This document shows positions 1-38,122 of a stretch of 38,122 bases of DNA, piece by piece. The stretch covers positions 1-38,122 of the forward strand of contig JAHFUL010000013.1 in NCBI GenBank assembly GCA_023265155.1, read 5' to 3'. This DNA comes from Acidobacteriota bacterium (GTDB lineage Bacteria; Acidobacteriota; Vicinamibacteria; Vicinamibacterales; CAVVIG01). Numbering within the stretch: the first letter of the stretch is position 1; each line of letters opens with the position of its first letter. The position numbers and the translations under genes were made by a program. Under the pieces are notes generated by a model. That model saw nothing but the letters and a program-made list of their open reading frames with translations. It did no database searches and was not told where the DNA came from.

Positions 1-81
1 TTTCACCGCATCGGCCAACTGGTTGACGCCGCGCAGCACGGCCTGCCGTGCCTGCTCGCCGTACACAATCTGTTTTGCCAT
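1..81 (-). CDS. groEL: GroEL chaperonin, N-terminal 27 residues (cut by window edge)
   Basis: Only the first 27 codons are inside the window. They read MAKQIVYGEQARQAVLRG and onward, the standard GroEL amino terminus. GroEL forms the double-ring ATP-driven folding chamber in the cytoplasm and works with the GroES cap encoded just upstream. An AGGAG ribosome binding site lies about 9 bases before the ATG. The 82-bp gap to groES and the shared strand indicate one groES-groEL transcript under the CIRCE-controlled promoter at 570-623. Nothing can be said about the rest of the protein, such as the GGM tail. Confidence 0.93.
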   Translation of the reverse strand, partial: MAKQIVYGEQARQAVLRGVNQLADAVK

Positions 82-163
82 CTGACTCTTCTCCTGTAGT
101 AGCTCAGCGCGGGTGGGACCCTGAGGTCCGCTGGTCTGTTGCCGCGCCCAATAAAGGCCCGGC

Positions 164-466
164 CTACGACTTGTCGCTGTCTTCGATGACGGCCAGCACT
201 TCGTCTTCGCGCATGATGAGGAATTCCTCACCATCGAGCTTGATTTCCTGGCCCGAGTACTTGCCGAAGAGAATCTTGTCGCCGGCCTTGACGTCGAGCG
301 GAATCCGCTGGCCGTCGTCCTTGACCTTGCCGTTGCCGGCTTCGATGACCTTCCCTTGCTGTGGCTTCTCTTTCGCCGAGTCGGGGATGATGATCCCGCC
401 GACTCTCTGTTCGCCCTCATCGATACGTTGAACGATGATGCGGTCGTGCAGCGGTCTGCATTTCAT
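164..466 (-). CDS. groES: GroES co-chaperonin
   Basis: This 100-residue protein has the full Cpn10 pattern: the [10 protein letters not shown] opening strand, a mobile loop around residues 20-35 with the [16 protein letters not shown] stretch that docks on GroEL, and the [14 protein letters not shown] and [12 protein letters not shown] strands at the end. GroES caps the GroEL ring and closes the folding chamber. It is the first gene of the groES-groEL operon. Its roughly 120-nt leader starts at a strong sigma70 promoter overlapped by a CIRCE operator, so HrcA repression and heat induction are expected. Length is normal for the family. Confidence 0.96.
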
Positions 467-569
467 GACTGTCTACTCCGGTCTCTCGTGATGTTGTGGG
501 GCCTTTGCGATCGCCTGACCCACGGTCGGGCCTGCGAAGACGCCAACGCTTCTGACTGCTGCGGGTGCG

Positions 570-596
570 TTAGCACTCGCCGTTGACGACTGCTAA
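570..596. promoter_or_regulatory. CIRCE operator (HrcA binding site)
   Basis: The site reads TTAGCACTC-N9-GACTGCTAA. The CIRCE consensus is TTAGCACTC-N9-GAGTGCTAA, so there is a single mismatch in the second arm and the spacer has the canonical 9 bases. It overlaps the -10 box by one base and covers the predicted transcription start of groES, the usual position for HrcA repression. hrcA itself is not in the window. Confidence 0.93.
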
Positions 597-623
597 TTAT
601 AGGCGACCTGGTTCCGGCGTCAA
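596..623 (-). promoter_or_regulatory. Sigma70 promoter of groES-groEL
   Basis: Read on the minus strand, TTGACG (618-623) is followed by a 16-bp spacer and a perfect TATAAT (596-601). The -35 box matches 5 of 6 consensus bases. The CIRCE element begins at the last base of the -10 box, so this is almost certainly the regulated start of groESL transcription. Confidence 0.88.
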
Positions 624-674
624 GGGGCTTTCACGGCCAGCCCGGCAGCCCCAGCCGGAGGCGGCTGAGCTGGC

Positions 675-890
675 CTAACCTGCCCGTTTCCTGATCCGAT
701 ACTCGCCCATCTTGCGGGTCAGCGTGTTGCGGTGCATGCCGAGTGAGCAGGCGGTCTTGGTCAGGCTCCCGTCGTATCTTCCGAGCACGCGGGTGATGAA
801 GCGCTTTTCGAACTCGTGGACGGCGTCGTCGAAGTGCACGCCTTTCTCCACCATCTCCTCGACGAGCTTCTCGAGTCGTTCGCTGATCAC
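675..890 (-). CDS. Small Fis-family helix-turn-helix protein
   Basis: A 71-residue protein whose C-terminal half is a Fis-type helix-turn-helix: FEKRFITRVLGRYDGSLTKTAC, then LGMHRNTLTRKMGEY. This is the DNA-binding module also found at the end of NtrC-type activators. The chosen start is the GTG at 888-890, which overlaps the purC stop as GTGA and so suggests translational coupling. Longer upstream extensions would run through purC in another frame and show no family similarity. The protein is shorter than E. coli Fis (98 residues) and lacks most of its N-terminal beta-hairpin arm. The role is probably nucleoid or transcription regulation, and the target is unknown. The purC-fis pair shares the purC promoter. 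Confidence 0.8.
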   Translation of the reverse strand: MISERLEKLVEEMVEKGVHFDDAVHEFEKRFITRVLGRYDGSLTKTACSLGMHRNTLTRKMGEYRIRKRAG

Positions 891-1810
891 GCCAGATCGT
901 GTCCAGTGAGGCGTCTGAACGCCTCCACGTATTTGTCCCGGGTTTTCGCGATCACGTCGTCGGGCAGAGACGGAACGGGCGGCTGCTTGTTCCACTTGAT
1001 GCGTTCGAGGTAGTCGCGGACGAACTGTTTGTCGAAGCTTGGCTGAGGCCCGCCGGCGGAGTACCCGTCGCGCGGCCAGAAGCGTGAAGAATCAGGCGTC
1101 AGGATTTCATCGATCAGCAGCACGCGCTCGTCGGCCGGGACCCCGCGCGCGGCGGCGGGTAGCAGGCCGAACTCGAACTTCGTGTCGGCGACAATGATGC
1201 CGCACGATTCCGCATGCGCGGCGCCTTCCGCGTACAACCGCAGTGTGAGATCCTTGACGCGCCCGAGGACCTTCGCGCCGACGAGCTCCGCCGCGGCCGC
1301 TTCACCGATGTTGATATCGTGTCCGGACTGCGCCTTGGTCGCGGGCGTGAAAATCGGCTCGGGCAGTCGATCCGATTCGCGCAGGCCGGACGGCAATGGG
1401 ATGCCGCACACCTCGCCGGTGGCCAGGTAGTCCTTCCAGCCCGATCCCGCCAGATAGCCGCGCGCCACGCACTCGATCGGCAGCGGTTCGGTTTTCGTCA
1501 CCAGCATCGAGCGGCCCTCGAGCAGGGACGCCTCGGCCTTCGCCTCGTCGGGAAAGCCGGCCGGATCGGTGGCGATCAGATGATTCGGGACGATGCCGCG
1601 CGTGCGCCCGAACCAGAAGGCGGAGATCTGCGTGAGGACTTTGCCCTTGTCGGGAATACCGGACGCGAGCACGTAGTCGAACGCCGATATCCGATCAGTG
1701 GCAACGATGAGCAATCGATCGCCGAAGTCGTAGATGTCACGAACCTTCCCCGTCTGGGTGGGCGCGCGACGGGCAAGGGTGGTGTTGAGGACAGGCGCGG
1801 TGAGTGGCAA
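887..1810 (-). CDS. purC: Phosphoribosylaminoimidazole-succinocarboxamide synthase (SAICAR synthetase)
   Basis: PurC joins aspartate to CAIR using ATP in purine synthesis. The 307-residue protein carries the family blocks GKVRDIYDFGDRLLIVATDRISAFD near the N-terminus (phosphate-binding and substrate loop), the ECVARGYLAGSGWKDY block in the middle, and a C-terminal VLLIDEILTPDSSRFWP segment with the catalytic acidic residues. It matches the longer, eukaryote-like SAICAR synthetase length (about 300) rather than the 237-residue enterobacterial form. The start is a TTG at 1808-1810 preceded by GAGGA at a 4- to 5-base spacing; no better ATG exists. It is transcribed from the promoter at 1836-1864 and overlaps the downstream fis-like gene. 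Confidence 0.95.
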   Translation of the reverse strand: MPLTAPVLNTTLARRAPTQTGKVRDIYDFGDRLLIVATDRISAFDYVLASGIPDKGKVLTQISAFWFGRTRGIVPNHLIATDPAGFPDEAKAEASLLEGRSMLVTKTEPLPIECVARGYLAGSGWKDYLATGEVCGIPLPSGLRESDRLPEPIFTPATKAQSGHDINIGEAAAAELVGAKVLGRVKDLTLRLYAEGAAHAESCGIIVADTKFEFGLLPAAARGVPADERVLLIDEILTPDSSRFWPRDGYSAGGPQPSFDKQFVRDYLERIKWNKQPPVPSLPDDVIAKTRDKYVEAFRRLTGHDLA

Positions 1811-1835
1811 GAATTCCTCGAACGGAAAGGCCCGG

Positions 1836-1864
1836 ATTCTACAGGGTGCGGCGCTGATTCACAA
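1836..1864 (-). promoter_or_regulatory. Likely sigma70 promoter of purC-fis
   Basis: On the minus strand TTGTGA (1859-1864), a 17-bp spacer and TAGAAT (1836-1841) precede the purC TTG start by about 25 bases. The match is 4/6 and 5/6 to consensus. No PurR-type operator or purine riboswitch was recognised in the 125-bp gap between the divergent purC and the membrane-protein gene. Confidence 0.45.
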
Positions 1865-1935
1865 CAACAACATGTAGCGGCACGGCGGCACGGGGGTCGC
1901 TAGAAGGTTATAGTAGAGGCTGCACTCCGGATCTC

Positions 1936-2964
1936 ATGCGCATACACATTCGAACGCTCGTGATTCTCGCGCTGGCCATCGGTCTGATTGCCCTCTTTCT
2001 CCGCGCGGTCGACCTGAGAGTCGTCGCGAGGGAGATTCGACACGCGGAGCCACTATGGCTCGCGATCTCGTTCGCTTCGATGTTCGTGAATCTCGGGGTG
2101 CGGGCGCTGCGGTGGCAGTATCTGCTCGAGCCGATCGCCAAGACGAGCTTCGCCAATGCGTTCCGTGCGACCGCGGTCGGGTTCGCCGCGCGCGGCGTGC
2201 TGCCCTCGGCCGCGGGTGAACTGGTCCGCCCCTACTTTCTGTCGCGGTATGCGCCGATCAGCGCGACGGGCGCGTTCGCGACGGTCATTCTCGAGCGGCT
2301 GCTCGACCTGCTCACTGTCCTGGTGCTGCTCGCCTCCTTCGTGTTCGTGTCCGGGCGCGACCTGAGCTCGGCCAACCCCACGGCTTTTGCCGCAGTGAAA
2401 TGGGCCGGGGGTGTCTCGGCTGTCGTGGCGGTGTTCGCGCTGGTCGTACTGTTCGTGCTCGCCGGGCACCCGGAGAAAGTCACTCGGGCGCTGAAGCGCG
2501 CCGAAGCCGTCCTCCCGTCGACGTTTGCGGGGCTGCTGTCGCGGATTGTCGGCAAGTTTGTCGCCGGCCTCGCAGCGATCCGCCGTCCCAGACGCTTGCT
2601 CGTGGCCCTGGCCTGGTCGTTTCCGTTGTGGCTCTGCATCGCTCTGGGGATCTGGGCTGTCGCGGTCGCCTTTCACCTGGCGGTCCCGTTCACCGGCTCA
2701 TTCCTGCTGATCGCGTTCCTCGTGATCGGTGTGGCGATCCCGACACCAGGCGCGATTGGCGGTTTTCACGAAGCATTTCGTTTTGGCGTGACGCAGTTCT
2801 TCGGTGCACCACAGGGCGCGGCGGTGGGCGGGGCGATCGTGCTGCACGCGTTCTCGGTCGGCTCCGCGCTGTCGCTCGGGCTGGTCTTCGCGGCGCAGGC
2901 CGGCCTGAACCTGACCGGGATGCGGCAGCTCGTGAGCGAGGCCGAGTCGGGCCGCACGGTCTGA
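1936..2964 (+). CDS. Flippase-like (lysylphosphatidylglycerol synthase TM region / UPF0104) membrane protein
   Basis: A 342-residue polytopic membrane protein with about seven to eight hydrophobic segments. It opens with a membrane helix (residues 5-25) and carries the two signatures of the LPG_synthase_TM family (PF03706): GVLPSAAGELVRPYFLSRYAP around residues 75-95 and TPGAIGGFHEAFRFG in the second half. Relatives include the flippase half of MprF and stand-alone proteins placed near glycosyltransferases. The LPG transferase domain is absent, so a flippase-like lipid or lipid-linked-substrate role is the most that can be inferred. It precedes nrdR by 3 bp and is probably cotranscribed with it. 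Confidence 0.82.
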   Translation: MRIHIRTLVILALAIGLIALFLRAVDLRVVAREIRHAEPLWLAISFASMFVNLGVRALRWQYLLEPIAKTSFANAFRATAVGFAARGVLPSAAGELVRPYFLSRYAPISATGAFATVILERLLDLLTVLVLLASFVFVSGRDLSSANPTAFAAVKWAGGVSAVVAVFALVVLFVLAGHPEKVTRALKRAEAVLPSTFAGLLSRIVGKFVAGLAAIRRPRRLLVALAWSFPLWLCIALGIWAVAVAFHLAVPFTGSFLLIAFLVIGVAIPTPGAIGGFHEAFRFGVTQFFGAPQGAAVGGAIVLHAFSVGSALSLGLVFAAQAGLNLTGMRQLVSEAESGRTV

Positions 2965-2967
2965 GCC

Positions 2968-3426
2968 ATGAAGTGCCCGTACTGCGCGCATCTGGGCGAC
3001 AAGGTGGTCGACTCGCGCGAAAGCCGGGAGGGGGAAGTCATCCGCCGCCGGCGCGAGTGCCTCGGGTGCGGGAAGCGCTTCACCAGCTACGAGCGGATCG
3101 ACGAGATTCCGTACATGGTCGTGAAAAAAGACGGAACCCGCGAGCGGTTCGATCGGCAGAAGCTCGTGGGAGGATTGCTCAAGGCCTGCGAGAAGCGTCC
3201 CGTGAGCGTCGCTGCTCTGGAAGCCGTCGGCGACCGTGTGGAAACGACCCTGCAGGAGCGGCCGGAAAAGGAAATTGCCACGGCCGAAATCGGGTCGTTC
3301 GTGATGGAAGAGCTCAAGTCGCTCGACAAAGTCGCGTACGTGCGCTTCGCGTCGGTCTATCGCGACTTCCGCGACATCGGCGAGTTCATGAGCGAGTTGA
3401 AGGACCTGCTGAACGCCAAGGAATGA
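2968..3426 (+). CDS. nrdR: Transcriptional repressor NrdR
   Basis: NrdR represses ribonucleotide reductase genes in response to nucleotide state. The 152-residue protein has the N-terminal zinc ribbon with C3, C6, C31 and C34, the RRRREC motif between the knuckles, and the ATP-cone domain starting at [16 protein letters not shown] (about residues 50-65). It ends in the usual [10 protein letters not shown] segment. Length and domain order are canonical. It follows the flippase-like gene by 3 bp. No nrd genes are in the window and no NrdR box was recognised upstream. Confidence 0.96.
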
Positions 3427-3441
3427 AGAGGATCCTCCTGG

Positions 3442-3486
3442 CCATCAGCTGTGCTGATAGCCCACGGCCCGGTAGCTGAAAGCTGC
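3442..3486. repeat. Short AGCTGAA-type repeat array with inverted arms, abutting ntrY
   Basis: The 61-bp gap before the ntrY-like gene contains ATCAGC-tgt-GCTGAT (3444-3458), a small perfect hairpin, followed by AGCTGAAAGCTG (3474-3485). These are the same words as the large array at 16241-16417. The last copy ends about two bases before the ntrY ATG, leaving no ordinary Shine-Dalgarno sequence. Confidence 0.6.
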
Positions 3487-3487
3487 T

Positions 3488-5764
3488 ATGCCCGCCACCG
3501 TCACGCCGATGAAGCCGCGACGCTCCAGCGGGCCGCCACCGCCGGCTCCGCGCGCCCGCCGTCCGTTTCGCGATAACCCCCGCCTGATTCTCGCTGGCAT
3601 CGGCATCCTCGTGGCCGCGCTCCTCGGCATCCTGGCGCTCGCGAACCGCTCGTCAGCCTTCTCGCCGGGTTTCCTGACGGAGTTCGTGCTCTACGCGCTG
3701 TCGGCGGCCGACCTGACGATGCTGGTCGGCCTGGTGTTCGTGCTGGCGCGCAACGTCGTGAAGCTGATCGTCGAGCGGCGGCGGGCGTTGCCCTTCGCGC
3801 GCTTCCGCGCCAAGCTGGTCGCCTTGCTGCTGGGCATGACGCTCGTGCCCGCTGTGCTCGTCCTCATGATCGGGAGCGAACTGATTCGCACCAACATCGA
3901 TCAGTGGTTCAACGCCCCGATGGACGAGATTCTGGCGGGGGCGAATCAGATCGCGGGCGATTACTATCACGAGCGCCTGATGCTCGTCAGCGATCACGCC
4001 AGCCGCATCGCGCGGGCGCTGGCGCGGGTGGATCTCACCGACGAGGACGTGGGGCCGATTCGCGCGCTGATCGCGCCCGACGTGACCGGCCAGCGCGTCA
4101 AGATGGTCGAGGTGTACCGCGTCGGGCCCGACACCGGGACGCTGCCCGGCCTGGAGCCGGTGCTCGACGTGGCCGCACCCGACCTGCCGCCGGGATACAG
4201 CCGCGCCGCCGCGGATCGGCTGGCAGCCCAGGCCTTGACAGGCTCGAACGAGACACGATCGATTGAGACACAGGGCTCGGCGGGCGACTTTCTTCGTGCC
4301 GCGGCGGTGATTCGCGCGAAGGATGGCCGCGCGGCCGGGGTGGTGGTCGCGACCGACTACCTCACGGGGGAACTGGCGATGCGCTCGCGGCGGATGACGC
4401 AGGCGTTCGAAAGCTACAACCAGTTGCGCGTGCTCAAGCGACCCATGACCGGCCTGTACCTCTCCATCTTCCTGATGGTGACGCTGCTCATTCTGTTCGG
4501 CGCGACGTGGATGGGGTCGTATCTGGCGAAGCGGATCACGCGCCCGGTGCTGATGCTGTCGGCGGCGGCTCGGGAGATTGGCGCCGGACGGCTCGATCAG
4601 CGTGTCGAGCCTCAAAGCAACGACGAGTTCGGCGCTCTGACCGAAGCCTTCAACGCGATGGCCGGTGAGTTGGCGACCAGCCGCCGCAAAGTCGACCGGT
4701 CCACGATCGAGCTCGAGCGCAAGCACCTCGAGGTGGAGGGACGCCGCCGGTACATCGAAACCATTCTCGAGCGCATCGCCACCGGCGTCGTTTCGATCAA
4801 TGCGGCGGGCGCCATCACGACGATCAACACCGCGGCGGCCCGGCTGTTGAGCCTCGATCGCGGCATCGTCGGCCAGCCGGTGCGCGCCGTCTTCGGTCGG
4901 GCAGACCTGCAGCCCCTCGGCGCGCTGCTCGCGGGCGCGACCCGGGCGAAGGGCGAGGCGGCCCCGCAGGAGATCGCCATCGTTCGTGACGGCCAGGAAG
5001 TGCATCTTGCCGTCGCCGCGACCGCCCTCGTCGGCGAAAGCGCGCCCGAGGGTGTCGTGCTGGTGCTCGACGACGTGACGCCGCTCATCCGGGCGCAGAA
5101 AGTCGCTGCGTGGCGCGAGGTCGCCCGTCGGCTCGCGCACGAGATCAAGAATCCCCTGACGCCGATCCAGCTCTCCGCCGAGCGGCTCAGGCGACACTTT
5201 GTGGGCGCGCCGCCCGAGGCCCGCGCGCTCGTCGACGAGTGCACGGGGACGATCGTCGGTGAGGTCGAATCGCTCAAGGGGCTCGTCGACGAGTTTTCCC
5301 AGTTCGCCCGCATGCCGTCGCCGCGCACGGTCCCGACCGATCTGCATCAGCACATCCTGGATACCCTGGCGCTGTACAACGGCATTTTCAGCGAGGTCCA
5401 GATCACGCATCAGTTTGCCGCGGATGTGCCGCTGGTGCATCTGGACCCGGAGCAGATTCGGCGGGTGATCATCAATCTCGTCGACAACGCGATCGAAGCC
5501 ATGGAGCGGTGCGGCACGATCCTGGTCGAGACGCAGCGAGACGCGGCGAATCACCTGGTCCGCGTCGTGGTCGCCGACGACGGTCCCGGCATACCGGCGG
5601 CCGAGCGCGACAAATTGTTCCTGCCGTACTATTCGACCAAGCGGCGCGGGAGCGGTCTCGGCCTTGCCATCGTGCGGCGGATCATTGCCGAGCACGGCGG
5701 CAGCATCGACGTCGGAGGCAACACGCCCCACGGCACACGCTTTACAATTGAGCTGCCGTGCTGA
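3488..5764 (+). CDS. NtrY-type membrane sensor histidine kinase
   Basis: A 758-residue sensor kinase. A proline-rich cytoplasmic start is followed by membrane helices near residues 33-53, 64-86 and 109-129, a periplasmic sensing region (about 130-320), another helix (about 322-345), a HAMP linker (SYLAKRITRPVLMLS onward), a PAS domain (about 425-535), then HisKA with H551 in the RRLAHEIKNPLTPIQLSAER box and an HATPase with the N box NLVDNAIEAM and the GSGLGLAIVRRI G2 loop. Architecture and H-box sequence match NtrY. The partner is the sigma54 activator immediately downstream. In other bacteria NtrYX controls nitrogen use, redox state or envelope functions; the signal here cannot be told. An ATG at 3509 is an alternative start. 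Confidence 0.88.
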   Translation: MPATVTPMKPRRSSGPPPPAPRARRPFRDNPRLILAGIGILVAALLGILALANRSSAFSPGFLTEFVLYALSAADLTMLVGLVFVLARNVVKLIVERRRALPFARFRAKLVALLLGMTLVPAVLVLMIGSELIRTNIDQWFNAPMDEILAGANQIAGDYYHERLMLVSDHASRIARALARVDLTDEDVGPIRALIAPDVTGQRVKMVEVYRVGPDTGTLPGLEPVLDVAAPDLPPGYSRAAADRLAAQALTGSNETRSIETQGSAGDFLRAAAVIRAKDGRAAGVVVATDYLTGELAMRSRRMTQAFESYNQLRVLKRPMTGLYLSIFLMVTLLILFGATWMGSYLAKRITRPVLMLSAAAREIGAGRLDQRVEPQSNDEFGALTEAFNAMAGELATSRRKVDRSTIELERKHLEVEGRRRYIETILERIATGVVSINAAGAITTINTAAARLLSLDRGIVGQPVRAVFGRADLQPLGALLAGATRAKGEAAPQEIAIVRDGQEVHLAVAATALVGESAPEGVVLVLDDVTPLIRAQKVAAWREVARRLAHEIKNPLTPIQLSAERLRRHFVGAPPEARALVDECTGTIVGEVESLKGLVDEFSQFARMPSPRTVPTDLHQHILDTLALYNGIFSEVQITHQFAADVPLVHLDPEQIRRVIINLVDNAIEAMERCGTILVETQRDAANHLVRVVVADDGPGIPAAERDKLFLPYYSTKRRGSGLGLAIVRRIIAEHGGSIDVGGNTPHGTRFTIELPC

Positions 5765-5778
5765 TCAGCGAACGTCCA

Positions 5779-5867
5779 TGAACCACGATCTCACGAAGGT
5801 CATGAAGAGTGTTTTGTAAAAAGAGGATCGTTGTGCCCCTTCGCGGTCTTCGTCTCTTCGTGGTTCA
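5779..5867. repeat. 89-bp imperfect inverted repeat (ACGAAG-type) between ntrY and ntrX
   Basis: TGAACCACGA at 5779-5788 is exactly inverted as TCGTGGTTCA at 5858-5867. The match continues inward imperfectly: both arms go on with ACGAAG and then GAAG-type words, giving arms of about 33 bp. The transcript could fold into one long hairpin ending 6 bases before the ntrX ATG. The element has no coding content and fills almost the whole intergenic gap. Confidence 0.72.
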
Positions 5868-5873
5868 CGGTTG

Positions 5874-7277
<1,404 letters not shown>

Positions 7278-7316
7278 GGGAATTCGGAAAGTTACAATTG
7301 AGAATAACTGCAAGAG

Positions 7317-8225
7317 TCACAGTCCCACATCTGACGTATCCGCCAGGCGCGTCTCGAGAATCTGCGAGTTGCGGAAATTCCGCAGCAGCAGGTCGGCCGG
7401 CGCGATGCCAGCCAGCGCCGCCGCCGGCACCAGCCCGACAATCTCGCTTTCCAGAATAGACACGCCGTGTTGCGCCGCCTCGCGTCGCACGGCCTCGAAC
7501 ACGCGCGGCAGGGGCGTGCGTTCGTAGTCGGTCAGGTTCATCGAGACCTGCACGATGCCGCGTTCGTGAAGCGTCAGGCCGAGGGCTTTCACGCATGGAA
7601 GACCCCCGCCGCGCTCGCGCACCACAGCAGCGATGCGTGTGGCCACGTCGAGCCGATTGGTCGCCAGATTGATGTTGTAGGCGATGAGCGGCCCGCGCGC
7701 GCCGAGAACAGATACGCCCGCGGTGGGATGCGGCGTCGAGGGCCCGAAGTCCGGCGCCCACCCCGGCCGCGTCATTCTGGCCGCCAGCCCGTCCAATCCA
7801 CCCCGACGAATCGCGTCGAGGCGCCGGCGCGCGGGATCGGCGGCGGCCTCCTCGTAGAGATAGATCGGCACGCTGAACCGTGCGGCCACCGCGGCGCCGA
7901 CTTTCCTGGCGAGCCGAACGCACTCGGCCATCGTTGCACCCTCGAGCGGGATGACCGGCACCACGTCCACCGCGCCCACACGCGGATGTTCTCCCCGGTG
8001 CGCCCGGAGATCGATGTCGGCGACGGCGCGCTCGAAGAGCGCCAGGATCGCGCGTTCGACAGCGGCCCCGTCGCCCGCCAGGGTGAACACCGATCGATGA
8101 TGAGAAGGGTCGGACGAGACGTCGAGCAGCCGCGCGCCGGCGGCCTGACGAATCGCGGCGGCCATGGCCTCGATGATCGGGGCGCGGCGGCCTTCGCTGA
8201 CGTTGGGCACACACTCTATGAGCAT
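7317..8225 (-). CDS. ftcD: Glutamate formiminotransferase (FTCD N-terminal-type)
   Basis: A 302-residue stand-alone formiminotransferase, which moves the formimino group from N-formimino-glutamate to tetrahydrofolate in histidine breakdown. The start VPNVSEGRR, the SDPSHHRSVFTLAG block and the catalytic GEHPRVGAVDVVPVIPL block (His of HPR) are family hallmarks; YLYEEAAADPARRRLD and GPLIAYNINL follow. The cyclodeaminase domain found in the animal fusion enzyme is absent. The start at 8225 gives MLIECVPNVSEG; upstream in-frame codons come from the adjoining repeat array and are not protein. It converges on ntrX with a 39-bp gap. No other hut genes are nearby. Confidence 0.88.
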   Translation of the reverse strand: MLIECVPNVSEGRRAPIIEAMAAAIRQAAGARLLDVSSDPSHHRSVFTLAGDGAAVERAILALFERAVADIDLRAHRGEHPRVGAVDVVPVIPLEGATMAECVRLARKVGAAVAARFSVPIYLYEEAAADPARRRLDAIRRGGLDGLAARMTRPGWAPDFGPSTPHPTAGVSVLGARGPLIAYNINLATNRLDVATRIAAVVRERGGGLPCVKALGLTLHERGIVQVSMNLTDYERTPLPRVFEAVRREAAQHGVSILESEIVGLVPAAALAGIAPADLLLRNFRNSQILETRLADTSDVGL

Positions 8226-8385
8226 GAGATTGCAGACCGCAGAGTGCCGATTGCAGATTGACTGCAGAGTGGACTGCAGGTGGACTGCCAGTCTGATTGT
8301 AGATTGGCCGCTCGTGTTCGCATTCTGCAATCTGCAATCTGCAATGAGCATCTGCAGTCTGCACTCCGAAAGTCTGCAATCTCAG
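8226..8385. repeat. GCAATCT/AGATTGC heptamer array with inverted arms
   Basis: The left part (8226-8300) is rich in ATTGCAG and ACTGCAG words, the right part (8320-8385) in the complementary CTGCAAT and CTGCAGT words, including CTGCAAT in tandem at 7-bp spacing around 8324-8345. The array is therefore a degenerate inverted repeat. It begins directly at the ftcD start codon and ends about 15 bp before the extended -10 element of the divergent TPR gene, so it fills the divergent intergenic region. Confidence 0.72.
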
Positions 8386-8398
8386 CGTTCGAAGTCAG

Positions 8399-8407
8399 TG
8401 CTATAAT
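8399..8407 (+). promoter_or_regulatory. Extended -10 promoter of the TPR/RDD/pgpA run
   Basis: TGCTATAAT (8399-8407) is an extended -10 element with a perfect TATAAT, 24 bases before the ATG at 8432. No good -35 box is found 16-18 bp upstream, where the heptamer array ends, consistent with an extended -10 type. Confidence 0.6.
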
Positions 8408-8431
8408 TCGCTGTCTTCTCTCCACTGATTT

Positions 8432-9277
8432 ATGTCCGATCCGCTTCGCACCGACACCTCGCGCGCGCTCGATGCCGCGTCGGACTCGGATCGGGACGCG
8501 AAAATCGAGCAGCTCCTGCTCGTCGGCCTCGATCACTACTTCTCCGCTGAGTACGAGCACGCCGTCAATGTGTGGACGCGCGCGCTGTTTCTCGATCGCA
8601 GCCACGCAAAGGCGCGCGCGTACATCGAGCGCGCGCGCAGCGCCCTTGCCGAGCGACAGCGCGAATCGGAAGAGCTGCTGCAGCACGGCGTCGCGGCGTT
8701 CCAGCGCGGCGATGCCGACGAGGCGCGCCGGCTCCTGCAGACGGCGATCAGTCGGGGCGCTCCACCGGAAGAAGCGCTCGCCGTCCTGGACCGGCTGAAT
8801 CGGCTCGAGCCTGGCACGGTCTTGCACCGCCCCCCGACGGCGGGCCGCAGGGGGCCGCTCCCGGTCCTGCCGGGCGAGAGGGGCCGGAGCTCCGGTGCGA
8901 AATTCTGGATGCTCCTCTGGCTGCTCGCCTTCACCACAGTCGTGGGCGGCATTGTCGTCGTCGCGCCGACGTTGGACTGGCGCTCGCTGCTGGCGTGGGA
9001 CGAAGCGTCTCCGCTTCCTGTTTCGCTGCCGGCCGCCGATTCCGGATTGCCGCTGCCTCGCCGGGGTGAGGCTGCTCTCGCGAGAGCGCGCACGCTCTCG
9101 GAGAGCGGGCATTTGCGTGAAGCGCTCGTCGCGCTGGACGGCGTGAAAGCGGCGGACCCGCAGAGGCCCGAAGCGGATCAATTGCGCGCCCGGATTCAGC
9201 ATGAGCTGATCGCGTTGATGTCCACGCGCGCACCCGAGCCGGTTGCGCGCGGCAAGAGCGACGGCCATCGGCCATGA
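8432..9277 (+). CDS. TPR-containing single-pass membrane protein
   Basis: A 281-residue protein of unknown function. Residues 25-125 contain about two to three degenerate TPR units (GLDHYFSAEYEHAVNVWTRALFLD, then GVAAFQRGDADEARRLLQTAI). A basic, proline-rich linker leads to one membrane helix at about 159-179, followed by an outer segment with another TPR-like helix pair (ARTLSESGHLREALVALDGV) near residues 215-250. TPRs mediate protein contacts, so this looks like a membrane scaffold. It overlaps the next gene by ATGA and is probably coupled to it. Confidence 0.7.
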   Translation: MSDPLRTDTSRALDAASDSDRDAKIEQLLLVGLDHYFSAEYEHAVNVWTRALFLDRSHAKARAYIERARSALAERQRESEELLQHGVAAFQRGDADEARRLLQTAISRGAPPEEALAVLDRLNRLEPGTVLHRPPTAGRRGPLPVLPGERGRSSGAKFWMLLWLLAFTTVVGGIVVVAPTLDWRSLLAWDEASPLPVSLPAADSGLPLPRRGEAALARARTLSESGHLREALVALDGVKAADPQRPEADQLRARIQHELIALMSTRAPEPVARGKSDGHRP

Positions 9278-10236
9278 AGTGCCCGAAGTGTGGCTACCTT
9301 GGATTCGAAGACGTCGAGCGCTGCCGCAATTGTGGATATGACTTCTCGCTGAGGTCCGCGGCTGTGCTCCCCGAGCTTCCGCTTCGCGGCGAGCACGACA
9401 CGCTCAGTCCTCCCGACGATCTCGCGCTTATGGACGCTGCCGCCGCCGCCGCGCTCGCGGACGCTTCCGAGCCGTCGGGTTCGAAAGGCGAGCGCGATCA
9501 AAGGACCAGCCCGTCGCCTTCGCGATTCCCCACGGGAGAGTTGCCGCTGTTTGGATCGACGACTGCGGAATCGGTGCCGCTGCCCGATGACGCTCCCCTG
9601 ATCACCAGGACATCGCCCCCTCGCGTGCCGCTCGCCGTCAGACGTGCGACGCCCGAAGTGCCGCGGCTCCGCCCGTCGGCACGACGGCGGACGCCGATGC
9701 TCGACTTGAGCGCGTTCGACGCCGAGCCGGAGGACGCGGCATCAGGCCGGCGCAGAAACCCGGAAACCGTGCGACAGGCGAACGAGTCCTGGACCGATTC
9801 GCCGACCGAGAGCGCCGCAGAGCCCGCCGGAGTCGGCGCTCGTGTGGGGGCGGCCGTGGTCGATCTCCTGATCCTTGCCGCCATCGACGCCGTTGTCGTG
9901 TATCTCACGATGCAGATCTGTGGTGTCACCGTCGAAGACCTTCGCATCCTGCCCAAGGGACCGCTGATCGCGTTCCTGGCGGCGGAGAATCTCGGCTACT
10001 TCATCGGCTTCACGATCGGAGGACAGACCCTCGGCAAGATGGCCGCTGGGATCAAGGTGGTCTCCGCGCGGGACAACGCGTCTCTGGATTTCGGCCATTC
10101 CGTGGTGCGCACGCTCGTGTGGGTGGCACTGGCCGTGCCCGCCGGACTGGGTTTTCTCACCGCGTTATTCGGTCACGAGTACCGCGGACTCCACGATCGC
10201 TGCGCCGGTACGAAGGTCGTCCGTGCGTCGACCTGA
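9274..10236 (+). CDS. Zinc-ribbon and RDD-domain membrane protein
   Basis: A 320-residue protein. The N-terminus is a rubredoxin-like zinc ribbon with C3, C6, C17 and C20 (MKCPKCGYLGFEDVERCRNC). Residues 30-185 are low-complexity, acidic and proline/serine-rich. The C-terminal third is an RDD domain with three to four membrane helices (GARVGAAVVDLLILAAIDAV; GFTIGGQTLGKMAAGIKVVS; VRTLVWVALAVPAGLGFLTA; HDRCAGTKVV at the end). The RDD family's exact role is open; some members are implicated in transport or ion handling. The ATGA overlap with the TPR gene and the 14-bp overlap with pgpA tie the three together. Confidence 0.75.
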   Translation: MKCPKCGYLGFEDVERCRNCGYDFSLRSAAVLPELPLRGEHDTLSPPDDLALMDAAAAAALADASEPSGSKGERDQRTSPSPSRFPTGELPLFGSTTAESVPLPDDAPLITRTSPPRVPLAVRRATPEVPRLRPSARRRTPMLDLSAFDAEPEDAASGRRRNPETVRQANESWTDSPTESAAEPAGVGARVGAAVVDLLILAAIDAVVVYLTMQICGVTVEDLRILPKGPLIAFLAAENLGYFIGFTIGGQTLGKMAAGIKVVSARDNASLDFGHSVVRTLVWVALAVPAGLGFLTALFGHEYRGLHDRCAGTKVVRAST

Positions 10237-10705
10237 AACAAGCCCCCGCCCTCTGGTTCCGCTCGCTCTGGCCACCGTATTTGGGGCAGGGTATGTGCCG
10301 GTCGCGCCCGGCACGGTCGGTTCCGCGGCAGGACTTCTCTTGTGGCTCGTGCTTCCGCCCTCAGCTACCCTACAAACGGTCGCCATCATCGCGATTTTCG
10401 TGCTCGGCTCGTGGAGCGGCTCGGTCGCAGAGCGGCACTTCCACGCGAGCGATCCCGGTCCCGTGGTCATCGATGAGGTCATGGGGATGCTCATCACGCT
10501 CTTCATGAACCCGGTGGGCTGGCGAGGAGCCGGCGCAGGTTTTGTGATCTTCCGGGCGCTCGACATCATCAAGCCGTACCCGGCCCGGCAGCTCGAGAAG
10601 CTGCACGGTGGCGTCGGGATCATGGCCGACGATGCCATGGCTGGCATTTACGCCAATCTCGCGCTCCGGGTCATACTCGTCTTTGGTAATCGGGTCATCT
10701 CGTAA
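10223..10705 (+). CDS. pgpA: Phosphatidylglycerophosphatase A
   Basis: A 160-residue membrane enzyme that removes the terminal phosphate of phosphatidylglycerophosphate to make phosphatidylglycerol. The family motif YVPVAPGTVGSAAGL is near residues 24-38, DPGPVVIDEVMGM near 77-89 carries the acidic active-site residues, and FRALDIIKPYPARQLEKLHGG and IMADDAMAGIYANL complete the pattern. The start is a GTG at 10223 within the end of the RDD gene, with AAGG upstream. The last residues (NRVIS) are encoded by an 8-bp repeat that continues past the stop codon. It fits with plsY and gpsA nearby as part of a phospholipid set. Confidence 0.9.
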   Translation: MRRPETSPRPLVPLALATVFGAGYVPVAPGTVGSAAGLLLWLVLPPSATLQTVAIIAIFVLGSWSGSVAERHFHASDPGPVVIDEVMGMLITLFMNPVGWRGAGAGFVIFRALDIIKPYPARQLEKLHGGVGIMADDAMAGIYANLALRVILVFGNRVIS

Positions 10706-10732
10706 TCTGGTCATTCCAACTACCTGGTCACC
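10683..10732. repeat. GGTCATC-type 8-bp repeat spanning the pgpA 3' end
   Basis: Successive units read GGTAATCG, GGTCATCT, CGTAATCT, GGTCATTC, a degenerate unit, and GGTCACCC, with a period of about 8. The array begins inside the last codons of pgpA and ends about 15 bp before the cinA ATG. The same words recur at 17667-17700 behind ribBA. Confidence 0.6.
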
Positions 10733-10746
10733 CAAGTACCACATTC

Positions 10747-12000
10747 ATGAACGCCTGCATTGTCGCCGTAGGAAGCGAGCTGTTGACGCCATTTCGCGTC
10801 GACACGAATTCGCTCATCATCACGGAGCGCCTGAACACCATCGGCGTCGACGTCCGCTTGAAAACGGTGGTGGGCGACGATGTCGACGAGCTCGCGCGAG
10901 TGTTGACCAGCGCCCTTGGCAACGCCGATCTGGTGGTCTGCACAGGTGGCCTGGGCCCGACCGAAGACGACATCACCAGGGACGCGGTCGCGCGCGTTCT
11001 GGAGCGGCCGCTGGAGCTCCATGAAACCATCGTCGATTCCATCCGATCGCGATTCGCGAAACGTGGCCTGACGATGCCGGAGATCAACAGGCGGCAGGCG
11101 ATGGTTCCTCGGGGAGCGGCGGTTCTCGAGAACGTGAACGGGACGGCGCCGGGCTTATGGCTGGAACACGGCCGGACGCGTGTCCTCCTCCTCCCCGGAC
11201 CGCCCCGTGAAATGACGCCGATCCTCGAGGCCGTCGTTCGAGATCGTCTCGCGCCGGCGACGGCGGGCGCCGGTTTGTTTCGGCGCGTGTTGAGGATCGC
11301 GGGTCGGGCCGAATCGGACATCGATTCACGAGCGCAGCCTGTCTACGGGCAGTGGACGAGCCGGCCCATTCCGATCAGCACCACGATTCTCGCCGTGCTG
11401 GGACAGATTGAGTTGCATCTGACGGCGGCTGCTCCCAACCGTGCCGTGGCGGACGAGGCGCTTGACGCGGCGATGGCTGAGCTGCAGGAGGTCCTCGGGT
11501 CTTCCATCTACAGTACGGACGGCCGCCAGCTCGAGGCCGTGGTGGGCGATCTGCTGCGAGGAGCCGGATGGACGATTGCGGCCGCCGAATCCTGCACGGG
11601 CGGTCTGCTCACATCGCGATTGACCGACGTGCCAGGCAGCTCCGACTACGTCGCGGCGAGCGTGGTGTGCTATAGCAATGCGACGAAGGTGGACTGGCTG
11701 AACATTCCCGAGGCGTTGATCGCGGAGCACGGAGCCGTGAGCGAACCGGTCGGTCGCGCAATGGCGGAAGGGATTCGCGCACGCGCCGGTACGAACGTCG
11801 GTCTGGGCGTGACGGGTATCGCGGGCCCGGGCGGCGGTACCCCGGAGAAGCCTGTGGGGACCGTCGTGGTTGCGGTTGTCACCGACCGGGATACCCGCGT
11901 GCGGACGTTCCAGTTCTTCGGCAGTCGCGAGCAGGTGAAGTATCAGTCGGCCCAGGCAGCCATGAACATGCTGCGGCTGATGATGACAGGTCGTATCTGA
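10747..12000 (+). CDS. cinA: CinA: nicotinamide-nucleotide amidohydrolase / competence-damage protein
   Basis: A 417-residue two-domain CinA. The N-terminal MoCF/COG1058 domain (1-170) has VGSELL, VVCTGGLGPTEDDITRDA and VLLLPGPPREM. The C-terminal CinA domain (about 255-415) has AAAESCTGGLLTSRLTDVPG, the SVVCYSNATK block and GLGVTGIAGPGGGTPEKPVGTV. The C-terminal domain hydrolyses nicotinamide mononucleotide in NAD recycling; the N-terminal domain hydrolyses ADP-ribose in characterised members. No recA follows here, in contrast to the cinA-recA pair of many bacteria. plsY starts one base after the stop, so the genes are cotranscribed. Confidence 0.94.
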   Translation: MNACIVAVGSELLTPFRVDTNSLIITERLNTIGVDVRLKTVVGDDVDELARVLTSALGNADLVVCTGGLGPTEDDITRDAVARVLERPLELHETIVDSIRSRFAKRGLTMPEINRRQAMVPRGAAVLENVNGTAPGLWLEHGRTRVLLLPGPPREMTPILEAVVRDRLAPATAGAGLFRRVLRIAGRAESDIDSRAQPVYGQWTSRPIPISTTILAVLGQIELHLTAAAPNRAVADEALDAAMAELQEVLGSSIYSTDGRQLEAVVGDLLRGAGWTIAAAESCTGGLLTSRLTDVPGSSDYVAASVVCYSNATKVDWLNIPEALIAEHGAVSEPVGRAMAEGIRARAGTNVGLGVTGIAGPGGGTPEKPVGTVVVAVVTDRDTRVRTFQFFGSREQVKYQSAQAAMNMLRLMMTGRI

Positions 12001-12001
12001 C

Positions 12002-12595
12002 ATGCCGTTGGTTGTGATCACGGCGTATCTCATCGGCTCCGTCCCCTTCGCGGTACTGCTGGCGAAGCGCTGGGGTGCACAGGATCTTCGGCTCGTGGGC
12101 AGCGGGAACGTCGGTGCGACCAATGTCCTGCGTGCGTATGGGGTCACCCCCGGCGTGATCGTGGCGCTTCTCGACATGGCCAAGGGCGCGGTCAGTGTGA
12201 TCCTCGCCGACCGCCTCAACGCGGCCGGTGCGGCGCCGGCCGCCGCGGGTGTTGCCGCCGTCATCGGGCACGTCTTTCCCGTGTGGCTGGGTTTTCGTGG
12301 TGGGAAGGGGGTCGCAACCGCGTTCGGGGTGTTCTCGATTCTCACGCCGCTCGCCGCGCTCGTCGCGTTCGGCGTCTTCATGGTCAGTGTGTGGATCACC
12401 CGCTACGTCTCCATTGGGTCGGTGCTCGCGTCGGCGACGTTGCCGCCGGTGGCGTACGGGACCGGCACTCCCGCGCCCGAGCTGACTGCCGCGCTCGCCA
12501 TCGCCGTCCTCGTCATCGTGCGGCATCGTGCCAATCTCGCTCGTGTGCGCGACGGCACTGAACGGAGTCTGGGGCTGCGAGAGACTCGATTGTGA
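12002..12595 (+). CDS. plsY: Glycerol-3-phosphate acyltransferase PlsY
   Basis: A 197-residue inner-membrane enzyme that moves the acyl group from acyl-phosphate to the sn-1 position of glycerol-3-phosphate, the first step of phospholipid synthesis. The three PlsY motifs are visible: YLIGSVPFAVLLAK plus GSGNVGATNVLR (substrate loop), GHVFPVWLGFRGGKGVATAFG (acyl-phosphate and G3P binding), and the C-terminal IVRHRANLARVRDGTE. About five hydrophobic helices separate them. It overlaps gpsA by GTGA, so the enzyme making glycerol-3-phosphate is translated directly after the enzyme using it. Confidence 0.95.
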   Translation: MPLVVITAYLIGSVPFAVLLAKRWGAQDLRLVGSGNVGATNVLRAYGVTPGVIVALLDMAKGAVSVILADRLNAAGAAPAAAGVAAVIGHVFPVWLGFRGGKGVATAFGVFSILTPLAALVAFGVFMVSVWITRYVSIGSVLASATLPPVAYGTGTPAPELTAALAIAVLVIVRHRANLARVRDGTERSLGLRETRL

Positions 12596-13593
12596 CGATT
12601 CGCACCGTGGCGGTGCTCGGAGCGGGCAGCTGGGGAACGGCCCTGGCCGTGCACCTGGTCCGGATTGGACACGACGTGCAGCTCTGGTCGCGCAGTGCCG
12701 CGCTCGCCGCGGAGATCGCCTCGCGTCGGGCGAACCCGGTGTACCTGCCCGACGTGCGGCTGCCCGATGCCGTGCAGGTCACGTGTTCGCTCGAGCAGGC
12801 CCTCAGCGCATCCACGCTCGTGGTGTCGGCCATTCCATCGCACGGCTGCCGGGCTGTCATGCGGGCGGCAGCCCCGCATCTGCGCAGCAACGCGACGATC
12901 GTGAGCGCCACCAAAGGCCTCGAGCCGGGGACCATGCTCAGGATGTCAGAGGTGGTGGCCCAGGAATTGGGGAGCGATCGCGCCGTTGTCGCGCTGTCGG
13001 GACCCAGTTTCGCGATCGAGGTGGCGCACCAGCTGCCCACCGCGGTGCTCGCGGCGTCGACCAATGGCGAAGCGACGGCGCTCGTGCAGGCTGAATTTCG
13101 CGGACCGACATTCCGGCTGTACGGCTCGTCGGACGTCATCGGCGTCGAAATCGGCGGGGCGATGAAGAACGTGATTGCCATCGCCGCAGGTGTCGTCGAG
13201 GGATTGGGGTTGGGCCAGAACGCGCTGGCGGCGCTCATCACGCGAGGTCTGGCGGAGGTGACGCGCCTGGCGTGCAGCGCCGGCGGCCGGAGAGAGACGA
13301 CGGCCGGATTGAGCGGGCTGGGCGACCTGGTGCTGACCTGCACCGGCAGTCTCAGCCGCAATCGTCACGTGGGCATCGAGCTCGGGCGCGGCCGCTCGCT
13401 TCAGGACATTCTGGCGGGCATGAAGATGGTGGCCGAAGGCGTCAAGACGACCGGCGTGGCGCTGGCGCTCGGGCAGCAGTACGGCATCGAGCTTCCCATC
13501 GCGACCCAGATGGCGGCCGTGCTCGACGGTCGATCGGATGTGCGTTCCGCGGTGGAGGCCCTGATGGTGAGGCCGCAGCGCGCGGAAACCTGA
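12592..13593 (+). CDS. gpsA: NAD(P)H-dependent glycerol-3-phosphate dehydrogenase
   Basis: A 333-residue cytoplasmic enzyme reducing dihydroxyacetone phosphate to sn-glycerol-3-phosphate. The Rossmann loop VLGAGSWGTALA is at residues 8-19, the VSATKGLEPG block near 103-112, VALSGPSFAIEVA near 131-143, and the catalytic-lysine block GGAMKNVIAIAAGVVEGLGLGQNA near 186-205; GLGDLVLTCTGSLSRNRHVG follows. Length is normal. The GTG start overlaps the plsY stop as GTGA. Together with plsY and pgpA it supplies the phospholipid pathway. Confidence 0.96.
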   Translation: MTIRTVAVLGAGSWGTALAVHLVRIGHDVQLWSRSAALAAEIASRRANPVYLPDVRLPDAVQVTCSLEQALSASTLVVSAIPSHGCRAVMRAAAPHLRSNATIVSATKGLEPGTMLRMSEVVAQELGSDRAVVALSGPSFAIEVAHQLPTAVLAASTNGEATALVQAEFRGPTFRLYGSSDVIGVEIGGAMKNVIAIAAGVVEGLGLGQNALAALITRGLAEVTRLACSAGGRRETTAGLSGLGDLVLTCTGSLSRNRHVGIELGRGRSLQDILAGMKMVAEGVKTTGVALALGQQYGIELPIATQMAAVLDGRSDVRSAVEALMVRPQRAET

Positions 13594-13628
13594 CCGGCGC
13601 CGCGCGGGACGAATAGTAAGATGCCGTG

Positions 13629-14555
13629 ATGGGCCTCTTCGGACGGCTGCGCGAAAGCCTCTCCCGCACCAAGCAGCAGATTGTCGATCGCTTCGACGAA
13701 ATCGTTCGCCTCGCGGATGAGCCCGATCGTCGCGCCCGGCCGATCGATGTCGACACCATTGAGGCCCTGGAGGATCTCCTCATCTCGGCCGACCTTGGCA
13801 CGGCGGCCACTGACCGGATCCTTGCCGCCGTCAAAGGGCGCGCGAGAGCAGGCGCGAGCCTCCGCAATCTGGTGAAAGAGGAGATCCGCCGGGTGTTCGA
13901 GGCGGTAGAGACGCCGCGCACAACATCGACGTCCTCCCCCCAAGTGATCCTCGTCGTCGGCGTCAACGGGACGGGCAAGACAACGACGGTCGGCAAGCTG
14001 GCGAATCTGCTGAAGCAGACCGGACGGCAGCCATTGATTTGCGCGGCCGACACCTTCCGGGCCGCGGCCGTCGAGCAACTCGAGATCTGGGCAACCCGCG
14101 CCGGCGTGGACTTCGTGCGGGCGCGCGAGGGAGCCGATCCTGCGGCCGTCGCCTTCGACGCCATTGTGTCGGCGAAGGCGAAAGGGCGCGACCCGGTGCT
14201 CATCGACACGGCCGGCCGTCTCCACACCCGCGTCAATCTCATGAACGAGCTGGACAAGATTTGTCGCATCGCCTCGCGGGAGGTACCCGGTGCTCCGCAC
14301 GAAGTCCTGCTGGTGCTCGACGCGACCGTGGGGCAGAACGGTGTGACCCAGGCTCGCGAGTTCGCCAACGTGGCCGGGGTGAATGGCATCGTACTGACGA
14401 AGCTCGATGGAACGGCGAAGGGGGGCGTGGCCGTCGCGATTGCGAACGACTTGAAGCTGCCGATCCGGTACGTGGGCGTCGGCGAGGGCATCGACGACCT
14501 CGTACCGTTCTCCGCCGACGAATACGTCGACGGCTTGTTCGAGGAGAAGTGGTAA
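13629..14555 (+). CDS. ftsY: Signal recognition particle receptor FtsY
   Basis: A 308-residue SRP receptor GTPase. The NG domain is complete: the N domain helices (residues 5-85), G1 VVGVNGTGKTTTVGKLA, the CAADTFRAAAVEQLEIWA closing loop, the DTAGRLH G3 motif, TKLDGTAKGG (G4), and the C-terminal GVGEGIDDLVPFSADEYVDGLF that is the FtsY signature. The acidic A domain of the E. coli protein is missing, as in many bacteria, so membrane contact would rest on the short N-terminal helix. It docks the ribosome-SRP (Ffh, 17824-19194) complex at the membrane. A GTG three bases before the chosen ATG is an equal alternative; no strong Shine-Dalgarno is seen for either. Confidence 0.94.
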   Translation: MGLFGRLRESLSRTKQQIVDRFDEIVRLADEPDRRARPIDVDTIEALEDLLISADLGTAATDRILAAVKGRARAGASLRNLVKEEIRRVFEAVETPRTTSTSSPQVILVVGVNGTGKTTTVGKLANLLKQTGRQPLICAADTFRAAAVEQLEIWATRAGVDFVRAREGADPAAVAFDAIVSAKAKGRDPVLIDTAGRLHTRVNLMNELDKICRIASREVPGAPHEVLLVLDATVGQNGVTQAREFANVAGVNGIVLTKLDGTAKGGVAVAIANDLKLPIRYVGVGEGIDDLVPFSADEYVDGLFEEKW

Positions 14556-15634
14556 CGCCTGCCGACTACATGAATTCGGCGTTGTTCCATGCCGCGCGGG
14601 GACGCGGACGGACGAGCCCGAACCCGACAGTCGGGGCTGTGGTGGTGTCGCCCGACGGCAGCGTCGTCGGATACGGGTGCACCGAGAAGGCGGGATCCCG
14701 CCACGCCGAAGTGGTGGCGCTCGACATGGCAGGTGATCGTGCGCGCGGCGGCACGTTGTACTGCACGCTCGAGCCGTGCAGCCATGTCGGCCGGACCGGG
14801 CCCTGCGTCGCCCGCATCGTCGAGTCCGGGATCGCGCGTGTCGTGGCGTCGGTTGGCGATCCCAATCCGCTCGTGCACGGGCAGGGGTTCGCCTTCCTGA
14901 CGGCGCACGGCGTCGGCGTTGAGGTGGGACTTGGAGCGGCGCGGGCAAGGGCGCTCAATCAGCCTTTCTTCACGCTCGTGACGGAACATCGGCCGTTTGT
15001 CATCCTGAAAGCGGCGATCAGCCAGGACGGCTGCATGGCAGAGGCGCCCGGGGCGCGCACGCAGCTGACGTCGGAGGCGGCGAACAGACACGCACAGCGC
15101 ATCCGCGCCGAAGTGGACGCCATCGGCGTGGGCGTCGGTACGATCCTCGTCGACGATCCGCTCCTCACGGCGCGCGGGGCGTATCGCGAACGCCCGCTCG
15201 TGCGAGTGATTTTCGACCGCACGTTGAGGACTCCGCCCGGCGCCCGCGTGCTCTCGACACCGGAGGCCGGCCCTGTCATGATCGTGACAAATGGCGCGGG
15301 AGCGGCGCGTGCAGAAGTGCGCAGGCGACTCGAGGATCGTGGAGCGGATATCGAGGTCGTGGAGGATGGCACGCTGCGGTCGGCGCTCAGGACACTCGGG
15401 GATCGACAGATCGGTTCGTTCCTGCTCGAAGGCGGGCCGACGCTGCACCAGGGCGCGTGGGATGAAGGCGTCGTCGACTTCGTCCGACTCTACGTCACGC
15501 CTCACGTGCTCGGGTCGTCCGGCGTCCGCCTGCTGAACGGACGGCCATTCTCGTCTGCCGCGCTGGTGGAGCGCCGCGTTCACCCGCTCGGTCCGGATGT
15601 GTTGATAGAAGGTTATGTTCACGGGCCTCATTGA
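14549..15634 (+). CDS. ribD: Riboflavin biosynthesis bifunctional deaminase/reductase RibD
   Basis: A 361-residue enzyme with an N-terminal pyrimidine deaminase and a C-terminal reductase, carrying out two consecutive steps after GTP cyclohydrolase II. The deaminase zinc site shows HAEVVAL and TLEPCSHVGRTGPC, preceded by TSPNPTVGAVVV. The reductase half shows RPFVILKAAISQDG, TSEAANRHAQRIRAEVDAIGVGVGTIL and DDPLLTAR, and ends in LEGGPTLHQG. The start is a GTG at 14549 overlapping the ftsY stop, with GAGGAG only 2 bases away; the ATG at 14570 is an alternative with no visible ribosome site. A much longer in-frame extension through ftsY has no family support. It overlaps ribE by 20 bp. Confidence 0.92.
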   Translation: MVTPADYMNSALFHAARGRGRTSPNPTVGAVVVSPDGSVVGYGCTEKAGSRHAEVVALDMAGDRARGGTLYCTLEPCSHVGRTGPCVARIVESGIARVVASVGDPNPLVHGQGFAFLTAHGVGVEVGLGAARARALNQPFFTLVTEHRPFVILKAAISQDGCMAEAPGARTQLTSEAANRHAQRIRAEVDAIGVGVGTILVDDPLLTARGAYRERPLVRVIFDRTLRTPPGARVLSTPEAGPVMIVTNGAGAARAEVRRRLEDRGADIEVVEDGTLRSALRTLGDRQIGSFLLEGGPTLHQGAWDEGVVDFVRLYVTPHVLGSSGVRLLNGRPFSSAALVERRVHPLGPDVLIEGYVHGPH

Positions 15635-16241
15635 AGCCGTTGGTGAAGTCGTCGAGTGCAAACCGACGAGCGGTGGGACCCGCTTCCGCATCGGGACCCG
15701 TCTCGCCGGCGAACTGGCGCCCGGAGACAGCCTCGCGGTCAACGGTGTGTGCCTGACCGTGATCCTGGCGGAGCACAACGAAGTGCACGCCGACGTTGGC
15801 CCCGAAACGCTGCGCGTCACCACGCTGGGCGGTATCGAGCGTGGAACCCCTGTCAATCTGGAGCGGCCATTGCGTTTTGACAGCCGGTTTGGTGGGCACT
15901 TCGTCCAGGGGCACGTGGACGCGGTCGGGTACGTCGAGGAATTGCGGGGCGATTCCGACTTCCACTGGCTGACGGTCAGCTTCCCGCCGGCTCTTGCCCC
16001 GTACATCGTGCACAAGGGCTCGATCGCCATCGACGGCATCAGCCTGACCGTTTCGGGACTTGGCGTCGATCGCTTTGACGTGATGGTCGTGCCGTACACG
16101 CTTGACCATACGAACCTGAAAACACGTCAGATTCGGGATCGTGTGAACCTGGAATGCGACATGGTCGGCAAGTACGTCGTCCGCGCGGCGGAGATTGCCG
16201 GGTTGACGCTCACGTCAACAGCGAAGAGCATGGCGCATTGA
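15615..16241 (+). CDS. ribE: Riboflavin synthase alpha subunit
   Basis: A 208-residue enzyme that dismutates two 6,7-dimethyl-8-ribityllumazine molecules to riboflavin. It shows the internal duplication of the family: MFTGLIEAVGEV opening and SLAVNGVCLTV in the N-terminal barrel, then GGHFVQGHVDAVG linking to SIAIDGISLTV in the second barrel. It closes with CDMVGKYVVRA, close to the family C-terminus. It overlaps ribD by 20 bp and is followed by a repeat array and ribBA. Lumazine synthase (ribH), which supplies the substrate, is not found in this window. Confidence 0.95.
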   Translation: MFTGLIEAVGEVVECKPTSGGTRFRIGTRLAGELAPGDSLAVNGVCLTVILAEHNEVHADVGPETLRVTTLGGIERGTPVNLERPLRFDSRFGGHFVQGHVDAVGYVEELRGDSDFHWLTVSFPPALAPYIVHKGSIAIDGISLTVSGLGVDRFDVMVVPYTLDHTNLKTRQIRDRVNLECDMVGKYVVRAAEIAGLTLTSTAKSMAH

Positions 16242-16417
16242 GCTCTCAGCTCTCAGCTCTCAGCTTGCAGCTTGCAGCTATCAGCCCCGAAAGCTGAGCT
16301 GAGAACTGAAAGCCGAGAGCTGAGAACTGAAAGCCCAGAAGCTGAGAGCCGAAAGCCGAGAACTGAAAACTGAAAGCCGAAAGCTGAAAGCCGAGAGCTG
16401 AAAGCCGAGAGCCGAGA
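16241..16417. repeat. 177-bp AGCTGAA/AGCCGAG heptamer array with inverted arms
   Basis: The left arm is in phase on a 7-bp period: AGCTCTC three times, AGCTTGC twice, AGCTATC. From about 16288 on the complementary words take over (GAGAGCT, GAAAGCC, GAACTGA and variants) up to the last base before the ribBA ATG. The left arm can therefore pair with many positions of the right arm. The array fills the entire ribE-ribBA gap and supplies the only purine-rich stretch (GAGAGCCGAGAC) ahead of ribBA. Confidence 0.82.
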
Positions 16418-16418
16418 C

Positions 16419-17666
16419 ATGAAACGCCAAATCGAGATCGCGAAGGGCGCGCGTAAACACCTGGGTCCGTTTGCCCGCATCGAGGACGCCATCGAGGCCA
16501 TTCACGCCGGGCAGATGGTCATCGTCGTCGACGATGAGGATCGCGAGAATGAGGGCGACCTGACGATTGCCGCGCAGTTTGCGACGCCCGACGCCATCAA
16601 CTTCATGGCCCGCTACGGCCGGGGCCTGATCTGCCTCTGCCTCACCGAGGAGCGTTGCAACCAGCTCGAGTTGCAGCCGATGACCATGAAGAATGAGGCG
16701 ACGTTCGGCACGGCCTTCACCGTTTCGATCGAGGCGCGCGACGGTGTGACCACCGGCATTTCCACGCGCGACCGCGCCCGGACGGTTCAGGTGGCGATCG
16801 ATCCCGCCATGGGCGCGCGTGATCTCGTTCAACCCGGGCACGTGTTTCCACTGCGCGCGCGCGACGGCGGCGTGCTGCAGCGCGCCGGACAGACCGAAGC
16901 CGCCGTCGATCTGGCGCGGCTCGCCGGCCTCCTCCCCGCCGGCATTGTCTGCGAGATCATGAACGACGACGGCACGATGGCGCGGCTGCCGCAGCTGTCG
17001 AAATTCGCCAAGCGTCACGGGTTGCTGCTGGTGACGGTCGCCGATTTGATCAAGTACCGGATGCGGATCGAGTCGCTGGTGAAGCGCGTGGCAACGGCGA
17101 AGATGCCGACCGAGTTCGGCGACTTCGAAATTCACGCGTTCGAAAACCAGATCGACAAGCAGACCCATGTCGCTCTGGTGCGCGGCGACATCGGCGACGG
17201 CAGAGACGTCATGGTGCGCGTGCACTCCCAGTGTCTCACCGGAGACGTGCTGCATTCGATTCGATGCGATTGCGGCGCGCAGCTCGATGCGGCGATGCAG
17301 CGGATCGCGTCCGAAGGGCGCGGCGTCCTTCTGTACCTCAATCAGGAGGGGCGCGGCATCGGCCTGGCGAACAAGATTCGCGCCTACGAGCTGCAGGATG
17401 AGGGGTTGGACACGGTGGAAGCCAACGAGCGGCTCGGCTTCAAGGCCGATCAGCGCGACTACGGGATGGGCGTCCAGATTCTGCGGGAGATCGGCGTCCG
17501 GACGATGCGGCTGCTCAGCAACAATCCGCGCAAGCTCGTGGGAATCGAGGCGTACGGTCTGTCTGTCAGTGAATGGATTGCTCTCGAAATGCCGCCGTCC
17601 GAGTCGACGCGACGCTACATGAAAACGAAGAAGGACAAGCTGGGCCACAAGCTGTCCTCCGTTTGA
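16419..17666 (+). CDS. ribBA: Bifunctional DHBP synthase / GTP cyclohydrolase II (RibBA)
   Basis: A 415-residue fusion of the two enzymes that open the riboflavin pathway. The RibB domain (about 20-215) has [16 protein letters not shown], the [16 protein letters not shown] block, [19 protein letters not shown] and the [21 protein letters not shown] active-site block. The RibA domain (about 220-405) has [20 protein letters not shown] with the zinc cysteines, then [15 protein letters not shown] and [16 protein letters not shown]. Both active sites look complete. The ATG directly follows the heptamer array, which must provide the ribosome contact. No FMN riboswitch was recognised ahead of ribD or ribBA. 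Confidence 0.95.
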
Positions 17667-17700
17667 AGTCGGTCATCGGGTCATCGAATCATTTGGGTCA
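17667..17700. repeat. GGGTCATC-type 8-bp repeats after ribBA
   Basis: Directly after the ribBA stop the sequence reads CGGTCATC, GGGTCATC, GAATCATT, TGGGTCAC, the same family as the array behind pgpA. It is followed at 17730-17743 by a small palindrome TCGGGTTGACCCGA. The rest of the 157-bp gap up to ffh holds the promoter at 17761-17790. Confidence 0.5.
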
Positions 17701-17760
17701 CGTTACAGTCGCCGGGTCCCCTTCCAGTGTCGGGTTGACCCGATGCCCCTGATCGATTGA

Positions 17761-17790
17761 TTGACAGTCCGCCAGTTGGTCCACTACGAT
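17761..17790 (+). promoter_or_regulatory. Likely sigma70 promoter of ffh and the rpsP-trmD-rplS block
   Basis: TTGACA (17761-17766) is a perfect -35 box. After 18 bp, TACGAT (17785-17790) matches 4 of 6 bases of the -10 consensus. It lies 33 bases before the ffh ATG. Confidence 0.55.
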
Positions 17791-17823
17791 AAGCGTTTGT
17801 CCTAGAAGGGCTTAGCGTCGAAG

Positions 17824-19194
17824 ATGTTCGATTCTCTCAGCAACCGGCTCCAGGATGTTTTCAAGTCGCTCCGTGGCGCGTCGCGGCTGACGCCCGAGAA
17901 CATCGAGGCCGCGCTGCGGGAGATTCGCCTCGCGCTGCTCGAGGCGGACGTCAACTTCAAGGTCGTCAAGGCGTTCATCGACCGGGTCCGCGATCGGGCG
18001 ATGGGACAGGACGTGCTCCGCAGCCTCTCGCCCTCGCAGCACGTCGTCAAGATCGTCCGCGATGAAATGATGGCGCTCTTCGGCGATGCCGAAGGGGGGC
18101 TCCAAGCGACGACCAAGCGCCCTCGGGTCATCCTGCTTCTGGGATTGCAGGGCGCCGGGAAGACGACGACGGCGGGCAAGCTGGCGATGTGGCTGACCAG
18201 GCAGGGGAAGCACCCGCTGCTCGTGTCCACTGACGTCAAGCGCCCGGCCGCGATCGCGCAGCTCAACGTCGTCGCGAAGACGGCGTCGGCGCGGGTCCAC
18301 GATCCGGCAGGGCAGCTGGATCCGGTCGCGCGCGCGAAGGGCGCGCTGGTGGAAGCGACCAATCTCGGTTTCGATGTGGTCATCGTGGACTCGGCGGGCC
18401 GGCTCCACATCGATGACGACCTGATGACCGAACTGATTGCGATCAAGGACGCGACCGGCGCCGTCGATCTGCTCTACGTCGCCGATGCGATGACGGGGCA
18501 GGACGCCATCAAGAGCGCGGGTGAATTCCACCGTCGCGTGGGCATCACCGGCGTCGTGCTGGCGAAGATTGATGGCGACGCGCGCGGAGGTGCGGCGCTG
18601 TCGGTGGTTTCGGTGGTCGGTGTGCCGATCGCCTTCGTCGGCAGCGGTGAGCGGCTCGAGGACCTGGAGCCGTTCCACCCGGAACGGATCGTGTCGCGCG
18701 TTCTCGGGATGGGCGATGTGCTGTCGCTCATCGAACGCGCCGAGGCGGCGATCGACGGGGAGGACGCCGAACGGCTCGAGGAGAAGATCCGGGCGAATGA
18801 CTTCACGCTCGAGGACTTCCGCGATCAGCTCAAGACAATCCGGAAGATGGGGCCGATCGAGCAGATTGTCGGAATGCTGCCCGGGATGGGCAACGTCAAG
18901 GCGATGGCGGCAAACACGCCGCCTGAAGACAATGGCAAGCAGATGACGCAGATCGAAGCGATCATCAACTCGATGACGGCGGAGGAGCGGCGCAAGCAGT
19001 ACATCATCAACGGCAGCCGACGCAAGCGCATTGCCAGGGGCAGCGGCACGTCGGTGGAAAATGTGAATCGTCTGCTGAAGCAGTTCGTGCAGATGCAGAA
19101 GATGCTGAAGTCGCTCGGGGGATTGGCCGGGCTGGCGGGTGGCGGCAAGAAATCCCGCCGGCAGGCCATGCAGATGCTGCGCAACCGCGGATAA
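17824..19194 (+). CDS. ffh: Signal recognition particle protein Ffh
   Basis: A 456-residue SRP54 homologue. The N domain begins MFDSLSNRLQDVFKSLRG; the G domain has LLGLQGAGKTTTAGKLA (G1), STDVKRPAAIAQLNVVA, VDSAGRLHID (G3), AKIDGDARGGAALS (G4) and FVGSGERLEDLEPFHPERI. The M domain (about 325-440) carries the hydrophobic signal-sequence groove and the SRP-RNA binding segment IINGSRRKRIARGSGTSV. It binds 4.5S RNA and emerging signal peptides and docks with FtsY. The 4.5S RNA gene is not visible in this window. It begins a transcription unit with rpsP, khpA, rimM, trmD and rplS. Confidence 0.96.
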   Translation: MFDSLSNRLQDVFKSLRGASRLTPENIEAALREIRLALLEADVNFKVVKAFIDRVRDRAMGQDVLRSLSPSQHVVKIVRDEMMALFGDAEGGLQATTKRPRVILLLGLQGAGKTTTAGKLAMWLTRQGKHPLLVSTDVKRPAAIAQLNVVAKTASARVHDPAGQLDPVARAKGALVEATNLGFDVVIVDSAGRLHIDDDLMTELIAIKDATGAVDLLYVADAMTGQDAIKSAGEFHRRVGITGVVLAKIDGDARGGAALSVVSVVGVPIAFVGSGERLEDLEPFHPERIVSRVLGMGDVLSLIERAEAAIDGEDAERLEEKIRANDFTLEDFRDQLKTIRKMGPIEQIVGMLPGMGNVKAMAANTPPEDNGKQMTQIEAIINSMTAEERRKQYIINGSRRKRIARGSGTSVENVNRLLKQFVQMQKMLKSLGGLAGLAGGGKKSRRQAMQMLRNRG

Positions 19195-19244
19195 CCCGCG
19201 GCTCGAAACGTGCTCGCCGGCCGATCGCTCGGCGCGAGACACTC

Positions 19245-19268
19245 GTAGGCCCGAGCGTCAGCTCGGGC
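19245..19268 (+). repeat. GTAG-headed REP-like palindrome after ffh
   Basis: GTAG (19245-19248) is followed by GCCCGAGC-gtca-GCTCGGGC (19249-19268), a perfect 8-bp stem with a 4-base loop, then GAGAC. The GTAG-plus-palindrome layout is that of bacterial REP elements. It lies in the 135-bp gap between ffh and rpsP and has no T run, so it is not an obvious terminator. Confidence 0.65.
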
Positions 19269-19329
19269 GAGACAGGCGTAGCGAACTTTCGGTTCGAGAT
19301 CGAGCTCGAGCCGTTTTCAGGAGAGAGAC

Positions 19330-19611
19330 ATGGTCGCGATTCGTTTACGTCGGGCAGGCTCCAAGAAACGTCCGTTCTTCCGCGTGGTCGTCACTGATTC
19401 GCGCGCCGCGCGTGACAGCAGCTTCGTCGAAATTCTCGGCCACTACAATCCACGCACCAAGCCGGCGCTGGTCCATGTCGACAAAGAGCGCGTCGACTAC
19501 TGGATCAAACAGGGCGCGCAGCCGTCCGACTCCGTGCGCACGCTGATCGCACGGCATCTCACGGCTCCAAAGGTGGCGCCGGCTGCCACCGCGGCCGGCC
19601 CCGCGGAGTGA
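19330..19611 (+). CDS. rpsP: 30S ribosomal protein S16
   Basis: A 93-residue S16, a small-subunit assembly protein. The typical opening VAIRLRRAGSKKRPFFRVVVTDSRAARDS and the LGHYNPRTKP and WIKQGAQPSDSVRTLI segments are all present. The C-terminal alanine-rich tail (APAATAAGPAE) is ordinary length variation. AGGAGAG precedes the ATG by about 5 bases. It stands at the head of the conserved rpsP-khpA-rimM-trmD-rplS order. Confidence 0.97.
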   Translation: MVAIRLRRAGSKKRPFFRVVVTDSRAARDSSFVEILGHYNPRTKPALVHVDKERVDYWIKQGAQPSDSVRTLIARHLTAPKVAPAATAAGPAE

Positions 19612-19616
19612 CGGCG

Positions 19617-19871
19617 ATGGAGGCCACAGGTGTGCGCGCCGTCGTCGAGGTGCTGGCGAAGGCGCTGACGGATCGTCCAGACGAGGTCCAGGTGCTGGAG
19701 TCGCAGCACAAAGGGACGACGCTCGTCGAACTGTATGTCGGGGGCGGTGAGCCCGGGCGCGTGATCGGCCGGCAGGGACGCACGGCGACGGCGCTGCGGA
19801 CGCTCGCCGCGAGCGCCGCGGAAAAAGACGGCAAGACGGTCACCCTGGAGATCAGAGACGGGAAGCCCTAG
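19617..19871 (+). CDS. khpA: KH-domain RNA-binding protein KhpA (YlqC family)
   Basis: An 84-residue single KH domain. The RNA-binding GxxG loop is GRVIGRQGRTATALRTL, preceded by PDEVQVLESQHKGTTLVELYV and followed by KTVTLEIRDG. KhpA proteins bind RNA, often with KhpB, and influence cell-wall growth in Gram-positives. The ATG at 19617 is chosen because GGAG lies 8 bases upstream; a GTG at 19608 overlapping the rpsP stop is possible and would add three residues. The position between rpsP and rimM is the conserved one. Confidence 0.9.
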   Translation: MEATGVRAVVEVLAKALTDRPDEVQVLESQHKGTTLVELYVGGGEPGRVIGRQGRTATALRTLAASAAEKDGKTVTLEIRDGKP

Positions 19872-19903
19872 CGGCACGTGGTGAAAGCATGTCGGGGTGC
19901 TAG

Positions 19904-20524
19904 GTGAACTGGGACGAGATGGCGGTCGTCGGGCGGATCGCCCGGGCGCACGGCATCCGGGGACAGGTCATCGTGAACGTCGAGACCGACTTCCCGCGCG
20001 AGCGGTTCCGGCCGGGGGCCGAGCTCTTCGTGAATCGAACAGGCAGCCCGGACGGAATCGAGGCACTGGTGGTGACAACCGTTCGCTTCCAGCAGGATCG
20101 GCCGGTCATTGCGATTGGGGGCGTCGACGATGTGAACGCCGCCATCAAGCTGGCCGGCGCGGAGCTCCGCGTGCCGGTCGATCGGTTGATGCCGCTGCCT
20201 GAGGGCGCATTCTACAGGCACGATCTCATCGGCTGCGCGATCGAGACGCGCGGGGGTGAACCCGTCGGCCTCGTCGCCGGAGTGGAAGGCACCTTCACGG
20301 GGAGCCGTCTGGTGGTGAACACGAGTCGCGGAGAGCTGCTGGTCCCGCTCGTCGAAGCGATTTGTGTCGTGATCGATCCGGCGGCCAGGCGGATCGTGAT
20401 CGATCCGCCGCACGGGTTGCTGGAGTTGAATTCCCGGCCCGAGCTCGATCTCGGGCGTGGCACACGTAGGCCCGAGCTCGGGCTCGGGCGTGACACAAAA
20501 CCAGGCGTAAACCGCCCATCGTAA
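19904..20524 (+). CDS. rimM: Ribosome maturation factor RimM with a repeat-derived tail
   Basis: RimM helps assemble the 30S head and binds S19. The 206-residue product has the N-terminal barrel (VVGRIARAHGIRGQVIV; GAELFVNRTG; RFQQDRPVIAIGGVDDVNAA; KLAGAELRVP) and the PRC-barrel C-terminal half (FYRHDLIGCAIET; GEPVGLVAGV; LLVPLVEAICVVID). Normal RimM proteins end at about the VIDPPHGLLEL position, residue 175 here. The remaining 31 residues are encoded by two REP-like palindromes, so the native stop has been overrun. The GTG start gives the usual WDEMAVVGRI opening; an ATG five codons later is an alternative. Confidence 0.92.
   Translation: MNWDEMAVVGRIARAHGIRGQVIVNVETDFPRERFRPGAELFVNRTGSPDGIEALVVTTVRFQQDRPVIAIGGVDDVNAAIKLAGAELRVPVDRLMPLPEGAFYRHDLIGCAIETRGGEPVGLVAGVEGTFTGSRLVVNTSRGELLVPLVEAICVVIDPAARRIVIDPPHGLLELNSRPELDLGRGTRRPELGLGRDTKPGVNRPS
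20437..20489 (+). repeat. Two REP-like palindromes inside the rimM 3' end
   Basis: GCCCGAG-N6-CTCGGGC (20437-20456) and GTAG plus GCCCGAGC-tcgg-GCTCGGGC (20466-20489) follow each other and are read through by rimM. Both are near-identical in layout to the element at 19245-19268. The flanking GCGTGRCAC words after each palindrome also match one another. Confidence 0.7.
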
Positions 20525-20576
20525 ATCGTACAACCGCGATTTGCGATGTGCCATTGCGATGCGGAACCGACCTGAG

Positions 20577-21353
20577 ATGCGCTTCGACATCGTCACCATC
20601 TTCCCGGCGATGATCGAGCCTCCGCTGAGGGCCGGTGTGGTCGGCCGGGCCATCGAGCGGGGCACGGTGACGGTGAAGGTCCACGATCTGCGGGACTTCA
20701 CGACCGACCGGCATCGGGTCGTCGACGACGTGCCGTACGGCGGAGGGCCGGGCATGGTGCTGAAGCCGGAGCCGGTGTTCCGGGCGCTCGATGCCATCGC
20801 GGGCAACGGCCAGGGACCCGCGCCGCGGGTCATTCTGACCTCCCCGCAGGGGACGCGCTTCACGCACGAGGTGGCCAGGCGATTGAGCCGGGAGCCGCAT
20901 CTGGTTCTGCTGTGCGGCCGATACGAGGGAGTGGACGAGCGGGTTCGATCGCGGGTCGATGAGGAGTTGTCAATCGGCGATTTCGTGCTGACAGGCGGGG
21001 AGCTTCCGGCGCTGGTCGTCATCGATGCAGTGGCCCGGCTGGTGCCCGGCGTGGTCGGGGACGAGCAGTCGGTGGAGGAGGACTCGTTCATGCGCGGGCT
21101 CCTCGATTTTCCGCACTATACGCGGCCCGCGCAGCTGACGTGGCCCGGGCCGGCCGATCCCGGAGTCGTGAGCGTCATGAAGGTGCCCGATGTGCTCGTC
21201 TCGGGGAACCATGCGGAGATCAGGCGATGGCGCAAGCGCGAAGCTCTCGCACGCACGCTGGCGCGGCGTCCGGATCTGCTCGCGGCGGCTGCGCTGGACG
21301 AAGAAGAGCAGGACATTCTGCGCGAGCTCGTCGCCAAGCGCGACAAGAATTGA
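20577..21353 (+). CDS. trmD: tRNA (guanine37-N1)-methyltransferase TrmD
   Basis: A 258-residue SPOUT-class methyltransferase making m1G37 in tRNAs reading CNN and similar codons, which prevents frameshifts. It begins MRFDIVTIFP at 20577; upstream in-frame residues come from the rimM-trmD gap. The substrate segment DDVPYGGGPGMVLKPEP, the trefoil-knot SAM site (ILTSPQGTRFTHEVARRLS, LLCGRYEGVDERV and SIGDFVLTGGELPALVVIDAVARL) and the C-terminal HYTRPAQLTWPG and ALARTLARRPDLL blocks are complete. rplS follows after 9 bp. Confidence 0.96.
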   Translation: MRFDIVTIFPAMIEPPLRAGVVGRAIERGTVTVKVHDLRDFTTDRHRVVDDVPYGGGPGMVLKPEPVFRALDAIAGNGQGPAPRVILTSPQGTRFTHEVARRLSREPHLVLLCGRYEGVDERVRSRVDEELSIGDFVLTGGELPALVVIDAVARLVPGVVGDEQSVEEDSFMRGLLDFPHYTRPAQLTWPGPADPGVVSVMKVPDVLVSGNHAEIRRWRKREALARTLARRPDLLAAAALDEEEQDILRELVAKRDKN

Positions 21354-21362
21354 GGAGAGGTC

Positions 21363-21707
21363 ATGAGCGCCATGGACGTCGTCGAGAAATCGCAGCTGAC
21401 TGATCGCCCCGCCATGAAGTCGGGCGACACCGTTCGCGTGCACGTCAAGGTCCGCGAGGGCGACAAAGAGCGCATCCAGATCTTCGAAGGGGTCGTGATC
21501 GGCCAGCATCGAGGAGGCACGCGGGCGTCGTTCACGGTCCGCAAAGTGTCGTTCGGGCAGGGTGTCGAGCGCATCTTCCCGTTGCATTCGCCGATCATTC
21601 AGAAGGTCGAAGTGATGCGGTCGGCCAAGGTGCGGCGCGCCAAGCTCTATTACCTGCGCGATCTCAAGGGCAAGGCTGCACGCATGAAAGACTCCGCGAA
21701 AAGTTGA
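21363..21707 (+). CDS. rplS: 50S ribosomal protein L19
   Basis: A 114-residue L19, which sits at the subunit interface. [32 protein letters not shown], the [27 protein letters not shown] block and [20 protein letters not shown] are all diagnostic. GAGGAGAGG lies directly upstream of the ATG. It closes the rpsP-trmD-rplS order and precedes rnhB, the usual neighbour. Confidence 0.97.
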
Positions 21708-21731
21708 AGCGGTCCCGGTTTCGAGCTTCTC

Positions 21732-22361
21732 ATGGTTCGCGTACCTGCCATGCGCACGCTGGAGAATGCACTCCGGCGCATCGGCTTCTGCCACGTCGCC
21801 GGCGTGGACGAAGTGGGGCGCGGGTGTCTGGCGGGGCCGGTGGTGGCGGCCGCCGTTGTGCTCCACCCCGATCGCCACATCTCCGGCCTGTGCGATTCGA
21901 AGCTGGTCCCCGAGAGTGCGCGTGAACGATTGTTCGTCCGCATCACGAGCGAAGCCATCGCGTGGGCCGTCGCCGCTTCCGATCCCCGGGAAATCGACCA
22001 TATCAACATCCATCAGGCGTCACTGACAGCGATGCGGCGCGCGGTGCTGGCGCTCGTGCCGCTCCCCGACATCGTGCTCGTGGATGCGTTTCGCGTCCCC
22101 GAGCTGCCGATGGCCCAGCGGGGCGTGCTCCACGGCGACCGGCGTTGCTCGGCGATTGCCGCCGCCTCCATCGTCGCCAAAGTGACCCGGGATCGGCAAA
22201 TGCGTGAGCTGCACAGCCGGGATCCGCGCTACGGATTCGATCGTCACAAAGGCTATGCCACGGCCGATCACCTGAAGGCGGTCTCCCGTTTCGGCTACTC
22301 AGATGCCCACCGGCGGTCGTTCCGGCCGGCAACGCTGTTTGATACGATGGGTCAGTCATAA
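21732..22361 (+). CDS. rnhB: Ribonuclease HII
   Basis: A 209-residue RNase HII that nicks RNA in RNA-DNA hybrids and misincorporated ribonucleotides. The four acidic catalytic residues are in place: D26 and E27 in VAGVDEVGRGCLAGPVVAAAV, D118 in VLVDAF, and D136 in LHGDRRCSAIAAASIVAKV. The C-terminal YGFDRHKGYATADHL block is typical. ATG 21732 gives a short N-terminal extension; ATG 21750 is a plausible alternative. The stop overlaps the start of the next gene by one base (TAATG). Confidence 0.95.
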   Translation: MVRVPAMRTLENALRRIGFCHVAGVDEVGRGCLAGPVVAAAVVLHPDRHISGLCDSKLVPESARERLFVRITSEAIAWAVAASDPREIDHINIHQASLTAMRRAVLALVPLPDIVLVDAFRVPELPMAQRGVLHGDRRCSAIAAASIVAKVTRDRQMRELHSRDPRYGFDRHKGYATADHLKAVSRFGYSDAHRRSFRPATLFDTMGQS

Positions 22362-24565
22362 TGCCGATTGACCGCGCGATCACGCTCAAGAACGCCGAGA
22401 AGCTGCTCCGTCAGGGAAAGCTGAACCCTGCGATCGCGGAATACCTTCGGATCGTCGAGGAACAGCCGCGCGACTTCAACACCGCGAACATCCTCGGCGA
22501 CCTGTATGTGCGCGCGAAGCAGATCGACAAGGCGGTCGATCAGTTCACCCGCATCGCCGATGGCTTGAGCGCCGAGGGCTTTCTTCCCAAAGCCGGCGCC
22601 GTCTACAAGAAGATTCTCAAACTGAAACCCGACCACGAGCATTCCCTGCTGCAGGGCGCTGAGATCGCCGCCACTCAGGGTCTCCTGGCCGACGCTCGCA
22701 GCTCTCTCAACGGGGTCGCGGCTCGCCGGCGCACGCGCGGCGATCACCGCGGTGTCGCCCAGATCACGATTCGACTGGCCTCGCTCGATCCCGACGATGT
22801 GGCGGCGCGCATTGCGGGCGCGCGGGCTCGCGTCGAGCTGAAGGACCCGGAGGGCGCGCTCCGGGATTTCAAGGAGCTGGCCACCGAGCTTTCAGAGAAG
22901 GGCCGACAGGCAGAAGTCCTCCAGATCCTGGACGAGGCCTCCGCTCTCAAACCCGACGATCCAGAGACTCGCGAGCGGCTCTTGAACGTTCACCTCGAGG
23001 CGGGCGACTACACGCGCGCGCGTGAGTACGCCACCACGCTCGAGCAGTTCAAGGACATGGCGGCGCGGCTCGAAGCGGCCGGCCGTGCAGACGAGGCGCT
23101 CGCGATGCTCGCGGAGGCCGCGCGCGTTGATCCATCAGATGTTGCGCTGAGAGCGCACCTGGTTCGCACCTACGCCGCGAAGGGCGATCTTGCCCCGGCC
23201 GCGGAGTATTTGACGGTCGAAACCGCGGGCGACGATCCGCAGCTCATCCTGATGGTCGCCGAGGCGCAGATCCGCGCCGGCCGGACCGACGAGGGCATGG
23301 TTCTGATCCGTCGGGTTCTGGGGGATGGATCGGATCACCGCCAGGATGTGGCAAAAGTCGGGTGGTCGGTCGCCGAGCACCTGCCCGACACCGGTTTCCA
23401 ACTGGTCGAAATGGCTGCGGATGCATCGGTCGCCGAATTGGATTGGCCGCCTGCGGCGGCGGCGCTGCAGGAGTTCGTCACGAGGGTGCCCAACCACATT
23501 CCCGCTCTGATGCGGCTGGTGGAGATCTGCGTCGACGGCGATCTCGAGGCCACGATGTATGCCGCGCAGGCGCAGCTGACCGACGCGTACATCACGGTCG
23601 GCCTGGCGGCGGAGGCAAAGTTCATCGCCGAAGATCTCGTGGCACGCGAGCCCTGGGATCGTGCCAACATCGAGCGGTTCAGACGTGCGCTGGCGTTGTC
23701 GGGGGAGCTCGATCCGGATGCCATCATCGCCGAGCGGCTGAGCGGCGAGTCGCCGTTCACGAGCACCGACCTGACGTTCAGCGAGCAACTGCCGGACTTG
23801 ACGCCAGTGGCCGAGGCACGTGCGCCAATCGAGCCTCTGCTGGAAGCTCCAGTCGATCCCCAATCACCCGCCTCGACGACGATGCCCGCTCCTGAAGAGG
23901 CCGGGCGGAAACGATCGAAGGCGAAGTCCAGGTCCAGGGCGAAGATTGAAGGCGATCACGTCATCGATCTCGATGCGAACGCGGCCGATCTCGAAGACGT
24001 GATGGAAAAGTCGACGGACGCTGAAGGACCGCCCGAGGGCGTCGAGGTCGATCTCAGCATCGTGCTGGATGCCCTCGAGCCGACCGTTGGAGGCAAGACC
24101 CCATCGACGGAGGACGCGCCGTCGCCGACCCTGGACAACGTTTTTGCGCGTCTCCGCAACAACATGTCGCACCGGGCCTCCGGCGACGAATCGGCAGAGG
24201 AGCAATACCGGAGCGGGGTCGCGCTTCACGAGGCGGGACAGGATGACGAGGCCATTTCGGCCCTCGAGGCGGCATCCAGGGCGCCGCGGCTTCGCTTTGC
24301 GACAGCTTCGCTCGTCGGACGGATTCAGCGAGAGCGCGGGATGACGGCTAAAGCGGTCGAATGGTTCGAACGCGCTGCCGAGGCCCCACCCCCGACCGCA
24401 GAGGACGGACGGCTGCTGCTGTACGACCTCGCCGATGCGCTGGAGTCGGTCGGGGAAGTGGCCCGGGCGCTCGCGATCTGCACGGAGCTGCATGCGGAAG
24501 CCGGCAACTATCGCGATGTGTCGGCCCGGGTCGATCGCCTCGCCAAAACCCAGGCGCGGGGGTAG
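22361..24565 (+). CDS. Large TPR-repeat protein
   Basis: A 734-residue, probably cytoplasmic protein with no signal peptide or membrane helix. Residues 1-340 are stacked TPR-like helix pairs (AEKLLRQGKLNPAIAEYLRIVEEQP; GDLYVRAKQIDKAVDQFTRIADGL; PKAGAVYKKILKLKPDH and others). Residues 475-615 are a low-complexity acidic/proline linker with a basic patch (GRKRSKAKSRSRAK). Residues 620-730 form a second TPR group (YRSGVALHEAGQDDEAISALEAA). The function is unknown; helical repeats on both sides of a flexible linker suggest an adaptor joining partners. It is translationally coupled to rnhB by TAATG and is followed by a small membrane protein. Confidence 0.8.
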   Translation: MPIDRAITLKNAEKLLRQGKLNPAIAEYLRIVEEQPRDFNTANILGDLYVRAKQIDKAVDQFTRIADGLSAEGFLPKAGAVYKKILKLKPDHEHSLLQGAEIAATQGLLADARSSLNGVAARRRTRGDHRGVAQITIRLASLDPDDVAARIAGARARVELKDPEGALRDFKELATELSEKGRQAEVLQILDEASALKPDDPETRERLLNVHLEAGDYTRAREYATTLEQFKDMAARLEAAGRADEALAMLAEAARVDPSDVALRAHLVRTYAAKGDLAPAAEYLTVETAGDDPQLILMVAEAQIRAGRTDEGMVLIRRVLGDGSDHRQDVAKVGWSVAEHLPDTGFQLVEMAADASVAELDWPPAAAALQEFVTRVPNHIPALMRLVEICVDGDLEATMYAAQAQLTDAYITVGLAAEAKFIAEDLVAREPWDRANIERFRRALALSGELDPDAIIAERLSGESPFTSTDLTFSEQLPDLTPVAEARAPIEPLLEAPVDPQSPASTTMPAPEEAGRKRSKAKSRSRAKIEGDHVIDLDANAADLEDVMEKSTDAEGPPEGVEVDLSIVLDALEPTVGGKTPSTEDAPSPTLDNVFARLRNNMSHRASGDESAEEQYRSGVALHEAGQDDEAISALEAASRAPRLRFATASLVGRIQRERGMTAKAVEWFERAAEAPPPTAEDGRLLLYDLADALESVGEVARALAICTELHAEAGNYRDVSARVDRLAKTQARG

Positions 24566-24878
24566 CGTCCTGCTCCGCCGCCTCGTTTTCGTCGCCTTCT
24601 TCATCGAGGTCGGACTCCTGTTGATCGTGCTGCCCTGGTCGGCCTTCTGGGAGCAGAACTATTTCGCGCGCGCCTGGCCCGCGCTGCATCCGATCTTCCT
24701 CAACAATTTCGTCCGCGGAGGTGTCACCGGACTCGGCTTCGTGAATCTCGTCGCGGGTGTCTTCGAGCTGACGTCGATGTTCGCCGCGCGCGACCCGAAC
24801 GCAGCGCCGCTCGACGACCCGGACGGAGCGGCCGCCGACCAGTACGGCAAAAGCCCGGACGCACGAGTCGAACCCTGA
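24516..24878 (+). CDS. Small two-helix membrane protein of unknown function
   Basis: The recognisable protein starts around LLRRLVFVAFFIEVGLLLIVLPW and continues to about 100 residues with two hydrophobic helices, the second at GGVTGLGFVNLVAGVFELTSMF, and an acidic hydrophilic tail (DDPDGAAADQYGKS). The nearest normal in-frame start is the ATG at 24516, which overlaps the upstream TPR gene by 50 bp. A CTG at 24570, 7 bases behind a GGGGG run, would give a tidier protein and may be the real start. No domain was recognised. Confidence 0.6.
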   Translation: MCRPGSIASPKPRRGGSVLLRRLVFVAFFIEVGLLLIVLPWSAFWEQNYFARAWPALHPIFLNNFVRGGVTGLGFVNLVAGVFELTSMFAARDPNAAPLDDPDGAAADQYGKSPDARVEP

Positions 24879-24889
24879 TCCTTCACCTG

Positions 24890-25540
24890 GTGAGCAATCG
24901 CCGGCGACTCTGCACCGATTGCCGGGCAGACGCCGCGTGCCGATGTCTGCTGCAACAGGTGCAATGGGCGGTCGATGCGCAGGTCGACGTCGTGCAGATC
25001 CGCGAGCGCGACATGACCTCGTCTGCGCTGACAGCGCTCGTCGCGGAGAGCGTCGCGATGGCCCGCGGCACGGCGACCCGCGTGATCGTCAATGATCGCC
25101 TGGACGTCGCACTGGCGTGCGGCGCTGCCGGCGTCCACCTGCGAGGCGATTCCGCTCCAGCGGACGCCGTACGGCGCAGCGTGCCCTCGGGATTCCTAGT
25201 GGGCCAATCCGTTCACAGCGTGGAAGAAGCGGTCGCGGTGGAGTCCCATGTCGACTACGTGATTGCCGGAACGGTGTGGCCGAGCGCCTCGAAGGAGGGC
25301 CTCGCCGCGTTCCTGGACGCGAAGGGTCTGGCGGAGATTGTGCGCGCGGTGCGGGTGCCCGTGCTGGCAATCGGGGGCGTCGACCTGAGCCGGCTCGCAG
25401 CCGTGGCGGCTTCCGGTGCCGCTGGCGTGGCGGCGATTGGCTTGTTCCTGGATCCCGACACGGCGGCGGCGCGATGCCGGGCGACGCCGCTGAGGAATAT
25501 CGTGGGAGGAGCCCGCGCACAGTTCGACGCGTGGGGATAA
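24890..25540 (+). CDS. thiE: Thiamine phosphate synthase-like protein (ThiE/TenI family)
   Basis: A 216-residue TIM-barrel protein. ThiE couples HMP-pyrophosphate and the thiazole phosphate to give thiamine phosphate. Family landmarks are in order: VDVVQIRERDM (QLREK position), VIVNDRLDVAL (NDR), CGAAGVHLRGDS, FLVGQSVHSVEEA, DYVIAGTVWPSASKEG, VPVLAIGGVDLSRL and the SGAAGVAAIGLF phosphate loop. The usual DGVHLGQ-D segment is altered to AGVHLRGD, and the N-terminal YLVTDR strand is replaced by a cysteine-rich LCTDCRADAACRC stretch, so a TenI-like or otherwise diverged role is possible. The start is a GTG. Confidence 0.72.
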   Translation: MSNRRRLCTDCRADAACRCLLQQVQWAVDAQVDVVQIRERDMTSSALTALVAESVAMARGTATRVIVNDRLDVALACGAAGVHLRGDSAPADAVRRSVPSGFLVGQSVHSVEEAVAVESHVDYVIAGTVWPSASKEGLAAFLDAKGLAEIVRAVRVPVLAIGGVDLSRLAAVAASGAAGVAAIGLFLDPDTAAARCRATPLRNIVGGARAQFDAWG

Positions 25541-25552
25541 CATTGAGACGTC

Positions 25553-26356
25553 TTGACAGAGCCCGCCGCCGGGGGTTTCGGCCGCAAGCTTCGTGAGGCG
25601 CGGGAACGCCGCGGGATTGCTCTTCGCGAGATCGCGAACACCACGAGAATCTCCATGCGCGCGCTTGAAGCGCTCGAGCGGAACGACATCTCGCGCCTGC
25701 CCGGCGGCATCTTCAGCCGCGGGTTCGTGCGCGCGTACGCCGTCGCGGTGGGCCTCGATCCCGAGGCGCTGATTCGGGAGTTCATGGCGCAGTTCCCGCA
25801 GGACTCGGTCACGGCCGGTCACCCGACAGCGGCGCCGGTCGACGACTCCGCCGCCATCGAGAGCGATCGCCGGACCGCGTCAACCTTTCTCCGGATGATT
25901 CTCATCAGCGTGCCGATTGCCGGAGTGCTCACGTACTTCGGAACCGCGGGGCGACTCACGGCGCCGGTGAACCCGCTTCCGCCCGCCGCAGCGGAAAACA
26001 TTGCGCCTCCGAGCGCGTCCCCGATCGCCATGCCTGTGCCGTCGGACGTGGACGCCTCCCGGCCAATCGCGCCCGAACCGGCCGCGGTCGATCGGCTGGC
26101 TGTCGTGCTCTCGGCGACGGCCCCGTGTTGGGTCTCCGCCGTGGTTGACGGACAACGGGTGTTCGAGCGCCAGCTCGACGCAGGGGAGCGACAAGTGCTG
26201 GACGTCCGGCGCGAGCTCGTGCTGACAGCCGGTGATCCGTCCGCACTCGCGGTGACCCTGAATGGCGGCCGGGCCAGGCCGCTGGGGAAGGCTGGCGAGA
26301 TGGTCACGGCACGTCTGACCCTTGCGAATTACAGAGACTATCTGGCGGCGCCATGA
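25553..26356 (+). CDS. RodZ-like HTH membrane protein
   Basis: A 267-residue protein with an N-terminal Cro/RodZ-type HTH_25 domain (FGRKLREARERRGIALREIANTTRISMRALEALERND, then LPGGIFSRGFVRAYA). A membrane helix follows at about 106-124 (MILISVPIAGVLTYFG), then a proline/alanine linker and a C-terminal DUF4115-like beta domain (APCWVSAVVDGQRVFERQLDAGE to GGRARPLGKAGEM). This order matches RodZ, which links MreB to the envelope, though the role here is inferred from architecture only. The TTG start at 25553 is required to include the first helix. It overlaps the next gene by ATGA. Confidence 0.78.
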   Translation: MTEPAAGGFGRKLREARERRGIALREIANTTRISMRALEALERNDISRLPGGIFSRGFVRAYAVAVGLDPEALIREFMAQFPQDSVTAGHPTAAPVDDSAAIESDRRTASTFLRMILISVPIAGVLTYFGTAGRLTAPVNPLPPAAAENIAPPSASPIAMPVPSDVDASRPIAPEPAAVDRLAVVLSATAPCWVSAVVDGQRVFERQLDAGERQVLDVRRELVLTAGDPSALAVTLNGGRARPLGKAGEMVTARLTLANYRDYLAAP

Positions 26357-27123
26357 CCGGACCCACGCCTCTCCTTGATTTCTTCAAGCGGGGCGAAGTC
26401 GCCCGCGACGTCCGGCTCCTCACGGCCCGGGGCGAACTGGCCCCTCGCGCGCATGAACAGCTGGCAATCCTGATCCTGCTGGTCGCGGATGCCGATCCTG
26501 AGATTCACGAAGCGGCCGACGGCACCCTGAACCGCATTCCCGAAGACGCGTTGAAGGCGTTCCTGGCTCGGTCGGACGCGGCCGAGATGCGCGAGTTCTT
26601 CGCCGATCGAGGCGTGCTGCCAGCCCAAATCCCCGCGATCGACTCGGAGGAGCCGCTCATCGACACGTCACCGACGACCCCTCCCGACCGGGCGGCGGAG
26701 CCCGATCGCGAAAGCCTGACGCAGAGGCTGGCGGGGATGTCGTTCCCGCAGCGGCTGAAGGCGGCGGTCAAGGGCTCGCGCGAAATGCGGGCGGCGCTCA
26801 TCCGCGATCCGAACAAGATGATCGCGGCCGCCGTGCTGAGCAGCCCGAAACTGACCGATCAGGATGTCGAAAGCTTTGCCAAGATGGCGAGTGTCACCGA
26901 GGACGTTCTGCGCATGATCGGCGCCAATCGCGGGTGGATGAAGAACTACGGGGTCGTCGCTGGGCTGAGCCGGAATCCGAAGACGCCGATCGCCCTGTCG
27001 CTGAACCTTCTCGGCCGCCTCAACGACCGGGACGTGCAGATGATCTCGATGGACCGGAACGTGCCGGGAGCGTTGCGGATCGCGGCCCGGAAGAAAATCG
27101 TCGATCGTGCCTCGAAGAAGTAG
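26353..27123 (+). CDS. Unnamed helical-repeat protein
   Basis: A 256-residue soluble protein with no domain that can be named from sequence alone. The first 90 residues form a short helical region (LLDFFKRGEVARDVRLLTARGELAP; EQLAILILLVADADPEI). A linker (95-130) leads to a C-terminal part made of helix pairs in which each unit carries an N or D-P-x turn: IRDPNKMIAAAVLSSPKLT, VTEDVLRMIGANRGWMKNY and LSRNPKTPIALSLNLLGRL. This resembles the HEAT-like repeats of leucine-rich-variant proteins. It is coupled to the RodZ-like gene by ATGA, suggesting work at the same envelope or cell-shape machinery, but that is an inference. Confidence 0.6.
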   Translation: MTGPTPLLDFFKRGEVARDVRLLTARGELAPRAHEQLAILILLVADADPEIHEAADGTLNRIPEDALKAFLARSDAAEMREFFADRGVLPAQIPAIDSEEPLIDTSPTTPPDRAAEPDRESLTQRLAGMSFPQRLKAAVKGSREMRAALIRDPNKMIAAAVLSSPKLTDQDVESFAKMASVTEDVLRMIGANRGWMKNYGVVAGLSRNPKTPIALSLNLLGRLNDRDVQMISMDRNVPGALRIAARKKIVDRASKK

Positions 27124-27238
27124 GAGGGGAGAGTCTTCGGGCGACAACTCCCTTGCGCCACGGATTGCTGAGGGGCGCAGCCCCACCGACACGGCCCTCT
27201 CGAAATCCAGCCCAGCTGTGAGACAGTTGGCAGTGTCC

Positions 27239-27715
27239 ATGAAGCCGGAAATCTTCACCAGCGCCTTCTTCGAGCTGATCGACGAGACGTTCGAGCACGT
27301 CCATGGAAACTATCTGGACAAGGGGACGTCGCTGTTCGAGACGCTGGCCGCCGTTTCCGCGGCAGAGGCCTCTCGCGCCGTCTCACCCAAGGCCGCTACC
27401 ATCGCCGCGCACGTGACGCACGTCGAGCTCTATCTGACCGTGCTCGAAGATGTGCTGCACGGCAAGGATCCGGGCAAGGTGGACTGGAACGAGATCTGGC
27501 GTACCACCCGCGAGGTGCCCGAAGCCGAATGGGACGCCCTCAGGAAACGCCTTCACGAGACGTACGCGCGCCTCGTCGCACTGACCAGGAGCTTCGATAC
27601 CTGGGAAGGCGACGGCCAGGTCTCGGGCGCGCTCTCGGTTGTCGTGCACACCGCTTACCACCTGGGCGCGATCCGGCAGGCGCTGCGCGTGGTCGGGGCG
27701 CCGCAGCACGACTGA
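27239..27715 (+). CDS. DinB-like putative metalloenzyme
   Basis: A 158-residue four-helix protein of the DinB/YfiT type. The likely metal-binding histidines are seen in HVTHVELYLTVLEDV and in the C-terminal HTAYHLGAIRQALR block, with an acidic/tryptophan central region (VDWNEIWRTT). Such proteins act as thiol-dependent transferases in low-molecular-weight-thiol systems or are uncharacterised. The start MKPEIFTSAFFEL at 27239 is preferred; the longer in-frame extension is low-complexity and overlaps the upstream gene. Its stop codon lies inside a REP-like palindrome. Confidence 0.7.
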   Translation: MKPEIFTSAFFELIDETFEHVHGNYLDKGTSLFETLAAVSAAEASRAVSPKAATIAAHVTHVELYLTVLEDVLHGKDPGKVDWNEIWRTTREVPEAEWDALRKRLHETYARLVALTRSFDTWEGDGQVSGALSVVVHTAYHLGAIRQALRVVGAPQHD

Positions 27716-27818
27716 AGTCCGGCGCTACGAGTACACCCCGTCCTCGTAATACACACCCGTCCTCGTAGTGCAGGGCTTCAGCCCTGGCGTGTCAGCAGGA
27801 CTTAAAGTCCTGCGCTAC
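27710..27818. repeat. REP-like cluster with one REPIN-type inverted pair
   Basis: Three palindromes with GTAG/CTAC heads: an inverted one, GACTGAAGTC (27710-27719) with CTAC at 27725-27728, overlapping the dinB stop; a forward one, GTAG (27765-27768) with CAGGGCT-tc-AGCCCTG (27771-27786); and an inverted one, CAGGACTT-a-AAGTCCTG (27796-27812) with CTAC at 27815-27818. The last two face each other and form a 54-bp REP/inverted-REP doublet, the arrangement called REPIN or BIME. The remaining 56 bp up to the next gene's stop hold only scattered CGAGTAG words. Confidence 0.7.
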
Positions 27819-27874
27819 GAGTCATGCGAGTAGTACGAGTTCGTCGATTCGCCACGCGACGGGGTCCGCAGGCT

Positions 27875-28459
27875 TCACGCGCGGTTCGACGGCGACGGAA
27901 CCGCGGGCGGCTCGAACTGCTCCATGACCTTCGCCAGGCAGGGGGGGCAGATCCCGTGCGAGAACATGGCGTCGGTGTGCTCGGTGATGTAGCTTTCGAC
28001 CTGCTCCCAGTAGTCGTGATCGGAGCGGATGCGTTTGCAGTAGCTGCAAATCGGCAGGAGTCCGGTGAGCCGCTTGATGTTCGCGATGAGCCCGAGCGTT
28101 CGCTGACCGACGTGAATGCGCGCGCGGAGCTCGTCGGGATCGAACGGTTTCGTGAGGTAGTCGTCGGCGCCGGCTTCGAGGCCGGCCACCAGATCCTGCC
28201 GGCTGGTCCGCGCGGTCAGCAGGATCACGTACACCGGCGAACGCAGCTCCGTCGCGCGGATCCGCCGGCACAGGTCGATGCCGTCGAGCCCCGGCATCAT
28301 CCAGTCGACGATGACCAGCTCCGGCGGCTCGTCGCCGACGATGCGCTCCCAGGCCGCGACGCCGTCGTGCGCCACGACCACCTCGAACCCCCAGTGCTCG
28401 AGCGTCCGGCCGAGCATCATCGTTGACATGCGATCATCGTCGGCAATCAGGATGCGCAC
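27875..28459 (-). CDS. Response regulator with a C-terminal four-cysteine domain
   Basis: A 194-residue protein. Residues 1-120 are a receiver domain (LIADDDRM; phosphoacceptor D52 in VDWMMPGLDG; K104 in YLTKPFD). After a helix (about 112-132) comes a compact domain with C138, C141, C171 and C174: LLPICSYCKRIRSDHDYWEQ, then FSHGICPPC. Two CxxC pairs 30 residues apart look like a zinc knuckle. There is no DNA-binding or enzymatic output domain, so output is likely by protein contact. The start is the GTG at 28459, with AAGGAG 8 bases upstream, inside the end of the hybrid kinase gene (13-bp overlap), so the two are coupled. Confidence 0.85.
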   Translation of the reverse strand: MRILIADDDRMSTMMLGRTLEHWGFEVVVAHDGVAAWERIVGDEPPELVIVDWMMPGLDGIDLCRRIRATELRSPVYVILLTARTSRQDLVAGLEAGADDYLTKPFDPDELRARIHVGQRTLGLIANIKRLTGLLPICSYCKRIRSDHDYWEQVESYITEHTDAMFSHGICPPCLAKVMEQFEPPAVPSPSNRA

Positions 28460-31242
28460 GGGGATGGCTCCTTGGTTGAAGCGGAGTGGCGGCGCAACAC
28501 GTCGATGACGTTGCTGGCTTCGATTGACAACTGCCGCGAGGCGCCTTCCGCGGCGTCCATGCGCGACTGGGCGCCGAGGCGCTCCAGCACGCGCGCCGCT
28601 TCGAACAGCCCGCCGGTGGACAGGTTGGCGGCCGCCCCTTTGAGCGCATGGGCCGCACTGCGGAGCGCTTCGGCGTCCCGGCGGGTCACCGCATCCTTGA
28701 TCGCCGTAAGCCGCACCGGCAGGTCTTCGAGGAACACGCGAATGACGTCGTTCATCAGGTCGTCGTCGCCGGAGAGCCGGTGCCGCAGGGCGTCCTCGTC
28801 GAACGTGACCGGCCCGGCGACCGCCGTCTCGACGCCGTCGCCGTCCTGTTCGACCACGGCGAACAGCATGTGCGGATCGATCGGCTTCGCGAGATAGCCG
28901 TCCATGCCCGCGGCCAGACACCGCTCTCGGTCGCTGTTCATCGCGTGCGCCGTCATGGCGACAATGCGGACGCGCTGGCCCGTGACGCGCTCGCGCAGCC
29001 GAATCGCCGCGGCCGCCTCGAGTCCGCTCATGACCGGCATCTGCAGATCCATCAGCACGAGGTCGAAGATCTCTTGATCGAGCCGCACCAGGGCCTCACG
29101 GCCATCCGGGGCGACCGTCACGTGATGGCCGCGGCGGGTCAGCAGGCCGGAGGCGACCCGCTGGTTGACCACGTTGTCCTCGACGACCAGGATGCGGGCG
29201 CGCCGGCCCTCGGCGGCCATTGCCAGGCCGCCGGCCACCGATTTCGCACCAGACGGCGCGGCGGCCGACGGCTTCGAGCCGATCGCGCGTTCGATCGCGG
29301 CCAGCAGATCGGCGGCGTACACCGGCTTGGTGAGGTACGCCGCAATGCCCATCTCGGCCGACCGCGACGGGTCGCCGTATTCGCCCGACGAGCTCAGCAT
29401 CAGGACCGTGGCGCCGCGCAGGTCGGGCCGCTTCAGGACTTCCGCCGCAACCTCGAAACCGTCCATCTCGGGCATGTTCGCGTCGAGCAGGACGAGCTCG
29501 AACGGCCGGCGGCTCGCTGCGGCCGCCGTGAGTGCTTCGATCGCGGCTCGTCCGCCCGCGACCGCGGTCGCCGTCATCCCCCAGCGTCTGACCTGCTCGG
29601 CGAAAATGCGCCGGTTGACATCGTTGTCGTCGACGATCAGCACCTCGAGATGCGGCGGGCGGGGAGAGGCCGGCAGGGGTTCGGGCGCCACGCAGGCGAC
29701 GTCGAGGTCGAGTGGGACAGTGAAATGAAACGTGCTGCCGGCACCCAATTCGCTCTCGACCCAGAGCCGTCCGCCCATCAGCTGCACGAGCGTGGCCGAG
29801 ATCGTCAGGCCGAGGCCGGTTCCGCCGAACCGGCGCGTCGTCGATCCATCCGCCTGACGGAAGGGTTCGAAGATGGCGTCGTGTTGTTCCGGCGGGATGC
29901 CGATCCCCGTGTCGGTGACCCTGAAGTGCAGCTTCGTGCTGCCCGCTGCCCGCGAGTCTTCCCGGATGGAGATGAGGACATGGCCGCGCTCCGTGAATTT
30001 GAGCGCGTTGCCGACCAGGTTCGTCAGGATCTGCTGAATCCGCGTCGGGTCGCCGACGACGCCGGCCGGCACACCGGGGTCGATGTCGCAAATGAGCTCG
30101 AGCCCCTTCTGATGCGCGCGGAGGGCGAGCGGCTTGAGCGCGTCCGCAATCGAAGAGCGGGGCGAGAACGGCACGGCTTCGAGCTCGAGCTTGCGCGATT
30201 CGATCTTCGAGAAGTCGAGAATGTCGTTGAGGATCGACAGGAGGGTGTCGGCCGACGTCCGCACCGTGGCGAGGCTGTCGCGCTGATCCACGGTGAGCTC
30301 GCTGTCGAGCACAAGGTCCGTCATGCCGATGATGCCGTTCATCGGGGTCCGGATCTCGTGGCTCATATTCGCGAGAAACTCGCTCTTCGCGCGGCTGGCC
30401 TCCATTGCGCGGTCGCGGGCTTTCACCAGTTGCTCGTTGCTCATCTGGAGCTCGGCGGTGCGCGCGTCGACGGTCTCTTCGAGGTCGTTCTGCTGCAGGA
30501 GGAGCTGCTGATCGCGCTTCTGGATGTCGCTCAGCATCGCGTTGAACTGATCAATCAGCTCGCCGATTTCGTCGTCGTTGCCCGCGTCGGCCCGGACGTC
30601 GTAGCGGCGACCGTCACGCACGAGACGCGTCACCTCGATGAGCGGCGCGATCGGGTCGAAGATCAGCCGCGCAGTCGTGCGCGACAAGCCGAACGCAATC
30701 CAGAAGGCCCCCATCAGTGCGCCCACGGCCACGGCCGCGAAGCGCGCAAGCCGGGTCCAGTTGTCGGCCGTGTCCGACTCCAACACGATGCTGCCGATGA
30801 TCTCGTGGTCGAGCGAAATCGGCCGCACGACGCGCAGGCGGCCTCCCTCGAACAGGGCGGCCGCTTCGAAGTCCGGCGCGTGGGCGTCGTCGGGCAGGGC
30901 GGGGGTTGGCGGGATACCTGGTCGCGTGTAGGTTGCGAGCAGCGTGCCGTCGGCCGTGAACAGCCGGGCGTTGAGGATGTGCTCGTCGACCGCCGCGGCG
31001 CGCAGTGTGCCGGCCGCCGCCGCGGCATCCTTGACTAGCAGCTCCGCGGTGCTGTTGGTACCGACGATGTCGGCGAGCATCGTGACGTCGCGGACCAGGC
31101 GCCATCGCAGGCCGATGTAGTTGGCGGTTGCGAAGACCGTGCAGGCCGCGATCACCGTCACCGCGCTGGTGGTCAAGACTGTCGTCGTGAGTTTGCGGCC
31201 CACGGGCTGGCGGCGGAACCAGGTGCCGAGGCTATTGAACAT
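28447..31242 (-). CDS. Hybrid histidine kinase with CHASE8-like sensor, two receivers and HPt
   Basis: A 931-residue signalling protein. A membrane helix (about 18-45) is followed by a periplasmic region resembling the CHASE8 domain of YfiN-type proteins ([36 protein letters not shown]), a second helix (168-188) and HAMP (to about 245). Then come HisKA with H294 in [15 protein letters not shown], HATPase (N box [10 protein letters not shown]2 [10 protein letters not shown]), receiver 1 with D587, receiver 2 with D732, and an HPt domain with H865 in [13 protein letters not shown]. This is a complete phosphorelay in one chain, most likely feeding the coupled regulator downstream. The ATG at 31242 is preferred to a TTG 20 codons earlier. 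Confidence 0.88.
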
Positions 31243-31330
31243 GATCGAGCCCGAGCAGTCGCGAGCCGACGTGCAGCCGGGAGCGCTCGGCCCCGTCCAC
31301 AATGATCGCGAAGCGCGTTGTCTTGCTCAT
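31232..31330 (-). pseudogene. Possible yfiR remnant: only the C-terminal end survives
   Basis: The last 29 codons of a reading frame that overlaps the kinase start by 11 bp encode TTRFAIIVDGAERSRLHVGS and then RLLGLDHVQ. This resembles the end of YfiR/DUF4154 periplasmic proteins (an RF-strand, A-x-x-a-G/R-L, then S-x-L-L-x-L). YfiR genes commonly sit just before CHASE8-containing YfiN-type proteins, which is the position here. Upstream of it no frame shows the rest of a YfiR protein or a signal peptide, so the gene appears truncated at about 31321. The family match rests on short similarity and could be fortuitous. Confidence 0.35.
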
Positions 31331-31761
31331 TGACGTAGGCCGGTCGAGCTTGGACGGCACTCCCCCCGGTACAAAGCCCCCAGGGGTCGGCACCGACAGG
31401 CCGGCCTTCATGTACAAAGCATAGGCAATCGTGTAGGCTATGGCGTGTTCAATGCGGCACAACCGCCCGACGGATTCCAAGCGCTCTGGGCCAGCTCGGG
31501 AGTTGCCGACAGACGCCCTGCGAGGCGGCGCTTCGCCCTCGTTGTTCTCAAGGCCGTCATCCTGGCCATCCTGATCGTCTGGGCCGCCCGTACCCTTCCG
31601 GTGCGGCTAGCTTACTGACCCGTCGCGCTCAATCGGTGGCGCGGGCGCCGAGCCGTTCCATGCGTTGCGCAGGTCGCGCTGGTCCTTATCCTTGTGGTTT
31701 GGTCCAGTTCGGGGCGCGGCGGGGCCGATGCCGTGTTTGGCAGTGGGGCCTGTTTCTGGAT
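31331..31761. other. 431-bp interval without a confident gene
   Basis: This region separates the yfiR-like stub from the spermidine-synthase-like gene on the same strand. It holds one small plus-strand reading frame (31445-31618) and no other convincing protein, repeat or RNA. The junction next to the stub suggests that DNA was lost or replaced here. A promoter for the minus-strand signalling genes should lie in or near it but none is obvious. Confidence 0.5.
31445..31618 (+). CDS. Possible small membrane peptide
   Basis: A 57-codon frame with a GTG start. After a hydrophilic arginine-rich segment (VADRRPARRRF) there is one clear membrane helix, ALVVLKAVILAILIVWAA, and a short basic end (RTLPVRLAY). 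The positive-inside pattern is consistent with a real single-pass peptide. No ribosome binding site stands out, no homologous family was recognised, and its strand is opposite to both neighbours. It may equally be chance. Confidence 0.3.
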   Translation: MFNAAQPPDGFQALWASSGVADRRPARRRFALVVLKAVILAILIVWAARTLPVRLAY

Positions 31762-34386
31762 TCACTCGCGGACGCCCCCGATCGCGTTTCTCAGCCACCA
31801 GAGCCTGTCGGCCGCTCCAACGAAGAGATCATCCGGGAATCGCCGATAGGTCAGCATTTCCGCATAGATGCTGTCAGCCTTCTGCAGATTCAGTCCAAGG
31901 CCGGCCAGATACTGCAGCCGCAGATCGCCGTCGCGGTTGATGGGCGCGTCCCGCAGCCAGCCCGTCAGCTCCGACGCCCGTCCCGCGTAGTTGCCGAGCA
32001 ATTCGACCCCCGAGAAAATCCCGACCTGCCCGAGCGAGAGCTTGACCGCCGCGTAGAACGGCTGGCTCAGGCGCTGCTCCATTGCATCCACGTCGATCGG
32101 TTCCGGATCCGCTTGACCGAACAGCACCATGTCGTAGCCCTTCCCATCGGCCGCGTTGCCCCAGATGATGCCGCCCGGAAACACCTCGAAGAAGGTCGCC
32201 ACCTCGCTCTTCACGGCCTCGGGGCTGCTCTCGTACAGCTGCACGAACAGCGTGACCACCCCGCCCGGATTCAGATGGCGTCTGACCACCTCGAAAAACT
32301 CCTTGGTGTAGAGCGTTGCCGCGCCCTTTACCCAGGGGTCAAGAGGATCGGAAGTGATGCCGTCGAACGTTTCCTTCGTCGTCGACAGAAAATGCCGCGC
32401 ATCGTCCACGAGCATCCGTGTCTTCGGGCTGCGCACGACATCCTGATTCGCTTCGCCGAAGTACATCGACACCACTCGCGGAACGAGCGGCTCGATCTCG
32501 ACGATCGTGACGCGCTCGACGAGCGGATCGATGCTGACGGCGCCCGCGGTCACGCCGGCGCCGCAGCCGATGACGAGCACCGAGCGCGGTTGGAGAGACG
32601 TCAGGGTCGTCAGATGCCCGAGCATCCGCTGAAGCCGCATGTCGTGGGGCTCGCTCGATGCCTGGATCTTGCCGGCGTTGTGGTAGTTCAGCACGCCGCT
32701 CGAAAGACGCGACACCGCCACCGATGAATTCAACCCTTCGCCGACATAGAAGATGTCGGCCGTGCGACCCGCCCAGCTCGGTGCATGCCGGCCATAGGCA
32801 ACGACGAGCTTCGAGACCGGCGGCACCGTCGCGCATACGGCGCCTGTGAGAACCATCACGAGTGCCCCGCGCATCGCAACCGCCGTCGGCCTGAGCGCCG
32901 CCGCGCCCGCGCGGGACAACAACATCAGCATGCCGGCTGCCGCCGAGGCGGCCATCATCGCCTGCTGCGTGTGCTGTGATCCGATCCACGGGACGAGCAA
33001 CAGACTCGCAGCCAGCGCACCGCAAATGGCGCCAGCGGTGTTGGCGGCCAACAGCCCACCGACACTCCGCTCTGGTTCCCCGCTGTCCGCCGCGCCCGCG
33101 GCGAGCGCCAGAGGAACACTCGCGCCCCACAGAAGCGGGGCCGGCAGCACCGCCCACAGCGCCCGGACGAAATCGAGCTGAAAATTGAACCAGATGCTCG
33201 TGGAAATCGCCGGCGCAACCGGCCAGTACGGCAGCGAGTCGGCGAGCATCCATGCCGTCCACGCCATCGCGCCGACGCTGAGCAGCTGGCAGCAACCGAG
33301 TGCCAGATGCGGACGCGCCAGCGTTCTGGACAGCAGCGCTCCGGCGCTGCTGCCGATTCCGAGCCCCGTCAGATACACGGCCAGAATGATTGAGAAGGTG
33401 TAGACGGTTCCGCCGAACAGCAGCCCGAGTCCGCGCGTCCAGATGACCTCTGCAGCGAGGGCGCTGAAGCCTGAGAGGGCGAGGCAGAGGTGAAGGTTCA
33501 CGGGGTTCACAGGGTTCACCAGGTTCACACGGTTCACCGGGTTCACACGGTTCACGGGGTTCACAGGGTTCACCAGGTTCACACGGTTCACCGGGTTCAC
33601 AGGGTTCACCGGGTTCACACGGTTCACCGGGTTCACACGGCTCGCAAGGTTCACTGAGTTCGCCAAGCCCGCCTGCACCGGCTGCCCCACCTGCCGCGAA
33701 AGGGTGACGGCGATCGCCGCGACTCCCAGATTGATCGCCGCAGCGACCATCGTGGCGATCGTCATGTCGAAGATGCGCAGCAGATAGAAGCCGGCGAGAA
33801 GGGTGCCGAACACGGCGCCCGCGATGTTGCCGGCATAGAACAGACCGAGCCACGAGGTTCCGAACGGCGTGTCTTCAGTCCATCGTGCGACGGCCGGCAG
33901 TGTGGCGCCCATGGCCAGTGTCGGCGGCAACAGGCAGAGCGCGGCGACGAGGCCTCGCAGCAGAAAGCCCGTGACACCGTAGCCACCCCACTCGGTGTAC
34001 ACGCGGCCCGCACGAGGCAGAACGAAGAGCAGCAGGACGCCGAGAACGCCGATCGCCAGCTCGAGGCCGGCGTAGACCCGCAACGGATGATGCCGCTTCG
34101 GAATGACTCGCGGAAGAAGCAGGCTGCCGAGGCACATGCCGCCCATGAACGTCCCGAGCAGCACGCCGATCGAAACGGCCGAGGAGCCGACGAAGAGCTG
34201 CAGCATCTGCAGCCAGACAGTCTCGTAAATGAGCGCGGACGCGCCGCTGCCGATGAACAGCAGCAGCACTATCGCGGCACGCGCGTCCGGTGGATCGACG
34301 GGAGACGATTCGGTCAGTTGGTCTACACTAACATGAAGGTCCCGCGACGCGCGTTCCGCATCCGCTGCCGTCGAATTCAACAGCAA
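31762..34386 (-). CDS. Membrane-anchored spermidine-synthase-like protein with repeat-encoded linker
   Basis: An 874-residue fusion. Two blocks of membrane helices (about 38-230 and 305-535) of the MFS-like type that accompanies spermidine synthases (SGASALIYETVWLQML; SGFSALAAEVIWTRGLGLLFGG) precede a SAM-binding Rossmann domain (about 590-780) with VLVIGCGAGVTAG, VEIEPLVPR, VDDARHFL and SDPLDPWVKG. A polyamine-synthase-like aminopropyl transfer is possible but the substrate is not determined. The helix blocks are joined by a (V-N-x)n stretch of about 50 residues encoded by a 9-bp repeat. The annotated start is a TTG; a second TTG two codons on is also possible and no strong ribosome site is seen. 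Confidence 0.82.
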   Translation of the reverse strand: MLLNSTAADAERASRDLHVSVDQLTESSPVDPPDARAAIVLLLFIGSGASALIYETVWLQMLQLFVGSSAVSIGVLLGTFMGGMCLGSLLLPRVIPKRHHPLRVYAGLELAIGVLGVLLLFVLPRAGRVYTEWGGYGVTGFLLRGLVAALCLLPPTLAMGATLPAVARWTEDTPFGTSWLGLFYAGNIAGAVFGTLLAGFYLLRIFDMTIATMVAAAINLGVAAIAVTLSRQVGQPVQAGLANSVNLASRVNPVNRVNPVNPVNPVNRVNLVNPVNPVNRVNPVNRVNLVNPVNPVNLHLCLALSGFSALAAEVIWTRGLGLLFGGTVYTFSIILAVYLTGLGIGSSAGALLSRTLARPHLALGCCQLLSVGAMAWTAWMLADSLPYWPVAPAISTSIWFNFQLDFVRALWAVLPAPLLWGASVPLALAAGAADSGEPERSVGGLLAANTAGAICGALAASLLLVPWIGSQHTQQAMMAASAAAGMLMLLSRAGAAALRPTAVAMRGALVMVLTGAVCATVPPVSKLVVAYGRHAPSWAGRTADIFYVGEGLNSSVAVSRLSSGVLNYHNAGKIQASSEPHDMRLQRMLGHLTTLTSLQPRSVLVIGCGAGVTAGAVSIDPLVERVTIVEIEPLVPRVVSMYFGEANQDVVRSPKTRMLVDDARHFLSTTKETFDGITSDPLDPWVKGAATLYTKEFFEVVRRHLNPGGVVTLFVQLYESSPEAVKSEVATFFEVFPGGIIWGNAADGKGYDMVLFGQADPEPIDVDAMEQRLSQPFYAAVKLSLGQVGIFSGVELLGNYAGRASELTGWLRDAPINRDGDLRLQYLAGLGLNLQKADSIYAEMLTYRRFPDDLFVGAADRLWWLRNAIGGVRE
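33496..33666. repeat. Intragenic 9-bp tandem repeat (GTTCACNNN)19
   Basis: Nineteen consecutive 9-mers, of which 16 begin with a perfect GTTCAC and the last three (towards 33666) are degenerate. The variable triplets show higher-order order: units 1-5 (33496-33540) are repeated exactly as units 7-11 (33550-33594), a 54-bp duplication. Because 9 is a multiple of 3, every copy keeps the reading frame of the minus-strand gene and encodes V-N-P, V-N-R or V-N-L. Confidence 0.95.
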
Positions 34387-34455
34387 GAGACGGAGTGTCC
34401 CCCGCGCCCTCGAGTGTCATAGTGAGGACGAACACGATCGCAGGAGGACCGGATC

Positions 34456-35541
34456 ATGAGTGCCGCGACGGTGAAAACGGCGAAACAGAGCCAGGATGTT
34501 CCGACGGACCACGATCCGAGATGGGCGGCGGTCATCGCGCGCGATCGACGGGCGGACGGGACGTTCTTCTACTCCGTGAACACGACCGGGGTCTATTGCC
34601 GTCCATCCTGTGCGGCGCGTCGCGCGAATCCGAAGCACGTGCGGTTTCACTGCACCAGCGCCGACGCCGAACGAGCGGGGTTCCGGCCCTGCCGGCGCTG
34701 CAAGCCCGATGAACTGCCGCTCGAAAAACTCCAGGCGGAGAGGGTTGCGGACATCTGCCGCGTCATCGAAGCGGCGCGCGAGACGCCGAGCCTCGCGGCG
34801 CTGTCCAAGCGGGCGGGTCTCAGCCCGTATCACTTTCATCGTGTGTTCAAGGCCGTGACGGGTGTGACGCCCAGAGCCTACGCCGCGGCACACCGCACGA
34901 AACGAGTGCGGAACGAGCTCGAGAGGCGCAAGACCGTGACTGAAGCTATCTACGATGCTGGTTTCAACTCCGGCGGACGCTTCTACGAGACGTCCGGCCG
35001 GGTGTTGGGCATGACGCCGACCGAGTACCGTGCCGGCGGCACCGGCGCGGAGATTCGATTCGCCGTCGGCGAATGTTCGCTCGGGTCGATTCTCGTGGCT
35101 CAGAGCGCGAAGGGCGTGTGCGCCATTCTGCTGGGAGACGATCCTGATGCGCTGGTTCGCGATCTGCAGGACCGCTTTCCGCGCGCGACGCTCGTCGGGG
35201 GAGACGCGGCGTTCGAGAACGTCGTCGCCAGCGTGATCGGCTTTGTCGAAGCGCCCGCGCTCGGGCTCGACCTGCCGCTCGATGTGCGAGGCACCGCGTT
35301 TCAGCAGCGAGTGTGGCAGGCGCTTCAGGAAATTCCTGCGGGCTCGACGACCAGTTACACGGCGATTGCCGCGCGTATCGGGGGCCCGGGTGCACGGGCC
35401 GTGGCGCAGGCGTGCGGCGCGAATGCCCTGGCCGTCGCGATTCCCTGTCACCGCGTCTTGAAGACCGATGGATCGCTGTCGGGTTACCGCTGGGGTGTCG
35501 AGCGCAAGCGGAGTCTGCTCAAGCGGGAGGGAGTGATATGA
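34456..35541 (+). CDS. ada: Ada: bifunctional alkyl-phosphotriester sensor / O6-alkylguanine methyltransferase
   Basis: A 361-residue suicide repair protein and regulator. The N-terminal domain has the zinc/methyl-acceptor cysteines C48 and C52 (GVYCRPSC) and C79 and C82 (CRRC), aligning with E. coli C38, C42, C69 and C72. An AraC-type HTH follows (about 98-190; LSKRAGLSPYHFHRVFKAVTG). The C-terminal O6-methylguanine methyltransferase domain has the active PCHRV motif with C331 and the GYRWGVERKRSLL end. AGGAGG lies 8 bases before the ATG. No Ada box was recognised. It is cotranscribed with alkB 22 bp downstream. Confidence 0.96.
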   Translation: MSAATVKTAKQSQDVPTDHDPRWAAVIARDRRADGTFFYSVNTTGVYCRPSCAARRANPKHVRFHCTSADAERAGFRPCRRCKPDELPLEKLQAERVADICRVIEAARETPSLAALSKRAGLSPYHFHRVFKAVTGVTPRAYAAAHRTKRVRNELERRKTVTEAIYDAGFNSGGRFYETSGRVLGMTPTEYRAGGTGAEIRFAVGECSLGSILVAQSAKGVCAILLGDDPDALVRDLQDRFPRATLVGGDAAFENVVASVIGFVEAPALGLDLPLDVRGTAFQQRVWQALQEIPAGSTTSYTAIAARIGGPGARAVAQACGANALAVAIPCHRVLKTDGSLSGYRWGVERKRSLLKREGVI

Positions 35542-35563
35542 GCGCGGCATCCAGAACGAGAGA

Positions 35564-36205
35564 ATGATTCCGAACCTGTTCGAACGAGAGCTGCGCGACG
35601 TGTCGCTCGCGCCAGGGGCTGTGTTACTGAGTGGCTTCGCGCGATCCTTCGAAGAGCCGCTCGTCGCCGCCTTGCATCGGGTCGTGGAGCTCGCGCCATT
35701 CCGTCACATGCTCACGCCTGGCGGCCGCCGAATGTCCGTGGCGATGACCAACTGCGGTGCGGTTGGCTGGGTGACCGATCGCACTGGGTACCGCTACGAC
35801 GCGCGCGATCCCGGGAGTGGTCGACTCTGGCCGCCGATGCCTGACGTGTTCGGCGACCTCGCCACTCAGTCGGCGGAGAGGGCAGGGTTCGGCGGCTTCG
35901 CGCCGGACGCCTGCCTGATCAATCGGTACGAGCCCGGCGCACGATTGTCGCTCCATCGGGACAAGGACGAGGAAGACTTCGAGGCGCCGATCGTGTCCGT
36001 GTCGCTCGGCCTGCCGGCGGTCTTCCTGTTCGGGGGCACGGCTCGCGCCGACACGCCGCGACGGGTGCCGCTCACGCACGGCGACGTGGTGGTCTGGGGC
36101 GGTCCATCAAGACTTCGCTATCACGGGGTCCTGCCGATCGAGGCTGGGGATCATCCGCTGATGGGCGGCTGTCGCATCAACCTGACGTTTCGCAAGGCGG
36201 CGTAG
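35564..36205 (+). CDS. alkB: AlkB: Fe(II)/2-oxoglutarate-dependent DNA demethylase
   Basis: A 213-residue dioxygenase that oxidatively removes 1-methyladenine and 3-methylcytosine lesions. The iron ligands H131, D133 (LSLHRDKDEED) and H187 (RYHGVLP), and the 2-oxoglutarate arginines R204 and R210 (RINLTFR), fall at the same numbers as in E. coli AlkB. The lid residues around MSVAMTNCGAVGWVTD and the substrate-side YRYDARDP segment are conserved. Together with ada it makes an alkylation-damage operon. The gene ends just before a GGACGAA heptamer array. Confidence 0.96.
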   Translation: MIPNLFERELRDVSLAPGAVLLSGFARSFEEPLVAALHRVVELAPFRHMLTPGGRRMSVAMTNCGAVGWVTDRTGYRYDARDPGSGRLWPPMPDVFGDLATQSAERAGFGGFAPDACLINRYEPGARLSLHRDKDEEDFEAPIVSVSLGLPAVFLFGGTARADTPRRVPLTHGDVVVWGGPSRLRYHGVLPIEAGDHPLMGGCRINLTFRKAA

Positions 36206-36214
36206 TCTCGGGAC

Positions 36215-36249
36215 GGACGAGGAACCGAGGACGAAGGACCAAGGACGAG
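36215..36249. repeat. GGACGAA heptamer array after alkB
   Basis: Five in-phase 7-bp units: GGACGAG, GAACCGA, GGACGAA, GGACCAA, GGACGAG. It starts 10 bp after the alkB stop and lies between convergent alkB and ldhA. The following 43 bp hold no recognisable terminator or repeat. Confidence 0.6.
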
Positions 36250-36292
36250 GTGTTACACCAAAGAGAAAACTGCTTTACTCGGACTGTCCCGC

Positions 36293-37297
36293 TCACCGCA
36301 CGTGGCTGAGCACTACCTCGTTCACCGCCGGCTCGCCGCGCTCGAACGCGCTGATGTTCCGCAACGTGGTCTCGGCGATGTTCCTCACCGCTTCCGCTGT
36401 GAAGAACGCCTGGTGGCCGGTGACGAGCACGTTGGGAAACGTCAACAACCGCGCGAACACGTCGTCCTGCATCACCTGCGCGGACAGATCCTGGAAGAAC
36501 AGATCGCCCTCCTCCTCGTAGACGTCGAGCCCGACGTACCCAATTGCGCCTGACTTCAACCCCGCGATCACCGCTCTCGTGTCGACGAGGCCTCCGCGGC
36601 TCGTGTTGATCAGCATCACACCGCGCTTCATCCGGTTCAGCGCGTCGCGGCTGATCAGGTGGTGGGTCTCCGGCGTCAGCGGACAGTGGAGCGTCACGAT
36701 GTCGGATTCGCGAAAGAGGTCCGGAAGAGACGCGTACACGGCGCCCGCTGCCTTGCAGTCGGGATTCTCCACGATATCCATCGCGAGCACGCGACAGCCG
36801 AACCCGCGCATGATGCGGACGAGTGCCGTTCCGATCCGGCCGGTGCCGATGACACCAACGGTCCGTCCGTGCAGGTCGAAGCCAAGCAGTCCCTCGAGGG
36901 CGAAATTGCCGTCGCGCACTCGCGCGTACGCGCGGTAGGTCTTTCGGTTGAGCGCGAGGATGAGGGCGACCGTGTGCTCGGCGACCGAGTAGGGCGAGTA
37001 GGCCGGCACACGGACGACGGTCATGCCGGCGTCGTGCGCGGCCTGCAGGTCCACGTGATTGAAGCCCGCCGACCGCAGAGCGACGAGCTTCGTGCCCTGA
37101 CGAGCCAGAGCCTGGATGACCGGCGCGTCGACGTGGTCGTTCACGAACGGACAGACCGCCAGGAAGCCCGCTGCGAGCCCGCTCGTGTCGGCGCCGAGCC
37201 TGGACTCGAGGAACGTGAGGACGTGGCCGTGCGACGAGTTCGCTTCGAGAAACGACTGGCGATCGTACGGCTTCGTGCTGAAGAGGACGACTCTCAT
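36293..37297 (-). CDS. ldhA: D-lactate dehydrogenase-type 2-hydroxyacid dehydrogenase (LdhA-like)
   Basis: A 334-residue NAD-dependent D-2-hydroxyacid dehydrogenase. The nucleotide loop is [16 protein letters not shown]. The catalytic triad R234 ([10 protein letters not shown]), E263 ([11 protein letters not shown]) and H295 (GHQAFFT) matches E. coli LdhA R235, E264 and H296, as does the [11 protein letters not shown] signature. It probably reduces pyruvate to D-lactate during fermentation. It lies 35 bp behind the arsR-type gene on the same strand and may be controlled by it. Convergent alkB lies at the other end. Confidence 0.92.
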
Positions 37298-37332
37298 CCT
37301 GGCTCCCGGGGCCGTTGATGAAGACGGTTCGG

Positions 37333-37743
37333 TTATGGCGCTGTTTCGATCGCTGCGGGCGGCCGGGCGCAGCAGCAGAACGTCGGCGCCGGCTGCGGGG
37401 TCGCCGAGCAGCCCGTCTTCTTTTCGAGCCGTTTGCCGTCCTCGGCGACGATGGCGAGATGCCCCACGCAGTGATACACCGCATCGAGCAGCGTCTGCGT
37501 CACATCGTCACCCACCGGCGCGAGCCGGTAGTGGACCCACAGCCCTTCCTTCCGTGTCTCGACCAGGCCCGCGCGGCGGAGGTAGGCCAGGTGCCGCGAG
37601 ACGAGCGGCTGCGACAAGCGCAGGCTCTCGTGCAGATGGCAGACGCAGACCTCTCCTGCTGCGAGCAGCCCGAGAATGCGGACGCGCGTCGGATCGGCCA
37701 ACGCCTTGAACACGCGATCTATCGACTGCAGGGGCTTGTCCAT
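37333..37743 (-). CDS. arsR: ArsR-family metal/metalloid-sensing repressor
   Basis: A 136-residue winged-helix repressor. The classic ArsR metal-binding ELCVCDL site is EVCVCHL here with C33 and C35 in the alpha-3 position, and the recognition helix is [19 protein letters not shown]. Unusually, the C-terminal tail adds C112 and a triple C123-C124-C125, with C92 in HCVGHL, so extra ligands are available. The start at 37743 gives [15 protein letters not shown]. The longer frame upstream is made of translated repeats. A promoter and a perfect palindrome lie directly upstream, so autoregulation is likely. No arsenic or heavy-metal transporter gene is in the window. Confidence 0.88.
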
Positions 37744-37758
37744 ATATCTGTGTTGACA

Positions 37759-37787
37759 AATATACGCTACGTCGCATATCGTGTCTA
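37759..37787 (-). promoter_or_regulatory. Promoter of arsR (and probably ldhA)
   Basis: On the minus strand TAGACA (37782-37787, 5/6 to TTGACA), a 17-bp spacer and TATATT (37759-37764, 5/6 to TATAAT). The predicted start lies only about 8-9 bases before the ATG, with no Shine-Dalgarno, so the arsR message would be almost leaderless. Confidence 0.6.
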
Positions 37788-37800
37788 CATTCGTGTAGAC
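37783..37800. promoter_or_regulatory. Candidate ArsR operator palindrome
   Basis: GTCTACA-ttcg-TGTAGAC is a perfect 7-bp inverted repeat with a 4-base centre. It overlaps the -35 box of arsR, so a dimer bound here would block the promoter. Binding is inferred from position and symmetry only. Confidence 0.5.
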
Positions 37801-37840
37801 GGATATAGGGCAGGCCGGGCAGGGCAGGCAGGTAACTGTC

Positions 37841-38122
37841 GGACTCGTAGGCCCGACCTTGAGGTCGGGCGAGCAGCCATCGGACTCGTAGGCCCGACCT
37901 TGAGGTCGGGCGAGCAGCCATCGGACTCGTAGGCCCGACCTTGAGGTCGGGCGAGCAGCCATCGGACTCGTAGGCCCGACCTTGAGGTCGGGGGAGCAGC
38001 TATCGGACTCGTAGGCCCGACCTTGAGGTCGGGGGAGCAGCTATCGGACTCGTAGGCCCGACCTTGAGGTCGGGCGAGCAGCCATCGGACTCGTAGGCCC
38101 GACCTTGAGGTCGGGGGAGCAG
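37841..38122 (+). repeat. Tandem array of a 41-bp REP-like repeat (6.9 copies, runs off the window)
   Basis: Copies begin at 37841, 37882, 37923, 37964, 38005, 38046 and 38087, exactly 41 bp apart; the last is cut at 36 bp by the window end. Each carries GTAG followed by GCCCGACCTTGAGGTCGGGC or its GGGG variant, a perfect or near-perfect hairpin. Copies differ only at two positions, GGGCGAGCAGCC against GGGGGAGCAGCT. The array is nearly homogeneous, so it expanded recently. The GTAG-palindrome head matches the singles at 19245 and 20466. Confidence 0.93.

Follow-up and report, generated by a model that had tools for sequence, protein, structure and literature searches.

Inverted repeat arms in three gene gaps

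The window analysed here, a stretch of 38,122 nt, is one entire contig of a MAG from an Acidobacteriota bacterium (2.53 Mb in 114 contigs, 66.5% complete), whose nearest named relatives are MAGs of group-6 Acidobacteria (Vicinamibacterales). Three of its gene gaps are filled, almost flush or for the most part, by inverted arms made of a short word and its complement. One of these gaps lies between a formiminotransferase gene (FTCD_N/FTCD; 7317–8225, minus strand) and a gene for a TPR protein (8432–9277, plus strand). The left arm (8226–8305, plus strand) is built of GATTGCA/GACTGCA heptamers and begins immediately upstream of the formiminotransferase start codon (CAT, 8223–8225), and the right arm (8320–8384, minus strand) is built of TGCAATC heptamers, the reverse complement of the left word. 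These are the ATTGCAG-type and CTGCAAT-type halves described in the initial annotation. The inverted arms match over 26 nt at 81% and, as also anticipated there, can pair in many alternative registers. DNA folding of 8226–8375 gave -35.7 kcal/mol (z -4.4), and none of 200 shuffles, the number used for each locus, folded as well.

Two putative -10 hexamers were assigned in this gap from conservation, a consensus scan of the region having found no full promoter. TACAAT (8296–8301, minus strand) would serve the formiminotransferase gene. It is one variant unit (ATTGTAG) of the array, and its position is kept in the array-bearing relatives. TATAAT (8402–8407, plus strand), kept in relatives, would serve the downstream TPR gene and falls outside the right arm.

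The AGCT-type array at 16241–16417 separates the riboflavin synthase alpha gene (ribE, lumazine-binding domains; 15615–16241, plus strand) from ribBA (DHBP synthase/GTP cyclohydrolase II; 16419–17666, plus strand). It opens inside the ribE stop codon (TGA, 16239–16241) and extends to the ribBA ATG at 16419. The left arm (16239–16285, minus strand) consists of AGCTCTC/AGCTTGC units, the reverse complement of AGCTGAN, and the right arm (16296–16418, plus strand) of AGCYGAN units. The arms are unequal, 6.4 copies of AGCTCTC (45 nt) being followed by about 17 degenerate GAGCTGA/GAAAGCC copies (122 nt), and the right arm additionally shows super-periods of 14 and 21 nt. The AGCTCTC and GAGAGCT-type halves noticed at first are thus present, and the DNA fold of 16241–16390 (z -5.0) was equalled by none of the shuffles.

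The 5779–5867 locus lies between genes for an NtrY-like sensor histidine kinase (3488–5764, plus strand) and an NtrC-type sigma-54 response regulator (5874–7277, plus strand). A left arm of TGAACCACGA-CACGAAG type (5776–5807, plus strand) faces a right arm, CTTCG-TCTTCGTGGTTCA (5839–5870, minus strand). The mirrored 10-bp pair reported here, TGAACCACGA/TCGTGGTTCA, is exact and lies within a 32-nt inverted repeat at 72%. Its description as an array did not stand: the locus is a single inverted repeat and hardly an array, with a fold only moderately above chance (z -2.2; 6 of the 200 shuffles as good). It gains weight because two relatives, G018 and G015, have longer two-armed CACGAAG/CTTCGTG arrays in the same gap. 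Three unrelated words share one two-arm layout, most strongly at 8226–8385 and 16241–16417.

Other repeats occur in the window, for which Rfam gave no match. A 9/18-nt repeat of GGTTCACCG type at 33495–33654 sits within a long minus-strand ORF (31762–34386) and codes for an Asn-Pro-Val-Asn-Arg-like run. A 41-nt tandem repeat with a GACCTTGAGGTC palindrome (37839–38122; 6.9 copies, 97% matches) reaches the contig end and is probably what halted the assembly.

Orthologous gaps in relatives

Orthologous gaps were compared in up to 26 relatives, all of them drafts, mostly or all MAGs, from outside the window's genus. Below, G000 denotes the window's own genome, and G001, G002, G007, G009, G015 to G019, G023 and G024 denote relatives; gene calls, made with a home-made gene caller, are approximate. 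These gaps are either tiny or, often, occupied by a two-armed array, and both arms are usually gained or lost together, as the annotation had predicted. The formiminotransferase-TPR gap measures 46–92 nt, with back-to-back putative -10 boxes, in 14 genomes, and 134–233 nt in five array-bearing genomes. In those five the left arm is located between the formiminotransferase -10 and the start codon, and the right arm upstream of the TPR -10. Because a putative -10 separates the two arms of 8226–8385, neither local promoter should give a transcript that holds both, and an RNA hairpin was rejected as a general function for this reason. A bare 7-periodic GATTGTAGATTG with a putative -10 is found without arms at this gap in G007. 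Arms on either side of such a -10 would fit growth around a pre-existing sequence, or arm loss. Both arms at this gap draw on one word set in each genome: ATTGCTG in G009, ATTGCAG in G000 and ATTTCAG/ATTGCAG in G017/G018. That both arms in G009 use one word was not kept as proof that they change in concert: at other loci of this genome, A/T variants occur in mixture both inside an arm and between the two.

At the junction of histidine kinase and response regulator, the genes overlap by 4 nt in 8 genomes, and other genomes carry two-armed GGCTGAT, CACGAAG or GTTGACAGTC-type sequences. The ribE-ribBA gap is mostly 0–45 nt in relatives, with a two-armed AGCTGA array of its own in G016, a single arm in G019 and a GAATTC-type array in G018. 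The rpsJ-rplC gap ranges from -4 to 8 nt in 9 of 27 genomes and from 29 to 278 nt in the other 18. Ten of these 18 hold two-armed periodic hairpins (8 heptamer-periodic and 2 with a 9-nt period; z -3.2 to -7.4), which use about eight words, e.g. AAACTGA/TCAGTTT, GAGGCTG, GGCTGGT, GGCTGAT and GGCGGGTGG.

A second dispersed element, GCGGGGGTGGGGCCCC-like, occurs at the rpsJ-rplC gap in five genomes (G000, G009, G015, G017 and G024), in most of them followed by an A-rich stretch ahead of the rplC start; a similar motif adjoins an array in G016. The 278-nt gap of G015 contains an apparent partial duplication of the rpsJ 3' end (GTTCGGGAAAAGCATAAGTAG).

Word families and polarity

Genome-wide periodicity in G000 was assessed on a 764-kb sample plus targeted stretches. 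In the sample, period 7 gave the most islands of any period from 4 to 39, with 98 arrays versus at most 39 for periods 5, 8, 10, 11 or 13. Families in G000 include AGCYGAN, ATTGCAG, GGGATTR and TTGAACC, and words of 8 or 9 nt occur besides those of 7 nt; the eight-nt word GATGGGGT forms four inverted array pairs, all strongly G-first. Over the whole genome the AGCTGA pattern has 215 matches versus 1 for the reversed control, and ATTGCAG has 51 versus 0. According to the approximate gene calls, the AGCTGA elements of G000 are almost all intergenic, and many of their outer ends lie no more than about 30 nt from a gene, on one flank or on both. One-armed arrays are common, making up about half of the AGCTGA elements. 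The number of copies varies greatly from genus to genus and even inside one genus (602 matches in G016 versus 1 in G015).

The order of the arms is fixed for each word. Of the 16 two-armed AGCTGA elements in G000, 15 have the order TCAGCT...AGCTGA (P=0.0005), and this order prevails by 41:3 in G016 and by 7:0 in G009 after duplicate removal (48:3 together). The ATTGC family has the opposite order, ATTGCWG...CWGCAAT, by 7:0 in G000 and, counted by eye, by 8:0 in each of G009 and G002 (23:0 in total); the GGGATTR family of G000 likewise shows only the plus-then-minus order. As a two-armed element reads the same on both strands, polarity is an internal property and not an orientation relative to genes. 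Adjacent arrays of one word are inverted in 75 cases and direct in 17 over all fetched loci (P ~7e-10), among which array-rich loci are over-represented; loci fetched for the most part irrespective of arrays give 24:4. The inverted pairs group into 26 word clusters, 22 of which have a G-rich left arm (19 of 22 with looser clustering). No mechanism was argued from this G-first tendency, because long non-array hairpins share it: in the intergenic part of the G000 sample, those with stems of at least 10 pairs are G-first by 37:17, versus 125:122 for all non-array hairpins.

Comparison of the two arms

A process that copies and flips, such as fold-back priming or template switching, had been suggested as the source of the two arms. 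Copying of one arm from the other should leave the free letter of the heptamers mirrored. As the null for this test, left arms were combined with right arms taken from other elements (re-paired arms). Mirror identity in G016 was 0.290 versus 0.427 for the null, hence below that of re-paired arms (lower tail P=0.0006). It was 0.331 versus 0.434 in G000, again not above re-paired arms, and 0.626 versus 0.528 in G009, which is not significant. The unit counts of the two arms are uncorrelated (Spearman -0.08, -0.29 and -0.15), and the two arms of a single element in G009 and G002 often carry different A/T variants. Within an arm, letter identity at a lag of two units is 0.53–0.60 versus 0.25–0.41 expected, which indicates that arms grow separately by steps of 14 nt (and 7 nt). 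Slippage thus acts inside each arm. That G016 arms match below random may, as a guess, reflect the loss of perfect palindromes.

Dispersal of the elements

Among 33 two-armed units of G016, the centres gave 41 similar pairs versus 0.1 in shuffles, and 20 of the 33 fall into four clusters. Centres common to these 20 units show that whole units were dispersed in this genome. About one third of the G016 outer ends share TIR-like GACTTGGCGT/TTGTGTTGACGT next to AGCT. Inspection revealed no obvious direct repeat outside the AGCT ends in G016 that would represent a target-site duplication; AGCT itself could be the duplicated target. A search of G015, which belongs to the same genus, for the flanks of G016 elements had few usable orthologues. 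The AGCTGA centres of G000 gave 1 similar pair versus 0.1 expected (shuffle maximum 1). Units were presumably dispersed in G000 too, older and decayed copies being the simplest reason for the weak centre signal, and the window's own copies would then have arrived as units.

A trans-acting enzyme would move these elements. RAYT (PF01797) genes are present in 18 of 27 genomes, with none detected in G000 (66.5% complete) or G001. None of the RAYT genes of relatives was found beside an AGCTGA array, and mobilisation by RAYT was rejected on this ground. No transposase tied to the arrays was found. GT precedes the outer AGCT at 26 of 78 G016 ends, at 4 of 56 once CGT flanks are removed, and at 0 of 14 in G009; the seeming enrichment of a REP-like GTAG tag is due to the CGT flank, and the tag was rejected.

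Origin of the arrays

We propose that the arrays are several lineage-specific families of small, non-coding, non-autonomous dispersed inverted-repeat elements, REP/MITE-like, with slippery heptamer arms, a reading to which we give an even chance. Each element would consist of an arm (a tandem 7-nt word, sometimes 8 or 9 nt), a short spacer and an arm of the complementary word, in an order fixed for each word. Two-armed units would enter gene junctions, as REPs and MITEs do, and each arm would then grow or shrink separately by slippage or tandem duplication in steps of 7 and 14 nt. Such separate change would keep the hairpins imperfect and able to pair in many registers, and a fast turnover of families would place different words at the same gap in different genera.

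Simple slippage alone is insufficient for the two-arm layout, as was argued at the outset. Chance 7-periodic sequence could have expanded by slippage at each site, the inverted arms arising independently. In many bacteria, long simple repeats are most commonly heptamers according to Mrazek (2007, as cited in PMC4679880), and the bare GATTGTAGATTG of G007 could be such a starting point. However, one word recurs at many loci of a genome, inverted pairs of a single polarity dominate, and G016 units have common centres, so that a purely local origin is decidedly improbable. The copy-and-flip model, in which fold-back priming or template switching at a replication fork inverts a one-armed array and the arms subsequently change together, would explain why inverted neighbours far exceed direct ones (75:17 and 24:4) and why the arms at the formiminotransferase gap draw on one word set in each genome. 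We consider it improbable, since the arms are not letter-by-letter mirrors, with those of G016 below re-paired ones, their lengths are uncorrelated, the A/T variant is often unlike between arms of one element, and words recur across many loci. A symmetrical process would moreover yield both polarities, whereas polarity is fixed for each word.

Fixed polarity would also be expected if selection kept the arms, either as paired opposite-strand sites binding a protein or as a hairpin acting in mRNA processing, termination or DNA topology. The position of the elements at gene boundaries, the different words that form strong hairpins at a single ribosomal junction, and the paired tandem 7/8-mers of Geobacter metallireducens, published as sites of a global regulator (PMC2700814), agree with this. 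On the other hand, words differ between genera and sites, many relatives have no element of any kind at the corresponding site, copy numbers differ widely between genera and within one, and both arms of 8226–8385 should not be spanned by one local transcript; we regard a selected structure as unlikely. Templated end addition assumes an activity, telomerase-like or otherwise templated, that extends both 3' ends of a break with one word before the ends are joined. It predicts a word followed by its complement in fixed polarity, unequal arms, one-armed arrays and words common across loci, and the G-rich left arms of most clusters recall the G strand of telomeres. Yet G016, G000 and G023 yielded no reverse transcriptase (G016 and G000 being incomplete), the commonest family is not G-first, G016 units share centres, and long non-array hairpins are G-first too. 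An origin by reverse transcriptase or telomerase-like activity was rejected, no reverse transcriptase having been found in the most array-rich genome, and such addition is extremely improbable as the general explanation. In a broader form, some word-independent process other than ordinary mobile elements, e.g. templated addition at both ends of a break, would write fixed-polarity arrays into gene junctions with a word supplied by each lineage; this is very improbable.

Relation to known systems

The two-arm layout is of a known kind, and relatives of the arrays are known from Xanthomonas and Geobacter and among the TAACTGA repeats and REPs. The GGGAATC heptamer arrays of Xanthomonas campestris and X. 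axonopodis include 70 and 75 convergent two-array cases, and long repeats are located at different genes in related species (PMC4692102). They resemble the present arrays in being dispersed, intergenic and inverted in pairs of one polarity, which is the polarity of GGGATTR here (PMC4692102). Indeed, our arrays are likewise two close tandem 7-mer arrays on opposite strands, of fixed polarity and mostly intergenic. Each Xanthomonas genome has one G-rich word family, discussed as G-quadruplex (PMC4692102), whereas here a genome holds many unrelated words, most of them without G-tracts (ATTGCAG and AGCTGAN have no G3 tract, and in G000 only the GGGATTR family has one), different genera have different words at orthologous gaps, and the arms were shown not to mirror each other. 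Classes 1–3 of G. metallireducens are also short tandem words paired on opposite strands with variable spacing, several classes per genome, but they have 3–5 copies per site at few sites, were read as regulator sites and come with no comparison of orthologous gaps (PMC2700814). TAACTGA repeats of Beggiatoaceae, Cyanobacteria and Bacteroidetes are intergenic heptamer arrays near start codons with a patchy phylogeny; they differ in having one word and being essentially one-armed, with 169 direct sets and one indirect repeat in the reference genome (PMC4679880). REP/BIMEs (GTAG- and CGTC-tagged; PMC3733652) and MITEs are similarly small palindromic units that lie dispersed between genes, often as inverted pairs and in lineage-specific families. 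In contrast to both, the arms here are heptamer arrays of variable length without RAYT association, and, unlike in REPs, a GTAG tag is seen only in a subset, where another flank accounts for it.

Literature searches for such arrays in Acidobacteria returned nothing relevant, and the multi-word, word-swapping form in Acidobacteriota appears to be undescribed. As far as the literature was searched, three things are new: how many unrelated words there are, that one word takes the place of another at a given gap from genus to genus, and the mirrored-arm test, which the obvious fold-back model fails. The little-noticed paired heptamer arrays of Xanthomonas and Geobacter are thereby widened to a bacterial family where many a genome has a set of words to itself and where a single ribosomal junction has been filled over and over with differing words. 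The origin and spread of such arrays can be studied in this natural series, as can the question whether core-gene operons tolerate strong hairpins at their junctions.
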